A stretch of DNA of 64,000 bases from positions 1-64,000 of the forward strand of contig JAQBPB010000036.1 of the NCBI GenBank assembly GCA_028287745.1. Direction: 5' to 3'. The DNA comes from Chloroflexota bacterium. GTDB taxonomy: Bacteria > Chloroflexota > Chloroflexia > Chloroheliales > Chloroheliaceae. A program made the translations under genes and the position numbers. The notes beneath the pieces were generated by a model. That model was given only the letters and a program-made list of their open reading frames with translations. It was not told where the DNA came from and did no database searches. The number at the start of each line of letters is the position of its first letter. Within the stretch, counting starts at the first letter, position 1. Positions 1-64,000 of the stretch are shown piece after piece.

Positions 1-810
1 GAGTTGTTTTTTACAACTCATCCTTTGTTGGATCTGCGCCTCTTTAAAGATTATAACTTCAGGATTAGTAGCATAATGGTATGGTGCATTTTTGCCTTAC
101 TTTTTGGAGATTTAATACTGTTACCTGTTTTCTTCCAGCAGGCGCATTTACCACAGCTTAGTGCCTTTGAGAGCGGGTTAAATATGATGCCCCAGGGAAT
201 AGGGATGCTGGTTGGGTTTACATTAGGTGGTAAGTTGTTCAATTGGTGGGGTGCGCGACTGCCTGTTGGGATAGGAATGGGCTTTGTCTGCCTGGGGATG
301 TGGCAATTAGGCCGGTTGACACCGACCGTAGATGGTTTGACTCTTCTACCCTGGACGCTAATTACCGGGCTTGGTTTTGGTTTAGCACTGCTACCGGTAT
401 CGACACTGGCTTTGCAGCACCTGAGTGGGGCAGCCCTCGCTAAAGGCAATTCTCTGTACAATGCTACACGCCAGATTTTTGCGTCATTAGCGACAACAAT
501 AACAACTTCCCTGCTTGTTCAGTTCACGGCGTCGAACGTTTCTGAATTACTAACCAACGCAAACAATATAAGCAATAGTCCTCTTACTAACCTGGTAGCA
601 TCGCAAGAAATCCTGATTATAACTGCCCAGGCAGGCGTTACTGCAAACAACGATTTGTTCAGCTTTATGGCAATAGGCAGTCTATTTGTACTGGTCCTGG
701 CATTTTTCTTACCTTCCCGGCGCAAATTAAGCAAGGTGGAGCTGATGGAAGAAGAAGTAGAGGGCATGGTTGCAGTGGCAACTACCTACTCACCCGGAAA
801 GCCGGTGTAA
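1..810 (+). CDS. MFS drug exporter, DHA2 (EmrB/QacA) type, 3' part
   Basis: The reading frame is open from the first base, so the N-terminal half lies outside the window; the 269 codons seen are the C-terminal half of a 14-helix proton-driven exporter. The segment 'PLLDLRLFKDYNF' followed by a helix, and 'LSAFESGLNMMPQGIGMLVG' followed by 'GGKLFNWWGARLP', match the equivalent stretches of EmrB/QacA proteins; about seven hydrophobic helices follow. The polar tail is short. Codon choice looks clearly richer in A/T at third positions (tta, aat, ata) than in the genes that follow, so recent acquisition is possible. It converges on the SirB1-like gene; the 190-bp gap between them has no clear terminator. 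Family is fairly sure, substrate unknown. Confidence 0.85.
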   Translation, partial: ELFFTTHPLLDLRLFKDYNFRISSIMVWCIFALLFGDLILLPVFFQQAHLPQLSAFESGLNMMPQGIGMLVGFTLGGKLFNWWGARLPVGIGMGFVCLGMWQLGRLTPTVDGLTLLPWTLITGLGFGLALLPVSTLALQHLSGAALAKGNSLYNATRQIFASLATTITTSLLVQFTASNVSELLTNANNISNSPLTNLVASQEILIITAQAGVTANNDLFSFMAIGSLFVLVLAFFLPSRRKLSKVELMEEEVEGMVAVATTYSPGKPV

Positions 811-998
811 GTTTGTCCGGAAACAGCAAGCTGTCGGCAATCTGCCCCACCCGTTTACCCGGCCCGAACCGTTTTTACTAGTCGCCAGGCAGCTAAAGAT
901 TTTCGACCTGGAGAGGCTTAAAAAACCTCACCTTCAAATTGGCTGCGCTTAAAAAGTGGCATCCTTTTTAGTTTAGTAAACTAACTCAAGCGGCCCGG

Positions 999-2009
999 TT
1001 AATTGCGCTGGACTAACTGGTCCATGGCCAGGCCAAGCTGCTTGCGGATAAGCCCGGCGTCACTCGCATCACCGGCTTTGCGAAGGTAATACTTGAAATC
1101 AAGGATAGCCGGACCCAGTTCCCCATTACGTAAGTACAGCACACCCCGGTCCCGTTTTTCTTCGGGCGATTGGGGATGTAACATTACCAGGCATTCCTGT
1201 ATCTCTAGGGCCCGGACGTAATCTTCATCACTGATGCAACTGGCCTTGATATTATTAAGCATGCGCATCAGGAACTGGCGGTTGGTAACCGGGCGGGTAA
1301 AGAGCGGCTGCAAGGGCAAAACCCGGCCGTAACGCTCCCGCACCAGGTCCACACAATCTTCTTCGGAAAGAATGGTCCCGCCGTTAAAGGGGTCTAGCAA
1401 AATGTCACTGTTTGGCCCGGTGGAAGGACGCGAAACTTCTTCCTGGCGTTCCAGGTTTTCAAGGCCGGAATTGAGCCTATCCGAAGAGCCGAGCGGCTGG
1501 GACTCCAGCTCGCGGTAGCGAATAATAAAGTGGCCGGGCAGGCCAATGCCTTCAAAATGAAGCCCCAGGCGCTTGCCAAGTTCAATATAGACCAGCGAGA
1601 GGGTAATCGGAATGCCGGTCCGGCGTTCCAGGACATCATTTAAAAATGAATTGCGCCGGTCGTTATAGTCGGTTTCGTTACCATGAAAACCCATGTTCTG
1701 GTTTAGAAAAAGGTTCAGCCGTTCAATATTTTTAAGCGGATTTGTTTCTGAGGCAAAAAGTGGGCGTGCTTCGTCAGCGATTTCATCAAGGCGGTTGAGA
1801 TAAAAAACTTCATCTAAGCCGGTATATTCAAGCGAGGCAATCAAGAGGGCCGCTTCAGCCAGGTCGATTTCTTCATCGGGCAACCCGGCTATTTTCTCGA
1901 ACCGGGCCAACTGGCCTGTCAGCGCAGGACGTTGCCCGGCAGGCCGGTAATCAAAAATACTGCCTTCTATAATATAATTTTCATTGTTTCCAAATTTAGC
2001 GTTTTCCAT
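999..2009 (-). CDS. SirB1/transglutaminase-like and TPR protein
   Basis: A cytoplasmic protein of 336 residues. The block 'GFHGNETDYNDRRNSFLNDV' followed by 'RRTGIPITLSLVYIELGKRLGL' and 'GIGLPGHFIIRY' is the hallmark of the SirB1/transglutaminase-like family, a circularly related papain-fold group often lacking an enzymatic role. About 45 residues rich in Ser/Glu/Arg interrupt the usual 'GHFIIRY...ILLDPFNGG' core. The C-terminal 80 residues form TPR-like helices ('EDYVRALEIQECLVMLHPQS', 'GPAILDFKYYL'). The family has no firmly known biochemical function; in some bacteria it sits beside prmC/prfA, but not here. It is probably a single-gene transcript, reading from the promoter at 2136-2164. 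Confidence 0.85.
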   Translation of the reverse strand: MENAKFGNNENYIIEGSIFDYRPAGQRPALTGQLARFEKIAGLPDEEIDLAEAALLIASLEYTGLDEVFYLNRLDEIADEARPLFASETNPLKNIERLNLFLNQNMGFHGNETDYNDRRNSFLNDVLERRTGIPITLSLVYIELGKRLGLHFEGIGLPGHFIIRYRELESQPLGSSDRLNSGLENLERQEEVSRPSTGPNSDILLDPFNGGTILSEEDCVDLVRERYGRVLPLQPLFTRPVTNRQFLMRMLNNIKASCISDEDYVRALEIQECLVMLHPQSPEEKRDRGVLYLRNGELGPAILDFKYYLRKAGDASDAGLIRKQLGLAMDQLVQRN

Positions 2010-2135
2010 TTATTTCTACCTGCCTTTACCTGTTTTTTTATAACAACTTGCACTTCGCCTTTAATTAGCATCCTTGCTGGAACCTTTCAATAGCTAAATA
2101 GTTCTCTATAAGATGGTTGTATTTTATTTATGTCT

Positions 2136-2164
2136 ATTTTAAATGGTAAAACAGGCCATGTCAA
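2136..2164 (-). promoter_or_regulatory. sigma70-type promoter for the SirB1-like gene
   Basis: On the minus strand TTGACA (2159-2164) is followed after exactly 17 bp by TAAAAT (2136-2141), giving a predicted start near 2129 and a leader of about 120 nt. The -35 is perfect and the -10 matches five of six bases. Confidence 0.65.
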
Positions 2165-2226
2165 TGAAGCATTGGCCGCAACCTCAAAATCGACCGGCGA
2201 GAACCAGATGCGGCGTTTTATAAGAA

Positions 2227-2262
2227 AAATCCCCGGTAGACATTACAGCCTTCCGGGGATTT
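2227..2262 (-). terminator. intrinsic terminator of rex
   Basis: A 10-bp perfect stem (2227-2236 with 2253-2262, CCCCGG core) starts 15 nt after the rex stop; on the minus strand it runs into a T-rich tail (TTTTTCTTAT). Confidence 0.8.
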
Positions 2263-2277
2263 CCAAATTTATTTAAA

Positions 2278-2937
2278 TTACCGCAATACCCGGCCGTTCT
2301 TTTGAGCCTTTTCCGGGTTCAAGTAGTAGGTCATACTTTGCAACAGGCCGACCGGGTCAATGCTGCGGGTCCGGACATCGGGCGGGACCTGAAGGCTAAC
2401 CGGCGCATAGTTCAGGATTGCTTTAACCCCGGCAGCCACCAGGGTATCAACGACCTCCTGGGCGGCGTTAGCGGGTACGGCTACGATTGCAACCTGGATA
2501 CCCAGCTCCGTGATCTTCTCCTGAATTTTAGAGATGTGAAAAATCGGGCGCCCGCTTAACTCTTGCCCGACCTTACGAGTATCGGCATCAAACAGGGCCA
2601 CAATATCAAACCCTTTATCCAGGAACCCATTGTAATGGGCAATGGCTTCACCAAGGTGCCCGGTTCCAACCAGGGCCACGCCCCATTGGTGCTCAAGGTG
2701 AAGGATATCGCGAATCTGGTTCAACAAGAACTGAACGTTGTAACCTTTACCCTGTTTACCAAACTCACCAAAATAGGATAGGTCGCGCCGGATCTGGGCG
2801 GCAGTAACGCCAATCCGAGCTCCTAGCTCACTACTGGATACAGTAGTAATTCCTTCACTGGCAAGATACGATAAGCTGCGGGCGTATATGGGTAACCGGC
2901 GGATAACGATATCGGGAATATCCATATCCTTCATCAT
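2278..2937 (-). CDS. rex: redox-sensing transcriptional repressor Rex
   Basis: Rex senses the NADH/NAD+ ratio and represses fermentative and anaerobic-respiration genes when NAD+ is high. The 219-residue protein has the usual length. Residues 1-80 form the winged-helix domain ('[19 protein letters not shown]', '[20 protein letters not shown]', '[13 protein letters not shown]'), followed by a Rossmann fold with the dinucleotide loop '[11 protein letters not shown]' and the family's C-terminal '[20 protein letters not shown]'. The ATG is preceded by AAGGAG at 10-nt spacing. The neighbouring gene upstream is the menaquinone methylase, consistent with a respiratory context. I looked for a Rex operator (TTGTGA dyad) in 2938-3122 and did not find a convincing one. 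Confidence 0.96.
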
Positions 2938-3122
2938 AAGGAAATCGCTCCTTTCACGGTGCCCGGTATTAACGGCGAACCGGCCCGGTGTGATAAGAGA
3001 ATGAGGAATAAATAGCTATTAGGACAAACTTTGAACCGCTCTGATAAAACCTGACCGGAACTAAGGCGGTACAGCCACCACCAATATTTTGTTTGGAACA
3101 ATTATACTCTAAAATTTAGGTT

Positions 3123-3896
3123 TTAGGGTTTGATGCCGACATGAATTGCAACTGCGCCAAGACCGTAACGTTTGAACCGGACCTGGACCAGACCAGCCCG
3201 CTCCATAATCCTTTTAAGTTCTTCAGGGGGTGGGAACTTTTCAGCCGAGGCCGGTAGATAGGTGTAAGCCTCTTTATGGCGGCTGATTATACGACCCATT
3301 AAAGGGACCAGTTTATTAAAATACAGCTGATGTCCCCAGCGAACTACTGCCAGTTTCGGCCGGGCTACTTCCAGGCAAACTACGCGCCCGCCCGGTTTCA
3401 CTACCCGGCCCATATCGCGAAAGGCTTGCTCTATATTAACCACGTTCCGCATCGCAAAACCGGTCGTAACACAGTCGAAACTGTTGTCGGCAAAAGGCAA
3501 TTGCAAGGCATCGGCAGCCACCCAGCGGACCCACGAACCGACACCGGCTTTGGCAGCCTTAGCCGGGCCCGGCAGCATCATTTCAAGGCAGAAATCACTG
3601 GCAATTACCTCGCCTTTCGGACCAACTTCGGGGGCCAGGGCCAGGGCTATATCGCCCGTGCCGGTCGCCACATCCAGGGCTTTGCCTCCCGGTGGGGGAG
3701 CCGCTTCCCGGACTACCACTTTACGCCACCCCTGGTCTAAACCAAATGTCATTAACCGATTTACCAGATCATAAGTGGGCGCAATCTGGGCAAACATCCG
3801 GTTAACATATTCAGCTTTGTTTTCGGGTTTAAATTCTTTGAGGCGTTGGCTGGTGATAAGATGGCTTGAGTTGGTCTTTTCGGTAACTGGTTCCAT
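3123..3896 (-). CDS. ubiE: demethylmenaquinone methyltransferase (MenG/UbiE)
   Basis: This enzyme transfers a methyl group from S-adenosylmethionine to demethylmenaquinone, the last step of menaquinone synthesis. Diagnostic segments: 'VNRMFAQIAPTYDLVNRLMTFGLDQGW', the SAM loop 'LDVATGTGDIALAL', 'ADALQLPFADNSFDCVTTGF' and 'RNVVNIEQAFRDMGRVVKPG', ending 'YLPASAEKFPPPEEL'. I chose ATG 3896 (257 residues); a TTG six codons upstream is possible. Only the methylase is visible here; other men genes are elsewhere. It is followed after a 185-bp gap by rex on the same strand, and an ATTATA motif at 3101-3106 could be a separate -10 for rex. Confidence 0.93.
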   Translation of the reverse strand: MEPVTEKTNSSHLITSQRLKEFKPENKAEYVNRMFAQIAPTYDLVNRLMTFGLDQGWRKVVVREAAPPPGGKALDVATGTGDIALALAPEVGPKGEVIASDFCLEMMLPGPAKAAKAGVGSWVRWVAADALQLPFADNSFDCVTTGFAMRNVVNIEQAFRDMGRVVKPGGRVVCLEVARPKLAVVRWGHQLYFNKLVPLMGRIISRHKEAYTYLPASAEKFPPPEELKRIMERAGLVQVRFKRYGLGAVAIHVGIKP

Positions 3897-3989
3897 GTTT
3901 CCTGCTTTTGACAAACCTTTTAACTTTTCCAGTTGTACAAAGGCAATAACTGCCTTATTGTTACCAAAATAGTAACCTGGTTTGATATT

Positions 3990-4018
3990 ATTTTAACATT
4001 CTGACCTGTTAAAATCAA
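3990..4018 (-). promoter_or_regulatory. sigma70-type promoter for ubiE
   Basis: Minus strand TTGATT (4013-4018), 17-bp spacer, TAAAAT (3990-3995). It lies between the terminator of the AI-2E-type gene and the ubiE start. Confidence 0.5.
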
Positions 4019-4068
4019 TAGGCCTTGCCAAATTTATCACAATCCTTACATTTTTCTCATTCAAGAAA

Positions 4069-4102
4069 TCCCGGCTGCCTTTTAAACTTAAGGCAGCCGG
4101 GA
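4069..4102 (-). terminator. intrinsic terminator of the AI-2E-type permease gene
   Basis: A 13-bp perfect stem (4069-4081 with 4090-4102) with an 8-nt loop lies 27 nt past the stop. The minus-strand tail (ATTTCTTGAATGAGAAAAATG) is T/A-rich. Confidence 0.75.
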
Positions 4103-4128
4103 CGCCGTCAACTGTATTATTGGTCCGA

Positions 4129-5295
4129 CTATATCACCGGGGCAACCGGGGAAGCCGGGTCAGCGGACGTTTCGTTCTTCACCGCTTCCTGGGAATCCCG
4201 CTCCGAACGTTTTAATTCGTTAGTCCTGGTAGCTTCAAGGACGGCCGATTTAGTGCTACTGGCCGCAGAAGCGGCTTCGGGGGTAGGCACTTCGGCGCTA
4301 AAGGAAGTTACGTTATTGAAAATAACCTGGATAGCCGCCGCAATCGGCACCGCCAGCAGCGCGCCCAGGATTCCGTAGATGGTGGAACCGATCAGGATAC
4401 CGACTATTACTGTCAGGGGGCTGACTCCAACCGCTTTTTCCATTATGCGGGGCACCAGGATATTACCTTCAATAAGCTGGATAACAATTATGTAAACCCC
4501 TACCATAACGGCCAGGGTCGGGCTCTGGGTCAGGGCAATCAGAATGGCCGGGGCCCCGCCGATATAGGGGCCAACCAGCGGAATGAGTTCGGCAATTGCG
4601 GCAAATACGGCCAGGGCAAAAGCGAATTTCAGGCCCATTATGGTATAGCCAATCAAACCCATAAAGAAGATAAACAGCATCAAAACGATCTGACCCCGGA
4701 CCCAGGAGCCTAGTTTCTGCTCAACACTATCCCACAGCTGGCGGCCGCGTGCCCTTTTATCTTCTTTGATGAAGGAAAAGATAACTCGCTTGATTACCGG
4801 CCGTTCTGAAAGCCAGTAAAAAGCAATTACGAAAACCGTCACCGCTGAGAAGAGGATCTCAAAGACGGTCAGGCCCACCGACAACCCATTTTCCACAACA
4901 ACAGGGTTATTCATTGTTTCCTGGACACCGTGATAGGCGCTTAAAGCAAAATTGCCTATAGTGCCGTTGCCAAAAGTTTCCCGGATGACCGCATCAGTCT
5001 TTTGCCGGTCAGCCAGTCCGGTCATTGCCCTTGAACCTTCATCCAGTAAAGGCGGAATGGTAAGAATAATAATCCCCGCCAGTAAGGCCATAATCACGGT
5101 GTATATGACAAGAATACCGGTTCCACGGCTAAACGGCCCGCGCCGCAAGCGGTTGACCAGCGGCTCGATTGAAGTCGCCAGCAGAATGCTAATAAAGATC
5201 AGAAATAAAACATTTCGGATCAAATAGAAGAATACAAAACCCAACACCACCAGAAGAGCAGTTGCGGTGTACATGGCAATCTTACGTGAGTTCAT
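4129..5295 (-). CDS. AI-2E family transporter (PerM/YdiK type)
   Basis: A 388-residue polytopic membrane protein of the AI-2 exporter superfamily, whose members export autoinducer-2 or act as Na+(Li+)/H+ antiporters. Family features: two N-terminal helices with 'LIFISILLATSIEPLVNRL', a large soluble loop, then the strongly conserved 'AELIPLVGPYIGGAPAILIAL' and 'EGNILVPRIMEKAVGVSPLTVIVGILIG' before the last helices ('GALLAVPIAAAIQVI'). The tail is Ser/Ala/Glu-rich and disordered. I preferred ATG 5295, which has GAGG five bases upstream, over the upstream TTG at 5334. Substrate cannot be told from sequence. Confidence 0.88.
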   Translation of the reverse strand: MNSRKIAMYTATALLVVLGFVFFYLIRNVLFLIFISILLATSIEPLVNRLRRGPFSRGTGILVIYTVIMALLAGIIILTIPPLLDEGSRAMTGLADRQKTDAVIRETFGNGTIGNFALSAYHGVQETMNNPVVVENGLSVGLTVFEILFSAVTVFVIAFYWLSERPVIKRVIFSFIKEDKRARGRQLWDSVEQKLGSWVRGQIVLMLFIFFMGLIGYTIMGLKFAFALAVFAAIAELIPLVGPYIGGAPAILIALTQSPTLAVMVGVYIIVIQLIEGNILVPRIMEKAVGVSPLTVIVGILIGSTIYGILGALLAVPIAAAIQVIFNNVTSFSAEVPTPEAASAASSTKSAVLEATRTNELKRSERDSQEAVKNETSADPASPVAPVI

Positions 5296-5356
5296 CAATA
5301 CCTCATGATCGGGAGTCAGGTTAAGTTTTAGCAATTAAAATTAAATGGGTTAAAAG

Positions 5357-5386
5357 GCCGGTAGCAGTTATTGACCTGCTACCGGC
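5357..5386 (-). terminator. intrinsic terminator of the BrkB-type gene
   Basis: An 11-bp perfect stem (5357-5367 with 5376-5386) is followed on the minus strand by TTTTAACCC and AT-rich DNA, 12 nt past the stop of the gene at 5398. Confidence 0.65.
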
Positions 5387-5397
5387 GGCAAAAGAGT

Positions 5398-6651
5398 TTA
5401 AGCAGCGGGGTCTTTACGCCGGAAGATAATCCCTGCCAGGGCGGCCAGGCCTAAAGCGACCATACCTATGACAAATGTAACCGGATTATTCTGATCAGCC
5501 TTAGCTGGAAATTTTTTGGTGCTGAGAGCATAGGCCGGGACCGGCTGGGCGTTTTTCTCGCCCGCTTTTTCCTTACCTTTATGAATTTCTTCAGCAGCCT
5601 TTTCGGTCGCGTCTTTAGCCTTGCCGGTCTTACCGGAGGCTTCCGCCGCTTCTTTGCCCTCAACAACGGTAGCCGGTTTTGGCGTAGCCTTGCCCTGGGC
5701 CTTTTCTTTCGGAGTTACTTCCGGCCCGCCATCGCTGTCCAGCTTTTCAGCCGGGACAACTGCGCCGGGGTCTTGCTGGGAGGCGGGACCTTCCATAACC
5801 GACTTCCAACCCCCGGCCACGGAAGCTACTTCCGCCCCAAATAACATTACTGCCGCACTTAACCAGATATAGAACAGGAAAAGTAATATACCGCCTAAAG
5901 CACCATAGCTTTTTGTATAGCTATCGGCGGCCCCAAAGGATGTTACATAAAAGGTAAACCCATATTTCAACAGCTCGAACAAAATCGCGCCCACCAGGGC
6001 CCCAATTGCGACATACCGCCATTTATTACCTTTGCGGTCAGGTCCGAGCTTATATAGAATCGCGAATACACACCACATTAAGGCTATGGGAAGCAAAATC
6101 GAAATAACCGGGAGAATAAAGCTAAAGTTCGCCGGTGAGATTCCCAGTATGCTGGCTTTTGCATTAAAGATTAACTGGAAAACAATGGTAATTGTAAAGG
6201 AAGCTGCGATTAAAGCGCCAACGATTAACAGCAAGCCCAGCCGCAAACCGATTTTGACAAAGAAGTTCCGGCTGTCTTTTTTGACATCATAGGCCACGTT
6301 TATACCGAATATAAGCTGGTCAAATATACCGCTACCGGTCCACAGCAGCATAATAGCCGAAAAGGAGAGCAAGCCTGGCGCGGAATTGGTCAGCCCGTCA
6401 ATAATCTGGCCGATATCAAACCCGGCACCAAGGTTGGGCAAAGCGCTTTTTATTGAGTTAATAAAGTTCTCGCGAGCAACCCCTTCCTGAAGGAAGAAAC
6501 TCCCGATTACAATAAAGCCCAGCACAAGCGGAATAATGCTTTGTAACGCATAGTAGGCGATTGCGGCAGCGACATTCAGGCAATTGTCTTTAAAAAACTC
6601 ACCGACGCTATTTTTAGCTACCTTGAATGTAGCTTTAACCCCCTGTGGCAT
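5398..6651 (-). CDS. YihY/BrkB-family membrane protein with extra C-terminal tail
   Basis: Residues 1-290 are a BrkB/YihY domain: the amphipathic start ('FFKDNCLNVAAAIAYYALQSIIPLVL'), six hydrophobic helices and the conserved end 'YGALGGILLFLFYIWLSAAVMLFGAEVA'. The family was once labelled ribonuclease BN; that is not supported, and its function is unknown (envelope transport suspected). Unusual here: after the domain comes about 100 residues rich in Ala/Lys/Glu/Pro, then a final hydrophobic helix (about residues 388-409) and 'RRKDPAA', so the protein ends with a second membrane anchor resembling a sortase-type tail but without LPxTG. A promoter with a 12-base dyad at its -10 lies upstream. 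Confidence 0.88.
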   Translation of the reverse strand: MPQGVKATFKVAKNSVGEFFKDNCLNVAAAIAYYALQSIIPLVLGFIVIGSFFLQEGVARENFINSIKSALPNLGAGFDIGQIIDGLTNSAPGLLSFSAIMLLWTGSGIFDQLIFGINVAYDVKKDSRNFFVKIGLRLGLLLIVGALIAASFTITIVFQLIFNAKASILGISPANFSFILPVISILLPIALMWCVFAILYKLGPDRKGNKWRYVAIGALVGAILFELLKYGFTFYVTSFGAADSYTKSYGALGGILLFLFYIWLSAAVMLFGAEVASVAGGWKSVMEGPASQQDPGAVVPAEKLDSDGGPEVTPKEKAQGKATPKPATVVEGKEAAEASGKTGKAKDATEKAAEEIHKGKEKAGEKNAQPVPAYALSTKKFPAKADQNNPVTFVIGMVALGLAALAGIIFRRKDPAA

Positions 6652-6725
6652 AACTCAAATCCTTTTCTTCAACATGCGCTTGGCTTACACTGCTTCTTAT
6701 CAGTTTACTTTTTGATGCAGAAGAG

Positions 6726-6760
6726 CCCCATTTATATGGGGAATTTAGCTTTCATGTCAA
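6726..6760 (-). promoter_or_regulatory. promoter with a dyad over the -10, BrkB-type gene
   Basis: Minus strand TTGACA (6755-6760), 18-bp spacer, TATAAA (6731-6736). The -10 is bracketed by a perfect inverted repeat CCCCAT/ATGGGG (6726-6731 and 6736-6741), which could be an operator or a 5' hairpin. Confidence 0.55.
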
Positions 6761-6852
6761 AGTATTACAAGATTTGGGCCAACGTTTTTATATGTGCAGG
6801 TGAAAATTGAATTTGAAAACTGGTGGGTTTGATTTACGAATTAGTTTAGTAA

Positions 6853-7176
6853 TTACTGCCGGGGTGAGGTTTTAGATTGAGCGGCTTCGGGGTTTTCAGG
6901 GGTATAATCAGCAGGCTGGTGGGTCTTGCTGGTCGCGGCAATCAGGGCGTCGCGGGTGTGGACGATGGGGAGGACCGGCCGGTTACCCCGGAAGATGATG
7001 TAGGCGATCAGGCCCAGAGGCCCGGTGACCAGTCCTACAAATATCCAGAGGTAACCCGGCAGGCCGCGCTTGTCGGCATCCACCCTCATCCACATCGAAA
7101 GGCCAATCCAAAAAGAAGTAATCGCCAGAAAGCCTACAATTACCCCGAAGTTGATGAGTAACCGCTCTCCGTCCAT
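6853..7176 (-). CDS. small two-helix membrane protein, PLDc_N-like
   Basis: A 107-residue protein with two membrane helices (about residues 9-29 and 43-63). 'DADKRGLPGYLWIFVGLVTG' leading to 'GPLGLIAYIIFRG' resembles the small membrane domain found at the N-terminus of cardiolipin synthases (PLDc_N) and in stand-alone small proteins. The tail is polar and Pro/Thr/Glu-rich. It starts 4 bp after the rimM stop and is probably co-transcribed with it, in the place where trmD is found in many bacteria. No enzymatic motif is present and its role is unknown. Confidence 0.7.
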   Translation of the reverse strand: MDGERLLINFGVIVGFLAITSFWIGLSMWMRVDADKRGLPGYLWIFVGLVTGPLGLIAYIIFRGNRPVLPIVHTRDALIAATSKTHQPADYTPENPEAAQSKTSPRQ

Positions 7177-7180
7177 ATTT

Positions 7181-7957
7181 TTAGATCAGACCTTCCAGAA
7201 GTTCAATGGTAATCCGGCCTGCTTCGAGGTCAATCTCTTTGACGACATCTTTGATAGCCGGGATTAAAACGTCTTTTTTAGATAGAGGGCCGCGCACGGT
7301 GTAGATATCGCTGGCGGGCATGCGCTCGACGTTTACGATCTTACCGACGAATACATCGGCGGTACTGTAGACATCCAGCCCGATAATTTGAAAGACGTAA
7401 TACTCGCCTTCGGGCAAAGGCACCGTTTCGGCAAAAGGTACCGCGACGTTATAGCCGCGCAAGCCTTCAACCTGTTCGGCTTTAGTCAGCCCCTCGAAAC
7501 GCAAGACTACGACCTTCTCATTTTGCAACTTGGCCGAAAGCAGCGCCTTACGTTCCCAGTTAACAATCCCGGAAGCGCCCGGCGGAGCGATAAAGACTTC
7601 CTCTAGCTGTTCGAATCTATCGGGGAAGTCCGTCCGAACGGCGGCCTTAACTGCCCCACGCAGGCCAAAAGGCGCGCTGATCTGGGCAATAGTGACATAC
7701 TCCGGTTGTTCCGGGCCGGAAAGCACAACTTCCTCACGCGGTTCGGCCATCGGCTTATCAGCCGCCGGGTTGGTGGGTCTTGGCTTCCTGGTAAACCTGG
7801 GGCGGGTGCCTGCCGTACCTTGAGTACCGGAACCCCGGTTGGAACTGTCCGGCCGGTTAGTGTTATTTCTGCTGGCTGGTCCACCAGAGGTCGACCTGGG
7901 TTTGGCAGGTCCGGTCCTGCGAGGACCGCTGGTGCCTGGCTTTTTTTGATCAGGCAT
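7181..7957 (-). CDS. rimM: ribosome maturation factor RimM with long basic N-terminus
   Basis: RimM binds ribosomal protein S19 and helps mature the 30S subunit head. The family core begins near residue 83 ('EYVTIAQISAPFGLRGAVKA', 'TDFPDRFEQLEEVFI') and continues into the C-terminal PRC barrel ('EGEYYVFQIIGLDVYS', 'VGKIVNVERMPASDIYTV', 'VLIPAIKDVVKEID'). The protein has 258 residues against the usual 170-180: the first 80 are a disordered Pro/Gly/Ser/Arg/Asn-rich extension. The ATG at 7957 opens this frame and no in-frame ATG lies near the core start, so the extension appears genuine. Third gene of the rpsP operon. Confidence 0.93.
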   Translation of the reverse strand: MPDQKKPGTSGPRRTGPAKPRSTSGGPASRNNTNRPDSSNRGSGTQGTAGTRPRFTRKPRPTNPAADKPMAEPREEVVLSGPEQPEYVTIAQISAPFGLRGAVKAAVRTDFPDRFEQLEEVFIAPPGASGIVNWERKALLSAKLQNEKVVVLRFEGLTKAEQVEGLRGYNVAVPFAETVPLPEGEYYVFQIIGLDVYSTADVFVGKIVNVERMPASDIYTVRGPLSKKDVLIPAIKDVVKEIDLEAGRITIELLEGLI

Positions 7958-8067
7958 ATACTCCTACATACCTATAGGTTCCTGTTAACGGCTTCCGGCG
8001 GGGAGTTTATACCCGCTTGCTTGAAGAAGCCTTCAGACCAGAATAAGCTATAGATTTAAGCTAAAGC

Positions 8068-8100
8068 GGGCCACCCGTCGTTAAAGTTGACTGGTGGCCC
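8068..8100 (-). other. intergenic hairpin between khpA and rimM
   Basis: GGGCCACC (8068-8075) pairs with GGTGGCCC (8093-8100). It sits 15 nt after the khpA stop, with no T-run, so it is more likely a processing or attenuation element than a full terminator. A second tight hairpin (8413-8428) separates rpsP from khpA. Confidence 0.45.
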
Positions 8101-8115
8101 GGCTCATTTAAAAGT

Positions 8116-8346
8116 TTAGGATTGGATTTCGAGCGTCGCGCGTTTGCCTTCGCGGGCAGCCGTAACCGCCAGTAAGGTACGCATGGCTTTGGCAATCTTG
8201 CCTTGTTTCCCGATCACCTTGCCCATATCGTCGGGTGCCACGGCCAGTTTGATAATTACCGAATGAGTTCCTTCTATCTGACGGACCTGGACCGCGCCAG
8301 GGTCATCCACCAGGGATTGCGCCATATATAAAATTAGGTCTTTCAT
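8116..8346 (-). CDS. khpA: KH-domain RNA-binding protein KhpA
   Basis: A 76-residue single KH domain, the standard length. It has the GxxG loop in 'DMGKVIGKQGKIAKAMRTLL' and the usual start 'LILYMAQSLVDDPGAVQVRQ'. KhpA forms a dimer (or pairs with KhpB/EloR) and binds many RNAs, affecting cell division and elongation in Gram-positive bacteria. The order rpsP-khpA-rimM is conserved across Firmicutes and related phyla, which supports the call strongly. Confidence 0.95.
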   Translation of the reverse strand: MKDLILYMAQSLVDDPGAVQVRQIEGTHSVIIKLAVAPDDMGKVIGKQGKIAKAMRTLLAVTAAREGKRATLEIQS

Positions 8347-8436
8347 TATCTACCTAGCCCTTATGTTATGAAAACGTATGAACGCCTGGCACCCACCCCG
8401 GAATAAGGCCAATGGGCCTGAAGGCCCACCAGGAAT

Positions 8437-8736
8437 TTATTCTTTCCCAGCTTTTTCGGCTTTAGGAGCGGGAGCTGGCCGGAACTTGAGTTCGATTTCG
8501 TCCACGCCATTGAATTTGAGCAGCCGGGCTACCCGGTCGGTCGGCTGGGCGCCAACGCTTAACCAGTAGCGGGCCCGTTCGATATCAATTTTAACTTCAG
8601 CGGGTTCCGTAATCGGATTATAAACTCCAAGTACTTCCTTGAAGCGACCATCGCGCGGGGAGGTGCTTTCGGCCACAACCACGCGATAAAAAGGAGCTTT
8701 CTTGGCCCCCATGCGCTTCAATCTGATCTTTACCAC
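8437..8736 (-). CDS. rpsP: 30S ribosomal protein S16
   Basis: '[20 protein letters not shown]' with '[20 protein letters not shown]' and '[20 protein letters not shown]' are diagnostic of bS16, a protein needed for 30S assembly. It has 99 residues with a short Ala/Pro/Lys tail. The start is GTG, supported by GGAGG nine bases upstream. First gene of the rpsP-khpA-rimM(-PLDc_N) transcript, driven by the consensus promoter at 8814-8842 with a leader of about 70 nt. ffh, often upstream, is absent here. Confidence 0.97.
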
Positions 8737-8813
8737 CTAATTCATCCTCCAAGTATTTTAAGTTCGTATTTAACAGTCGCAGCATCATGCTGATAATCAA
8801 CTCGCGAAGAAGA

Positions 8814-8842
8814 ATTATACCTTTTGACCGGGGTAATGTCAA
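8814..8842 (-). promoter_or_regulatory. perfect sigma70 promoter of the rpsP operon
   Basis: Minus strand TTGACA (8837-8842), 17-bp spacer, TATAAT (8814-8819): both hexamers and the spacing match the consensus exactly, as expected for a highly expressed ribosomal operon. Confidence 0.9.
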
Positions 8843-9094
8843 ATGAAATAACCCGTAAACCAGCCTTTTTACCCGCCTTTTGATAGAAGTCAGGTTCGCT
8901 TGCATTTTACTTCACAGAGTAGTATTATGAGTTCAGAACCCATTTTTTGCGGAATTTTCTGCTTCCGCTCTCTAAATAGCTTCAAAACAATTTTCATAAC
9001 AGGGTTGATATAGATTACTCAAACACCCTGTATGAATGAACATTTTACCATATCTAAAATAGAGCTTAAATACTTCTAGAAGAGGAGTTTACTA

Positions 9095-9394
9095 ATGGCC
9101 TATGTGATTACCGAGCCCTGTGTGGACGTTAAAGATAAAAGCTGCGTTAATGTCTGCCCGGTGGATTGCATCTATACTGATGATGAAGACCGCATGCTTT
9201 ATATCAATCCAGACGAATGTATTGATTGCGGCGCCTGCGAGCCGGAATGCCCGGTGGCGGCTATTTTCGCCGAAGAAGAAGTGCCCGACAAGTGGAAAAA
9301 CTTTACCCCGATAAACACGCTTTATTTTAATGATAAAAGCGCTGCCAGGGCCCAAGTAGATAAAATGTACCCGGAGAAACGTGAAGTAGAATAA
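9095..9394 (+). CDS. 7Fe/8Fe ferredoxin (FdxA type)
   Basis: A 99-residue ferredoxin with cysteines at 9, 17, 21, 25, 42, 45, 48 and 52. The C-x7-C-x3-C arrangement at 9/17/21 together with C42-x2-C45-x2-C48-x3-C52-P suggests one [3Fe-4S] and one [4Fe-4S] cluster, as in Azotobacter or mycobacterial FdxA. It is a small cytoplasmic electron carrier; its partner cannot be told from context. The ATG follows GAGGAG at 8-nt spacing. It is monocistronic, ending in a strong terminator about 110 nt downstream. Confidence 0.95.
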   Translation: MAYVITEPCVDVKDKSCVNVCPVDCIYTDDEDRMLYINPDECIDCGACEPECPVAAIFAEEEVPDKWKNFTPINTLYFNDKSAARAQVDKMYPEKREVE

Positions 9395-9761
9395 ACGCGC
9401 CCGATGCAGTATAAAATGCCTTGCAGCAATCCCTGGGGATTCCCGCCGGAATTTCTTTGAGGCTTTTTGGCCATTCTGGAATGCGGATGCAGAAAATCCT
9501 GGTTAAAAGCTCACCGACTGGTAAATGGTGAGCTTTTTTGCTTTATGTGCCCATTTAAGCCTTTTATAGCAAATTTATCCTAGTTTTATTTTTGAGTTTT
9601 TTTGTTATGCTGTTTGTTATGTATAATAGGTAAATTATGACTGTTTGAGTTTGCTTTTAGAGGCACTTGCTTTTGTCAGGACTTAGCAGTAGATTATGGG
9701 TATCGATTAGGTTCTATTTTTAACTTGAGTGTCTGTTAGTGTAAAAGAATGAGATGGTAAA
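9395..9761 (+). other. intergenic region, ferredoxin to response regulator
   Basis: It contains the ferredoxin terminator (9505-9541) and then a T-rich stretch with a TATAAT at 9622-9627 lacking a convincing -35. Nothing else recognised. Confidence 0.5.
9505..9541 (+). terminator. intrinsic terminator of the ferredoxin gene
   Basis: AAAGCTCACC pairs with GGTGAGCTTT across an 11-nt loop, and the stem runs into TTTTTTG. Confidence 0.9.
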
Positions 9762-10502
9762 ATGCCAGAGCATAATGAAAAGATTTTACTGGCCGACGAT
9801 GAACACGATATTCTAATGCTGGTTAATTTTCATCTGCAAAGAGCCGGTTACCAGGTCATCCTGGCCGAAAACGGGCGGGAAGCGCTGGAAAAAGCCCAGC
9901 AGGAAAAACCGATCCTGGCTATTCTTGACCGGATGATGCCTGAAATGGACGGGGTAGAGGTCTGCCGCCGGTTAAGAGAAGTTAATCCTGGAATGTATAT
10001 CATCATGCTGACGGCCCTGGCAACCGACGACCATCGCTTTGGTGGCTTTGAGGCCGGGGCCGATGATTATATCGTCAAGCCTTTTAACGCCAAAGAACTG
10101 ACCTTAAAAGTTAAAGCGATGGTCCGGCACGCCAACGAAAGACAGGCGGCCCTGGCCCAGGCCGGTGCTATGGCAATTAGCGAGGCGAACTTTTTACCCA
10201 AACCCACCGCGGTTACCGATGGCTTGCTGGTAAACCAGGACCGCCGCCAGGTGCTCAAGAACGGTGCCGAGATAGAACTGACCAAGCTTGAATTCGACCT
10301 GCTGCAATTCCTCTACGAACACCCCAACCTGGTATTCAGCCGTGACCGCCTCCTGGAACAGGTCTGGAATTACGATTACTTCGGGGACGAGCGGGTGGTG
10401 GATGTGCATATGGCCCGGCTGCGTAAAAAGCTAGAGGAAGACCCGGCCCACCCGCGTTATATCCAGACCATTCGCGGTGTCGGCTACAAATACACCCCCT
10501 AA
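9762..10502 (+). CDS. OmpR/PhoB-family response regulator, orphan
   Basis: A 246-residue two-domain regulator. The receiver (residues 6-120) has the acidic pair D12-D13, the phospho-acceptor D56 ('LDRMMPEMDG'), T84 and K106 ('VKPF'). The C-terminal winged helix (about 150-246) ends 'VDVHMARLRKKLEEDPAHPR' then 'YIQTIRGVGYKY', typical of the OmpR/PhoB class. No sensor kinase is adjacent: the next gene converges on it, and the only kinase in the window (21492) is NarL-type and not its usual partner class. The sequence does not show whether this is the phosphate regulator that could act on the TTAACA repeats upstream of pstS. Confidence 0.92.
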   Translation: MPEHNEKILLADDEHDILMLVNFHLQRAGYQVILAENGREALEKAQQEKPILAILDRMMPEMDGVEVCRRLREVNPGMYIIMLTALATDDHRFGGFEAGADDYIVKPFNAKELTLKVKAMVRHANERQAALAQAGAMAISEANFLPKPTAVTDGLLVNQDRRQVLKNGAEIELTKLEFDLLQFLYEHPNLVFSRDRLLEQVWNYDYFGDERVVDVHMARLRKKLEEDPAHPRYIQTIRGVGYKYTP

Positions 10503-10517
10503 AAATGCTCCAATAAG

Positions 10518-10545
10518 AAAACCCCGGCTAGCCGGGGTTTTTTAA
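10518..10545. terminator. bidirectional terminator, response regulator / PIN gene
   Basis: A 10-bp perfect stem AAACCCCGGC/GCCGGGGTTT with a 2-base centre, flanked by A-runs and T-runs, so it can end transcripts of both convergent genes. Confidence 0.9.
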
Positions 10546-10546
10546 T

Positions 10547-11065
10547 CTAGAAAAAAGTAACAACCACCAGGTTCTGGTCCGGGATTTTTTGAAACCCGAC
10601 ATCGTTACTCAGGATGGGACAGGCCAGCCGCCGGGCCGCCGTGTAGTGAAAGGCGTCGGTAGGGTCGAGATTTAACTCGCCCACCGCCCGGATGACCTGG
10701 CGGTGAAAGTCCAGGTCCGGCGGTTCAAAGAAAACCAGATTGCTCAGGCTTTCCAGGGCTTGCTCCAGCCGGGCCGCCCAGCCTGTTTCCAGGGACGGCG
10801 GCTCGTTCGAGCCGGTGTCGCCAGGCCTGGCCCGGTTTTTTTGTTCAAGCCGGTCCAACTGGTAGATTGCCTCGTTTAGGGCCAGGGCGGAAAGGACCAA
10901 TTTGGTCCCCCGCTCGGAGAGTGAGGCCAATATGCCGCAGGCGCTGCTATTCCAGATATGGCCGGGTTGAGCCAGCCCTACCAGGAAATTTGCGTCAAGA
11001 TAAACCTGCTTGCCCCGGACCACCCCACCGGGTTTCCAGAAAACAATTTTAGGTTTCGTTGCCAC
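10547..11065 (-). CDS. PIN-domain protein (putative ribonuclease)
   Basis: Acidic residues match a PIN fold: D24 in 'VYLDANFLVGLAQ', Glu in 'LALNEAIYQL', Asp in 'LNLDPTDAFHYTAA' and Asp in 'CPILSNDVGFQKI'. PIN proteins are Mg2+-dependent RNases, often VapC toxins. This one has 172 residues (VapC is usually about 130), a 20-residue N-terminal extension and an insert rich in charged residues. There is no antitoxin-like gene beside it: it starts 20 bp after an FKBP lipoprotein gene. It may therefore be a stand-alone PIN nuclease. The family is clear, the role is not. Confidence 0.75.
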   Translation of the reverse strand: MATKPKIVFWKPGGVVRGKQVYLDANFLVGLAQPGHIWNSSACGILASLSERGTKLVLSALALNEAIYQLDRLEQKNRARPGDTGSNEPPSLETGWAARLEQALESLSNLVFFEPPDLDFHRQVIRAVGELNLDPTDAFHYTAARRLACPILSNDVGFQKIPDQNLVVVTFF

Positions 11066-11085
11066 GTGGCCTCACTAAAGACAAA

Positions 11086-11631
11086 CTATTTCACTCCCAG
11101 TAGTTCAACATCAAAGATGAGTTGGGCATTGGCCGGGATTACCGGCGGAAAGCCGCCCGCGCCGTAACCCAGTTCACCGGGTATAATCAGCCGCCGCTTT
11201 CCATTGACCTTCATCCCGGCAACTCCTTCGTCCCAGCCCTTGATAACGCGACCGGCCCCTAAAGGAAAGGAGAAAGGCTGGCTTTTGTCTACCGAGCTGT
11301 CAAACTTTTTGCCATCGACCAGGTAGCCGGTGTAATGAACGGTAACCGTCTGGCCGGTCTTGGCTTCCGGGCCATCTCCCACCTTAGTGTCAATGTACTG
11401 CAAGCCTGAAGCAGTCTTGACCGCCGAACCGGCCACCGGCGGGACACCACCGGCGGCTGCGGTTGTACCGCTTGCACTGGTGGTCCCGGTCGCCGCAGTC
11501 GTGCTGGGGAGCGAGCTGGCCGGGGTGTTAGTGGCAGCATCACCGCAAGCAGCTAACAGACCCAGCATAAGAACCAACAAAACACCAACTATGACCGGCT
11601 TTTCCGAAAACCGGTACGCCTTTATTTTCAA
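11086..11631 (-). CDS. FKBP-type peptidyl-prolyl isomerase lipoprotein
   Basis: A lipoprotein signal ('[10 protein letters not shown]', lipidated C29) leads to an Ala/Thr/Ser-rich linker (about 30-65) and one FKBP domain (about 72-181): '[20 protein letters not shown]', '[20 protein letters not shown]', '[20 protein letters not shown]', ending '[11 protein letters not shown]'. It should fold secreted proteins outside the membrane by cis-trans isomerisation of proline bonds. It lies 39 bp after the deoxyhypusine-synthase-like gene and 20 bp before the PIN gene, so the three are probably co-transcribed. The linker resembles those of the UgpB-like and PstS lipoproteins in this window. Confidence 0.93.
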
Positions 11632-11670
11632 ACTTGTACCTTCCTTACTATTTTTAATACTATTTAAAAC

Positions 11671-12831
11671 CTACTGTTTATCGTCCAGTAGAGTCCGCCC
11701 AATCATTGTGCCGCCCTCGCTCTCCACGTGTGACGCATCGCGGTCAGGCCGGAACCGGGCCGCCGCTTCGCCCAGGCCGGTCAGTAACTCGGCCCGCCGG
11801 TCATACAACCGTTTCAGAGGGCGCGGTTCCGCCCGCTCCAGGACGTAGGCCGCCATCACCGGTACGGCAACGGTGCTATCCAGGTAACATACGATGCTGT
11901 CCGGTAACTGTTCGGGATCGACTTTACCCCAGGTCATGGCCTCGGAAGGGGTCGCGCCCGAAAGCCCGCCGGTATCAGCCCGGGCATCCGTTACCTGGAT
12001 GAAGTAGTCATGGCCTTTTTCCGGTATTCCCAGGATTTCCTGGATTTGCGGTTCGGTCTGCAAGATGAAGTTCTTAGGACTGCCGCCGCCCAGGATTAGT
12101 ACGGCGCTCTTGCCGCCGGTATGTTTGGCATTGTAGACAATCGCAGTCGTTTCGTTGACATCCGCCTCCGGGTCAAAGCCCAGCTTGTTGCCTTCCAACT
12201 GCAACCCGGCCACATTCATACCGATTGTCGAGTCGCCCGGGCTGGAAGTGTAGACCGGCACCCCGGCCTCATAACAGGCGCCCAGCAGGGACCGGTACTT
12301 GATGCCAAGGACTTTTTCGCGCTCGCGGACGTACTTACCCAACCGGTTATGTAATTCCGAGGTGCTCATGCGTTTCTGGAATTCCGGCAGTTTCATTACT
12401 TCGCGCAGGTAGGCGTCTGATTTCAGAAGCACTTCCTGGTCAAATAAGATGTCGTAAATCCGGATGACGTGCTTTTCGCGCAGGGCCAGGTCATCGGTAA
12501 AAGGGGAGGTCTGGAAAAGCTCAAAGCCGAGCGACCGGTGAATATCGTGGTAAAGGTTAGCCCCGGTGGAAATAATCCAATCGATATAACCGCCATCAAT
12601 CAGCGGGACCAGGGCCGAAGTACCCAGCCCGGTGGGAGTTAAAGCTCCCGAAAGGGTCATCCCGACGGTGACATCTTTTTGCATAACCTTACGGGCCAGT
12701 AACTGGCTGGCTTCCCGCAGGCGGGCCGCGTTATAGGCAAAGAGGTGGTTGTCCACCATATCGGCCACGGTCAGGCCTTTTTCAATTGGCTGGGGGTCTA
12801 GCAGCCGGCCATACTGATTATTCTCAGGCAT
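11671..12831 (-). CDS. deoxyhypusine synthase-like protein
   Basis: A member of the deoxyhypusine synthase (DHS) family, NAD+-dependent enzymes that move the aminobutyl group of spermidine to a lysine of eIF5A, or in bacteria and plants make homospermidine or act on unknown acceptors. Seen: '[11 protein letters not shown]', '[14 protein letters not shown]', '[12 protein letters not shown]', and '[17 protein letters not shown]', where K303 aligns with the catalytic lysine of DHS. As I recall, the human enzyme reads 'KHHI' where this one reads 'KNFI', so an active-site histidine is changed. I chose ATG 12831 (386 residues, AAAGGAG upstream) over a start at 12927 with no ribosome site. Bacteria lack eIF5A, so the substrate is open. 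Confidence 0.85.
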
Positions 12832-12980
12832 TCCTGGCAATACTCCTTTCGAATCGAGTGTTATTCCAGGCATTTGGATAAAGAATGGGCCTGGTACCTG
12901 GTTCCGTCCAGGAAAATACCGGCTCATTATATACCGTCCAGCCCCGGCTTTCCAACCGAATCTTTATAAAAGACCAAAAT

Positions 12981-13019
12981 GAACCGGAGATTCGGTGCCA
13001 GTCGGGCAATCTCCGGTTC
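12981..13019 (-). terminator. terminator of the GNAT gene
   Basis: A 12-bp perfect stem (12981-12992 with 13008-13019). On the minus strand it continues into ATTTTGGTCTTTTATA. It separates the GNAT gene from the DHS-like gene. Confidence 0.75.
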
Positions 13020-13064
13020 AGGGTATAGCTAAAGAACCTCAAGGATTCTAGCGGCATATTAAAA

Positions 13065-13829
13065 TTAAATTTGCCCTTTGGACAAAGGGAAAGTCAGGAA
13101 AAAAGGCCGCCGGGTCAACAAAAAGGCCCGTCCGAAATGGACCGCTTTCTGCTTCCGGTCCATGCTGTGGCCGACCGGGGCAGGCACTTGCAGGCCGTTT
13201 AAGAAAGTCGCGAACTGGGGAGCGTCCCAGCCTGTCGTATCGGGTGGAGTAGTTTTATGCCGCTGGCAGAAGTGGCGGAAGCGTTTCTGGAACTTTTTAG
13301 CGGCCTGCTCGCTCGGCAAATAATCTCCAAAGCGAAAACCGAGGGCGGGCCAGACGAAGCGGCCGTCATAAATCGCAATCGCGGTAAGGGCTTTGACGTC
13401 CAGGGCTTCCCCCAGGTGCTTGACCCGCTCCACCAGGGCTTTACCCAGTCCCTGGCCGCGCAGTTCGGGATACCACAACTGGCACTGTTCCAACTCAAGA
13501 AAAATATCTTCTTCGGCCCCACCCGGTTTGCGGTAGAGAGTAACGGCCAGCTGGCCGACGGGCGCGCCCACCAGTTCACCCTCGGTCAAGAAAAGGCGGC
13601 AGTCGAATTCGTAGCGGTGGCTGGCAAAAGCGCCCGCTTCGGTCTCAACCCGGGTGGTAATGTGCCCGAGTACCAGGTTGCCGGGAAGTTTATGCAAGTA
13701 CTGCCAGCAGAGTTCTTCAAATTCACCCAGGCCGGTCGGCTCATTTAATAAGTTAACACCGAGAAGGGGAGAGGTATTAGTCAGACCTTGCAATACGGGA
13801 CGGTCTTTTTCGATTATAAATCCGGACAT
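13065..13829 (-). CDS. GNAT-family N-acetyltransferase
   Basis: The acetyl-CoA-binding motif A is seen in 'PELRGQGLGKALVERVKHLG' (R/Q-x-x-G-x-G/A), preceded by a beta strand 'QLWYPELRG' and followed by 'ALTAIAIYDGRFVWPALGFRF'. The protein is longer than a minimal GNAT (254 residues): the first 90 residues are a separate segment and the last 60 are basic. Substrate unknown. It is followed by its own terminator. Confidence 0.7.
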   Translation of the reverse strand: MSGFIIEKDRPVLQGLTNTSPLLGVNLLNEPTGLGEFEELCWQYLHKLPGNLVLGHITTRVETEAGAFASHRYEFDCRLFLTEGELVGAPVGQLAVTLYRKPGGAEEDIFLELEQCQLWYPELRGQGLGKALVERVKHLGEALDVKALTAIAIYDGRFVWPALGFRFGDYLPSEQAAKKFQKRFRHFCQRHKTTPPDTTGWDAPQFATFLNGLQVPAPVGHSMDRKQKAVHFGRAFLLTRRPFFLTFPLSKGQI

Positions 13830-13886
13830 TTAGCCTTTATGCAAACGGTAAAACCGTGGTTTACTAAAAAGTACTCAGTATATTTG

Positions 13887-15521
13887 CTAGGACGTAGTTA
13901 GCCTAAAAATCTGTAAATCATCCTGTTGAAAGACTTTTTGCCAGTTACCCTGGGCCGGATCAAACAAACCAAGTTGTTTCTCGCGCCACCCATAGACTAA
14001 ATATTTCAGACTCCAACTATTTATTATACCATAGCGGTCAATAGGGGCAGTGTTTTTATTAAAGAATTGCTCCAGCAAAGCGTATTTGCGGTCGGGGTCA
14101 ATGGTTTCGTCCAGGTGGCCGTAGAAAGTATTGACTGGGGTCCGGCCCGGCAGGACATTTCCCAGCAGCGGGCCGCTAAGGACGACCTCGCCAGGCCGGG
14201 CGTGCGCATTTAGCCAGCTTATCGCGCCCTGTTCGGCAGGGGTCAGGTAAGGGGCTTTGACCGGCTCATTCAGGTCTGGCCCGGCCGGGAAAAGAAAAGA
14301 TACCGATAACAGGACCAAAACCAGGCTGGTCAGGGCCGAACCGCCCACCAATAACTGGCGCAAGGGCCTGCGCCAGCGAGATGCCAGGCGCGGAGCGACT
14401 ATCTCATACCACCCGGCGGCGGCCAGGCAGGCCAGCGGTAAATGGACCCCTTCAACCAGGCGCCGCGAAAAGTTGAACGGCAGCACAAGCAGTATAACGG
14501 TCGCAAGCAGCCACGCACTGACCAACCGCCAGGGGACCGGGTCTAAAGACGGCTGCCCGGTTATTGTTTTGGACGCATGACCTGGCAAAAGCTTCTCGGC
14601 CCACCACAGCCCGGCCAGCGTGAATGGGACCAACAGGCCGTACCCGGCCAGCATTGAGAAAACGTCGGGGGTGGGTATCCGGCCCTGGCGCATAAAAGCC
14701 TGGAGCGTGGTATCCCGGCTGATGGTCCAGAGGGTCAGCAGCGGCCCCGGTAAAGCCCCCAGCCCGATTACGGCCAGACCGGGCAGGACACGCCACCCGG
14801 CTGACCGGGCCAGCACCTGCCGGAGCCAGAAAAGGGCCAGCACCCCGGCCAGCGTAACCAGCACATAGGGCAGGACGAACCCGATTACTCCGGCAGCCAG
14901 GGCCGCCCACAGGTAATAGCGAAAGCCCTTACCCTGCATTCCGGCCAACCCCCCGGCCAGGGCCAGGACCAGGCAGGCGCTGGTCAGGGGGAAATGGGCA
15001 TTGGCGAAGATGCTCAAGAAGGTGTAACCTTCGGCCACCCAGAAATCTACCGGCAAAATCCCCAGCGGAGCCAGCAGCCAGCCCAACCCCGCCGAGAAGC
15101 AGACCAGCAAAAAGGCCAGCCTTCTGGCCCTTTTTTCGTTAAACAACAGGCCGATGAAGCCGTAACTGACTACCAGCAGCAGCAATCCGGTCAACAGCCG
15201 GACCGCGTGAAAGACCAGGATGTTTGGCAGGCTTAGCAGCCCGGCTATTTTCCCCAGCAGCAAGTAGTAAATAAACAGCACCGCGCCCGGGCCGGGCGGT
15301 TCGCTGGTGAAGGCCGAATGGTAGAGCCAGTCGCCCCGCCGCCCTTCCTGCATTTTCGACAGGTAGCTGTTGCCATCGTGAGCATTAAAAAGCAGTCCGG
15401 TAAATTCGTGCCCGGCGGGCGTCACGAAAAGGCCCAAAATTAGAGGGACCGAGGTTAGAAATAGGGTGAAGAAACTCCATCCCAGCAGCCAGCGCCATTC
15501 GTCACGAGCAATTTTAAGCAT
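13887..15521 (-). CDS. polytopic membrane protein, GT-C glycosyltransferase-like
   Basis: About 544 residues with some ten to twelve hydrophobic helices over the first 420 and a soluble C-terminus. An acidic pair sits in the first outer loop region ('NAHDGNSYLSKMQEGRRGDW'), similar in position to the catalytic loop of GT-C enzymes, which use polyprenyl-phosphate sugars on the outer face of the membrane. The end ('AISWLNAHARPGEVVL', 'FYGHLDETIDPDRKYALLEQ') resembles the soluble tail of other Chloroflexota membrane proteins of this type. I chose ATG 15521 over TTG 15536. It diverges from the GT2 gene at 15762. Exact family not recognised with certainty. Confidence 0.6.
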   Translation of the reverse strand: MLKIARDEWRWLLGWSFFTLFLTSVPLILGLFVTPAGHEFTGLLFNAHDGNSYLSKMQEGRRGDWLYHSAFTSEPPGPGAVLFIYYLLLGKIAGLLSLPNILVFHAVRLLTGLLLLVVSYGFIGLLFNEKRARRLAFLLVCFSAGLGWLLAPLGILPVDFWVAEGYTFLSIFANAHFPLTSACLVLALAGGLAGMQGKGFRYYLWAALAAGVIGFVLPYVLVTLAGVLALFWLRQVLARSAGWRVLPGLAVIGLGALPGPLLTLWTISRDTTLQAFMRQGRIPTPDVFSMLAGYGLLVPFTLAGLWWAEKLLPGHASKTITGQPSLDPVPWRLVSAWLLATVILLVLPFNFSRRLVEGVHLPLACLAAAGWYEIVAPRLASRWRRPLRQLLVGGSALTSLVLVLLSVSFLFPAGPDLNEPVKAPYLTPAEQGAISWLNAHARPGEVVLSGPLLGNVLPGRTPVNTFYGHLDETIDPDRKYALLEQFFNKNTAPIDRYGIINSWSLKYLVYGWREKQLGLFDPAQGNWQKVFQQDDLQIFRLTTS

Positions 15522-15661
15522 GTACCAGCATATCAAAAGGTTTTATGGGAAATAAATAAACAGAAATCGGCTGCCCGGTAGCAGTTTAAGTTTAGCAGCA
15601 GTAGGGACCAAGTTCAATCTGCTAAAATTCCTATTTAATGTTGAAGATTCCAGGCGGCCCT

Positions 15662-15690
15662 TTGATAAAGGTTAAAGGTTGGGGTATAAT
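15662..15690 (+). promoter_or_regulatory. sigma70 promoter of the glycosyltransferase operon
   Basis: TTGATA (15662-15667), 17-bp spacer, TATAAT (15685-15690); the predicted start is near 15697, about 65 nt before the GTG of the GT2 gene. Confidence 0.75.
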
Positions 15691-15761
15691 CCAGCCAGCC
15701 TTAAAACGGGTAAAAACCGGGCGATTTGTGATATTACCGGGCGCGAACAGAAAGATATTGC

Positions 15762-16664
15762 GTGCAAACAGATACTCAGGCGGATACTCCCAACCAAGCC
15801 AATCTTAAACCGGCCACTTTACGGGCCTCAGTTATCATTCCCTGCCACAACGAGGAAAAGCATATTGGCGAGTGCCTGGACAGCCTTCTAAACCAGACCC
15901 TGGCCCCTGACCAGTACGAACTGGTGGTGGTGGATGATGGATCCTCGGATGGGACCGTCGCGCTGGTAAGAGGATATGTTGCAAAAAATCCGGGCCGCAT
16001 GACTTTCTACCAGCAAAATCACGCGGGACCGGCCCTGGCCCGCAACCTGGGCGCTAAGACCGCCGCCGGGAAAGTGCTGGCCTTCCTGGACGCCGATATG
16101 AATTTCGCGCCGGACTTCCTGGAAAAACTGATCGCCCCCGTCGAAGCCGGAGAAGTTACCGGCACCTTTACGGTGGACGAGTTTGTGGCTAACCCAACCA
16201 ATCCCTGGAGCCGGGGCTGGAACGTCTGCTACTACCTGCCACAGGGTCGTAGAGTGCCGGAAAACCTGAAAGACACCGAGAGTACCGTCTTTCGCGCTAT
16301 CAGCCGGGAAGCCTTCTGGAGCGTTGGCGGTTACGATAGCGCCGGTTACCACGATGACCATACCGTCGCCCAGAAACTGGGCCAGACCGCCCGGCGAGTG
16401 GATGGGGCTATTTGCTACCACTATAACCCCGGTTCAGCCAGGGAAGTCTTTGCCTCGGCGCACTGGATTGGCAAGAGCGACGGCCATCCGCATACCCTGA
16501 AAGAATGGCTGCGCCGGACCCCGGCCGGTTCGCTCAAAAGAGGGATTGCCCGCGCCCGGCAAGAAAACGAACCTTTTTATATTATTTTTGACCAGGTCTA
16601 CAGCTTTGGCATCCTGACCGGCCTTTTCAAGCGTTACATTCTAAAAGGCAGTCACGCCCGTTAA
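15762..16664 (+). CDS. glycosyltransferase family 2
   Basis: A GT-A fold transferase of 300 residues starting with GTG. Seen: 'ASVIIPCHNEEKHIGECLDSLLNQ', the nucleotide-binding 'LVVVDDGSSDGT', 'GPALARNLGAKTAAGKVLAF' and the DxD metal site in 'FLDADMNF'. The acceptor half has 'ISREAFWSVGGYDSAGYHDD'. It should add one sugar to a lipid-linked or protein-linked acceptor at the inner membrane face; donor unknown. It begins a run of three same-strand genes with gaps of about 30 bp, so an operon for a surface glycan or glycolipid is likely. Confidence 0.92.
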   Translation: MQTDTQADTPNQANLKPATLRASVIIPCHNEEKHIGECLDSLLNQTLAPDQYELVVVDDGSSDGTVALVRGYVAKNPGRMTFYQQNHAGPALARNLGAKTAAGKVLAFLDADMNFAPDFLEKLIAPVEAGEVTGTFTVDEFVANPTNPWSRGWNVCYYLPQGRRVPENLKDTESTVFRAISREAFWSVGGYDSAGYHDDHTVAQKLGQTARRVDGAICYHYNPGSAREVFASAHWIGKSDGHPHTLKEWLRRTPAGSLKRGIARARQENEPFYIIFDQVYSFGILTGLFKRYILKGSHAR

Positions 16665-16693
16665 GTAGTAACCACTCAATTTGAGGATTTTTC

Positions 16694-18982
16694 TTGCCTC
16701 CCCACCACACCGACCAATTAAATAATCCCAGACCAACCGGTACCGGCGGCCAGGCCGGGCAGAGCCAGGCACCGGACTTCTCGGTGATTATTGTCAGTTA
16801 CAACGTGGCCGCCCTGCTGGAAGAATGCCTGAAAAGCATCCTGGACCGGCCCCAGGACGGGTTCCGCGTTGAAATAATCGTGGTAGACAACGCTTCCCAC
16901 GACGGCAGTCCCGCCCTGGTCCGAGAGATGTTCCCCCAGGTCCGGTTGATTGAAAACAAAGACAATTACGGCTTCCCGCGCGGCTGCAACCAGGGCTTGC
17001 GCCAGGCCAAAGGCCGCTATCTTTTCTTCCTGAACCCGGATGCCCGGCTCGAACCGGGCGTATTGAAAACGCTTAACGATTTCATGGAAGCAAACCCGGC
17101 TTGTGGCATCGCCGGGCCAAAAATTCTTTATCCTGACGGCACCGTGCAGCCCAACCGCCGCCGCTTTCCCGGCCCCGGCCTGGCCTTTGTAGAAAGCACC
17201 ATCTTACAGCGCTACCGGCCCTTTAGAACTATGCGGGCGCTCCAGAAGTTTAACTTTGAGGATGTCACACCCACCAGAGCGCAGCCGGTAGACTGGCTGG
17301 TGGGTGCGGCCTTTGTGGTCCGGCGCGAAGTTACCGACCGGATTGGCGGGCTGGACGAGCAGTTCTTTATGTATTCCGAGGAGATGGACTTTTGCAAGCG
17401 GGCCAAAGCGGCCGGGTGGCAGGTCTGGTATACGCCGGACGCGACCGTCATTCACCAGGAAGGCCAGAGCAGCAAGCAGGACGTCCCTTTCCGCCACATT
17501 AACTTCCAGACCAGCAAAATAGCCTATTTCCGCAAACACTACGGCCGCCTGTACGGCGGGCTGCTGCGCTACTTTCTGCTGGGAACCTATATTTCCCAGT
17601 ATGTTGAAGAATGGGCAAAATTGCGGCTGGGCCATAAAGCCGAATTGCGCCGCGAACGCCTGGCCCTTATCCGCAAGGTCCTGGCTTCCGGCTTGCGGCC
17701 CTACCGCTCGCCTTTTCCCCCGGCCCCCGGCGAACTAAACCTGACTTTGCTCTCGGCCGAATTTCCGCCGCTGCCGGGTGGCGTGGGTGATTACACCGCC
17801 TGCCTGGCTGCCGCGCTGCAAACCGCCGGGGCCGGGCAGGTCAGGGTATTAACCGGGCAAAGCGGCCTAGCTGCTGACGCTGAAGAACTTCCTTTCCCGG
17901 TGGAGCGCCTTCCGGCTAATCGCCAGGGGCGCAATACCTGGGGATGGCCGGCCCTGCCCCGGATTGCCGCCCGGCTGAAAGGCCAGTCCCGGCAAGTCCT
18001 GAACATCCAGTACCAGACCGGGGCCTACCGGATGCACCCGGCCATTAATTTCCTGCCGCTTTACCTGCGGCTGACCCTGGGCAAGACCCGTCCAAGAGTC
18101 GTAACGACTTTTCACGACCTGCTGGTGCCTTACCTCTTTCCAAAGGCCGGTCCGGTCCGCGAATGGGTCAACCGGCTCCTGCTAAAGACCAGCGACCTGG
18201 TAATTGTCACCAACGCCAGCGATTACCGCCAGGCCCTGGACCGGGGTCTTGACCCGGCCCGCTTGCGGTTGGTCCCGATTGGTTCTAATATTGAACCGGG
18301 CCCCGGCTTTGCAAACGACCTGGAAAGGGCGGTCTTCCGGCGCGGACTGGGCCTGAACGCTACCGATTTCGCGGTGGGCTATTTCGGGCTGGCTAACCGG
18401 ACCAAAGGAATGGATACCCTGCTGCGGGCGCTGGCCGAATTGCGGGCAACCGGGGAAGGTCAGGCTTACAAACTTGTCCTGATTGGCGGCGAAGCGGGCC
18501 AGACCGACCCGGACAACCAGGCTTATGCCGCCGAACTGGCCGCCCTGACCGGACAATTGGGACTGGAAGGCGTGGTTATCCGGACCGGCCACCGCCCGGC
18601 CCATGAAACCTCCCGGCTGCTCTACGCCCTGGAAGCGGTCGCCCTGCCCTTTAAGGACGGCGCCAGCTTCCGGCGCGGCAGTCTTTTAGCGCCACTGTCC
18701 CACGGCCTGCCGGTCGTGACAACCTGGCCGCAGCCGGAGCCGGCTAATAGCTGCCTGCCGGAAGATGAACGGCTCCCGCAACTATTGGACGGTCAAAACA
18801 TTCTACTGGTAAAACCCGATGACCCGGCCGAGCTGGCGGCCGCCCTGCTTAGATTGCGCCAGGAGGCAGACAACTTGTCACCGCGCCTGAATGCGGGCGC
18901 CCTGGACCTCGCCAGGCGGTTTAGCTGGCAGTCTATCGGTCAGCGCAGCCTGGCGTTGTACCGGAAATTGTTCGAAAATTAG
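16694..18982 (+). CDS. fused GT2-GT4 bifunctional glycosyltransferase
   Basis: Two complete transferases in one 762-residue chain. Residues about 28-320 are a WbbL-like GT2 (rhamnosyltransferase type): 'SVIIVSYNVAALLEECLKSI', 'IIVVDNASHDGS', 'GFPRGCNQGLRQAKGRYLFF', 'NPDARLEPGVL' (DxD), 'DEQFFMYSEEMDFCKRAKAA'. Residues about 345-760 are a GT-B fold GT4: 'LLSAEFPPLPGGVGDYTACL', 'TFHDLLVPYL', 'VGYFGLANRTKGMDTLLRAL' and late 'LVKPDDPAELAAALLRL'. It starts with TTG 29 bp after the previous gene. The fusion suggests two successive sugar additions by one protein. Donors unknown. Confidence 0.92.
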   Translation: MPPHHTDQLNNPRPTGTGGQAGQSQAPDFSVIIVSYNVAALLEECLKSILDRPQDGFRVEIIVVDNASHDGSPALVREMFPQVRLIENKDNYGFPRGCNQGLRQAKGRYLFFLNPDARLEPGVLKTLNDFMEANPACGIAGPKILYPDGTVQPNRRRFPGPGLAFVESTILQRYRPFRTMRALQKFNFEDVTPTRAQPVDWLVGAAFVVRREVTDRIGGLDEQFFMYSEEMDFCKRAKAAGWQVWYTPDATVIHQEGQSSKQDVPFRHINFQTSKIAYFRKHYGRLYGGLLRYFLLGTYISQYVEEWAKLRLGHKAELRRERLALIRKVLASGLRPYRSPFPPAPGELNLTLLSAEFPPLPGGVGDYTACLAAALQTAGAGQVRVLTGQSGLAADAEELPFPVERLPANRQGRNTWGWPALPRIAARLKGQSRQVLNIQYQTGAYRMHPAINFLPLYLRLTLGKTRPRVVTTFHDLLVPYLFPKAGPVREWVNRLLLKTSDLVIVTNASDYRQALDRGLDPARLRLVPIGSNIEPGPGFANDLERAVFRRGLGLNATDFAVGYFGLANRTKGMDTLLRALAELRATGEGQAYKLVLIGGEAGQTDPDNQAYAAELAALTGQLGLEGVVIRTGHRPAHETSRLLYALEAVALPFKDGASFRRGSLLAPLSHGLPVVTTWPQPEPANSCLPEDERLPQLLDGQNILLVKPDDPAELAAALLRLRQEADNLSPRLNAGALDLARRFSWQSIGQRSLALYRKLFEN

Positions 18983-19015
18983 TTTTATTAAGTTGTATTA
19001 AATCGAGATACCTGC

Positions 19016-21223
19016 TTGATCCTTTCGACCAGAAAAAATAAGAATACCTCCGACCAGGCAGCGGCCTTCCGCTTAATAGGCAGGCGCCTATCGGTGGCCG
19101 GGTTGGCCGTAGCCGCCCTGACCGTCCTGGCCTTTTTGATGCGCCGGAAAGGGCTGGCAACTCAATCACTCTGGTTCGATGAGGCCGACCTGGTGGCCCG
19201 GGCCCAGCGCGACCTGGGGGTCTTGCTGAGCGAAATGCTCAAACCGGGCGAGAACGGCCCGCTGTATACCCTTTTTATGCACTTCTGGCTACTGCTGGCC
19301 GGGACCGGTGAGGCGGCGGTGCGCACGCCTTCGCTGCTGGCCGGGACCGCCGTAGTGCCTTTGATTTACCTGCTGGCTAAAAAAATCAGCCGGAACAGCC
19401 TGGTCGGGCTGATTGCGGCCGGGCTGGTTACGGTTTCGCCTTACCAGGTCTGGTATTCGCAGGATGCCAAAATGTACCCGCTGGCCCTGCTTTTGACCCT
19501 GGCCTCGGTCTACTTCTTTCTGACCGCCCTGGAAAACAACCGGAAAGGCTGGTGGGCCGCCTATGTCGTCCTGACCACGCTGAGCTTTTACGTCCACCTG
19601 ATGAGCGTCCTGATAGTGGCCGTTGAAGTCAGCTATTTCCTGGTAACCGCCTGGTGGCTGCAAAGAAGGCGCGCCGCCGCTTCCGGTGAAGATAAGCCCA
19701 TTCAGGTCCGGCCGGCTCTTATACAACGGATTAAGGCGGCTTTCCGCCGCCGGGCCGTTATCGCCCTCAGCCTGCTAACCCTGCCTTACCTGCCGATTGC
19801 CCTCTGGCAGGCCCCGACCCTGATGAGTGGCGAAATCGGCAAGACCTGGTTCCAACCGGTCGGGCTGCCGGATATGCTGGGCACCCTGGGGCGGCGCTTT
19901 GGTGTTAACCGCATTCCGGACGGTTTCTGGGAAGCCGTCGGGGCGCTGGTGTATGCCGGGTTGGTCCTGCTTGGCTTAATCGTGGCCTGGCGGGCTTACC
20001 GGGCCAACCGCCCAAAGGCTGCAACCGCCGCGCAACCCGAACCCGCTCAAACTGTACCGGCTCAATCCGGCACAGACGCCGCCTGGTTACTGACGCTGTA
20101 CCTGGTGCTGCCTATCCTGGCCTTTTACATCCTGACCATGCGGATTCCATTTTTCGCCGAACGCTATTTGCTGATTGCCTCCCCGGCCTATTACATCCTG
20201 GCGGCCTGGGGTCTGGCCTGGCTGGCCCTTAGAATCTGGCCCGCCGCCCTGGTCGCCGGGGCTGCCGCCCTGGTCTTTGCCGGGGTAGCCCTGTTCAGCT
20301 TTAACTATTCCGAAGCGCCTCAGAAAGAAGACTGGCGAGAATCCTTGCGCTGGCTCCAGACCCAATTGCGGGCTGGTGACGAAATTATTGTAATGCCCGG
20401 TTATCTCAAAACCGCCGTGGACTATTACCTTAAAGTGCCGCCCGGCGTTTCGGTCTTTACCATTCCCCAGCACCTGATAGACGGCAGCAATGACCCGGAC
20501 CTGGACGCCTATCTTTCAGCCGAAAAAGGCATCATTCGCGGCCACGAACGGGCCTGGATGGTCGTCTCGCCGGAGCATTACAAACAGGACGACCCCAAGG
20601 AATACGTCCGCAAGACCTGGTTCGACAACAATACCTGGATGTTCCACGACCCGAAAGTCTTTGTAGGCGTCACCATCTACGGCTACACCTTCAAGCAAAT
20701 ACCAGGCACCAACGCCGATTACTACCCGCGCCTGCGCGACCACCGGACGGCGATTAATTTTGGCACGTCTTTGCGGTTGGAAGGTTTTGACGTAATACCG
20801 ACCGCCAGTACCGACAGTACCGAGCAAATCCTACCGGCGGGCCAGGTTAGCTATGACTCGCAACTCCACCTGACCTTTTACTGGCGCAAAATTGCCGCCG
20901 ACAACCGGGATTACGAGTTCAAGGTGCGCCTGTTGGACAAAGACGGCCGTGATACCGGCACCAATTACCCGGCCCAGCCGTTGAGCGGGTACTTTCCGAC
21001 CAGCAAATGGAAAGTCCGCGAAGCCGTCCGGGACTACCGCGACCTGTATATCCACCTGCCGCCCGGCCAATACCAGCTTGAGGTTACAGCCTATCCCAAA
21101 GACCAGCCCCAGGCCCTGCTGCCGGTATCCGGCACGTATAACGGCCAAACGCTTGAGCTCTCACCGGGAAATACCGCTTTGAAACTGGCTTTCCCGATTA
21201 CCGTTGTTGCAGCGCCCGGCTAA
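19016..21223 (+). CDS. GT39-like membrane glycosyltransferase
   Basis: A 735-residue protein. The first 430 residues hold about eleven helices. The first outer loop carries 'SLWFDEADLVARAQRDL', with the Asp-Glu pair of PMT/ArnT-type GT-C enzymes, and a later loop reads 'SPYQVWYSQDAKMYPLALLL', also typical of this superfamily. Residues about 550-735 are a soluble domain ('GTSLRLEGFDVIPTA', 'LHLTFYWRKIAADNRDYEFK') with a beta-rich look. Such enzymes move a sugar from polyprenyl phosphate to proteins or lipids outside the membrane. It is the last gene of the three-gene run. The start is TTG; a weak site, so the exact N-terminus is uncertain. Confidence 0.78.
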   Translation: MILSTRKNKNTSDQAAAFRLIGRRLSVAGLAVAALTVLAFLMRRKGLATQSLWFDEADLVARAQRDLGVLLSEMLKPGENGPLYTLFMHFWLLLAGTGEAAVRTPSLLAGTAVVPLIYLLAKKISRNSLVGLIAAGLVTVSPYQVWYSQDAKMYPLALLLTLASVYFFLTALENNRKGWWAAYVVLTTLSFYVHLMSVLIVAVEVSYFLVTAWWLQRRRAAASGEDKPIQVRPALIQRIKAAFRRRAVIALSLLTLPYLPIALWQAPTLMSGEIGKTWFQPVGLPDMLGTLGRRFGVNRIPDGFWEAVGALVYAGLVLLGLIVAWRAYRANRPKAATAAQPEPAQTVPAQSGTDAAWLLTLYLVLPILAFYILTMRIPFFAERYLLIASPAYYILAAWGLAWLALRIWPAALVAGAAALVFAGVALFSFNYSEAPQKEDWRESLRWLQTQLRAGDEIIVMPGYLKTAVDYYLKVPPGVSVFTIPQHLIDGSNDPDLDAYLSAEKGIIRGHERAWMVVSPEHYKQDDPKEYVRKTWFDNNTWMFHDPKVFVGVTIYGYTFKQIPGTNADYYPRLRDHRTAINFGTSLRLEGFDVIPTASTDSTEQILPAGQVSYDSQLHLTFYWRKIAADNRDYEFKVRLLDKDGRDTGTNYPAQPLSGYFPTSKWKVREAVRDYRDLYIHLPPGQYQLEVTAYPKDQPQALLPVSGTYNGQTLELSPGNTALKLAFPITVVAAPG

Positions 21224-21367
21224 CCGGCAGGTGGCAGAGGTAACCCGGCTGAGCCTACCGGCTAATAAATACTACGAAATAGGATGGCAGATAGCCAAAA
21301 AGTACCGGGCCAATCTATAGGGCTTATTTTTTCTTCCTGATATTATGGGTTATAGCTATATTCCGGG

Positions 21368-21396
21368 TTGACATAGTCTAGCTTAAAAGATACATT
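21368..21396 (+). promoter_or_regulatory. possible promoter of the histidine kinase gene
   Basis: TTGACA (21368-21373), 17-bp spacer, TACATT (21391-21396). The -10 is imperfect. A TATAAT at 21401-21406 has no -35 at the right distance. Confidence 0.4.
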
Positions 21397-21491
21397 GTAT
21401 TATAATTAAACATACGGTACCCGAAATTTTCTCGCCAGGCCAAACCTGGTTTGTTGCAGCATTTACCTTATTGAAGTGAAGCAGAAATTTA

Positions 21492-23306
21492 GTGGACATC
21501 GCAACCCGCTCGCGCAACCTGTTAAAGGGCCATTCCGAAGCCCAACTTGTAACTACAAACCGACGCCTGGGACTCTGCCGGGGCGCTTTTGTAGTAGCCC
21601 TTTTACTTTTATCTTTTTTACAACACTTTCTTGTCGGGGCCGGTAAATCCAACAATATTGACCTGTACCTGCTTACCGGTTACCTGGTCTACAGTCTGGG
21701 TATGTTCGTGGTGGCTAATACATTGGCCCGCCAGGCCGCCGATTACCCCCGGATTGGCCTCTACCTGGACGTAGTTTTTATAGTAATAATCAGCTGGTTC
21801 ATCGGGCTGCCGGTCTTTGCAATAGCCTATCTCCCGGCCCTGCTGCTGACCGCATTTACCGGCCTGACCGAAAGCGCCCTGGCGGTAACCCTGATAGGTT
21901 TTGCCAATATCCTCTTTTTCTATATCAACCCGGAAGGATATAGCTACAGCCTGGCCTCGATTGAAGGGCTGGCTGCGCTGGCGGTCTTTATAGCGGCGTT
22001 ACTTTTCCCACTGATACTTAGCTTTATTATCGGCAGCAAGGGTGCACTCCTGGACATCGGGCCGCAAATGGTTGCCAAAGCGGTAGCCAGTACCAGTGAA
22101 GAAAACCTGGTGGAGTTGCAAAACCGGGTCCAGGCAATCTACCGGGTGTCCAGCACGCTGACCGCTACCCTGGACTACCAGAAGGTCATCCGGAATGTCC
22201 TGAACGAAATAGAGTCGGCCTTCGAAATATCAGTCGGGGCGGTAATGTTTTTCGAGGGAACCATTGACTCGTTGAAAATTGCCGATGCCGAAGGCTTAAC
22301 CGAAGCCGAACGCAAGCGCCATTACAGTACCAGCAAGGGCGTCATCCAGGATGCCCTGGCCCAGGCGCAGCCCGTTTTAATCAACGAGGAAGAAGTCCTG
22401 GAAGAATGGCGCAAGCTTTTGCCCTCCCTCGCCAACTGTCGAACCGCCCTGATTATGCCCCTGAGAGGCGGTTATGAGGTTTACGGCTTGCTGCTGATAG
22501 CCTCGAACAAAGCCGATAAGTACCACCAGAATGACCTACAGTTGATGGTGGCGCTGACTTCCCACACTATTGTCGCCATGCAAAATGCCACGCTGTACCG
22601 CAATTTGCTGGCCGAGCGCAACAAGATGCTCACCGCCGAAGAAGAAGTGCGCCATACACTGGCCCGCAATCTGCATGACGGTCCGGCCCAGGCCGTGGCC
22701 TCGTTTGCCATGCAAATCGAATTTATCCGGCGCCTGTTAAAGACCGAACCGGACCGGGCCGTAACCGAACTGGTCCAGTTGGGCAAGACCGCCCAGCAAA
22801 CTTCCAAGGAAATCCGGACCCTGCTTTATGAGTTGCGGCCGCTGGTGCTGGAATCGCAGGGCCTGGAAGCCGCCCTGGAGCAGTACGCCGGGCGGTTCCC
22901 GACCGCTCCTAACGACCCGGCAGTCTACTTCTCTATCCTCGGTGAAGAAGATATACGGCTCAGTCCGAGTGTGGAAACGACCATCTTTACCATCCTGCAA
23001 GAAGCGGTAAACAACGCCCGCAAGCACGCCGAAGCTAAAAATATCTGGCTGCAGGTTGAATACAAAGAGGGTTTTGTGAACGCGGTGGCCCAGGATGACG
23101 GGAAGGGCTTTGATACCTCGGCTATCGAGCAAAATTACGACAAGCGCGGAAGCCTGGGCCTGACCAATATGCGCGAGCGTGCAGCCCTGGTAGGCGGGAA
23201 AGTAGCCATCGAGTCCAAGCCGGGCAAAGGCACTCGCGTAACTATCCGCATTCCCCTGACCGAGTCGAACCTGGCCTCGGATGACCCACTAGAAACGGTG
23301 TCGTAG
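21492..23306 (+). CDS. membrane sensor histidine kinase, NarL/DegS type with GAF
   Basis: Residues about 30-180 form five or six helices, a membrane sensor. Residues about 210-365 are a GAF domain ('VQAIYRVSSTLTATLDYQKV', 'VYGLLLIASNKADKYHQNDL'). A HisKA_3 dimerisation box follows with phospho-acceptor H395 in 'ARNLHDGPAQAVASF', then an HATPase_c domain (N-box 'ILQEAVNNARKHAEA', 'DDGKGFD', 'GSLGLTNMRERA'). Such kinases pair with LuxR-type regulators; none is in the window, so this is an orphan. GTG start without a clear ribosome site. Its 3' end lies inside a 34-bp tandem duplication, so the TAG stop context is duplicated. Confidence 0.93.
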   Translation: MDIATRSRNLLKGHSEAQLVTTNRRLGLCRGAFVVALLLLSFLQHFLVGAGKSNNIDLYLLTGYLVYSLGMFVVANTLARQAADYPRIGLYLDVVFIVIISWFIGLPVFAIAYLPALLLTAFTGLTESALAVTLIGFANILFFYINPEGYSYSLASIEGLAALAVFIAALLFPLILSFIIGSKGALLDIGPQMVAKAVASTSEENLVELQNRVQAIYRVSSTLTATLDYQKVIRNVLNEIESAFEISVGAVMFFEGTIDSLKIADAEGLTEAERKRHYSTSKGVIQDALAQAQPVLINEEEVLEEWRKLLPSLANCRTALIMPLRGGYEVYGLLLIASNKADKYHQNDLQLMVALTSHTIVAMQNATLYRNLLAERNKMLTAEEEVRHTLARNLHDGPAQAVASFAMQIEFIRRLLKTEPDRAVTELVQLGKTAQQTSKEIRTLLYELRPLVLESQGLEAALEQYAGRFPTAPNDPAVYFSILGEEDIRLSPSVETTIFTILQEAVNNARKHAEAKNIWLQVEYKEGFVNAVAQDDGKGFDTSAIEQNYDKRGSLGLTNMRERAALVGGKVAIESKPGKGTRVTIRIPLTESNLASDDPLETVS

Positions 23307-23366
23307 GCAGAGGCACGTAGCACCTTAAACGGTGTCGTAGGCAGAGGCACGTAGCACCTTAAACGG
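23293..23366 (+). repeat. 34-bp tandem duplication at the kinase stop codon
   Basis: Two identical 34-bp units (23293-23326 and 23327-23360) follow each other directly, with a 6-bp start of a third (23361-23366). The first unit contains the last codons and TAG of the histidine kinase gene; the second repeats them outside the gene. Confidence 0.95.
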
Positions 23367-23562
23367 ATAAGGTTGTAGGTAGTACGGGCAACTGGATACG
23401 AAATTCGGGTTAAGGGGACGCCGATTGCGTAAGGTTTCCTTTTAAAATGGCTAGCAGGTTTGGAAAAGGTGGGACTGCCACAAAATAAAGAACGGGTAAT
23501 GGAATTAAAAACTCCATTACCCGTTTTACGTTCAACCTTATCCGTTTAACGTGCCACGCCTA
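23340..23562. repeat. imperfect inverted repeat bracketing a convergent terminator
   Basis: The 16 bases TTAAACGGATAAGGTT (23359-23374) return as their exact reverse complement at 23534-23549. The similarity continues outward, after a small indel, through GGCACGT (23346-23352) to the stop codon of each flanking gene: each TAG is followed by GGC...GGCACGT on its own strand. A terminator hairpin lies between the two arms. Confidence 0.85.
23491..23525. terminator. terminator between histidine kinase and alpha-E genes
   Basis: A 13-bp perfect stem AACGGGTAATGGA (23491-23503) with its complement (23513-23525). The minus-strand tail TCTTTATTTTG is T-rich, the plus-strand tail TTTTACG less so. Confidence 0.8.
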
Positions 23563-24651
23563 TTGTTGCTGCTGCTGCTGTTGCTGCGAACTGTCCGACT
23601 GGCTCCAGACCGCCCGGCTGACCTTGACGTTGCCGCTGCTAAGCGCATTTGAGCGCGAACCCGGCGCGAGCACAACATCTTCGCTGTCCTGGAATGTATG
23701 GTAAGAGAAATAAGTCTGGTAGACCTGGTCGCCGATACGGGCCAGTTTCTTTTGCAAATCCTCCAACCAGGTGTGCAGTCCAAGCTGGTATATATCGTCA
23801 ATCGTCGTGTAATTAAGCTCCGCTTCCAGTTTACCCACCAGCCGGTCGGCATTGGTCGAGAAATCGCGGCGGCGGCTGCCCGAAATGCGCCAGAGCGCTT
23901 CCTGCAGCATTGCCACGCAAAAGTAAATCGTCCGGGGGAACTGGCGGTCCAGCACCAGGTACTGTAAAACCGTTTCAGGCTCTATACGGGACAGGTAGAC
24001 CTTGCGGAAGGCTTCCAGGGCGCTACAGCTCTTCAGGACCGCCATCCACTGGATATTGTCAATCGGGTCTATTTCTTCTTTATTCGGATTGATCAAAAGA
24101 TGGTACTTAACATCAACCAGCCGCGAAGTGTTGTCGGCCCGTTCCAGGTAGCGGCCCGCCTGGACAAAATCCCAGGCTTCGCCCCGGCTGAAAGTGGCAT
24201 CGGTGATACCCTGAAACAGGTGAGAGCCGTTCTTTAGTTCCCGGTAAAAGTTGTAGGGGTCGCGCTGCAAAATGGTCGGGTCAGCCGTATTCAGGAAGTG
24301 ATAGAGCCGGTTGATCTGCTCCCACATTTCGCTGGCGATAGTCTCGATGACGCTCCGGGCGTTTTCACGGGCCAGGGCGATACAGGAAAAAACGGAGTTG
24401 GGGTTCTGGCGGTTAAAGACCAGGAAATCGCTGACCGCCTGGGCCGTAAAGTCGGTATGCAGGGTTAAAAAGCGCTCCCGGTCATCCGTCACCATAATTA
24501 ACGGTTCCCAGTAAGTCCGCGAATCTACTTCAGTAATTTTATCAAGGTCCAAAAGGAGATGGAAATTAACGTCCAGAAAGCGAGCGGTATTTTCGGCCCG
24601 CTCAATGTAACGGCTCATCCAGAACATGGACTCGGCAACCCGGCTTAACAT
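23560..24651 (-). CDS. alpha-E domain protein (COG2307/DUF403)
   Basis: A 363-residue all-helical protein. 'MLSRVAESMFWMSRYIERAENTARFLDV' is the classic start of the alpha-E family, and the motif recurs in 'WDFVQAGRYLERADNTSRLVDV'. The family nearly always follows a circularly permuted ATP-grasp gene, as here (155 bp upstream). From published genome-context work such pairs are thought to make or attach a peptide or peptide-like tag, usually with a transglutaminase-like third gene; the activity has not been proven and no transglutaminase gene is adjacent. The last eight residues are all glutamine, from a CAG/CAA run. No enzymatic motif is obvious in this subunit. Confidence 0.92.
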   Translation of the reverse strand: MLSRVAESMFWMSRYIERAENTARFLDVNFHLLLDLDKITEVDSRTYWEPLIMVTDDRERFLTLHTDFTAQAVSDFLVFNRQNPNSVFSCIALARENARSVIETIASEMWEQINRLYHFLNTADPTILQRDPYNFYRELKNGSHLFQGITDATFSRGEAWDFVQAGRYLERADNTSRLVDVKYHLLINPNKEEIDPIDNIQWMAVLKSCSALEAFRKVYLSRIEPETVLQYLVLDRQFPRTIYFCVAMLQEALWRISGSRRRDFSTNADRLVGKLEAELNYTTIDDIYQLGLHTWLEDLQKKLARIGDQVYQTYFSYHTFQDSEDVVLAPGSRSNALSSGNVKVSRAVWSQSDSSQQQQQQQQ

Positions 24652-24698
24652 TTTATTTTCCTTACTTAAACTTTCGTAGAACGATAGCCGGAGCTACA

Positions 24699-24750
24699 GG
24701 TAACCTGAAGACTTGCCGGGCGCAGGTATTGCGGTTACCAGCAAGTCTTC
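24699..24750 (-). other. overlapping stems in the ATP-grasp/alpha-E spacer
   Basis: GAAGACTTGC (24707-24716) pairs perfectly with 24741-24750, and GGTAACC (24699-24705) with 24733-24739. The two helices cross, so they are either alternatives or a pseudoknot. No T-run follows. Confidence 0.45.
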
Positions 24751-24806
24751 CAACCATTAGCGATTTGCGTTACCCGGTTCCAGCTAAAGTTGAACGGGTT
24801 TTAGTC

Positions 24807-26273
24807 TTAATCGAAAAGCACCCAGGTGTCTTTGCTGCCGCCACCCTGGGAGGAATTCACCACCAACGAGCCGGGAGTCAGGGCTACTCTGGTAAGACCA
24901 CCCGGAACAATCTTAACTGTCTCACCATAGAGAACATAAGGCCGCAAGTCGATATGGCAACCGGTAAAACTGGTATCGTTTGCAAAAGCCGGGTGGCGCG
25001 ACAGGGCGATGGTCGGTTGAGCGACATAGTTGCGCGGGTCAGCTTTTAACAGGACTGCGAACTGGTCCCGCTGGGCCTGGGTCGCGTGAGGCCCGACCAG
25101 CATGCCATAACCGCCCGACTCGTTGGCGGCTTTAACCACCAGTTTATCCAGGTTTTCAAGGATATAAACCAGGTCTTGCGGGTCGCTTGCCAGGTAAGTC
25201 GGTACATTCGGCAAAATCGGGTCTTCACCCAGGTAGTACTTGATAATTTGAGGGACGAAGCTGTAGATGACTTTGTCATCGGCTACGCCGGTACCGATTG
25301 CGTTAGCCAGGGCAACATTGCCGGAGCGGTAAGCATTAATCAGACCGGGGGTGCCAAGCTTCGAGTCGGAGCGGAAAACCAGCGGGTCCAGGAAGTCGTC
25401 ATCCACCCGGCGGTAGATCACGTCTATCCGTTTCAGGCCGCGAGTGGTCCTGGTGTAAACCTTATTGTCGTTGACAATCAGATCGCGCCCTTCGACCAGT
25501 TCGATGCCCATCTGGCGGGCCAGGAAGGAATGTTCAAAATAGGCTGAATTATAAATGCCGGGAGTCAGCAGGGCGATAGAAGGATTATCCGGGTTGCTGG
25601 GAGCGATTTGCTGCAAAATACTGACCAGTTCCTGGGGATAATTTTCAATCGGGCGAACCCGGTAATTGCTGAAAAGGGTCGGAAAGGCCCGCTTCATGGC
25701 CTGGCGGTTTTCCAGCATATAGGACACCCCGCTGGGGCAGCGCAGGTTGTCTTCCAGCACCAAATAATTGCCGTGACCGTCGCGGATAATATCGGAGCCG
25801 GTGATATGGATATAGACCCCAAGCGGCGGGTTTACGCCCATAAACTCGCGCCGGAAGTGCTTGCTGCCCAGCACCAGTTCGGCCGGGACAACTTTATCGC
25901 GCAGAATTTTTTGTTCGTGGTAGAGGTCGAACAGGAAGAGGTTTAAGGCCGTGATACGCTGGGTCAGACCGCGCTCAATAATATCCCATTCCGAAGCCGG
26001 TACAATTCGCGGGACAATATCAAACGGGAAAATTCGCTCAACGCCTTCATCGGCACCGTATACGGTAAAAGTAATCCCCTGGTTAAGAAAAAATACGTTG
26101 ACAATCTGTTTGCGCGCCTCGATTTCCGCCGGGCTTAACTCGTTAAACCGGTGTAAGAGGGTATTATAGTGTTCCCATACCGTTTGATCCGTGGCGAACA
26201 TTTCGTCATAAAAACGGCTGGTCTGGGGATTATATATATCAAACAGGTGTGGCCGAGAATTTTCGACTAGCAT
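24807..26273 (-). CDS. circularly permuted ATP-grasp type 2 protein (COG2308)
   Basis: A 488-residue protein of full family length. Recognised by '[20 protein letters not shown]', '[19 protein letters not shown]', '[20 protein letters not shown]' (here [16 protein letters not shown]), '[17 protein letters not shown]' and '[12 protein letters not shown]'. ATP-grasp enzymes ligate a carboxylate to an amine through an acyl phosphate, so this is a putative peptide ligase with unknown substrate, acting in the cytoplasm with the alpha-E partner downstream. The ATG has GAGGGGG four bases upstream. It begins only 26 bp after the stop of the Ser/Thr kinase gene on the same strand, so co-transcription with the kinase is likely. 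Confidence 0.93.
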
Positions 26274-26299
26274 GAATCCCCCTCTTCATTCCTAACTAA

Positions 26300-29011
26300 T
26301 TAAGGTGTAACTTGAAAAGTTGCCAGGAATTTATCAAGGACGGGTTGCAGATAAAGCTGACCGGCCGCTTTATCCACGCTTTGCACTATTTCGTAAGAAC
26401 CACCCTTGCCTGTACTGACCATCAACAGGACATAAGGCTGCTGAGTTTTATCAAGACTGGCTCTTTTTCCCTTGACTAGCACTGCCGGGAAGCCGCTAAC
26501 TTTGCGTTCTTCAATCGTCGCTTCGCTAATCTTCCGGATATTGATCGCCGTTTCAGCATCTTTTTTTAACTTGACCGGGTCACCGGCAGAAAAATCAGAG
26601 GCCGTCCAGCGAACGTTAAGAGTAAAACTACTTTCCAGGTTCCAGCTATAACTCGAACTTCGCTTATCAAAATAGGTATTAAAACTCCACCCGTCCGGTA
26701 CATTGGCGGTCCATTTTCCTTCCTGGGAAGGAAATTTTTTGAACGGAGTTACTCCATCGGGTGCGAGCTTTGCACTTACGAAGCTAACCGGGTCGGCTTT
26801 AATTTTCAGGGTATCTAGGAAATGACCCATTACTCCCAGGAACTGGATGCCGAGTTCGGACCGCACATTTAGCTTGACTTCCATTACGCTATCTTTTCGA
26901 TTCAGAAAAAGCCATTGGATAGGGAAAGTTCCCTTCGTGGTTTTCTGATCGGCGCTGACCAGCCAGCCGGCGTACTCCTGAACATTCTTTTTTTCGCGTT
27001 TCACGTTAGAAAGGTCGCCATACTTTACGGCACTTTCTACATAACTGTCAAATTGAGTCTGAGTTTTGGTCGAAAACTCATCCTTGATAATCGCTACTTC
27101 GATGGAAGCAACGCTATCCGGTTGGCTGAAGCTATCGCGCTGCGAGAATTTACCACTACTCTGTGAAAGGCTCCACCCATCGGGCATTTCAGACTGCCAG
27201 AGAGTGCTTAGACTGGTATAGGGCTTGTATTTAACCGCAGCCGGGGCGGGAGAAGTGGCCGCCCTGGTGGTAACCGCCCCCGCCGCCGTAGTAGTAGCCG
27301 GGGCGAGGTCTTCCACAGCCGAAATGTCTATATTATCAGCCAGAAATACAAACGTTTCACCCTCTTTAAGCGAAGGCCGCAAGGAAGCCGGGGTATCCGC
27401 TGCATTAATAAAGATTTTGGTTATCGGGGCGGCCGCGACCAGGCCGCCTTTGCCGTCTTTTACCAGGAAAACATAGCTGTTATTGCCTTCGGTTTTATCG
27501 GAAACAAAAGCCCAACCGTCCGGCCCATCCTTGTAAAAACTAATAAGTTTATCTACCGAAGTGGGGGAGCTGTAAAGGGCCAGGTTAACATCTTTGCCTA
27601 ATTGCGCAAAAGGCACTTCCAGGGATTTTTGCGCTTCCGGGTCGGCTGTAATTTCCTTTAACGAGCTTTCTACCGGCATACCGCCACCGCTTGCGGCGGG
27701 TTCCGGGGCCACCGTTGTTGCCGGGGCCGCCGTTGTAATCGCAGCCGCCGTTGTTGCCGCCGCTGGCGACCCACCCTGGCTGGCCGGTCCGGCCTGTGTG
27801 GCTTCGGCCACCTGGGCCGTAGCAGTCGGATTGGACGGCTCACTGTCGCCTAGTACCAGGATTAGACCTAGAATAACCACCGTCATAACCAGGATACCGG
27901 CGACGCCGCCCAGTAACAGCCCGGTTGAATTGCTCTTCCTGGGTTTTTGGATACCCTGATACGGTGTGTTAACAGCATAAGGCTGGTTATAGGCAGGGCC
28001 GGGTTGATTGGTGTAGGGCTGAGGCGGCGGGGTAGCATGCCAGGTTGGTTGGGCCGACGGTGGGTAGCCCGGGGTAATAACCGGTGGGTAGGTTGGTTGG
28101 GGCCCATTGGCCGGGTTATAAGGCGGCTGCGAATAATTAACCGGAAGGGTTTGCGGCCCGGTTGGAACATTACTCAGGGCGGCCTGAAAGGCCTGGATGA
28201 AATCGGCCACGGTGGGATAGCGGTCGGCCGGTTTTTTAGAGAGCGCTTTTCTTATGACCGCATCCAGGGCCGGGGAGATCTGGCCGTTGATTTCGCGGAC
28301 GGAAGGAATTTCTTTAGAAACATGGCCCATCACGATAGCAATTGGCGTATCCGCTTTGTAAGGGGGCCGGCCGGTCAGGAGTTCAAAGGCCATCGCCGCC
28401 AGCGAATACTCGTCACTCCGGCCGTCCAGGGCCTCGCCCATGGCCTGTTCCGGGCTCATATACTCCGGCGTACCCATGCCCTCGTTGGTCCCGGTCAGGC
28501 CCGCGGTGGCGCTATCCACCAGCTTGGCAATACCAAAGTCCGAAAGCACCGCCCGGTTGTTATTATGGTCAATCAGCACGTTGGACGGTTTAACATCCCG
28601 GTGAACGATACCCTTCTGGTTGGCATAGTGCAGGGCCGCGCCGACCTGCTCCAGAATTTTAGCAGTGCGCTCCAGGGTCAAAGGATTACTATTCAATTCT
28701 TCGCGCAGCGTCTGGCCCTCGATATTTTCCATGACAATATAGAGCAGGCCGTTATCCTCGCCCGCGTCATGGACTGTCAGAATATTGGGGTGGTGTAACC
28801 GGGCAATCGAACGCGCTTCCCGCCGGAATCTTTCCCCGAAAGTTGGGTCATTTGCATACCGGTCGGCCATTACCTTTACAGCCACCTGGCGGTCAAGTGA
28901 AGCCTGGTAAGCCTTGTAAACAGTAGCCATTCCGCCCTGGCCTAAGACGCCTGTTAACTCATAAGGGCCAATGCGACTACCGGGCAAAAGGTTGGTGGAG
29001 CGGTCTGCCAT
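26300..29011 (-). CDS. transmembrane Ser/Thr protein kinase (PknB-like)
   Basis: The kinase domain (about 16-275) has every key residue: glycine loop 'LGQGGMATVYKA', K46 ('VAVK'), H137-R138-D139 and N144 in 'HRDVKPSNVL', DFG 158-160, and 'GTPEYMSPEQA'. A Pro/Gln/Tyr-rich stretch (285-355), one helix (364-388) and an Ala/Thr linker lead to about 500 extracytoplasmic residues instead of PASTA repeats: a first domain (about 450-565) resembling the end of the FHA protein at 30119, then two repeats with 'MPDGWSLS' and 'VPDGWSFN'. I chose ATG 29011 (CAGGAG nine bases upstream), not the GTG-like start ten codons earlier. Probably the first gene of a kinase/ATP-grasp/alpha-E operon. Confidence 0.95.
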   Translation of the reverse strand: MADRSTNLLPGSRIGPYELTGVLGQGGMATVYKAYQASLDRQVAVKVMADRYANDPTFGERFRREARSIARLHHPNILTVHDAGEDNGLLYIVMENIEGQTLREELNSNPLTLERTAKILEQVGAALHYANQKGIVHRDVKPSNVLIDHNNNRAVLSDFGIAKLVDSATAGLTGTNEGMGTPEYMSPEQAMGEALDGRSDEYSLAAMAFELLTGRPPYKADTPIAIVMGHVSKEIPSVREINGQISPALDAVIRKALSKKPADRYPTVADFIQAFQAALSNVPTGPQTLPVNYSQPPYNPANGPQPTYPPVITPGYPPSAQPTWHATPPPQPYTNQPGPAYNQPYAVNTPYQGIQKPRKSNSTGLLLGGVAGILVMTVVILGLILVLGDSEPSNPTATAQVAEATQAGPASQGGSPAAATTAAAITTAAPATTVAPEPAASGGGMPVESSLKEITADPEAQKSLEVPFAQLGKDVNLALYSSPTSVDKLISFYKDGPDGWAFVSDKTEGNNSYVFLVKDGKGGLVAAAPITKIFINAADTPASLRPSLKEGETFVFLADNIDISAVEDLAPATTTAAGAVTTRAATSPAPAAVKYKPYTSLSTLWQSEMPDGWSLSQSSGKFSQRDSFSQPDSVASIEVAIIKDEFSTKTQTQFDSYVESAVKYGDLSNVKREKKNVQEYAGWLVSADQKTTKGTFPIQWLFLNRKDSVMEVKLNVRSELGIQFLGVMGHFLDTLKIKADPVSFVSAKLAPDGVTPFKKFPSQEGKWTANVPDGWSFNTYFDKRSSSYSWNLESSFTLNVRWTASDFSAGDPVKLKKDAETAINIRKISEATIEERKVSGFPAVLVKGKRASLDKTQQPYVLLMVSTGKGGSYEIVQSVDKAAGQLYLQPVLDKFLATFQVTP

Positions 29012-29151
29012 AACTGCAATCTCCTGAGTTGATTTATACAAAACTAGCCTGATACTAATATAAAACGAGCCTGACTTAATTATGGCCTAACTAATCTTAA
29101 AAATCAAACTTATTGATTTCAGGCCCCTGTAATAAAAAATATAACCGTCAA

Positions 29152-29180
29152 TTGACCGGGTAAGGCGTCCCGGCTATAAT
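29152..29180 (+). promoter_or_regulatory. sigma70 promoter of the HEISH metalloprotease gene
   Basis: TTGACC (29152-29157), 17-bp spacer, TATAAT (29175-29180); leader about 57 nt. Confidence 0.75.
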
Positions 29181-29243
29181 CGGACTTGTTGTTATCAAGA
29201 ATAATCAAAGCCTTAACTCGCAAACGCTAGAAAGAACACTTAC

Positions 29244-30053
29244 ATGGAAGGCGGCGCTTCTGTCTGGGCTACCGCAGTTGTATGGCTTTATATAACCTTC
29301 CTGGCCTGCTGGGGTGTCCAGTGGTGGCTGGGACGGCATATCCAGGGACTGGTGCTTTTAATCACCAACCGGAACGGTCCGGCTTCCACGGTTTATTTTT
29401 ATCTGCTGGCCCCGGGGGTAATTTTGCACGAAATCAGCCACTGGCTGGTAGCGCGGTTGCTCTTTGTACCGACCAGGGACGTTGCCCTGTTCCGGCCCCA
29501 ACCGGCCGAAACCAGGGACAAGCAAGGCGGCCCGGTGACCCTGGGCTATGTCGAAATTTTCAAGACCGACCCGGTACGCCAGAGCCTTATCGGGCTGGCT
29601 CCTTTGCCGGTAGGTATCCTGGTCCTGCTGTTGCTGGCCGCTCTCCTGGACTTTAATGCCGGGGTCAGCACCTTTTCCCCGAAAGACGATAGTATCTGGC
29701 AGTCCATTGCGCTGCTGCCAGCCGAAATAGTCGCCAGTGTCCAGAAGCCGTTAAACTTCCTGTGGCTTTACCTGGTCTTTACAGTCAGTAACGGCATGCT
29801 GCCCAGCAAACCGGACCGCCGCCCCTGGCTGGTCGGGCTGATCCTGCCCGGTGTCTTAATCCTGGTTCTGGCAGTGACCGGCATCTTACCGCCCTTGCCG
29901 CTGGAATGGCAGCAAAACCTGCGCCACCTGATGGGCAGTTTGACCTGGATTTTTGCTTTCGCGGCGGCTATAAATCTGCTACTGGCGTTACTTATTTTCC
30001 TGCTGGAAGCCCTGGTGAGCCGTTTCAAGCGCCGCCATGTAATCTACAAATAA
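29244..30053 (+). CDS. membrane metalloprotease-like protein (HEISH motif)
   Basis: A 269-residue membrane protein with about six helices. The segment 'LAPGVILHEISHWLVARLLF' holds H62-E63-x-x-H66 within a helix, the zinc site of M50-type intramembrane proteases. A third zinc ligand (the LDG or NxxPxxxLDG motif of M50) is not obvious, so it may be a divergent or inactive relative. The loop 'DVALFRPQPAETRDKQGGPV' precedes a second helical set. It is the only plus-strand gene between two minus-strand signalling genes (the Ser/Thr kinase and the FHA protein), suggesting a regulatory connection. The ATG has no strong ribosome site but a good promoter upstream. Confidence 0.72.
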   Translation: MEGGASVWATAVVWLYITFLACWGVQWWLGRHIQGLVLLITNRNGPASTVYFYLLAPGVILHEISHWLVARLLFVPTRDVALFRPQPAETRDKQGGPVTLGYVEIFKTDPVRQSLIGLAPLPVGILVLLLLAALLDFNAGVSTFSPKDDSIWQSIALLPAEIVASVQKPLNFLWLYLVFTVSNGMLPSKPDRRPWLVGLILPGVLILVLAVTGILPPLPLEWQQNLRHLMGSLTWIFAFAAAINLLLALLIFLLEALVSRFKRRHVIYK

Positions 30054-30061
30054 CCCGGAAA

Positions 30062-30101
30062 TAAAAAACAGGCGGCTTTGGAGGCTGCCTGTTTTTTATT
30101 T
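30062..30101. terminator. bidirectional terminator, metalloprotease / FHA gene
   Basis: AAAAAACAGGC pairs with GCCTGTTTTTT (extended by G-U pairs); A-run and T-run on the two sides serve both convergent genes. Confidence 0.9.
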
Positions 30102-30118
30102 AATCCGTTACCAAGGGA

Positions 30119-31561
30119 TTAGCTAGCATTAACCACGTTGGCCGGGCCGGAAACCAGGAAGATTAAAGTCTGACCGGCCTTAATTTTATCTTTAACACCG
30201 GGGAAAAACGACTCGTAAGCCGTTACTTCGGCCGTGCTTCTGACCGGCAAAGTGCTAATCCCGGCGGCGTTATCGCCCTTTTTAAAGACTACATTGGCAG
30301 CGTCTGATTTGGCCGTGTCTTCCGTCCAGCCCCGGTTCTTCATCTCGGTTCGGTAGAAACTGAGAATTTTATCAGGGGCATCGGTGGTATTGTACCCGGC
30401 GAAAGAAACCTTACTGAGGTCAGTCGTATCCCCGGCCTGGCGGAACCTTTCAAAGTCCTGGATAGTAATTCCCAGCTTGGTTGCATTCTGGGGTTCCGGT
30501 ATATCGCCACCGACGGAAGTTGCGCCACCCTTGTTAAGCACCAGGAAGTACACCAGCAGCCCGATTACTACCAGGGCTAACAGCGCGCCACCGATTATCA
30601 GGGGTAAAGGTAAGCCGCCTTTTTTCGTCACTACCTGCGCCTGGGGCTGGCCGTAGGCACCGGGTTGTCCATAAGCACCCTGAGCCTGGGGTTGGCCGTA
30701 GGCACCGGGCTGACCGTAAGCGGCCTGGTTCGGGTCGTAGGCACCGGGCTGCGGTTGGCCGTAGGGGCTTTGGGCCTGGTTGTAACCGGCCGATTGGCCC
30801 GGGTCATATGAGGCGGCAGGAGTTTGCTGTCCGTGAGCGTTCTGCCCTGGGTCGTAGGAAGCAGGCTGCTGGCCGTAAGCGCCCTGGGCCTGGTCATACG
30901 AGGCGGGTTGCTGCCCGTAGGCACTTTGCCCCTGGTCATATGAGGCGGGTTGCGGATTATAAGCATTCTGGCCCTGGTCGTAAGCAGCCGCACCCGCCGC
31001 ACCGGCACCGGCCGCGCCGTAAGCGCTACCTTGCTGGTAATTCTGGCCCTGGCCCTGGTCATAGCTGGGAGGCTGGCCGTAAGTGGGCGAAGGGGGCTGC
31101 CCGTAGTTAGCCTGGCCGTAATCGCTGCCGCCGGACGGTGGGGGAGTCGCGCTACTCGCCGCCGCCGGAGAACCATACCCGGCCGAGTAACCTCTATCCT
31201 GGCCGGTCGGCTGGAAGACCGCCGTAGCCGCGCCCTGGTCATAATCGCCTTCAGGCACACCCCCGGCTGAAGATGAATCAAGCACCTTCAAGACGGTCGT
31301 GCCTACCTGGACGGTATCCCCGGCCCGCAGGGTCTGTTGGGTGGAAATCCGGGTGCCATTCACAAAAGTACCGTTGGAAGAACCGAGATCGGTTACGATC
31401 AAACCGCCTCCGCGCTCTTCGATTTCGGCATGGCGGCGGGATACCTGTTCGTCAGGAACTACTACATCATTGCCAGACTGACGGCCCATTCTAATCTTTT
31501 GGGATGCTGCGATATCGTAGGTACGCCCTGGTTCCGCACCTGATTGCACTACGAGTTGCAT
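30119..31561 (-). CDS. FHA-domain transmembrane protein with Gln/Tyr/Gly repeats
   Basis: Residues 1-95 are an FHA phosphothreonine-binding domain: 'IRMGRQSGNDVVVPDEQVSR' (G26-R27), S41/H44 in 'SRRHAEIEE' and 'LGSSNGTFVNGTRI'. Residues 105-310 are a low-complexity tract of units like 'AYGQQPASYDQGQ' and 'GAYGQPQAQ'. A single helix (about 317-343) is followed by a small extracytoplasmic domain (about 385-472). That domain resembles residues 450-565 of the Ser/Thr kinase at 26300: 'DKILSFYRTEMKNRGW' against 'DKLISFYKDGPDGW', and 'KAGQTLIFLV' against 'KEGETFVFLA'. It probably binds a phosphorylated kinase or substrate inside while sensing the same signal outside. Confidence 0.92.
   Translation of the reverse strand: MQLVVQSGAEPGRTYDIAASQKIRMGRQSGNDVVVPDEQVSRRHAEIEERGGGLIVTDLGSSNGTFVNGTRISTQQTLRAGDTVQVGTTVLKVLDSSSAGGVPEGDYDQGAATAVFQPTGQDRGYSAGYGSPAAASSATPPPSGGSDYGQANYGQPPSPTYGQPPSYDQGQGQNYQQGSAYGAAGAGAAGAAAYDQGQNAYNPQPASYDQGQSAYGQQPASYDQAQGAYGQQPASYDPGQNAHGQQTPAASYDPGQSAGYNQAQSPYGQPQPGAYDPNQAAYGQPGAYGQPQAQGAYGQPGAYGQPQAQVVTKKGGLPLPLIIGGALLALVVIGLLVYFLVLNKGGATSVGGDIPEPQNATKLGITIQDFERFRQAGDTTDLSKVSFAGYNTTDAPDKILSFYRTEMKNRGWTEDTAKSDAANVVFKKGDNAAGISTLPVRSTAEVTAYESFFPGVKDKIKAGQTLIFLVSGPANVVNAS
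30632..31129 (-). repeat. degenerate coding repeats, Tyr/Gly/Gln-rich
   Basis: About a dozen imperfect units of 30-45 bp (GGCCGTAGGCACCGGGCTG-like on the plus strand) encode the linker of the FHA protein. They are irregular and in frame, so they are protein repeats, not a CRISPR array. Confidence 0.8.
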
Positions 31562-31746
31562 AGTACCCCCTTATTCTCTAACATATAAGCTTATGCTTTC
31601 CTAATTACAAATAAGTATACCGGTCTTAAAACGTCTGGTAGGGCGAGTATTTTTATTATACAAGATAACCACCAACGTGCAACAGGTACCATTGGCGCAG
31701 AGCCTGGGACGACTGGCCCAGGACCTGCTTAATACGCCTTACGTCC

Positions 31747-32865
31747 TTAGTAATGGATCTTAACAGGAGTGCCCATCGGGGCCCAGTTGTACATAAACCT
31801 GGAAGCCTCAACCGGCAAGTTGACACAGCCGTGACTCATAACACGTCCAAAATTATTATGCCAGTAAGCGCCATGAATAGCGTAACTTTCATAGAAATAC
31901 ATTACGTAGGGTACACCGGGCAAGTAATAATAATCGGCCCCGGTGCCGCCGGTCATGGCCTGGCTGGAATATTTCAGATAAATATTGAAGGTACCGGTGA
32001 CAGTCGGGAACCGGGAGACGCCGGTACTGACCAGCGAACTAAAGACCGCCTGGCTGCCTTCGTAGGCGACCAGCCTTTGCTGGCTCAAGTTGACATCAAT
32101 CCACTTGCCGCTAGTAGTCGCGCTGGCGGCCGGTTGGACAGGGTCCGGGGCTGAAACAACCGGCGGCACTCCGCCACCCTGTCCGGCCGCGGGAATAACC
32201 AACTTCTGGCCGACGAACACTGAATTTGGATTGGCAATACTATTGGCTTGCTGCAAAATCGCGACGGTCGTGCCGTACCTGGCCGCAATAGCCAAAAGGT
32301 TATCGCCGGACTGGACGGTGTAGACTGAACCGGCGGCATTGGACTGCGCCGGGGCAGGAGAAGGAACCGCTGGCAGGGTTGGAGCCGCAACCGGGGCCGC
32401 CGATTTACCGGGTATCTTTAAGGTCTGTCCGATGTAGACATAGCTCATAACCGACAAGCCGTTAGCGCTTGCCAGGTCCACCAGGGAAACCCCGTACTGG
32501 GCGGCAATTCTGGAAAGCGAGTCGCCGGATTGGACTATATAAGCCCCTTCCCCGGTGGAAGCCGGGGCCGGACTGTTATTGGAATTTTGGCTGTTGGCCT
32601 GGGGAATTTTTAAAATCTGACCGGCGTGGATATTGTTTACGTTAGCCAGGCCATTGGCGTTAGCCAGCGCCTGTACCGTCAGGCCAAAGCGAGCGGCTAT
32701 GGCGGTCAGGTTATCACCCCTTTGGACGGTGTAGCTTTCGTCAGCGGCGGAGGCCGTACCGGAACCGGCTACCAGGAAGATTGAAAGAGCCAGAGTAAGC
32801 GCTAACATTAAAGAAAGGAAGCCCTGCAAGCGCAGCTTTCCGGGTAAACTTCTTGTTTCCAACAT
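31747..32865 (-). CDS. LysM-repeat L,D-transpeptidase (YkuD)
   Basis: A signal peptide (cleavage near 'TASA-ADE', residue 40) leads to three LysM peptidoglycan-binding domains (about 45-88, 108-152, 180-224), each starting 'YTVQRGDNLTAIAARFG' or similar, then a YkuD domain (about 250-372). The catalytic motif is 'HGAYWHNNFGRVMSHGCVNL', with the Cys nucleophile in SHGC. It should make 3-3 crosslinks in, or attach proteins to, peptidoglycan. I chose ATG 32865; the GTG six codons upstream would put the ribosome site (GAGG) inside the gene. It belongs to a run of wall-related genes with the two DUF4015 proteins. Confidence 0.95.
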   Translation of the reverse strand: MLETRSLPGKLRLQGFLSLMLALTLALSIFLVAGSGTASAADESYTVQRGDNLTAIAARFGLTVQALANANGLANVNNIHAGQILKIPQANSQNSNNSPAPASTGEGAYIVQSGDSLSRIAAQYGVSLVDLASANGLSVMSYVYIGQTLKIPGKSAAPVAAPTLPAVPSPAPAQSNAAGSVYTVQSGDNLLAIAARYGTTVAILQQANSIANPNSVFVGQKLVIPAAGQGGGVPPVVSAPDPVQPAASATTSGKWIDVNLSQQRLVAYEGSQAVFSSLVSTGVSRFPTVTGTFNIYLKYSSQAMTGGTGADYYYLPGVPYVMYFYESYAIHGAYWHNNFGRVMSHGCVNLPVEASRFMYNWAPMGTPVKIHY

Positions 32866-32951
32866 AACCTTGTTTCCTCTCACGGTAGACAGAAATTACT
32901 AGAAAAACTTGAAGGGTCCCACTTACTTTAACCTGTCATTTACATAATATA

Positions 32952-32979
32952 ATTATATCACCCTTTTTGGGCTTGACAA
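32952..32979 (-). promoter_or_regulatory. sigma70 promoter of the L,D-transpeptidase gene
   Basis: Minus strand TTGTCA (32974-32979), 16-bp spacer, TATAAT (32952-32957). Confidence 0.65.
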
Positions 32980-33033
32980 TAATTCGTAAGAACTATTTTT
33001 TGAGGATAAAAACAATTTCCCGGCACCGAGAAC

Positions 33034-34629
33034 TTAAGATTTTGGGGGAATAGCCGCCACGGTATACCTGCTGCCGGGGTTGAATAAAATCCAGCCGCCG
33101 ACATCTTTCTTCTGGATTTCCAGCACTGCCCGGATTTCATCGCGTACCTGGGCTTCACCGTAAATAGCCTCGCCCCGGCTGAAATCCTGCAACCAGGGTC
33201 GTACCTGGGAAAGCCGGTCCTTTAACAGACTCTTGGCGCTTAACATGGCCTGTCTGACCAGGTCATAGGGCTTGATGGCGGGTTTATCAATTCCAAAGGA
33301 CCCGGGACTCCATTCCGAAGGGTAAATTTGCGGTGAAATATAATCTACCTGAGGAGCCAGGGTAGCCACATTCATACCGATGCCCAAATCGCCGCCTTCG
33401 ACCAGCGCCGTACCGTAGACCGTTATCGAAGTATAGACACCCAGCGGGGAAAGTTTATCCCTGGCGGCTTTGAAGAACCCGATGATTGTATCCATCCGGG
33501 TGGTTTCGTTACTGGTGCGGCCTTCCGGCAGGGCATAATTTATATCGTCGAGTTTACCCAGCACCGGAAAGTGAAACCCGTCGAACTGAATTTCGTCCAC
33601 GCCCGCTTTAGCGGCTTCCTCGCTCAGCCCCAGGTAATACTCCCAGGAATCCCGGTTGTAAGGATTTACCCAGTTATAGCTGCCGGTATCAACCCAGGCT
33701 TTCCCGGTACTTTTGCTTTTGATGCTCCATTCCGGCTTCAGGTCAGTCAGTACAGGGTCCTGAAAACCGACAATCCGGGCGATTACATAGAAGTTTTTGG
33801 CCTGTAAAGTTTTTACCAGGGCCTGTAAATCCGGAATGCGTTTATCGTTACCGGCAATCGCACCGGCGGCCACCGGCACTTTGCTGTTATACAGAACTTT
33901 GCCGGATTCGTCTTTGAGGTCAATTACAACTGCGGTCAGTTCGGTCGAAGATAGCGAATTTAAAACGTTATTCAGAGTGCTGGGCCCGGCAATATCGGCC
34001 GGGGCAATATAGGCCCCTTTGACGTTAAATGGTTGCAGGGTAATATCGGAGCGCACGCTCTTGCTAAACTGAACACTGCCTTTGCGGAACCCGGCGGCCC
34101 GCGCCTGGATAGTCCCGCTTTCCGGTACATCCGAGAAACTAAAGCTGCCGTCACTGCCGGTTTCAACCGACTTACTGCCCAGGGTAACCTGGGTCCGGGG
34201 CAGGGGATTGCCGTTAGCGTCTTTTACCTGGCCGCGCAAAAGGGTAGGCACCATTTTTATCTCGAGGCTGGTTAGCCCGGATTGGCTGGCCTGGTAAGGG
34301 CGGTAATTATTATTTTCAGCGGCAATAGAGTAACCTTCGGTGGCCTGGGGAAATTGAAAGACCCCGAAGTTATCAGTAGCAGTCTTAAACGTCTGGACAA
34401 TTCCGGCGGTCCTGGCCTGCTGCCGGTCATTGGTCAATACCAGGGTAACACCACCCAGAGGCTGCCCGCTGTAAGCATCCAAGACCTTGCCATTGATTGT
34501 TTTGACCAGATTTTGCTTGCTAAAAAAAAGACCCCCAACACAAAGTAGCGCCAGAAGAACATAAATCGCGATGGGGGTAAGTTTTGGCTTGGTTGGCAAC
34601 CGGCTGAGAGTTCGCCTACGGCGTCCCAT
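33034..34629 (-). CDS. DUF4015 putative glycoside hydrolase, shorter paralogue
   Basis: An N-terminal membrane anchor (about 16-35, 'TPIAIYVLLALLCVGGLFF') is followed by two carboxypeptidase-regulatory-like beta domains (about 45-115 and 130-195; 'GKVLDAYSGQPLGGVTLVL', 'GQVKDANGNPLPRTQVTLG') and a DUF4015 TIM-barrel-like domain (about 205-500) related to GH13/GH-type barrels. The barrel keeps the Asp of the family motif ('GVDEIQFDGFHFP') but differs from the paralogue upstream ('GVDEVQYDYIRFP'). It faces the outside of the membrane. The substrate is unknown, probably a cell-surface glycan. It lies 147 bp after the paralogue on the same strand. Confidence 0.85.
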   Translation of the reverse strand: MGRRRRTLSRLPTKPKLTPIAIYVLLALLCVGGLFFSKQNLVKTINGKVLDAYSGQPLGGVTLVLTNDRQQARTAGIVQTFKTATDNFGVFQFPQATEGYSIAAENNNYRPYQASQSGLTSLEIKMVPTLLRGQVKDANGNPLPRTQVTLGSKSVETGSDGSFSFSDVPESGTIQARAAGFRKGSVQFSKSVRSDITLQPFNVKGAYIAPADIAGPSTLNNVLNSLSSTELTAVVIDLKDESGKVLYNSKVPVAAGAIAGNDKRIPDLQALVKTLQAKNFYVIARIVGFQDPVLTDLKPEWSIKSKSTGKAWVDTGSYNWVNPYNRDSWEYYLGLSEEAAKAGVDEIQFDGFHFPVLGKLDDINYALPEGRTSNETTRMDTIIGFFKAARDKLSPLGVYTSITVYGTALVEGGDLGIGMNVATLAPQVDYISPQIYPSEWSPGSFGIDKPAIKPYDLVRQAMLSAKSLLKDRLSQVRPWLQDFSRGEAIYGEAQVRDEIRAVLEIQKKDVGGWILFNPGSRYTVAAIPPKS

Positions 34630-34683
34630 TGGCGTACCTGCTCCTTATAGATTCTTTTACGCTCCAGCCCGGTACGGTTGTTA

Positions 34684-34735
34684 TAAGCCCAGGCCCCAGG
34701 CTACCATTGAAACCGGTAGGCCAGGGTCCGGGCTT
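34684..34735 (-). other. bulged hairpin between the two DUF4015 genes
   Basis: AAGCCC...GGCTACC pairs with GGTAGGCC...GGGCTT, with internal mismatches. It could weaken read-through from the first paralogue into the second. No clear T-run. Confidence 0.35.
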
Positions 34736-34776
34736 ACTCTTTCACCAGGACCGCCAGTAAGCGGAGATTATGTAAA

Positions 34777-36681
34777 TTACTTTTTGACCTGGGCGAAGTT
34801 TTGCAAGACCTGGGTATTGTAATTCCCACCCGCATTCCAGAGGGTCCAACCCCAGGCTCCGTTATCATTAGCAGCCTGAATTTGTAGACGGACCCGTTCG
34901 GGGGTATGTTTAACCGGAGGCAAACTGAAATCTTCCAGCCAGGGGCGATACTTGGCAATCGGTTTGAGTTGTTCCTCAAGCTTGTTGGCAATTACCCCAC
35001 TCTTCTGGATAATAACTCCAGGGTAATTTCCGGTCGCGCCCGGGTACTGCTTCTGGTCAAGGGTGCCCAGTTCAAAGTGAGTAGGATAGACCATCGGGCA
35101 GATATAATCGGCCAGGAAAACCAGGTCGTTATACTGTTGGCCGATGTTATTATCGTCCTCGCGCCACAGGCTCATTCCGAAAACGTCCAGCGACAGGTAA
35201 GTATCGGTAACTTTGATCAGGTCATAAGTCTTTTTGACGACATTATTAACCGTTTCCTCGCGAAGTTTCTGGTTATCGGAAAGCTGGGTCCAGTTCAGGT
35301 CAGGCTTATATTGAATGTCACTGAGCTTGCCATCGGTCGGGAAGCGGATATAGTCGTATTGAACTTCGTCTACACCCATGGCCGCCAACTCCATAGCCAG
35401 TTGGGTATTGTATTCGGCAATTTCCGGCACGAAAGGATTAGGCCAGACCAGTCCGTTGGAGTCTTTCCAGGGCTGGCCGGTAGTGCGGTTCTTGAGAGCC
35501 CATTCCGGTTTAGCCTTGGCAACCGCCGGGTCGCGCATAATTACCATCCGGGCAATCACATAAAGACCGTGTTTGCGAGCATCCGCCATCAGGGCCGGAA
35601 TATCAATCAAAACATCCGGGTCTTTACCACCGCGTTTGATGGTGTTTAATTCTTTGGCGAGGGGAGTCTTGCTGTCGTACCAGAGAGTACCATCGTCATC
35701 GAACTTGACGTCTACCACGATGGAATTAATCTGCCCTTTGTCGGCCATTTCCAGGTAAGGCGTAAAGAGTTCCTTATAATTGGCCCGGATGGCAAAGACG
35801 CCCGGAACATAGACCGCGTTAGTCTTGAACGGTTCTATTTTAGCGCCTTTAGCCAGGTCAGCCGCTTTGAGGGTTTGAATCTTGTAACCGGGAGCGCGTA
35901 CCTTTAATTCGGTATTGGCATCCCTCTTGAGATCACTAAAGGTGAACTTGCCGTCCGGGCCGGTGGTAGCAAAGGTGCTGCCATCAAGAGTTTTAACGGT
36001 GGCGTGAGGAATGGGTTTACCCGACTTGGCGTCGGTCAACGTGCCACTGAAAATAGTAGACTTGATAGGTACTACCAGGGGAGTGGTGCCGGTCCCGACC
36101 GGCTGTTCAAGCGGTTGATAACCGATCAGGTTTACCGCGATTTTAGCGTCATCGGCCAGGCCGGTAAAACTAAATTTACCACTATCATCCGTAATGACGG
36201 CTTTGTTACCACCCTCGATCAAGCGGTTGGCAATCGGCTGTTGAGTTTCACTATCTACCAGAGTGCCGGTAATAACGCGCTGTTTAAGTTGAATAGCCTT
36301 AGCGGCATCCTTTGCCAGGGGTAATGACACCGTTTCATAACCGGGGGCAGCAATTGTCAGCTTATCTTTGTCGGCGGGCAATTTGGCGATTTTGAACTGG
36401 CCTTTATCATCGGTCTTGGCGACCTCGCTTCCATCAGGGCCTTTAATAACCGCTTGAGCTACCGGCAGGGTAGAATTAGCATCTACAATAGCTCCTTCCA
36501 GTTCTGGATTTTTGCTGGCACTACTGCTGTTGTTGGCTGAATTGGGTGTTCCGGCCTGGCTGGCAGGAGCAAAGAAGAACGGGATGACGAACTGCCACAA
36601 CAAAAAGAGAATGACCAGCCCCCCGAGGCCACCAACGATAAGCTTTCCGCCGGGACCGAGTGACGATCTTCTTTTGTTCAA
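34777..36681 (-). CDS. DUF4015 putative glycoside hydrolase, longer paralogue
   Basis: One N-terminal helix (about 12-36), then three carboxypeptidase-regulatory-like domains (about 58-130, 133-205, 208-285; 'LEGAIVDANSTLPVAQAVIK', 'ITGTLVDSETQQPIANRLIE', 'FSGTLTDAKSGKPIPHATVK'), then DUF4015 (about 290-625): 'VYVPGVFAIRANYKELFTPY', 'NSIVVDVKFDDDGTLWYDS', 'LYVIARMVIMRDP', and the putative catalytic 'GVDEVQYDYIRFPTDG'. It looks like a membrane-anchored surface hydrolase with a stalk of beta domains. It forms a tandem pair with the downstream paralogue, which has two such domains rather than three. Family known, biochemical activity unproven. Confidence 0.88.
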   Translation of the reverse strand: MNKRRSSLGPGGKLIVGGLGGLVILFLLWQFVIPFFFAPASQAGTPNSANNSSSASKNPELEGAIVDANSTLPVAQAVIKGPDGSEVAKTDDKGQFKIAKLPADKDKLTIAAPGYETVSLPLAKDAAKAIQLKQRVITGTLVDSETQQPIANRLIEGGNKAVITDDSGKFSFTGLADDAKIAVNLIGYQPLEQPVGTGTTPLVVPIKSTIFSGTLTDAKSGKPIPHATVKTLDGSTFATTGPDGKFTFSDLKRDANTELKVRAPGYKIQTLKAADLAKGAKIEPFKTNAVYVPGVFAIRANYKELFTPYLEMADKGQINSIVVDVKFDDDGTLWYDSKTPLAKELNTIKRGGKDPDVLIDIPALMADARKHGLYVIARMVIMRDPAVAKAKPEWALKNRTTGQPWKDSNGLVWPNPFVPEIAEYNTQLAMELAAMGVDEVQYDYIRFPTDGKLSDIQYKPDLNWTQLSDNQKLREETVNNVVKKTYDLIKVTDTYLSLDVFGMSLWREDDNNIGQQYNDLVFLADYICPMVYPTHFELGTLDQKQYPGATGNYPGVIIQKSGVIANKLEEQLKPIAKYRPWLEDFSLPPVKHTPERVRLQIQAANDNGAWGWTLWNAGGNYNTQVLQNFAQVKK

Positions 36682-36808
36682 TATAAAGTGACCTCCATGA
36701 AATATACTTATTTAGAATGTAAACCGGACTGGTAAGACCAAGACTGGCCGGAAATGGCAATTACCCGGACAGGATATACTGTGTGTTGTACGAGGTATCA
36801 TGTAAAGC

Positions 36809-36837
36809 ATTTTAACCGGGGCATTGTAGTGTGTCAA
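36809..36837 (-). promoter_or_regulatory. sigma70 promoter of the DUF4015 pair
   Basis: Minus strand TTGACA (36832-36837), 17-bp spacer, TAAAAT (36809-36814), lying 5 bp after the hisH stop; leader about 120 nt. Confidence 0.75.
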
Positions 36838-36841
36838 GCAA

Positions 36842-37474
36842 CTATACCCCGGCGGCAAACTTTAAGAAATTAGCATACAACTGCAAGCCCCATTTCCCGC
36901 TCTTTTCAGGGTGAAATTGGGTCGCCACCCAGTTATCTTTGGTAAACGCGCTGGCAAAATCAAAACCATAATTGGTCAGGCCAACTACACTATCAAAGAT
37001 CTCCGGGGCCGGGTCGGCATAATAGGAGTGGACAAAGTAAAAGTATGAATTGTCGGGCACTCCCTCCCATAAAGGGGAAGGCTTTATTTGCTGGACAGAA
37101 TTCCAACCGATTTGCGGTACTTTAAGGCCCGGCCGGTCAGGAAACCGCCTGACTTCACCGGCTAAGACTTCCAGCCCGGTGGTGTCATCTTCTTCCAGGT
37201 GGTCAAAGAGCAGTTGCAACCCGACACATACGCCCATAAAGGGCCGCCCGCTGCTGATTCTTTCCCGGACGGTTTCAGCCAGGCGAGTCTGCCGCAGATT
37301 GTTCATGCACTGCCCGGCGGCACCCTGGCCGGGGAAGACTACCGCGTAAGCATCCCGGATTTTTTGAGGGTTGCTGGTAACTTCCACGCTTGATTGAGGC
37401 CCAGCCACCGCCTGTAAGGCTCGCTGGACACTCCGGATATTCCCCGCTTCATAATTAACGACTGCAATATTCAT
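36842..37474 (-). CDS. hisH: imidazole glycerol phosphate synthase, glutaminase subunit
   Basis: HisH hydrolyses glutamine and channels ammonia to HisF in histidine synthesis. The class I glutaminase triad is present: C83 in 'FMGVCVGLQLLFD' and His/Glu in 'VATQFHPEKSG'. 'MNIAVVNYEAGNIRSVQRAL' and 'VPQIGWNSV' are also diagnostic. 210 residues, normal. It follows hisB by 7 bp. hisF and the other his genes are not in the window. Confidence 0.97.
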   Translation of the reverse strand: MNIAVVNYEAGNIRSVQRALQAVAGPQSSVEVTSNPQKIRDAYAVVFPGQGAAGQCMNNLRQTRLAETVRERISSGRPFMGVCVGLQLLFDHLEEDDTTGLEVLAGEVRRFPDRPGLKVPQIGWNSVQQIKPSPLWEGVPDNSYFYFVHSYYADPAPEIFDSVVGLTNYGFDFASAFTKDNWVATQFHPEKSGKWGLQLYANFLKFAAGV

Positions 37475-37481
37475 AAAAAGA

Positions 37482-38078
37482 CTATTCTATTTTCCCTTTG
37501 GTACTGGGCAGCGAAGTCCCGGTAATTTTTACCGCTTCGCGCAGGGCCTGGGCATAGCTCTTAAAAATTGCTTCCAGGATATGGTGAGCGTTTTTGCCCC
37601 GGATTTTATCAACATGCACCGTCAGACCGGCGTTAAAGCTGACCGCCCGCCAGAATTCTTCGATTAGCTGGCAATCAAACTGGCCGACTTTCTCCGGCAA
37701 GCCGTCTACTTCGTAGACCAGAAAGGGCCGCCCTGAAACATCCAGGGAGGTCCGGACCAGGGCTTCATCCATCGGGACATAGGCGTGACCATAGCGCTGG
37801 ATGCCAATTTTATCGCCGAAAGCCTGGCGCAAAGCCTGGCCCAGCGTAATACCGACATCTTCAACCGTATGATGGTCGTCAATCCAGGTATCGCCCTTGG
37901 CCTTCACTATCAAAGTAAAGTTGGCATGTTTGGCAAAAAGGGTCAGCATATGGTCAAGAAAACCAATGCCGGTTGCCACCTGGCTGGTGCCATCGCCATC
38001 CAGGATAACTTCTACATCAATATTTGTTTCAAGGGTACTTCGATCAATTCGCCCTTTGCGGACATGTTCCAATTCCAC
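37482..38078 (-). CDS. hisB: imidazoleglycerol-phosphate dehydratase
   Basis: HisB removes water from imidazole glycerol phosphate in histidine synthesis, using two metal ions. The metal-binding motifs 'DDHHTVEDVGITLGQALRQA' and 'GKNAHHILEAIFKSYAQALR' are intact, with 'GIGFLDHMLTLFAKH' near the start. 198 residues, a monofunctional dehydratase. GTG start, preceded by AGAGG. It is transcribed with hisH. An AT-rich ATTATA at 38133-38138 could be the -10 of its promoter. Confidence 0.97.
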   Translation of the reverse strand: MELEHVRKGRIDRSTLETNIDVEVILDGDGTSQVATGIGFLDHMLTLFAKHANFTLIVKAKGDTWIDDHHTVEDVGITLGQALRQAFGDKIGIQRYGHAYVPMDEALVRTSLDVSGRPFLVYEVDGLPEKVGQFDCQLIEEFWRAVSFNAGLTVHVDKIRGKNAHHILEAIFKSYAQALREAVKITGTSLPSTKGKIE

Positions 38079-38492
38079 CGACCGCCTCTTCCTAGATACA
38101 TGTGTGGTAAATACAAAGTTTCAATCGTTATTATTATAACATAGGAATAAATTAGTCATATGAAATAAAATGGCCGGTAGAGCGAATACCGGCCACTGTT
38201 AGTATCATAGGAGAGTTGCAAAAAGCAACTTGTTGGGGATTGTATTGAATACACAATAAGGGGTAGAGGAGTAATGAAATAAGATAATTGCTTTTGGTCC
38301 GAAAACCGGTTGATAACCCCTTACCAACAAAACCTGACACTCTATATTAAATTCTTAAATGTATTTGTAATACTTTGAATAGCAATTGTTGGGCCACAGT
38401 TTGACTATTTCCGAAAGGATTTCGCAGCCAAACTATCGAACTATTCTAATAGCTTATTAAGCAAATTTTATGCCATTGTTATGGAATTTAGC
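38079..38492 (-). other. intergenic region, araC-type gene to hisB
   Basis: AT-rich. It holds the hairpin at 38171-38195 and a weak -10 for hisB. A 62-codon frame at 38152-38340 has no ribosome site or family resemblance. Nothing else recognised. Confidence 0.5.
38171..38195 (-). terminator. terminator before hisB
   Basis: TGGCCGGTA (38171-38179) pairs with 38187-38195; the minus-strand tail is TTTTATTTC. It would stop transcripts from the AraC-type gene. Confidence 0.65.
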
Positions 38493-39356
38493 CTAATTAT
38501 GGATTTCTTTGCGATAAATCTGGGGACTCAAACCATAAAAGCTTTTGAACTGGCGGGAAAAGTGGAAACTTGATTGAAAACCGACACTCCGGGCTATCTC
38601 GCCGACCGGCCGGTTGGTAAATTCGAGCAAGCGCCGGGCCTGGCTTAAGCGTAATTTAAGGAGGGTTGCCATAATCGACTCGCCGGTCGCTTCCTTAAAA
38701 AGGTGGGCCACTCGCGAAGGGGATAGGGCCAGGCTGCGGGCGATTTCCGGCACGTTTAGCGGTTCGGCCAACTGCTGGGATAGCATTTCCAGGACTTTTT
38801 GCACCCGCACATCCAGGCTGGAAGCTTGCTGGCGCTGCCGGGCCAAAAGCAGCACAATCTCTTCCAGGGCGTTTGCGCAAAGGGCTTCCTGGATTCCGGT
38901 TAAAAGATAGTTATCCTTGAGCAAGCGTTCGAAAACCTGGACCAACCGCTCATTAAGGGCCGGGCCGTCTATTTTCATTACAATTAAGCCGGGCCACTCC
39001 TCGGGCAACTCTTTTAATAGAGGCAGCCAATCGGTACGCGGGATAAAATGGGCCCAATAAAAATTCCAGGGCTCTTGCGGCCGGGAAGTTGAGTAATTAT
39101 GGGGCAAGCCGGGCGCGATTATAGTTACCTCACCGGCCCGGGCCAGGTGCTGCCTTTCATTGTAACGGAAGCACCCTTCGCCACCGGCGGTATAAAACAA
39201 CAACCAGTCTTCCCGGCCGCGAGTCCGCCGGACCTGGTAGCCATAGTCGCGGTTGAAGTGGCTCGCCAGCAAAACGCCATGCGGCGGCCCTTCGTCCAGG
39301 ACGACATCCGCTCTATTAATAGCAGAATCCGATGTGCGCATAACCATTATAGTCAT
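38493..39356 (-). CDS. AraC-family transcriptional regulator
   Basis: 287 residues. The N-terminal half is a sugar-binding cupin type ('CFRYNERQHLARAGEVTIIAPGLPHNYST', seen here in pieces). The C-terminal 100 residues are two helix-turn-helix motifs: 'LNVPEIARSLALSPSRVAHL' and 'VGEIARSVGFQSSFHFSRQF' ending 'YGLSPQIYRKEIH'. It is divergent from the two PhyH-type genes, the ABC exporter and the GH127 glycosidase, so control of those genes by a sugar ligand is a reasonable inference. The ATG has GGGGG close upstream; two other ATGs lie within six codons. Confidence 0.93.
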   Translation of the reverse strand: MTIMVMRTSDSAINRADVVLDEGPPHGVLLASHFNRDYGYQVRRTRGREDWLLFYTAGGEGCFRYNERQHLARAGEVTIIAPGLPHNYSTSRPQEPWNFYWAHFIPRTDWLPLLKELPEEWPGLIVMKIDGPALNERLVQVFERLLKDNYLLTGIQEALCANALEEIVLLLARQRQQASSLDVRVQKVLEMLSQQLAEPLNVPEIARSLALSPSRVAHLFKEATGESIMATLLKLRLSQARRLLEFTNRPVGEIARSVGFQSSFHFSRQFKSFYGLSPQIYRKEIHN

Positions 39357-39564
39357 TTACCCCCTGCCTTATTATAGTCTAAAATAAGTCAGGTTCGTTA
39401 TCTTTCTGCTTTGTAAGCAGTGCTGGAGCCGGTTTTCAAGTCTATAACTGCCGCGAGCCGCCTATCTTCGCCAGGGACAGGCCGCCTACCCAGGATACCT
39501 GTAGCAGAAAACAACAGTCCAGTGGGCCGGGTTTATAGTTGTAGGAATAAAGGAGTTCACCACA

Positions 39565-40338
39565 ATGTATCTTTCACAAGAGGATGTCCATAATTACCAG
39601 CGTGACGGCTATATCTTCGTAAAGGGCCTGTTCAGCCCGGAAGAAGTCAAGATAATGCTGGACACCATCGAGAGCAACTCGACTATAAACCAGCATCTTA
39701 ATGTCCGCCAGGATGCCCAGGGCCGCCAGACCAAACTATCTATCTGGCACGCTTTGAACAACGATGTATGGGCGGCGGCTTCCACTCTGCCCCGGGTAGT
39801 CAATAATATCCGGATTTTAACCGGCGAAGATGTGGCTTTCTTTCACGGCAAGGTAATGTTAAAAGAAGCGCGTTCCGGTGGGGCCTGGGAATGGCACCAG
39901 GATTACGGCTACTGGTATGACCAGGGATTTGTCTTTCCGCGCATGATGAGCGCGTTTGTGGCCCTGGACCCCTGCCGCGAGGAAAACGGCTGCCTGAGAG
40001 TCTTGCGCGGTTCCCACAAATTAGGGCGCCTGACTCACGGCGCGGTCGGCGACCAGACCGGGGCCGACCTTGAACGGCTCAACCAGATTGCGCCTTATTT
40101 CGAAGAAGTAAAGTGCGAGATGGAACCCGGCACGGTCCTTTTCTTTGATAGTAACCTGCTGCACACTTCTGCTCCTAACGATTCGGACTATCCACGGCGT
40201 TCCTTTATTATCTGTTACAACGCCCTATCCAATCCCCAGTTCAGGAAGAAGAAGTTATGCAGCCTGGAACCCTGCCCTGTCAGCAGCGAGGACGCTATCT
40301 TGCAGTTCGCGAAGCAGCCTGAGCCGGTAGCAGTTTAA
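39565..40338 (+). CDS. phytanoyl-CoA dioxygenase (PhyH) family protein
   Basis: A Fe(II)/2-oxoglutarate-dependent dioxygenase of 257 residues. The iron-binding His and Asp are in 'WEWHQDYGYWYDQGF', the distal His in 'SNLLHTSAPNDSDYPRRSFI', with the 2-oxoglutarate-binding Arg in the latter. 'RDGYIFVKGLFSPEEV' is the typical start. PhyH-family members in bacteria act on many small molecules; the substrate here is unknown. AAGGAG precedes the ATG at 9-nt spacing. First gene of the run diverging from the AraC-type regulator. Confidence 0.9.
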   Translation: MYLSQEDVHNYQRDGYIFVKGLFSPEEVKIMLDTIESNSTINQHLNVRQDAQGRQTKLSIWHALNNDVWAAASTLPRVVNNIRILTGEDVAFFHGKVMLKEARSGGAWEWHQDYGYWYDQGFVFPRMMSAFVALDPCREENGCLRVLRGSHKLGRLTHGAVGDQTGADLERLNQIAPYFEEVKCEMEPGTVLFFDSNLLHTSAPNDSDYPRRSFIICYNALSNPQFRKKKLCSLEPCPVSSEDAILQFAKQPEPVAV

Positions 40339-40600
40339 TAGCTGGAATGGGCCTGTAAACAGCGCTTAAAAGGCCGCGCTGTTAATAGTAGTTGGAGGCT
40401 TGCCACGTCCTTTTATGTAGATGCCTTTCAAATGAAATCTGGATAACCGGAATACGGTTGGTAATTTGCTACCAGCTGTTTTCCGGTTTTTCCTGTGCCG
40501 GTTTCAGTTAGCAGTAAGTTACGCCCGTAATCATATTTTTTGTTTTGAAACCAATAGCCATATGCTTAAAAAGCTCCGGAGAGTTAGAGGAGGAACGATT

Positions 40601-41434
40601 TTGCAAGAGGTTAAACCTGGGTCCGTGACGGTGGACCTGGCCGGGGATTACGCCCTGACCGGTGAGCAAATTAGCAGTTACCAGCAAAACGGCCACATTC
40701 TTTTGCGCCAGGTGGCCGCTCCAGCCGAGATGGCGGTCTACCGCCCGGCAATCCTGGAGGCCGCCTACCGATATAACACGGAAACACGGCCCCTGTCCGA
40801 ACGCGATACCTACGGCAAGGCCTTTCTCCAGATTATGAACCTGTGGGAAAGAGACGAAGCGGTGCGCCGGTTTGTGCTGGCCCGCCGGTTTGCTAAAATC
40901 GCCGCCGACCTGATGGGCGTCAAAGGGGTCCGGATATATCATGACCAGGCCCTGTTCAAAGAACCCTACGGCGGGCCGACGCCCTGGCACCAGGACCAGT
41001 ATTACTGGCCACTCGATACGGACAAATTTGTAACTATGTGGATGCCCCTGAGCGATATTTCGGTTGAAATGGGACCAATGACCTTCGCCAACGGGTCAAA
41101 CAAGCTTGGCTACCTGGGTAAAATCCCAATCTCGGACCGGTCACAGGCAATTTTCGAGGAATTTATCGCGAAGAAACAGCTTTCCTTACAGACCGGCAGC
41201 GCTATGGCGGCCGGAGATGCTACTTTCCATTCCGGTTGGACCTTACACGGCACCCCCGGCAATTCTACCAACCGGCCCCGCGAGGCCATGACGATTATCT
41301 ATTTTGCCGATGGCGCGCATATTACCGAGACCGATAACATAAACCGGGTAGCCGACCTGGAACGCTGGTTTCCGGGGTTAAAAACCGGCGACCTGGCGGC
41401 CAGCCAGCTTAACCCGCTGGTCTATACCAGTTAA
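40601..41434 (+). CDS. second PhyH-family dioxygenase
   Basis: 277 residues. Iron ligands are in 'PTPWHQDQYYWPLDT' and in 'ATFHSGWTLHGTPGNSTNRP', where the second His of the pair is the likely distal ligand; Arg follows for 2-oxoglutarate. I chose TTG 40601, which has AGGAGG seven bases upstream; the upstream frame (from 40466) lacks a ribosome site and adds 45 unlikely residues. It is only distantly similar to the PhyH protein before it, so the two probably act on different substrates or successive steps. Substrate unknown. Confidence 0.88.
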   Translation: MQEVKPGSVTVDLAGDYALTGEQISSYQQNGHILLRQVAAPAEMAVYRPAILEAAYRYNTETRPLSERDTYGKAFLQIMNLWERDEAVRRFVLARRFAKIAADLMGVKGVRIYHDQALFKEPYGGPTPWHQDQYYWPLDTDKFVTMWMPLSDISVEMGPMTFANGSNKLGYLGKIPISDRSQAIFEEFIAKKQLSLQTGSAMAAGDATFHSGWTLHGTPGNSTNRPREAMTIIYFADGAHITETDNINRVADLERWFPGLKTGDLAASQLNPLVYTS

Positions 41435-41512
41435 AATACTTTATTAAAATAGTTATCAAAGCTTTTACCGGGGTTCCGGCAGTTAAAAGGTACTCTGGTA
41501 AGTATCAAATTC

Positions 41513-41603
41513 GGAACTGTTCAGCTCGCGCCACCGGCGGCTACCCTACGGCAGCCAGGCTCTACCGCCCGGCGGTGCCGTGCCGGAAGCGGTTGAACAG
41601 TCC
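41513..41603 (+). other. inverted repeat in the leader of the ABC exporter gene
   Basis: ACTGTTCA (41516-41523) pairs with TGAACAGT (41594-41601), and inner GC-rich segments around CACCG/CGGTG also pair with bulges, making one long hairpin ending 16 bp before the ATG. No T-run. Confidence 0.45.
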
Positions 41604-41617
41604 CTAAAATAAGGAAA

Positions 41618-44600
41618 ATGCGAAATTTAAAGGTTCTGTGGTCATATCTGGCCAGACATTCTTTCAGTCTGGTTGCTGGTATCCTGGTATTACTGCTCAT
41701 TTCCGGGATAAGCCTTACGCAGCCTTATCTACTCCGGTTGATTATCGATAATCTCCATAAGGGCCAATTCGAAATAGTCTTTTGCCTCCTGATAATTGTA
41801 ATCGGGCTGGTCCAACTTGGCCTGGGCTTCTTGCAGCGCTGGGCGATCAACCGCACCGGCTACCAGGTCGAGACCGAAATCAGGAGCGATCTTTTTGCCA
41901 AGCTCCAAAAGCTCGACCGGAGTTACTATGCCGATACCAGCATCGGTAATCTAATCGTACACAGTACTTCGGATATCAGTGTCCAGCGCGATTTCGTGGT
42001 GCAGGGCATTACCAACGGCTTCAACAGCCTCTTTCTGGGCTTTCTGGCCCTGGCCCTGATGTTCATGCAAAACTGGCGGCTGGCCCTGATTGGCGTGGTA
42101 TTTCTGCCGTTCCTGGCAATCTCGCTGGCCTGGCTCAGCCGGAGAATGGCGCCATTCTACCGGGCCGCCCAGGAACAGCTTGGTGAAGTAAGCAACCGCG
42201 CCCAGGAAGTTTTTGGCGGCGTCAGGGTAGTTAAAGCCTATACCTCCGAAAACAGCGAAGTCAGGCGCTATGCCGCCGAAAACCAGGTACTGGTCAATAC
42301 CAGCCTGAAGTTTATTCGCTGGGGCGTGATTATTTACCCGCTGGTGGCAACCGTAATGAACGTGATTACCGCCGTACTGCTCTGGGTTGGCGCCCAGGAA
42401 ATCGCCAGCGGCCGCCTGACCATCGGCCAGTTCGTCCAGTTCAACGCCTATTTGCTGCTGCTGGCCGCGCCTCTCAGCAACCTGGGCAACGTGATAAACC
42501 TGGGCCAGCAAGCCATTACCAGTATGGGCCGGATTCAGAGGGTATTCTTGATTAAGCCGTTGATTAACGACCCGGCCGAACAGGATTTTGCCACGCCCGC
42601 ATCCGTCCAGGCAACGCCCAACATAGTTGAGTTCAAAGATATTGGCCTGCTACTGGGCAACCGCTGGGTCCTGAGGGACGTAAGTTTTGGCGTTGAGGCC
42701 GGTAAAACCGTAGCCGTAGTCGGCTCAACCGGGGCCGGTAAAAGTTCGCTGGCGGGCCTGGTGGGCCGGGTCTACGACCCCACCGAAGGCAGCGTTAAAC
42801 TAAACGGGCTGGATGTGCGCTGCTTGCCCCTGGAAGACCTGCGGACGGAAGTGGTGTATGTTCCCCAGGAGACGGTCTTATTTTCCCTGGCTTTGCGCGA
42901 GAATATCGCTTTTGGCAAGGAGGACGCCAGCGATAAGGAAATCCACCGCGCAACCGACCTATCGCGGCTGGCCCAGGACCTGCCCCAGATACCGGGCGGC
43001 CTGCAAGCGCAGATTGGCGAACGGGGCGTTTCGATGAGCGGCGGGCAAAAACAGCGCACCGCTATCGCCCGGGCCTTAATCCCGGAAGGCAGCGTGCTTA
43101 TCCTGGACGACAGCCTGAGCAGCGTGGACGCCCGGACCCAGAACCAGATTGCCGCTAACCTGCGGACTTTGAGCGAGCAGGGCCGCACCATTCTGATTGT
43201 GACCCAACGCTTGACCCTGGTCAAGGATGCCGACTGGATTGTTGTACTGGACCAGGGCCGGATTGTCGAACAGGGCTTGCATAACGAACTGCTCCAGCAG
43301 TCCGGCCTGTATTCGCGCATGTACCGCCGCGAAGTGGAAATGGGTAAAAATGCCTGGCTGGACGAAATCGCCCTCGAAAGCGAGGCAAGCGGAGCTAAAA
43401 CTGACCAAACCCCTGCTCAGAAAGCGGCGCCAGTTGAGGAAGAAGCTCCTGCCGGGGCCGCCCTTAGTAACCAGCCTGCGACCCAGGCAGACCAGACCGG
43501 ACCAGTTAAAGCCGGGTCCGGGTCTGACACCGATGAGGAAGACGAAGACGAAATGGTCCGGGGCAACCTAAAAGGGGCCAACCTGGGACGCCTCCTGAGC
43601 TATCTCAAACCTTACTGGATACGCGTCGCCCTGGTCGTGCCAATTACAATCCTGGTGGCTTTCCTGGAAATAGCCGGGCCGTTGCTGACTAAAATCGCGA
43701 TTGATGATTACATAACGCCGGGCCGGTTAGAAGGGCTGGGTACAATCCTGGTCCTGTTCCTCAGCGCAGCCGCAGGTATATTCTTTTTACGCTGTATCAG
43801 GGGCTACCTGATGCAAAGTCTCGGCCAGTTCGTGGTGAGGGACCTGCGGGTAAGGCTGTTCAGCCACCTTTTGCACCAGTCGCTCTCCTTCTTCGACCGC
43901 AACCCGACCGGCCGCTTAACCAGCCGCCTGACCAGCGATATGGAGTCGATTAACGACCTGGTAAGCCAGGGAGCTTCGGCGGTGCTGGCCGACCTGGCGG
44001 TGCTGGCTGTCCTGATTCCCACCATGCTGCTGCTGGACTGGCGGCTGACCCTGGTCATTTTGTCGGTGCTGCCGGTCCTGTTTGTGGTTACATTCGTCTT
44101 TCGCAACATTATGCGCCGGGCCTGGCGGCGGGCCCGCCGCCAGTATTCGACCCTGGTCGGCTACATGGCCGAGAATTACTCCGGAATGTTGACCGTCCAG
44201 CTTTTTAACCGCCAGCGAATCAATTTCCGCTACTTTTCGGAGCTAAACAACCGGTATTTCAAAAGTAACCGCTTTATCGTGTACGCCAACGGCTTCTTTT
44301 TACCTTTCGTGACTTTCCTGGGCTCGCTGGCGAACAGCCTTTTGCTGGTCGTCGGTGGCTGGCTGCTTATGGGCAACCAGGGCGTCACCTTCGGTATCCT
44401 GGTGGCCTTTTTGCAATACACCGACCGGACCTTCCAGCCTATCCGCGATCTGGCCGAACGCTATACACTGTTTCAATCGGCCAGCGCCAGTTGCGAACGG
44501 GTCTTTGGCCTGATTGACCAGCAAAGCGAAATCCTGGACCCGGCCAATCCGAAACCGCTGGTTGCCTCAAAAGAAACCCGACCCGACTGGGCCGAAGTAC

Positions 44601-45328
44601 GCTTTGAGCAGGTAACTTTCGGCTACAAGCCGGACCATACGGTAATCAAGGACGTTTCCTTCACTATCAAGCCGGGCGAGAAAGTTGCCATCGTGGGCGC
44701 GACCGGGGCCGGTAAAACCAGCCTTATCGGTCTTTTGAGCCGCAACTATGATGTTGAGCAGGGCGCAATTACGATTAACGGGGTGGATATCCGGCAGGTG
44801 GCCCAGGCCGATTTGCGCAGGCACCTGGCCCTGGTGCTGCAGGACCCTTTGTTGTTCAAGGGCACGATTGTGGATAATATCCGGTTTGGGAACCCGGCCC
44901 TGACCGAACAGCAGGTCCGGCAGGCTGCCCGGCACGTCGGAGCGGACAGCTTTATCGAGAGCATGCCGGACGGTTATTATTACCAGTTGGAGGAACGCGG
45001 CTCGAATATTTCCCTGGGACAGCGCCAGCTGTTGAGTTTCGCCCGGGCCCTGGCTTATAATCCGCAGGCAATTCTAATCCTGGACGAAGCGACTTCGAGC
45101 GTAGACTCCGAGAGCGAAGCGATTATTCAGGAAGCCCTCAAGAAGTTGCTGGAAAACCGCACCGCCCTGATTATTGCTCACCGTTTAAGTACTATCAAAG
45201 ACGTGGACCGGGTAATTGTCATGGATAAGGGCAAGGTGGTCGAAATGGGTGGCCAGGAAGAATTGCTGTCTCAGCGGGGCTGGTATTACCAGCTATACCG
45301 CCACCAGATGGCCCTGTCCAGTCATTGA
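41618..45328 (+). CDS. fused ABC exporter, two TMD-NBD halves
   Basis: One 1236-residue chain with the order TMD1 (about 15-320), NBD1 (335-570), acidic linker (585-645), TMD2 (655-960), NBD2 (985-1230). NBD1: Walker A 'GSTGAGKSS' (about 369), signature 'MSGGQKQRTAIARAL', Walker B 'VLILDDSLSSVD', where Asp replaces the catalytic Glu. NBD2: 'GATGAGKTS' (about 1027), signature 'ISLGQRQLLSFARAL', Walker B 'ILILDEATSSVD', complete. So it is an asymmetric exporter with one degenerate ATP site, as in heterodimeric TM287/288 or BmrCD, but in one polypeptide. Substrate unknown (drug, lipid or peptide). Same-strand neighbours are the PhyH genes and GH127. Confidence 0.95.
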   Translation: MRNLKVLWSYLARHSFSLVAGILVLLLISGISLTQPYLLRLIIDNLHKGQFEIVFCLLIIVIGLVQLGLGFLQRWAINRTGYQVETEIRSDLFAKLQKLDRSYYADTSIGNLIVHSTSDISVQRDFVVQGITNGFNSLFLGFLALALMFMQNWRLALIGVVFLPFLAISLAWLSRRMAPFYRAAQEQLGEVSNRAQEVFGGVRVVKAYTSENSEVRRYAAENQVLVNTSLKFIRWGVIIYPLVATVMNVITAVLLWVGAQEIASGRLTIGQFVQFNAYLLLLAAPLSNLGNVINLGQQAITSMGRIQRVFLIKPLINDPAEQDFATPASVQATPNIVEFKDIGLLLGNRWVLRDVSFGVEAGKTVAVVGSTGAGKSSLAGLVGRVYDPTEGSVKLNGLDVRCLPLEDLRTEVVYVPQETVLFSLALRENIAFGKEDASDKEIHRATDLSRLAQDLPQIPGGLQAQIGERGVSMSGGQKQRTAIARALIPEGSVLILDDSLSSVDARTQNQIAANLRTLSEQGRTILIVTQRLTLVKDADWIVVLDQGRIVEQGLHNELLQQSGLYSRMYRREVEMGKNAWLDEIALESEASGAKTDQTPAQKAAPVEEEAPAGAALSNQPATQADQTGPVKAGSGSDTDEEDEDEMVRGNLKGANLGRLLSYLKPYWIRVALVVPITILVAFLEIAGPLLTKIAIDDYITPGRLEGLGTILVLFLSAAAGIFFLRCIRGYLMQSLGQFVVRDLRVRLFSHLLHQSLSFFDRNPTGRLTSRLTSDMESINDLVSQGASAVLADLAVLAVLIPTMLLLDWRLTLVILSVLPVLFVVTFVFRNIMRRAWRRARRQYSTLVGYMAENYSGMLTVQLFNRQRINFRYFSELNNRYFKSNRFIVYANGFFLPFVTFLGSLANSLLLVVGGWLLMGNQGVTFGILVAFLQYTDRTFQPIRDLAERYTLFQSASASCERVFGLIDQQSEILDPANPKPLVASKETRPDWAEVRFEQVTFGYKPDHTVIKDVSFTIKPGEKVAIVGATGAGKTSLIGLLSRNYDVEQGAITINGVDIRQVAQADLRRHLALVLQDPLLFKGTIVDNIRFGNPALTEQQVRQAARHVGADSFIESMPDGYYYQLEERGSNISLGQRQLLSFARALAYNPQAILILDEATSSVDSESEAIIQEALKKLLENRTALIIAHRLSTIKDVDRVIVMDKGKVVEMGGQEELLSQRGWYYQLYRHQMALSSH

Positions 45329-45350
45329 TTTGAACTAGAAGGAGCTTCAA

Positions 45351-47249
45351 ATGTCAGCAGAGGTTAGTGTCGTCCCGGTAGTGGTTGACACGGCTAACAG
45401 CCCCTATGCCAGCTTAAAACCGGTGCCAATCAACGCGGTCCGACTGGCTGACCGGTTCTGGGAACCGCGCCGCCGGATTAATCGGGACATTACCATTCCC
45501 CTGCAATACCGGCACCTGGAAGAAACCGGCCGGATTGATAATATGCGGCGGGCCTCCGGTAAAAAATCTATTCCTTTCGAAGGGATTCATTTTAATGATT
45601 CGGATGTCCACAAGTGGCTGGAAGCGGCCGCCTGGGCCTTCGCGACCGACCCATCACCGGACCTGGCCCGCCTGATTGACCAGGCGGCCCTGGAAATTGC
45701 CGATATGCAGCAGCCTAACGGCTACCTGCACAGCTATTTCGTGTTTGAAAAAGAGGCGGAACGCTGGACCAATACCCGCTTTATGCACGAACTTTACGTG
45801 GCCGGGCACTTCATCCAGGCGGCAGTCGCGCACTACCGGTCTACCGGCGAAACAAAGTTGCTGCAGGTGGCCGAGCGCCTGGCCGGGCATATCATTGACA
45901 CCTTTGGCCCGGCCGAAGAAGGCAAGCGGGCCGAGGCGGACGGTCATCCCGAAATAGAAATGGCCCTGGTGGAACTCTACCGGGCCACCGGCGAAACCCG
46001 GTATCTCGACCAGGCTAAATTCTTTGTGGACGTGCGCCAGGGCATGGGCCGCATGAACCGGGCCGAATACGAGCTAAAGCCGTTCCGGGAGTACGACCGG
46101 GTAATCGGCCACGCCGTTTGCGCGGTCTATCTGACCAGCGGCGTTACCGATGTGCTGGCCGAAACCGGCGACCCGACCCTCCGGACCGCCCTGGAACGCA
46201 TCTGGGACAACATGGTATTCAAACAACTTTACGTTACGGGCGGCATCGGTTCACGCTGGGATAACGAAGCTTTTGGGCGAGATTATGAACTGCCTTCCGA
46301 GCGGGCCTATACCGAAACCTGCGCCGCTATTGGCAGTGTGATGTGGAACCATCGCATGCTGGCCCTCGAGGGCGACGCCCGGTTTGCCGACCTGCTGGAA
46401 CACACCCTTTACAATGCGGTCCTGCCCGGCCTTTCCCTGGATGGGCAGTCCTATTTCTACCAGAACCCCCTGGCCGATGACGGCACCCACCGCCGCGAGG
46501 AATGGTTCGGGTGTGCCTGCTGCCCGCCAAACGTGGCCCGCTTGCTGGCGCAATTGCCGGGCTACTTCTACAGCACCGGCCCGGATAGTGTTTATGTAAA
46601 CCTGTATGCCGAGGGTAGCGCCGAAATACAATTGCCGGAGGAAGGACAAACTGTCCGGCTAACGACCCGGACGCAGTATCCCTGGGATGGCGATATTGAG
46701 GTTGAGGTAAAGAGTGGGGGAGACTTTGGGATTTTCCTGCGAATCCCGGCCTGGTGCGAAGAAGGCGCCAGCCTGGAAGTCGCCGGAGAGCGGTTTGGAA
46801 AAGCCCTGATGCCGGGCAGTTATGCGGAAATCAGGCGGGAATGGCAGGCCGGTGACAAAGTCCGGTTGCGCCTGCCGATGCCGGCCCGCCGGCTGGAAGC
46901 GCATCCCTACTCGGTTGATACCAGCGGCCGGGTCGCCCTGATGCGCGGGCCGCTGCTGTACTGCGTGGAAAAGGTCGACAACCCCGGCTTTGACCTGCGC
47001 GACCTGGTGCTAGGTGACGAGGCCGATTTTACAGGCAGTTTCGAACCTGAACTGCTAAACGGAGTAGTTATTTTGCAGGGCCGGGCTTCTGTGGTCCCGC
47101 CCGACCTGGGCTGGCAGCACCGCCTGTACCGCCAGAAAACCGCCGCGCCCGCCCCGGCCCCGCATACGGTTAACCTGACCGCCGTCCCTTATTACGCCTG
47201 GGCCAACCGCGACCCCGGCCAGATGCTGGTCTGGCTGCGAAGCAAATAA
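45351..47249 (+). CDS. GH127 family glycosidase (beta-L-arabinofuranosidase type)
   Basis: 632 residues, full family length (Pfam GH127/DUF1680). 'RFWEPRRRINRDITIPLQYR', 'WLEAAAWAFA' and 'GYLHSYFVFEKE' mark the (alpha/alpha)6 barrel. The active-site set of the characterised enzyme HypBA1, as I recall it, is present: acid/base E306 in 'WDNEAFG', zinc ligands E322 and C324 in 'TETCAAI', nucleophile C389 and ligand C390 in 'CACCPPN'. It should cleave non-reducing beta-L-arabinofuranose or a related sugar. No signal peptide, so it acts in the cytoplasm on imported oligosaccharides. AGAAGGAG precedes the ATG. Confidence 0.92.
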   Translation: MSAEVSVVPVVVDTANSPYASLKPVPINAVRLADRFWEPRRRINRDITIPLQYRHLEETGRIDNMRRASGKKSIPFEGIHFNDSDVHKWLEAAAWAFATDPSPDLARLIDQAALEIADMQQPNGYLHSYFVFEKEAERWTNTRFMHELYVAGHFIQAAVAHYRSTGETKLLQVAERLAGHIIDTFGPAEEGKRAEADGHPEIEMALVELYRATGETRYLDQAKFFVDVRQGMGRMNRAEYELKPFREYDRVIGHAVCAVYLTSGVTDVLAETGDPTLRTALERIWDNMVFKQLYVTGGIGSRWDNEAFGRDYELPSERAYTETCAAIGSVMWNHRMLALEGDARFADLLEHTLYNAVLPGLSLDGQSYFYQNPLADDGTHRREEWFGCACCPPNVARLLAQLPGYFYSTGPDSVYVNLYAEGSAEIQLPEEGQTVRLTTRTQYPWDGDIEVEVKSGGDFGIFLRIPAWCEEGASLEVAGERFGKALMPGSYAEIRREWQAGDKVRLRLPMPARRLEAHPYSVDTSGRVALMRGPLLYCVEKVDNPGFDLRDLVLGDEADFTGSFEPELLNGVVILQGRASVVPPDLGWQHRLYRQKTAAPAPAPHTVNLTAVPYYAWANRDPGQMLVWLRSK

Positions 47250-47257
47250 CACCACCT

Positions 47258-47301
47258 GCCCGGCCTGTCCGCAAGTTTTAACTAAAGCGGACAGGCCGGG
47301 C
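47258..47301. terminator. strong hairpin between GH127 and nitrilase genes
   Basis: A 15-bp perfect GC-rich stem (47258-47272 with 47287-47301). Neither side has a T-run, so it may end transcripts only with help, or protect mRNA 3' ends. Confidence 0.7.
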
Positions 47302-47314
47302 AACCGGCAAAGCT

Positions 47315-48313
47315 TTACTCTGGGCCGGTCTTGCCGTTTAAAGCTGGCGCGCCCTCTTGCGGGAAAGCCGGAATGCTGCCGAGGCGGCTGACTGCGGTCT
47401 GGGGCTTTTCATTAACCACCAGGCCAAAGACATCCGGCCGGGCGTAATGTCCCACCACGTCAAAATCGAATTTGCCGCGCATTATGTCGGTCAGGTCAAG
47501 GTCGGCCACCAGGATAGCCTCGCCCTCATAATTCGGTCCGGCCAGGATTTCGCCCATCGGGCTGATAATACAACTGCCGCCCCTGGAAACAACCGTGTTT
47601 GGATCGTCGCCAAAAGCGGTAGCATAGTCGGCGGGGTAATCGCTGCGCCGGGAGAACTGGTTGCAGGATAAGACAAAGCAGCGGCCTTCCAGGGCGATAT
47701 GCTGCATGGTTGATATCCAGGTATCGCGGCCGTCCGCCGTCGGAGCGCAATAAAGCTGGATGCCTTTGGAATACATGGTCGTCCTGAGCAGCGGCATATA
47801 ATTCTCCCAGCAAATAACCGCCCCCAGCTTACCCAGCGGGGTATCATAAACCGGCATGGTCGAGCCATCCCCAAAGCCCCAGACCAATCTCTCCGAGGCG
47901 GTCGGCATCAACTTGCGGTGCTTGCCCAGGTAGCGGCCCTGATTATCAAAAAATAGGACCGTGCAATAAAGGGTGCCACCATCCCGCTCAATCACTCCTA
48001 TAACCAGGTAGAGCCGGTTAGCCGCCGCAATCCGGCCAAGCCTATCTACGGCTGGACCGGGTACATCTATCGAACTTTCAAAGTAGCGCCGGAAGTCTTC
48101 CCGGCCTTCCGAGGTGCGGTTGCCGATAGTGGCCCCAAAACTGAGGCCGCGCGGGTAAGCCGATATAAAAGCTTCCGGGAAAACGGCTAACTGAGCGCCC
48201 TGGCTGGCTGCTTCCCCGGCTAACCGGGCGACTTTCTGCAGGGTCTGTTCGCAATCAAAGGCCACCGAGGCCGCCTGAACTACGGCCGCCCGTACCAATC
48301 CTGTTTTTTCCAT
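47315..48313 (-). CDS. nitrilase / carbon-nitrogen hydrolase
   Basis: 332 residues. The Glu-Lys-Cys triad is seen: Glu in '[18 protein letters not shown]', Lys in '[16 protein letters not shown]', Cys in '[19 protein letters not shown]'. The 'CWENYMPL' context and '[12 protein letters not shown]' are those of true nitrilases (aliphatic or aromatic branch) rather than amidases. It hydrolyses a nitrile to a carboxylic acid and ammonia; the nitrile is unknown. ATG start, convergent with the glycosidase gene. Confidence 0.93.
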
Positions 48314-48753
48314 GTTTTAATGTCTTTTCTATTCAAAGTTTTTGCAAATTACCAGACAAGAAGGTTATTACTCTTGCTCGCAATTATAGTGGTCTATATA
48401 TAGGTAACGCAAACCTGTGGAAGTAGTCAGAGGGCAGAGGTGGGAAGAAAAGTTAGGGTCTGGTTCGATTTGTGCATTGTTTTAAGGTGAGGGAGAAAAG
48501 TTGAAAGGTCTGCACCGGATAAGTTACCGGCTGGTTTTTGTGGAATGTTCCGCCGGTTTAGACCCGCACATGTGGATGATAGCAAAGGCGATTGGCGGTC
48601 CGGGAGGAAGCCAGGGTGTAGATTGCTGTTATCTTGTAATTTTCGGGCTAAAGGGGTATAACAGATAAGTGAATAGCGGAACTTTTCCAGGGGCTGACCC
48701 GTATTTGCTAGTGAATTCTTGGAAATTGAACAAGCGAAAGGGTAAGTGAGAAA
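48314..48753 (+). other. intergenic region, nitrilase to pspA
   Basis: Divergent promoter region. It holds a candidate pspA promoter (48634-48662) and a weak minus-strand TATAAT for the nitrilase gene. The long minus-strand frame here (48427-49104) is a shadow of pspA. Nothing else recognised. Confidence 0.5.
48634..48662 (+). promoter_or_regulatory. candidate pspA promoter
   Basis: TTGTAA (48634-48639), 17-bp spacer, TATAAC (48657-48662). Confidence 0.5.
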
Positions 48754-49479
48754 ATGGGTATTCTTGATCGCGTGAGCATGATCGTGCGCTCTAACGTAAA
48801 TTCGATACTGGATAAATCTTCCAATCCTGAAGCCGATTTGAATTATTTTATGCTGGAAATGCGCGAAGGCATGGGACAGACCGAAAAAGCGGTCCAGGAA
48901 GCAATCGTCCAGAAGAAGGTCTACGAGATGCAAGCCACCGACTACCGGCGACGCGCCCAGGAATGGGACGCTAAAGCCCAGACCGCTGTCCGGGCTAACC
49001 GGGACGACCTGGCAACCGAGGCCCTGCGCCAAAAACTGCAGGCCGAGGAAGAAGCCGATAGATTGGAACAACAGGCCAGGGACCAGGATACCAATGTTGC
49101 TCAAATGCGCTCTTCCCTGGAAGAATTACGCAAAAAATACACCGAGACCGAACAAAATAAAGGCAACCTTATCGCCCGCTATAATATGAACAAGCAAGCG
49201 GAACGAGTAATGGGCGTGCAGGATCCCGGCACCGGGTTGCCCCAGAGTGACTACACTCGCATGCAGCAGAAGATTATGGCGGAACAGGTCCGAGCCGAAA
49301 TGGACGAACAGAACTACCGGGGAGCCGCCGCCGAAGCCGAAATCAACCGGCTGCAGGTCGAAGAAACCCTGGAAGATGAACTGGCTTCCCTCAAGCAGCG
49401 CATGGGCCAGAAACCTAAAACCGACACGACCCAGGCCAAACCACCGGCCGGTGACGACAAGCCCTACGACGAAAAATAG
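48754..49479 (+). CDS. pspA: PspA/IM30 family protein
   Basis: 241 residues, almost entirely helical coiled coil: 'MGILDRVSMIVRSNVNSILD', 'PEADLNYFMLEMREGMGQTE', 'ALRQKLQAEEEADRLEQQA', 'MRSSLEELRKKYTETEQNK'. PspA/IM30/Vipp1 proteins form rods on the inner membrane face and protect membranes under stress, being ESCRT-III relatives. The C-terminal 20 residues are Pro/Asp/Lys-rich. First of three same-strand genes with an unknown gene and miaA. Confidence 0.92.
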   Translation: MGILDRVSMIVRSNVNSILDKSSNPEADLNYFMLEMREGMGQTEKAVQEAIVQKKVYEMQATDYRRRAQEWDAKAQTAVRANRDDLATEALRQKLQAEEEADRLEQQARDQDTNVAQMRSSLEELRKKYTETEQNKGNLIARYNMNKQAERVMGVQDPGTGLPQSDYTRMQQKIMAEQVRAEMDEQNYRGAAAEAEINRLQVEETLEDELASLKQRMGQKPKTDTTQAKPPAGDDKPYDEK

Positions 49480-49492
49480 GTAATTGTTGCCA

Positions 49493-49975
49493 ATGGCCGG
49501 ACCACGCTCTCCCAAATCATTAATATCAAATCTCCGCCCTCTCTTAAACCTGGGGGGCGGAGATAAACCTGGACTCCAAAAAGTTTTGCAGGCTTTGATG
49601 GGAGTTCGCCCGGCTAAAACGGCGCCACCTGTCCCTGCACCGGCCCCGGCCGTGCCAGTAGCGGAGCCGCAGGCAGACCAAACGCTGGCTATTTTGCATA
49701 GCCTGGGATTTGAACCGGCCGGGCCGGGCCAGACGCCCGTCTTATTGACGCATCATCTCGCACCGGAACGGCAGGTAGCCTATCAGCCACCTACCGGAAC
49801 TGCTCATGACCCGGAAAGCGTTGCCCTGGACTGGGCCGCCCGCCATTTCCCAGAAATGGAATTTTATTTACCTTACATCAGCCGCCGGGCCGCCCGTACC
49901 AGGCGACCTACCGGCCGGCCTACTACACCAGAACCCGAATACGATGAAGACGGCTTCCTGGCAGACTACCCCTAA
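49493..49975 (+). CDS. hypothetical protein between pspA and miaA
   Basis: About 160 residues, not recognised. The first 65 residues are basic and then Pro/Ala-rich, the middle 'DQTLAILHSLGFEPAG' and 'LDWAARHFPEMEFYLPYISR' look foldable, and the end is acidic ('EPEYDEDGFLADYP'). No signal or membrane segment. Start ATG 49493 is chosen; TTGs at 49484 and 49487 are possible. It lies 13 bp after pspA and its stop is 1 bp before the miaA ATG, so translation is probably coupled. Confidence 0.65.
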   Translation: MAGPRSPKSLISNLRPLLNLGGGDKPGLQKVLQALMGVRPAKTAPPVPAPAPAVPVAEPQADQTLAILHSLGFEPAGPGQTPVLLTHHLAPERQVAYQPPTGTAHDPESVALDWAARHFPEMEFYLPYISRRAARTRRPTGRPTTPEPEYDEDGFLADYP

Positions 49976-49976
49976 A

Positions 49977-50909
49977 ATGGATCAACCTTTAATCGTCCTG
50001 ACCGGCCCAACTGCCGTGGGCAAAACCGCCCTGGCCCTGGACCTTGCTACACACTATAACGGTGAAATTATCTGCGCCGACAGCCGCACTATTTACCAGG
50101 GGCTGGATATCGCGACCGCCAAACCTTCTACCGCCGAACGCCAGCGCGTGCCCCACTACCTGCTGGATGAAGTTAAACCGGACGAAGAATTTAACCTACC
50201 AGATTTCCTGGAAAAGGCCCAGGCTTTGATCGACAGCGGCCACGCCAATGGCAAGTTACCCTTCCTGGTAGGTGGGACCGTGCTTTATCTCAACGCCCTG
50301 GTCGGAGGCTGGCAAGTGCCGCGTGTCGCGCCCAGCCGCGAACTTCGCGACCAATTAGAACGTGATGCGCTCGAACGCGGCCCGGAAGCGCTTTACGCCG
50401 AGCTTCAAAAGCTGGACCCGGCCGCGGCCGAGCATATCAGTCCCCAGAATACCCGCCGGATAGTCCGCGCCCTGGAAGTCTACCAGACCACCGGCCAGCT
50501 ATTTTCCGAGGCCCAGGGCAAGCAAGCCCCACCTTACCGCATCCTTAAAATAGGTCTGACCCTGGAACGGGAAGCCCTGTACCGCCGGGCCGATGAGCGG
50601 ATTGACAAGATGTTCGAAGCCGGTCTGGTACGGGAAGTCGAAGATTTACTGGCAGCCGGGTACTCACCGGCCCTCCCGGCCATGAGCAGTGTCGGCTATC
50701 AGCAGGTTATTATGTACCTTAAGGGGGAAATTTCGCTGGTGGAAGCGAAAGACCGGATGCGCTTCGCCACCCACCGCTATATCCGCCACCAATATACCTG
50801 GTTCCGGCGCGACCCTGACCTGAAATGGCTTGACGCAGCCAGCCCTGCATTATTTGAGGAAGCGGTTAAGCTGGTAGACCCCTTTTTAACCGCAGCCGTC
50901 CCGGCCTGA
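49977..50909 (+). CDS. miaA: tRNA dimethylallyltransferase
   Basis: MiaA adds a dimethylallyl group to A37 of tRNAs reading codons that start with U. P-loop 'LTGPTAVGKTALALDLA', 'ICADSRTIYQGLDIATAKPS', 'DEEFNLPDFLEKAQALI', 'LVGGTVLYLNALV' and 'RFATHRYIRHQYTWFRRD' are diagnostic. 310 residues, normal. The frame is open further upstream, but ATG 49977, just after the preceding stop, gives the standard N-terminus. Confidence 0.97.
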   Translation: MDQPLIVLTGPTAVGKTALALDLATHYNGEIICADSRTIYQGLDIATAKPSTAERQRVPHYLLDEVKPDEEFNLPDFLEKAQALIDSGHANGKLPFLVGGTVLYLNALVGGWQVPRVAPSRELRDQLERDALERGPEALYAELQKLDPAAAEHISPQNTRRIVRALEVYQTTGQLFSEAQGKQAPPYRILKIGLTLEREALYRRADERIDKMFEAGLVREVEDLLAAGYSPALPAMSSVGYQQVIMYLKGEISLVEAKDRMRFATHRYIRHQYTWFRRDPDLKWLDAASPALFEEAVKLVDPFLTAAVPA

Positions 50910-50950
50910 CCTGGCGGATACCGGCAGGCTATCCCACATACCTCAACTCC

Positions 50951-51005
50951 AAACCTTCTTGCAAAGGCCAAAACCGGGCTTTAAACCCTGCCTTTAAGAA
51001 GGTTT
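50951..51005 (+). terminator. terminator of miaA
   Basis: AAACCTTCTT (50951-50960) pairs with 50996-51005, and AAAGGC with GCCTTT just inside a 2-base bulge; T-rich tail TTAGTTTG. Confidence 0.65.
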
Positions 51006-51009
51006 TAGT

Positions 51010-51034
51010 TTGACTTTCGCACAACTGGTATAAT
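51010..51034 (+). promoter_or_regulatory. extended -10 promoter upstream of the ugpB-like gene
   Basis: TGG-TATAAT (51026-51034) is a perfect extended -10; TTGACT at 51010-51015 is only 13 bp away, too close for a normal -35. The leader would be about 190 nt and include the repeat array. Confidence 0.5.
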
Positions 51035-51079
51035 CAAGTACCCCAATTAAAATTGGTGCTAGCTAAAAAAACAACAACT

Positions 51080-51118
51080 TGTTAAAATAAATTTAATCAG
51101 TTGTTAATTTCCCTTTAG
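51080..51118 (-). promoter_or_regulatory. 11-bp-phased TTAACA array (putative Pho box), ugpB-like gene
   Basis: On the minus strand CTAAAG, TTAACA, TTAAAT and TTAACA follow with exactly 5-bp spacers (plus-strand starts 51113, 51102, 51091, 51080). The pattern equals the PhoP box of Bacillus (TTAACA-like hexamers every 11 bp) and matches the clusters upstream of pstS. Confidence 0.6.
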
Positions 51119-51231
51119 CAACGCTGCAATAAGCTTAGAGTACAGGAGCTTTTAGCAGCATGAGTCTCCGCGTAACCAGTTCTAACTTTACAAGTGGCTT
51201 CTATATCCTTTAAACATGAGGAGAGAACATT

Positions 51232-52857
51232 TTGAAACTGAGTTCCAGATTTCACCGCCTGTCATCACTCACGCTGATGACTTTGATGTTAGCCGCAATG
51301 ATGGCAGCCTGTGGTGATTCCACCGCAACAACTGCCCCGGCCGCAACAACTGCCCCGGCCGCAACGACCGCTGCCAGTGCTAAGACGGCGGCCGCTGCAA
51401 CGACCGCTGCTGCGACCAGTGCGACAACTGTGGCCGCTACGACAGCGGCGGCGACTACCCCCGGAGCTACAACTGCTGGCGCAACCACCGCAGCGGCTAC
51501 AACTGCCGGAGCGACCACCGCAGCGGCGGCTGGCCCCGCAGCTACCGCTACCCCGTTGCCTACGGTTCCCCAGGCGGCCGGTTCTATCAAAGTAACCTTC
51601 TGGTATGGCCTGGGTGCCCCGTTAAACGGAGTAGTCCAGCAAGTTGTAAACAAGTACAACAGCAGCCAGACCAAATATTACATTGAAGCCCTGCAGCAGC
51701 CCGACTATGACGCGACCATCTTGAAGCTGAACTCCAGCCTGGCTGGCGGCTCGCTACCCAATGTTGTCCAGATTTATGATATTGGCACCCAGCGGATGAT
51801 CGACACCAAGAAGATCGTTCCGGTCCAGGATTTAATCGACAAGGAGAAGCTTGATATTGTTGCCGATATTGAACCGGCAGTGGCCCGTTATTACACCGTC
51901 AATAACAAGCTCTACTCGATGCCCTTTAACAGTTCCGCCCCGGTAATGTACTTCGATAAGAACGCCTTCAAGGAAGTTGGCCTGGATACGGAAAAGAAAA
52001 TCTGGACCTATACCGAAATCCTGGATGCCGCCAAGAAATTGACCAAGAAAGATGCCAGCGGCAAGATAACCCGCAGCGGGGTAGACTTCACCCTGTACAG
52101 CTGGATTTTCGAGCAGGAACTGGCTACCCAGGGCGCCACCTTTGTTGACCCGGCCAATGGGCGGGCCGGGCGGGCTAACAAACTGACCTTCAACAATGAC
52201 GCCGGGGTTAACTGGCTGAATTTCTTGAAGAAGTTGCAGGATGACGGCATCGGTCGTAACCTGGGCCGGGACAGCGGTACCACCAATGGCACTACCCGTG
52301 ATGCCAACTTCGTCAAGGGCGAAGCGGCCATTACCTTCAACAGCATTGCCGGTCTGCGCAACTATCTCAACTCGGCCGCGAAAGAAGGCGGCAAAGTGGA
52401 TGTGGGCGTAGCCTACCTGCCTCGCCCGGAAGGGGCCAAAGGCGGCGTGGTCATTGGCGGCGCTTCCCTGTGGATCACCAATACCGGTACGCCCGAACAG
52501 CAGGCCGGGTCGTGGGACTTCCTGAAGTTCACCGCCCAGCCGGAAATCCAGGCCTTCTGGTCTTCCAATACCGGCTACTACCCTATCCGCAAAGCGGCCT
52601 ACGAAGTCCAGGAAATGAAGGATACGCTGGCGAAGTATCCGCAGTTCCAGGTAGCAGTTGACCAGTTGCGGGCGACTGAACCGAGCGTTGCGACCCAGGG
52701 GGCCGTTTTCGGCACCTTCGTTTCGGCTCGCCAGAATATCGAGGCAGCCATGGAACAGTGGATGACCGGTAAAACCACCTCGGCTAAAGCCGCCCTCGAC
52801 GATGCTGCCAGGAAGTCCAATGAAAGTTTGGACGAATACAACTCGACTGTTAAGTAA
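51232..52857 (+). CDS. glycerol-3-phosphate-binding lipoprotein, UgpB-like
   Basis: A family 1 solute-binding protein with a lipoprotein signal (C27 in 'LAAMMAACG'), an Ala/Thr linker (about 30-110) and a mature domain similar to E. coli UgpB, as I remember it: 'PFNSSAPVMYFDKNAFKEVG' against '[20 protein letters not shown]', 'VIGGASLWI' against 'IIGGASLWV', and 'NTGYYPIRKAAYE' against 'KTGYLPITKAAYD'. UgpB captures glycerol-3-phosphate or its diesters for ABC import. No permease or ATPase gene is adjacent, so it must work with components coded elsewhere. TTG start with GAGGAGAG upstream. The phased TTAACA array upstream suggests phosphate control. Confidence 0.87.
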   Translation: MKLSSRFHRLSSLTLMTLMLAAMMAACGDSTATTAPAATTAPAATTAASAKTAAAATTAAATSATTVAATTAAATTPGATTAGATTAAATTAGATTAAAAGPAATATPLPTVPQAAGSIKVTFWYGLGAPLNGVVQQVVNKYNSSQTKYYIEALQQPDYDATILKLNSSLAGGSLPNVVQIYDIGTQRMIDTKKIVPVQDLIDKEKLDIVADIEPAVARYYTVNNKLYSMPFNSSAPVMYFDKNAFKEVGLDTEKKIWTYTEILDAAKKLTKKDASGKITRSGVDFTLYSWIFEQELATQGATFVDPANGRAGRANKLTFNNDAGVNWLNFLKKLQDDGIGRNLGRDSGTTNGTTRDANFVKGEAAITFNSIAGLRNYLNSAAKEGGKVDVGVAYLPRPEGAKGGVVIGGASLWITNTGTPEQQAGSWDFLKFTAQPEIQAFWSSNTGYYPIRKAAYEVQEMKDTLAKYPQFQVAVDQLRATEPSVATQGAVFGTFVSARQNIEAAMEQWMTGKTTSAKAALDDAARKSNESLDEYNSTVK

Positions 52858-52866
52858 AGTCGAAAC

Positions 52867-52992
52867 GCCTGTCGCTGGCTAAACCTGGCGGCAGGCGGCA
52901 GTAAAAAGTCACCGGAGGTAGCCGCTACTAACTACCTCCGGCGCACTAATTGACAGCAAGGGGTTCAACCGTTAATCGCGGTTGAACCCCTT
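52867..52992 (+). terminator. three hairpins in series, last one the ugpB-like terminator
   Basis: Stems lie at about 52867-52896 (imperfect), 52912-52941 (10 bp, CCGGAGGTAG) and 52958-52992 (13 bp, AAGGGGTTCAACC). The last is followed by TTCTTTATTG and is the terminator proper. Confidence 0.8.
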
Positions 52993-53052
52993 CTTTATTG
53001 TATTGATTTGATGCTCCTGAAAATTGCCTGGTAAGCGTAACCTTCTAACTTT

Positions 53053-55371
53053 TCAACTCAACTTAATACCGATAAAAGCCAGGCGCAAGCTCCGGCTGTC
53101 CTTCAGGGCCGGGTTAGCCTGCGACGGAATAAATACACCGTCCGCCGGGTCGGGGCGCAGCACTATTACATTCTCGCCCGGTTGGAGTTTAACCCCGGCC
53201 AGGTTAACCGTCTGGACCCCGGTTATGGTCGTATCCCCGATTAGCGTCCCGTTCAAAAGAATTTGCAGGCGGCGGGGTTTGTCGGGCGAAACGGCCTCAA
53301 TCGCCAGGTTGTAGGCCGTTTTTAACCGGGCAGCCTCCCCGGCTACCACGATAAGCCGGGCATCGGCCGCTTCCTCGTCAATCCAGCGTTGGACCCGGTT
53401 ACCGGAAACCGGTTCGGGCGGGCTGGTGGCCCAGCCCTGTCCCAGGACCATTACCGGGTTTTCAAGTGGCGTTGGCGGAATGGTCCAGACCCGGGCAGTA
53501 TCATCCTGGAAATCCGGTGCAGCAGCATTTGTAACCGACCCGCCAAAAGTATAATTTATCAAACGCTCGGCATCTTCGGAATGATAGGGGTTACCCGGCC
53601 GGTTGGGATCACCCGAATAGACGACCAGGTAGCCAAAGTTTGCATGAGAGAGCAGCCCAAGCTGTTCGCGAGGCGTTTTGATAGGAATAATGTCTTTCTC
53701 AGGCAGGCGCAGGTCAATCCAATCGAAAAGGGGAAAGTCATTGGCCTGGCGGTGCGGGTCAATCAACTTCCGGCTGATGTAACCGCCGGTTATGGGCCGC
53801 TGGTGGAAAATCTGGTACAGCATGCGCGGGCTGTCCGGGTTGCCGTGGGTGGTAACCGGCAATTCCAGGATAGCCTTCTCCGCCGGAACGGTGGAACCGG
53901 CTTTACCGGCGGCAATAAAGCTGGTAAAAGCCGGTTGGGTGATAGGGTCCGGCGGCGGCAGGACACCCGGCCAGGTTTCTAAAAAGGCCAGCCCGATAAT
54001 TGCCCCGGCCAGCCAGGGCCGGGCCGGAAAGCGCGAAAACAGGCGGCGCTCGCCGGGAAAATGAGTTAACAAGTGGGTCAGGCCAAAAGCAGCCAGGATA
54101 CCAATAGATAACTGGGCCATCAGCATATAACGCTCGGGAAAGCGGCCAATGTCCATTAGCGGTATTTTGGATATGAGGCGGTAAAGCATTGGGATTTCAG
54201 TGTTAACACCGTTAATCCGCAAGCTTGGCCCAAAAGAAAGTAAAAACCAGAATAGCGCGTTATAGGCCCAGAACCATAACCCACGGCAGCGGATTAAAGC
54301 GTAAATCGCCAGCCCCAGCGGCACATAACTGATTACTGCTCCCCAGTTATTCAAATAAACATTGGAGCCTTCGGCGGCAAGGCCCAGGCTTTTCCAGAGG
54401 CCCAGGTTGTCGCCCCACCAGGGATGATGTGAGGGCGGCAGCAAGAACGTCATGAGGTCGGCGCTGTGGACCTGGTCGGTTGAACGGTTATCCAGCGCCA
54501 GGTACTTGTGGCTGGTAATTTCCCGGAGCGTACCGAGCAACAACGGGGTGTAGGGCAGGATACCCAGGACAAAGACCCCTGCAAGCTTCAGGGTAACCAG
54601 CCCCAGGCTGCGCCCAAAAACCTTTAGATTTTCGCGGCCGCGCCAGACCAGCCATAAACCGGTCCCGGACTTCCAAAGCCAGTACAGCCCGGCGAAAATC
54701 ACCAGGTAACTGGCGTAATAATAATCTACCATCAGGGTCAGAAAAAAGAAGAAAGCAGCGGCCAGACCCTCCCGGGTAATCTCAGTGCGCGTCCGGGCCT
54801 TTTCCAGGCGGAAAATGAACAACAGAAAAAACGGCAGCCATTGAAGGGAAACCAGGTTTAGCTGGTCCAGGTGCATTTCCACGTAATGATAGGGGCCAAA
54901 ACTCCAGACCAGCCCACCTAACAGCCCGCCCCAGAAATTGCCGGTTAGATACCGGACCAGAAAATAGCCGCCCAACCCGCCTAACGGAAAAGTTAACAGT
55001 TCCAGGATACCGTAGGCCGGGACCAGGCCGAATAGCAGTTGCAAGGGTAAACCGATAATCTGGTTGTAGGGGCTGAAGGTTTGAAGGTAAAGACTGGTGC
55101 CATAGGGATAAAACAAGAAATCAGTATGATAGGGATTAGACAGCTCGAACACCGAGCGTTTGAACCACCAAAAATTCCAAAGGTTCTGATTCCGGTCGAC
55201 CGTAAAATGGCCGGGAGTACCCACCGAAAGATTGGTAAGAACCGGCCAGGCAAAAAACAGGGTCAAACCAACATAAAATAGCAGGGCGTACAGGAAGGGC
55301 GGCCAGTTTAACCTGCTTCGATGCCTGACCAGGGTTTGGTTGTGGGTTGCCCGTTGTTTAAAATTCAGCAT
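53053..55371 (-). CDS. large membrane protein, GT-C/YfhO-like
   Basis: About 772 residues. The first 510 carry about eleven helices with the outer loop 'GTPGHFTVDRNQNLWNFWWF' after the first helix (Asp in the place of the GT-C catalytic acid) and 'WSFGPYHYVEMHLDQLNLVS'. The rest is a soluble region with 'LELPVTTHGNPDSPRMLYQI' and 'QRPITGGYISRK', often seen in bacterial YfhO-like or undefined GT-C proteins, and a beta-rich end ('LQILLNGTLIGDTTITGVQ'). It probably handles a polyprenyl-linked sugar on the cell surface. The start is uncertain: ATG 55371 is chosen over GTG 55392. Confidence 0.65.
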   Translation of the reverse strand: MLNFKQRATHNQTLVRHRSRLNWPPFLYALLFYVGLTLFFAWPVLTNLSVGTPGHFTVDRNQNLWNFWWFKRSVFELSNPYHTDFLFYPYGTSLYLQTFSPYNQIIGLPLQLLFGLVPAYGILELLTFPLGGLGGYFLVRYLTGNFWGGLLGGLVWSFGPYHYVEMHLDQLNLVSLQWLPFFLLFIFRLEKARTRTEITREGLAAAFFFFLTLMVDYYYASYLVIFAGLYWLWKSGTGLWLVWRGRENLKVFGRSLGLVTLKLAGVFVLGILPYTPLLLGTLREITSHKYLALDNRSTDQVHSADLMTFLLPPSHHPWWGDNLGLWKSLGLAAEGSNVYLNNWGAVISYVPLGLAIYALIRCRGLWFWAYNALFWFLLSFGPSLRINGVNTEIPMLYRLISKIPLMDIGRFPERYMLMAQLSIGILAAFGLTHLLTHFPGERRLFSRFPARPWLAGAIIGLAFLETWPGVLPPPDPITQPAFTSFIAAGKAGSTVPAEKAILELPVTTHGNPDSPRMLYQIFHQRPITGGYISRKLIDPHRQANDFPLFDWIDLRLPEKDIIPIKTPREQLGLLSHANFGYLVVYSGDPNRPGNPYHSEDAERLINYTFGGSVTNAAAPDFQDDTARVWTIPPTPLENPVMVLGQGWATSPPEPVSGNRVQRWIDEEAADARLIVVAGEAARLKTAYNLAIEAVSPDKPRRLQILLNGTLIGDTTITGVQTVNLAGVKLQPGENVIVLRPDPADGVFIPSQANPALKDSRSLRLAFIGIKLS

Positions 55372-55420
55372 AAAATTAAAAAAACCTGTCACCTTTACGT
55401 AATAATAGGCAAGTTTGTCT

Positions 55421-55447
55421 AGTATACCAACTTTAAAGAATAATCAA
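55421..55447 (-). promoter_or_regulatory. possible promoter of the large membrane protein gene
   Basis: Minus strand TTGATT (55442-55447), 15-bp spacer, TGG-TATACT (extended -10, 55421-55426). Confidence 0.4.
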
Positions 55448-55565
55448 CACAAAAATTGTAAAGCTTTCTTAAAAAATTTTATATTAATATAGAATTGGTG
55501 GCCTTTGAGCTATAATATTTAAATCGCGCTACACAAAAACTCTATAGCAAAAGGATAAACAAACC

Positions 55566-56387
55566 ATGCAAACCAGCCAGATACAGGTAGGTAACATGTC
55601 AATTACTGTGCACGACAGCCAGGGCACCGGCCCTACCGCCCTTTTTATTCACGGCAATTCTTCCAACGGCAAGACGTTCCAGGGCCAATTAGACGGGCCG
55701 CTGGGTGAAAATTTCAGACTAGTCGCGCTGGATTTACCCGGTCACGGCACTTCCGGCCGGGCGGTCGACCCGGCGGATACTTACAACATGCCCGGCTATG
55801 CTAAAGTGGTGGCCGGGGTAATTGAACAACTGGAACTGTCAGATGCGGTCCTGATCGGCTGGAGCCTGGGCGGGCATATCGCCCTGGAAGCGGCCAAGCA
55901 TTTGCCTGACTCAAAAGGCATCCTGATCTGGGGCACCCCGCCGGTAGGCATTCCCCCGGCCATGGACCGGGCCTTTCTGCCTAACCCGGCGATGGGAGCC
56001 GCTTTTCAAAACGAACTGAGCCAGGCGGAAATTGCCGCTTTTGGTGCGGCCTGTGTAAAACCGGGCGAAGAAGCCGATGAAGAATTCTTTGAAGGCTTCA
56101 AGCAGACCGACGGCCTGGCCCGCTTGCATATGGGAGGCAGTATCGGGGCCGCCAATTACGAGGACGAGCTTAAAATTGTGGCTTACCTTACGAAACCGCT
56201 GGCGATTTTGCAGGGAGAACATGAGCAACTGGTCAACCTGGATTACCTTAACAACCTGGACGCGCCGACTCTATGGCGCAGAGCGGTGCAGATTATCCCG
56301 GACGCCGGGCACTCCCCGCACCTGGAACAACCGGAAACTTTCAATGCCCTGGTTGAAGCCTTCTTGACGGATACCAACCGGCAGTAA
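55566..56387 (+). CDS. alpha/beta hydrolase
   Basis: 273 residues. The nucleophile elbow is 'LIGWSLGGHIAL' (S100), the oxyanion loop 'LFIHGNSSNGKTF', and the late His is in 'IPDAGHSPHLEQPETF'. 'VALDLPGHGTSGR' is also typical. Cytoplasmic esterase or hydrolase of unknown substrate. AAAAGGATAAAC precedes the ATG. It is convergent with the secreted esterase gene. Confidence 0.9.
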   Translation: MQTSQIQVGNMSITVHDSQGTGPTALFIHGNSSNGKTFQGQLDGPLGENFRLVALDLPGHGTSGRAVDPADTYNMPGYAKVVAGVIEQLELSDAVLIGWSLGGHIALEAAKHLPDSKGILIWGTPPVGIPPAMDRAFLPNPAMGAAFQNELSQAEIAAFGAACVKPGEEADEEFFEGFKQTDGLARLHMGGSIGAANYEDELKIVAYLTKPLAILQGEHEQLVNLDYLNNLDAPTLWRRAVQIIPDAGHSPHLEQPETFNALVEAFLTDTNRQ

Positions 56388-56418
56388 GGCGATTTCCAGG
56401 TCAAGCTGGAAAAGTAAA

Positions 56419-56476
56419 AGAGGCGGGACAGGTTTCACACAAAATTTGTTTGAAGCCTGACCCGCCTCTATTTTTA
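56419..56476 (+). terminator. terminator of the alpha/beta hydrolase gene
   Basis: AGAGGCGGG pairs with CCCGCCTCT, extended by CAGG/CCTG across one mismatch; tail ATTTTTATA. Confidence 0.85.
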
Positions 56477-56674
56477 TACACTTCATGTCGCTATAAAACA
56501 GGGCGGTTTTCCTGCCGCCAGGGCATATCCCGGCAAGCTGGTAATCGTGAATACTTCCGTACCGTAGATAAAGAATTGGACCGGGAAATCAACCGGATTG
56601 ATTTGCTTCGCGACCCATCGCACATCCGCAGCTATTCGGAAAGGGAATGGCGCGGTTTCACAGGGCCGGGGCTT

Positions 56675-58696
56675 TTACTGCTTGCCTGGAAAAAGCTCGG
56701 CCCCGACCCGGCCAAGCAGGACCCGGTATTCGGGAGGGTTAGCCGGGTGCAATTCCAGCCTGGCCCGTTCGAACCACTGGGTCAGGACCGTGTCACCGCT
56801 GGAGTTTCGCTCCATTCGCGGCTCGGTAATCGGAAAACCGAACAGGGCCAGCGACTCGGCGTAACTCTTGCCATTCTTTTGATCAAATTCCAGCCCGTGA
56901 CTCTGCCAGTAGGCTAAAAACTCTCCGCACACGCTATGCCCGGTTTCCGTGAAATAGCGGCATCCAGCCGGGGCACTCTTCAAGCGGGGCAAAGTTCCCC
57001 AGTCAATTCCCTGGCGCTTCAAGGCTTCGGAGCCAAGAAGCCCCAGCAGGACCCGGTAAGGGCCGTCATTTTCAGGGTGATATTCCAGGCGGTTGCGTTC
57101 CAACCACTGGTAAGCCTGGCCGTTGGTCTGCCGGACATTATCGAGCGGGAAACCAAAGACCGGTAAGCCGCCGTTATTGTTCCAAAAGCTTAGAAAGGCC
57201 CCGCGCAGGCTAAAGCCGGTTTCGGGGAAAGTTACCGGGAGGCGGGTTTCCGGCCCCAGGTTGGGCGGTTGTCCGGCCAGGCGTAGGCCCAGGCGCGGCA
57301 AATGGTTGGCCTGGTAGCGGATAAAAGCCGGGGGAGTGGCCGTTTTGTTGCGCGTATTCAAAGTCTCGCCGAGGGACGCGGCGGCCCGGTTGAAGCGGGC
57401 AGCGTCCTGGCTGTCGGCCCATTGGCCGGTTTCCAGCCGGTTTTTCAGGTAGTCCAGGGCCGTTATAATTTCAGCCGGGGTAAAAGTACAGTGGCCGGGC
57501 CGGTGGATATAAAGCTGGCGCAACAGGCCGCTATTACCGGCCGCCTGGATTGCCCCGGCATAGGCGCTCTCCGCTTCAGGCACTACAAAACCATCATGGG
57601 TGGTATGCAGGGTCAGGACGGGGGCCTGAATTTTCCCGGTAAAGCTAATAAAGCGGTCCAGGTAGTTCACAGCGGCAGGGTCGCTGCTGACGCGGGGAGC
57701 ATTATTCAAAGCCTGTAAGTCGCCTTCCAGGCTCAGACCGGCCTGGGCGTAAAGAGCTTTAACCAGTTCTTTCTGGCCGGTATGTTCGAAAAGCTGCCGG
57801 TAATCAACACCCACATTGCTGGAAAAATTACCCCCGGCCCGCCGTTCGATATCGGTCCGGTTTTCAAAATTACTGGTGATGCCATAGTTCCGTACCCAGC
57901 GGTACATATTGTACTGGCGGGCGCTCAATTCGGCGGCCTGGGGCTGTGGCGTGGCCGGATCGTACCAATCTTTACTTTCGCGGAAAGCCCCGGCCAGGGC
58001 CACCCGGGCCTGACCCTGCGGAGTTTTCTGGGCGGCATCGACCAACCGGCGGGCCTGTCCGGCGGCGGCTGCACCGTCCGGGATATTGGTTAGAGGCAGG
58101 TCCGAGCCGGGAGCCAGCAGGGTTTTAATGGTAAAGCCCAGGTCCAGGTTTATATCGTAATAATTAATTCCACCCATCAAAGTGCCGCACAGGGGCAACC
58201 CGGCGTCAAACCGCTCCGGGTAATGCTGGAGCAGGCCACCCGTAACTAGTCCGCCAAGCGAAGAGCCCCAGGCAATCGTGCGTTCAGGTGTGCCAAAATT
58301 AGCTTTGAAGTAATCTACCAGGGCAGCCTGGTCGGTAAAAGCCTGTTCCAGGGCCCACCCGGTCTGACTGTAGGAAGACCCGGCCAGGGCATACCCCTGC
58401 CGCAAAAGATAGGCCCCGGTTACGGGGTCAGAGGCATTCTGAGCCGGGTTTGGTGCGCCAACCGGCACAATCCCATGACTGTAGACTAAAAGAATACCAT
58501 TCCAGTTCGCGGGATACTCAATTTTGTAGGCCGCTCCATTGATTTGACCGGAATAAAGCCCGGGGCTGGCAGCATGAGTGGGCAGAGGAGTAGAAAGCCA
58601 CCAGGCGGGAAAACTAAGGAGCAGACCTAACATCACCGCTAACAACCGGCCGGGTGGGTTAAGGAACGGTCTTTTTTCAGTCTGGGTAAGCAGCAT
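56675..58696 (-). CDS. secreted alpha/beta hydrolase with two C-terminal repeats
   Basis: 673 residues. A signal peptide (cleavage after 'PLPTHA', about 42) leads to a hydrolase domain (about 45-440): 'GILLVYSHGIVPVG', nucleophile S146 in 'IAWGSSLGGLVTGGLL', 'LTLHTTHDGFVVPEAES' (acid) and 'HRPGHCTFTPAE' (His). The C-terminal 210 residues hold two repeats starting 'FPETGFSLRGAFLSFWNNNG' and 'FTETGHSVCGEFLAYWQSHG', each with 'LFGFPIT'-like and 'RLEXHP' endings, a repeat common in Chloroflexota secreted proteins and of unknown function. AAAGGAGG seven bases before the ATG. Confidence 0.88.
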   Translation of the reverse strand: MLLTQTEKRPFLNPPGRLLAVMLGLLLSFPAWWLSTPLPTHAASPGLYSGQINGAAYKIEYPANWNGILLVYSHGIVPVGAPNPAQNASDPVTGAYLLRQGYALAGSSYSQTGWALEQAFTDQAALVDYFKANFGTPERTIAWGSSLGGLVTGGLLQHYPERFDAGLPLCGTLMGGINYYDINLDLGFTIKTLLAPGSDLPLTNIPDGAAAAGQARRLVDAAQKTPQGQARVALAGAFRESKDWYDPATPQPQAAELSARQYNMYRWVRNYGITSNFENRTDIERRAGGNFSSNVGVDYRQLFEHTGQKELVKALYAQAGLSLEGDLQALNNAPRVSSDPAAVNYLDRFISFTGKIQAPVLTLHTTHDGFVVPEAESAYAGAIQAAGNSGLLRQLYIHRPGHCTFTPAEIITALDYLKNRLETGQWADSQDAARFNRAAASLGETLNTRNKTATPPAFIRYQANHLPRLGLRLAGQPPNLGPETRLPVTFPETGFSLRGAFLSFWNNNGGLPVFGFPLDNVRQTNGQAYQWLERNRLEYHPENDGPYRVLLGLLGSEALKRQGIDWGTLPRLKSAPAGCRYFTETGHSVCGEFLAYWQSHGLEFDQKNGKSYAESLALFGFPITEPRMERNSSGDTVLTQWFERARLELHPANPPEYRVLLGRVGAELFPGKQ

Positions 58697-58870
58697 CAGC
58701 AGTCCTCCTTTGTTTGTTAGCCGAAGTCCGGCTAATATACTTGCCGCCCCGGTGGAATGTCAATATAAAAAGCCTGGGGGTAGCCAGGCTTTGGATCATA
58801 AGGAAGAGAAGATGGAATAATTTCGGGTTAAGCTCTGCGTGGTTTAATCGGGTTGTGGGTGCTGCCGGGT

Positions 58871-59188
58871 TTAATCCTGAAGCCAGTTCTCCATTTCCAG
58901 TTCGCCATCGGGCGGGCTGGTTTCAACCCTGGCCCGGCGGTAGGAATACCAGTTCCAGAGTGCTTTCATGGCCTGGTCGCTTATGCCGGCCGAGTGGTGA
59001 ATATGGGAGAGGGCCGGGGTACTGAAATCGGCCTGGTTAATCTGGGCAATCAAACGGCTTATAAATAGCTGGGTGTTTTCGTCAAACTGGTAACCCGGCC
59101 CCCTTTCAAGGATTAGCCCGGCTAGAGGCTGGATGGTCCTGAGTAAAGTTATCGCTTCATAAGAAGTCAACGGTTGAGTCTGGTTCAT
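58871..59188 (-). CDS. small hypothetical protein
   Basis: 105 residues, not recognised. 'SYEAITLLRTIQPLAGLILE' and 'FDENTQLFISRLIAQINQAD' look like amphipathic helices; the end is acidic. I chose ATG 59188 because AAAGGA lies 6-7 bases upstream; the frame stays open another 30 codons without support. No membrane or signal segment. It sits alone between the secreted hydrolase and the pst region. Confidence 0.6.
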   Translation of the reverse strand: MNQTQPLTSYEAITLLRTIQPLAGLILERGPGYQFDENTQLFISRLIAQINQADFSTPALSHIHHSAGISDQAMKALWNWYSYRRARVETSPPDGELEMENWLQD

Positions 59189-59423
59189 ATTGTTTCCTTT
59201 ATTGTTTGCCACCGCTTTGCTGACCATCAAAAGCCTGGTGAAATGCCCAACCGGCCAACTAAGTATTTTTAGCCTCATCCTGGCTGGTGTCCGGTAGCAA
59301 GCGGTTAACCCGGTACTGTTTCACCTGCGCAAAACGGCCGGGGGCAGCCTATCTTTTCCGGCTGCGGCTGCTAAATCTTTCATTATATTTAACCAAACAG
59401 AATTTAAGGGCGAATTATTAAGT

Positions 59424-59451
59424 TGTTAACGGCTTATTAAGAGGTTGTTAG
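59424..59451 (-). promoter_or_regulatory. phased TTAACA cluster 1 upstream of pstS
   Basis: On the minus strand CTAACA, TTAATA and TTAACA with exact 5-bp spacers (plus-strand starts 59446, 59435, 59424). Confidence 0.6.
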
Positions 59452-59530
59452 AATTTGGCCCTTCCGGCGGGGTTAGTCAGGCTGCCGCCTTTAACAACCG
59501 TCACAGTGGCTATAAAAACTCGTCAGGCTG

Positions 59531-59558
59531 TTAATAAGACATTAACTACCCTTTAACA
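59531..59558 (+). promoter_or_regulatory. phased TTAACA cluster 2 upstream of pstS
   Basis: TTAATA (59531), TTAACT (59542) and TTAACA (59553) with exact 5-bp spacers, 11-bp period, in the orientation of pstS. TATTAA follows 20 bp after the last hexamer start. Confidence 0.7.
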
Positions 59559-59749
59559 ATTTGAAAAAGAGCTATTAAAAACCGCCCGGTACTATGTAAC
59601 CAGGAAATATTTAAGGATCACAATACTTCCTGATAGGAGAAGACCCGCTTGAAGGATGTCAACTCGGATAGCGGACATCCTGCCGATAGCGGTTGATCGG
59701 AGGGCTACAAATCCTGGGGAAAGTACAAACAGGCAACCTCCTGGCAGAT

Positions 59750-59766
59750 TTAACAGGTTGTTAACA
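59750..59766 (+). promoter_or_regulatory. phased TTAACA cluster 3 upstream of pstS
   Basis: Two exact TTAACA hexamers (59750 and 59761) separated by 5 bp, about 60 bp before the pstS ATG. Confidence 0.6.
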
Positions 59767-59827
59767 AGAAATTCTGGCAGGAGCCTTCCGAAATAAAATG
59801 AGGACTACCAAAAGGAGAGAGTCTTAA

Positions 59828-61045
59828 ATGTTTTTCAATGGTAAAGGCCGAAAGTTTAGCCTTACTTTAATGAGTTTCTTGCTCGTAACATTGTTACTGG
59901 CCGCTTGCGGTGAGGCTACCAATACCGCGGCCCCGGCGGCTTCTACTGCCCCTGCTAGCGCAACAACTGCTGCCGCCGGTGCTACTACTGCCGCCGCCGC
60001 TTCAGCGGGCGCGTCCACCAGTGCCGCCGCAACCCCTTCCAACAGCTACAAAGTCAGCGCCAATGTTACTTTGAGCGGAAGTGGCGCCAGTTTCCCTGAC
60101 AAGGCTTATCAGAAATGGATTGCGAACTTTGCTACCGCCAATCCTTCGGTTAAATTGAGCTACAAAAGCGTGGGTAGCGGCACCGGCCGCAAAGCTTTCT
60201 TTGCCGGTGAAGTGGATTTCGCCGGGTCGGATGCTTACCCTTCCAGGACCGAAACCGAAAATTACGGCAAGCCGATTGTCACCATCCCGACCACGATCAG
60301 CGGTGTGACCCTGGCTTACAACTTGCCCGGCGTGACCGGCTTGCGCCTCAGCCCGGAAATCCTGGGCGGCCTGTACACCGGCCGGATTGCCAGGTGGAAC
60401 GATGCCGCCATTAAGGCTGAAAACCCGAGCGCGACCCTGCCCGACACCGCGATTACCTTCGCCGTACGGTCAGACAGCTCCGGCACCAGTGACATCTTCA
60501 GCAACTACCTGGCCGCCGTCAGCCCGGAATTCAAAGCGCTGGGTATCGCAGGCAGCCAGCCGGAATGGGGTAAAGGCGGTATCCAGATAACCAAGGGCGA
60601 ACAAAACCCTGGCGTTGCGACCGCAATCAAACAAAACGTCGGGATGATCGGCTATGTCGATTTCGGCGACGCGGTAGCCCAGAATTTGGTCTTTGCCGAC
60701 CTGAAGAATGCCGCCGGTCAGTACGTCAAACCCAGCCCGGAAAGCTTCAGCCAGGCCGAACCGGCCGGGGGCGTGCCGGACAACCTGCAACTGAAGGTTG
60801 CCAACAGCGCTAACCCAAAGGCTTACCCGATTACTTCGACCACCTGGATTATCCTGCCTAAAGATATGAAGGACAAGGATAAAGCCGAAGCCCTGATAAC
60901 CTTCCTGTGGTGGGTTACCCACGACCAGCAGCAAATTGGCGCGGTTAAGGAACTCGGTTTCGCCGCCCTGCCTGCCTCGGTCCTGCCCAAGATTGAGTCA
61001 ACGCTCAAGAGCATAACCGCTAACGGGCAGCCGGTGCTCAAGTAA
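59828..61045 (+). CDS. pstS: phosphate ABC transporter, substrate-binding lipoprotein
   Basis: PstS captures inorganic phosphate outside the cell and passes it to the permease. A lipoprotein signal (C27 in 'LLLAACG') and an Ala/Thr linker precede the PstS domain: 'LSGSGASFPDKAYQKWIANF', 'YKSVGSGTGRKAFFAGEVDF', 'AGSDAYPS', 'AVRSDSSGTSDIFSNYLA', the phosphate-binding Ser/Thr/Arg loops. 405 residues. AAAGGAGAG precedes the ATG. It is separated from the permease gene by a stem-loop, as in many pst operons where the binding protein is made in excess. Confidence 0.96.
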   Translation: MFFNGKGRKFSLTLMSFLLVTLLLAACGEATNTAAPAASTAPASATTAAAGATTAAAASAGASTSAAATPSNSYKVSANVTLSGSGASFPDKAYQKWIANFATANPSVKLSYKSVGSGTGRKAFFAGEVDFAGSDAYPSRTETENYGKPIVTIPTTISGVTLAYNLPGVTGLRLSPEILGGLYTGRIARWNDAAIKAENPSATLPDTAITFAVRSDSSGTSDIFSNYLAAVSPEFKALGIAGSQPEWGKGGIQITKGEQNPGVATAIKQNVGMIGYVDFGDAVAQNLVFADLKNAAGQYVKPSPESFSQAEPAGGVPDNLQLKVANSANPKAYPITSTTWIILPKDMKDKDKAEALITFLWWVTHDQQQIGAVKELGFAALPASVLPKIESTLKSITANGQPVLK

Positions 61046-61060
61046 ATTAGAGTTTTATTG

Positions 61061-61123
61061 GGGATGTACAGCCCGGACAGCGTCTGAATTAACTAATTCG
61101 ACCCTGTTCTGGCTGGACATCCC
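61061..61123 (+). other. stem-loop between pstS and pstCA
   Basis: GGGATGT (61061-61067) plus CAGCC pairs with GGCTG plus ACATCCC (61117-61123) around one mismatch; inside it GAATTA/TAATTC can also pair. No T-run, so partial termination or mRNA protection is likely. Confidence 0.6.
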
Positions 61124-61165
61124 TGTTTGGGATAATTAAAGGAATAGTTACAGGATACAAATTTA

Positions 61166-63328
61166 ATGGCAACCAATTACCAGGCAATAACGCCCTCACC
61201 TGCTCCCACACCCCAGCCTGAGGTTAATTCTAAAATTGGCCGCAACCGGGGCGATAGTATTTTCGTGGGAATTACCGTTGTCTTTGCCTGTCTGATTATT
61301 GGTATTGTTTTGATTTTTGGCCTTCAGTTGGTTGCAGGCAGTTGGGATGCTCTAACCACCACCGGACTGGATTTCTTCACCCGCTTTGAATGGACCATCA
61401 ACGAGCAAGCCGAGCCGCCTGTTTTTATCTTTGGCGCTTTGAATTTTATCTACGGCACCTTATTGGTATCTACTATCGCGGTGGTGCTGGGCGGCACAAT
61501 CAGTCTTGGCGCGGCTATCTTCCTCTCGGAGTACGCCCCGACCTGGCTGCGCGGCCCGCTGGGTGCGACCATCGAACTGCTGGCCGCCGTACCCAGCGTT
61601 ATTTACGGCTTCTGGGGCATACAGGTACTTTCGCCAATTATGGGCGGTTCGGTAGAGCCTTTCCTGCGCGGGGCCCTGGGCTGGCTGCCAATGTTCAACG
61701 ACAAAGTCCTTAATACCGCCACCAATCGAGAGCAAACTCTTTCTTTTACCGGGCGTGACCTTTTAACCGCCGGTCTTATTCTCTCGATAATGATCATACC
61801 CATTGTTACTTCAATCAGCCGGGACGTCATCCGAACCGTACCCGACAGCCAGCGCGAAGGCATGCTGGCGATGGGCGCGACCCGCTGGCAGACCATTACC
61901 AGGGCCGTATTGCCTTATGGTAAGAGCGGCATCGTGGGCGCGTTAATCCTCGGGTTGGGCCGGGCTATCGGTGAAACCGTCGCGATGGTCTTCCTGGTGG
62001 GCGGCGCATCCTCGATTTACGGCCCATCGGCCAGCCTGTTCGCTAAAGGTGAAACCCTGGCTTCCAAAATCAGCACCAGTGTGGGCGATGCCGGGCTGCC
62101 CCAGGCGTTTTCAGCCATTATGGCGCTTGGCCTGGTCCTGTTTGTAATAACGCTGGTAGTTAATCTTGTCGCCCGCCGGTTGGTGACCGGGGCAAGCGCC
62201 AATTCAGCCCGCAATAGCAATAAAAGTAAGCAAACCAGTCCTCAAGCCTTGAGAACAATCACTACCGGGTTTAGACAACTAATTTTCCCATTAACCCTGC
62301 TGGTGCTTTCGCCTTACCTGGGCCTGACCCTGGTGGTGGCGCTGCTGGTTGGCTGGGCCGCTATCCGGTCTTTAAGGGCTTATGAAATCAAGCTGGAAGG
62401 GCAAAACCGCAAACTTCCGGGCTTGCTCGGCTTTATATCACACCCTTCACGGTCTTACAGCTACCGCAAAAAGATTGACCGGGTGATGCGCGTAATGCTT
62501 ATCGGGGCGACTGCCGCCGCGATCATCCCGCTTTTCAGTATCCTGCTTTTCGTTACGGTTAGAGGATTGCCGCAGGTATTTGAGCCGGGTTTCATCTTTA
62601 ATGATGGGCGGCCGGACGTAGCCGGAGAATCTTTAGGTTTAGCCCACGCCATCCTGGGAACCCTGATAATGACCGGCATCGGAGCGGCTATCGGGATACC
62701 GATTGGCCTGATGGCCGGGATTTACCTTTCCGAGTTCGGGCGCGGCCGTTTCGCCGGTCTGGTACGCTTTATGGCCGATATGCTACAGGGTATCCCCAGC
62801 ATTATTGTCGGTATCGTGGTCTACCAGGTAATCGTCCGCAACCGGATTTTTGTCGATACCGGGGCGAATGTCACCGCTCCGCAGACCGGGTGGGCCGGTG
62901 GTATCGCCCTGGCAATAATGATTGTGCCCGTAATTACCCGCACGACCGAGGAAATCCTTAAGCTGGTGCCGGACAGTATCCGGGAAGCCGGGCTGGCCCT
63001 GGGTGTACCAAAATGGAAAGTAACCCTCACAGTTATTCTACCGGCGGCTTTTACCGGGGTCGTGACCGGTATCTTGCTGGGGGTCGCCCGTATCGCCGGA
63101 GAAACCGCGCCTTTGATCTTTACGGCCGGGCTGCTTAATTACTTTCCGTCCAGTATCGGCCAGCAAACCCCTGCCCTTACGACTTACATCTTCCAGGCTT
63201 CGCGGGGAGCGGCCCAGAATGAAATCAACCAGTTATGGGGTGCGGCTTTCGTCCTGGTCTTTATGATTTTCGGCCTGACCCTGGCGGTGCGCTTCTTTAC
63301 GCGCAGCCGTCTAAAAGCCAGCCTTTAA
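61166..63328 (+). CDS. fused phosphate permease PstC-PstA
   Basis: Two permeases that are normally separate proteins form one 720-residue chain. Residues about 25-345 match PstC ('GALNFIYGTLLVSTIAVVLG', 'ATIELLAAVPSVIYGFWG', 'SQREGMLAMGATRWQTITRA', 'GLGRAIGETVAMVFLVGG'). Residues about 350-430 hold two hydrophobic helices and a linker. Residues about 440-720 match PstA ('LAHAILGTLIMTGIGAAIG', 'MADMLQGIPSIIVGIVVYQV', 'SIREAGLALGVPKWKVTLTV', 'GVARIAGETAPLIFTAGL'). Both EAA loops for PstB contact are present ('REGMLAMGATRW', 'REAGLALGVPKW'). It is a genuine single frame with no internal stop. Confidence 0.95.
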   Translation: MATNYQAITPSPAPTPQPEVNSKIGRNRGDSIFVGITVVFACLIIGIVLIFGLQLVAGSWDALTTTGLDFFTRFEWTINEQAEPPVFIFGALNFIYGTLLVSTIAVVLGGTISLGAAIFLSEYAPTWLRGPLGATIELLAAVPSVIYGFWGIQVLSPIMGGSVEPFLRGALGWLPMFNDKVLNTATNREQTLSFTGRDLLTAGLILSIMIIPIVTSISRDVIRTVPDSQREGMLAMGATRWQTITRAVLPYGKSGIVGALILGLGRAIGETVAMVFLVGGASSIYGPSASLFAKGETLASKISTSVGDAGLPQAFSAIMALGLVLFVITLVVNLVARRLVTGASANSARNSNKSKQTSPQALRTITTGFRQLIFPLTLLVLSPYLGLTLVVALLVGWAAIRSLRAYEIKLEGQNRKLPGLLGFISHPSRSYSYRKKIDRVMRVMLIGATAAAIIPLFSILLFVTVRGLPQVFEPGFIFNDGRPDVAGESLGLAHAILGTLIMTGIGAAIGIPIGLMAGIYLSEFGRGRFAGLVRFMADMLQGIPSIIVGIVVYQVIVRNRIFVDTGANVTAPQTGWAGGIALAIMIVPVITRTTEEILKLVPDSIREAGLALGVPKWKVTLTVILPAAFTGVVTGILLGVARIAGETAPLIFTAGLLNYFPSSIGQQTPALTTYIFQASRGAAQNEINQLWGAAFVLVFMIFGLTLAVRFFTRSRLKASL

Positions 63329-63349
63329 GGGAAGGATAGAAATAAATCC

Positions 63350-64000
63350 GTGACTATTGTAGAAGAAAAACAAAATCTGGCCCAGGAACCGGCTCCGGTT
63401 AAAGGGGCCAGCCTGAGTGTCGAGAAATTAGACGCTTTCTACGGCCGCCACATGGCAATCAGACAGGTCAGTATCGAGTTTGAAGCCAATAAGATAGCAG
63501 CCCTGATTGGCCCTAGCGGCTGCGGGAAAAGTACCCTTTTGCGCACTCTCAACCGCATGCACGAAACTTTGCCGAAAGCTACCGTCAAAGGGGTGGTCAA
63601 ACTTAACGAGCAAAATATCTACGCGCCGGAGGTGGACCCGGCCCTGATACGACGGCGCATCGGGATGGTCTTTCAAAAGCCCAATCCCTTCCCGGCCCTT
63701 ACCATCTGGGAGAATGTTGTCTCCGGCCTGCAAATTCAGGGCCAGAGCAACAAAAAACAGCTAATGGAAGTCGCTGAAATGAACTTGCGCCGGGCTTTCT
63801 TATGGGACGATGTGAAAGATAAGCTCGATGAACCGGGCACTTCGCTTTCGGGCGGGCAGCAGCAGCGGTTGTGCATCGCCCGGACCATCGCGATTGAGCC
63901 GGAAGTTATCCTGATGGACGAACCTTGCAGCGCCCTAGACCCAATTTCGACTATCAAGATCGAAGAGCTCATGCTCGAACTTAAGAAACGCTTCACGATT
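63350..64000 (+). CDS. pstB: phosphate ABC transporter ATP-binding protein, partial
   Basis: The reading frame starts with GTG 63350 (GAAGGAT upstream) and stays open to the end of the window, 217 codons. PstB powers phosphate import. Seen: Walker A '[20 protein letters not shown]', '[20 protein letters not shown]' (Q-loop), signature '[20 protein letters not shown]' and Walker B '[20 protein letters not shown]'. 'FQKPNPFP' and '[12 protein letters not shown]' are specific to PstB. It lies 21 bp after pstCA, so it is in the same operon; phoU would be expected next. Confidence 0.97.

Follow-up and report, generated by a model that had tools for sequence, protein, structure and literature searches.

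A probable PHO box of tandem 11-bp repeats upstream of the pst operon in a Chloroflexota genome

The DNA upstream of pstS in the window, that is, the 64,000-nucleotide stretch analyzed here as part of contig C48 of a 6.34-Mb genome, very probably contains a PHO box, a tandem 11-bp TTAAC(A/C) operator for a predicted activator of the PhoB/PhoP type (OmpR family). The functional core appears to be mainly the second of three hexamer clusters, extended to four or five units, together with a -10 element at a fixed distance. Our results support the original prediction of a Pho operator at this place, as such boxes lie before pst in all five genomes of the family and, among the phylum's other families, in the majority of 95 upstream regions.

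Hexamer clusters and promoter upstream of pstS

The original prediction described three clusters of TTAACA-like hexamers before pstS. When we checked the sequence, the hexamers were found at every start given, in the 11-bp phase that had been proposed, but cluster 1 reads on the minus strand and cluster 2 is longer than described, with four to five units. With an internal Met at 59188 as the start of the divergent ORF, the 640-bp gene-free region said to hold them measures about 639 bp; with a start at 59278 it measures 549 bp. The features of the locus are as follows.

58871..59278, minus strand: small divergent ORF, present also at the syntenic locus of a relative (G001)
59424..59451, minus strand: cluster 1, starts 59424/59435/59446, CTAACA-N5-TTAATA-N5-TTAACA as read on this strand
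59529..59539, plus strand: one more unit upstream of the box, TGTTAATA AGA, which keeps the 11-bp register and corresponds to the first hexamer of cluster 2
59540..59583, plus strand: pstS PHO box, four 11-bp units CATTAACT ACC CTTTAACA ATT TGAAAAAG AGC TATTAAAA ACC
59590..59595, plus strand: predicted -10 TACTAT, 6 nt past the 44-bp box, the offset of the phylum-wide -10
59750..59766, plus strand: cluster 3, TTAACA twice (starts 59750/59761), TTAACAGGTTGTTAACA, a dimer about 61 bp 5' of the pstS start codon
59828..61045, plus strand: pstS (TIGR00975, 285 bits, above the 205-bit cut-off)
61166..63328, plus strand: fused pstC-pstA permease of 720 aa, assigned from sequence and position
63350..64000, continuing beyond the window, plus strand: pstB

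Past pstB, C48:64228-65932 holds a second pstB-like gene and phoU (TIGR02135, 177.6 bits, above cut-off). The single-ORF pstC-pstA fusion also occurs in the other family genomes that we examined.

Between 59279 and 59827, there are six 11-bp-spaced pairs of hexamers with at least 5/6 matches to TTAACA on either strand, whereas 2,000 dinucleotide shuffles averaged 0.06 such pairs and never exceeded 2 (P ~0.0005). Other spacings from 6 to 29 gave at most one pair each, except for 22, which is twice 11, with three pairs. Across the entire 64-kb window there are seven pairs at 11 bp, six of which are upstream of pstS.

Cluster 2 consists of TTAATA/TTAACT/TTAACA at 59531/59542/59553 on the plus strand, and it runs on through a degenerate fourth unit, which is the third unit of the 44-bp box, and a fifth in-register unit, TATTAAAA at 59573, to the -10. 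Scored with a profile trained without the host family, the box at 59540-59583 reached 23.1 bits, the second-best site in the window. With the same profile, cluster 1 scored 25.0 bits as a portion of a minus-strand four-unit match at 59399-59442; its letters are TGTTAA/TATTAA/TGTTAG on the plus strand and TTAACA/TTAATA/CTAACA on the minus strand. The pstS upstream region thereby ranks first in the window with 25.0 and 23.1 bits, followed by 51080-51123 at 22.6 bits and the next unrelated place at 18.8. Cluster 1 might act on the divergent ORF or in both directions, and this ORF, which has no Pfam match, is a possible second target.

Cluster 3 ranked among the best dimers genome-wide in the dimer pattern search, and a check of promoter spacing found no -10 at the usual distance from it. 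We take it to be an accessory dimer in the predicted pst leader. The cluster sits between imperfect inverted-repeat arms, CTCCTGGCAGA / TTCTGGCAGGAG (window 59738-59783). Folding of the predicted leader gave z = -2.56, and a search of Rfam returned no family match for it.

Conservation in the family and across the phylum

Four further genomes from the same family (G001-G004) were compared with that of the window, using a family-level repeat written as TGTTAACA-N3-TGTTAACA that was searched genome-wide. The repeat precedes pstS in 5/5 genomes, and in all four relatives the best match of the genome is the one upstream of pstS. Specifically, it is the sole one-mismatch site in each of G001, G002, and G003 and the sole perfect site in G004, where the perfect dimer is present but no standard array-plus-(-10) accompanies it. 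In the window genome, the pstS site shares first place with a divergent promoter that separates mgtC from an ABC operon resembling 2-aminoethylphosphonate transporters. Background frequency genome-wide, which the original prediction had named as counting against it, was found for loose dimers in the window genome (at most 3 mismatches of 16; 24 versus 24 in a reversed control), but not for the array-plus-(-10) pattern (36 versus 9 reversed, with a ratio to control of ~2.4 to 4.3 in the four relatives). The signal therefore resides in strong dimers and in the array of four units, and the genome-wide frequency of hexamer dimers with 1-3 mismatches, being near that of the control, was dropped as a test.

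At the G001 locus syntenic to the window, phoU stands where the window has the pst operon, which this locus lacks. The DNA upstream of this phoU can still be aligned with that of the window over cluster 1 (TTGTTAACnnCTTATTAA), over cluster 2 (GTTAATAAGACmTTAACTAnnnTTTAAC), and over the predicted -10 (GGTACTAT), which the phoU promoter keeps. GTTAATAAGAC at the extra unit (59529-59539) is kept as well, and much of the remaining upstream DNA has diverged.

Our phylum set comprised 95 pstS upstream regions from families other than the host's. In 31 of them the best dimer exceeded shuffles at P <= 0.05, and self-similarity across the 95 stood out at lags 11 and 22 over neighboring lags, those divisible by three excepted. 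Expectation maximization (EM) recovered TTAAca-N5-TTAAC-N6-tTaA-N5-c.TTaA, that is, four TTAAC(A/C) units 11 bp apart, with an occupancy of ~88%, and it converged on this four-unit motif from wrong hexamers, from wrong periods, and from several random 44-mers. Cross-validation among seeds was non-discriminating, as all seeds reach the same motif with the full data. One EM motif scored above the four-unit array; it is conserved and GC-rich, and we read it as PstS coding sequence. Sites of at least 20 bits occurred in 59/95 upstream regions versus 0/56 downstream flanks, 0/95 shuffles, and 14/95 reverse complements, the last of which must be read with the palindromic nature of TTAA in mind.

The promoter spacing is similarly conserved. 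TANNNT stands exactly 6 nt past the box in 38/94 regions, and no other offset between 0 and 33 has it in more than three, even though EM used the 44-bp box alone, with no -10 in the model. Given this preferred offset, the box seemingly takes the place of a -35. The distance from the last TTAACN hexamer to the -10 is 9 bp, and conservation of the 11-bp phase, of the number of units (four), and of the -10 offset extends to families with a GC content of up to ~0.7. When we applied the same procedure to a control set of 51 mostly betaproteobacterial pstS upstream regions, it yielded TGTCAC-N5-TGTCAC, the known PhoB box. The phylum-wide data set the orientation as TTAACA in the direction of the gene. 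The opposite orientation, in which 8 bp lie between TGTTAA and TATAAT, suits mgtC in three genomes but was rejected, as it fails for pstS.

Predicted targets and regulator

A second PHO box of the window lies upstream of a gene for a substrate-binding protein.

51080..51123, plus strand: PHO box, four units TGTTAAAA TAA ATTTAATC AGT TGTTAATT TCC CTTTAGCA ACG
51130..51135, plus strand: predicted -10 TAAGCT, at the identical 6-nt offset
51232..52857, plus strand: UgpB-like substrate-binding protein of the glycerol-3-phosphate type (PF13416; NF008211 with 215.5 bits, E 9.7e-64, a score under the 411-bit equivalog cut-off)

With 22.6 bits under the profile trained without the host family, this box is the best array site of the window genome and its sole one-mismatch match to the array-plus-(-10) pattern. 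Elsewhere in the family genomes, boxes precede the sole PhoX of the five, their sole full-length PF04185 phosphoesterase, phoU in the relatives, UgpB- and UgpA-like genes, PhnC (over its cut-off), and metallophosphoesterase and PAP2/glycosyltransferase genes, with several of these assignments scoring under equivalog cut-offs. The scan of relatives upstream of pstS, phoU, and phosphatase genes that was proposed with the original prediction therefore did find boxes there. Some boxed genes, and some genes preceded by related 11-bp arrays, are without an obvious phosphorus role, and the spacing in mgtC promoters is other than that of the pstS architecture.

Several related arrangements were also seen. 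A divergent mgtC/lipoprotein promoter with two TTAACA dimers was seen at G000:C69:41062-41237, G001:C36:219141-219293, and G002:C47:13794-13955; on its mgtC side, exactly 8 bp separate TGTTAA from TATAAT in 3/3 genomes, and in G000 the counterpart is a phosphonate-like ABC operon that ends in the lipoprotein. Another TTAACA dimer lies between groEL and a gene with weak DUF4032 similarity (G000:C6:31126 and G001:C48:10281), with no obvious link to phosphate. At G000:C1:9931, a distinct array, TTAAGC..TTAATC..TTCATA..TTCAC with a TAAATT -10, precedes a small gene that has an OmpR-type response regulator after it. Arrays like it are found near response-regulator matches at G001:C44:139795 and G002:C152:7589, and this type may be the box through which another two-component system regulates itself. 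Finally, three genomes apparently have in common a promoter element in which nearly perfect tandem 11-mers (TTAAGTCGAAA / TTAAGCCAAAA type) lead up to TATACT (G000:C71:15261, G002:C9:27133, and G001:C77:652895).

Among the family genomes, no protein matched the PhoB model above the TIGR02154 cut-off, although >100 regions per genome match it, and no phoBR pair adjoins pst in the window genome. An OmpR-type regulator does adjoin pst in several other families of the phylum; similarity to these pst-linked regulators singled out no clear best candidate. The response regulator in the pst operon of G003 was rejected as PhoB since it matches the receiver domain alone; at L127:5908-6558 (G003:C60), a pst operon ends in such a receiver-only protein. 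At L130:5820-6215 (G001:C8), a small gene before phoU in a pst locus resembles, by eye, a lone OmpR-type DNA-binding domain.

Relation to known PHO boxes and interpretation

The PhoP box of Bacillus subtilis is built of TTAACA-like hexamers with 5-bp spacers, and the element described here is like it in hexamer, spacing, and tandem arrangement. Its hexamer seems nearest to this box, and its geometry is nearest to that of SphR. In cyanobacteria, the SphR PHO box is CTTAACCT with 3-bp linkers in at least three copies (PMC1906773). The element shares with it the CTTAACCT-like 8-bp units, the 3-bp linkers, the TTAAC core, the presence of at least three tandem copies, and the position before pst, phosphatase, and nuclease genes, a likeness that concerns the site. 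It departs from the SphR box in having typically four units, a conserved 6-nt gap to the -10, and a weaker final CT. The PhoB box of E. coli and Betaproteobacteria consists of 11-bp direct repeats of CTGTCAT (PMC4415409, PMC1906773), which in E. coli lie 10 bp upstream of the -10 (PMC1906773). Here too there are 11-bp direct repeats in place of the -35, about 10 bp from the -10 and before pstS, but the core is TTAAC in place of TGTCA; an E. coli-type CTGTCAT core was not found, whereas the same EM gave TGTCAC in the mostly betaproteobacterial control. Likewise, the 11-bp units are shared with the Streptomyces PhoP box, GTTCACC (PMC4415409), and some GC-rich members of the phylum set read CGTTCACC (L247), but most genomes of that set have TTAAC and not TTCAC. 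Overall, the element has the 11-bp tandem direct repeats of a PHO box, lies upstream of pst and other phosphorus-acquisition genes, and replaces the -35 at about 10 bp from the -10 in 38/94 phylum sites and in the window. The operator is thus of a known kind, and in the open-access full texts searched we came across no account of a PHO box from this phylum.

By analogy with known systems, from which we take the identity of the regulator, its binding and phosphorylation, and activation over repression, the operator would work as follows. When phosphate is scarce, a phosphorylated response regulator of the PhoB/PhoP type would bind the repeats head-to-tail, probably as two dimers on the four units. 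It would occupy the -35 position and recruit RNA polymerase, and transcription of pstS-pstCA-pstB-pstB2-phoU would begin near 59602.

An argument can be made that the repeats are read by a different OmpR-family regulator, one for general nutrient or envelope stress whose targets merely include pst and ugp. Direct repeats of 11 bp are typical of the whole OmpR family, the genomes hold >100 regions that match the PhoB model, and related arrays are also seen in front of other genes, a response-regulator locus among them. Yet in five genomes the strongest sites are those upstream of pstS, and phosphorus acquisition dominates the annotated targets, which makes such a regulator improbable. Still harder to credit is that AT-rich promoter DNA or low complexity gave rise to the repeats as a by-product, with no operator involved. 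TTAA-rich promoters are common, and loose dimers were at control frequency in the window genome; nevertheless, dinucleotide shuffles did not reproduce the repeats, whose phase, unit number, and -10 offset are conserved across families with GC up to ~0.7.

For cluster 3, a separate function in repression or in a structured leader of the pst mRNA, and not in activation, is unlikely but carries more weight than either of these. The lack of a -10 at the usual distance, the flanking inverted-repeat arms, and the leader z of -2.56 favor it, while the lack of an Rfam match and the place of the cluster among the genome's best direct-repeat dimers do not.

Reading the element as a PHO box, we can tentatively suggest that a stereotyped four-unit operator, with room for two dimers and rigid spacing to the -10, is the ancestral phosphate switch of the phylum. 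Some lineages might have extended it to mgtC, a C39-peptidase-like lipoprotein, a DUF4032-like gene, and PAP2/glycosyltransferase genes, possibly with an orphan regulator in place of a canonical PhoBR pair. More generally, a defined operator with fixed spacing makes the phosphate regulon readable from the genomes of a large and mostly uncultured group. The ugpB-like gene of this window is among the targets it predicts, and it offers a DNA bait for the regulator among >100 candidates.
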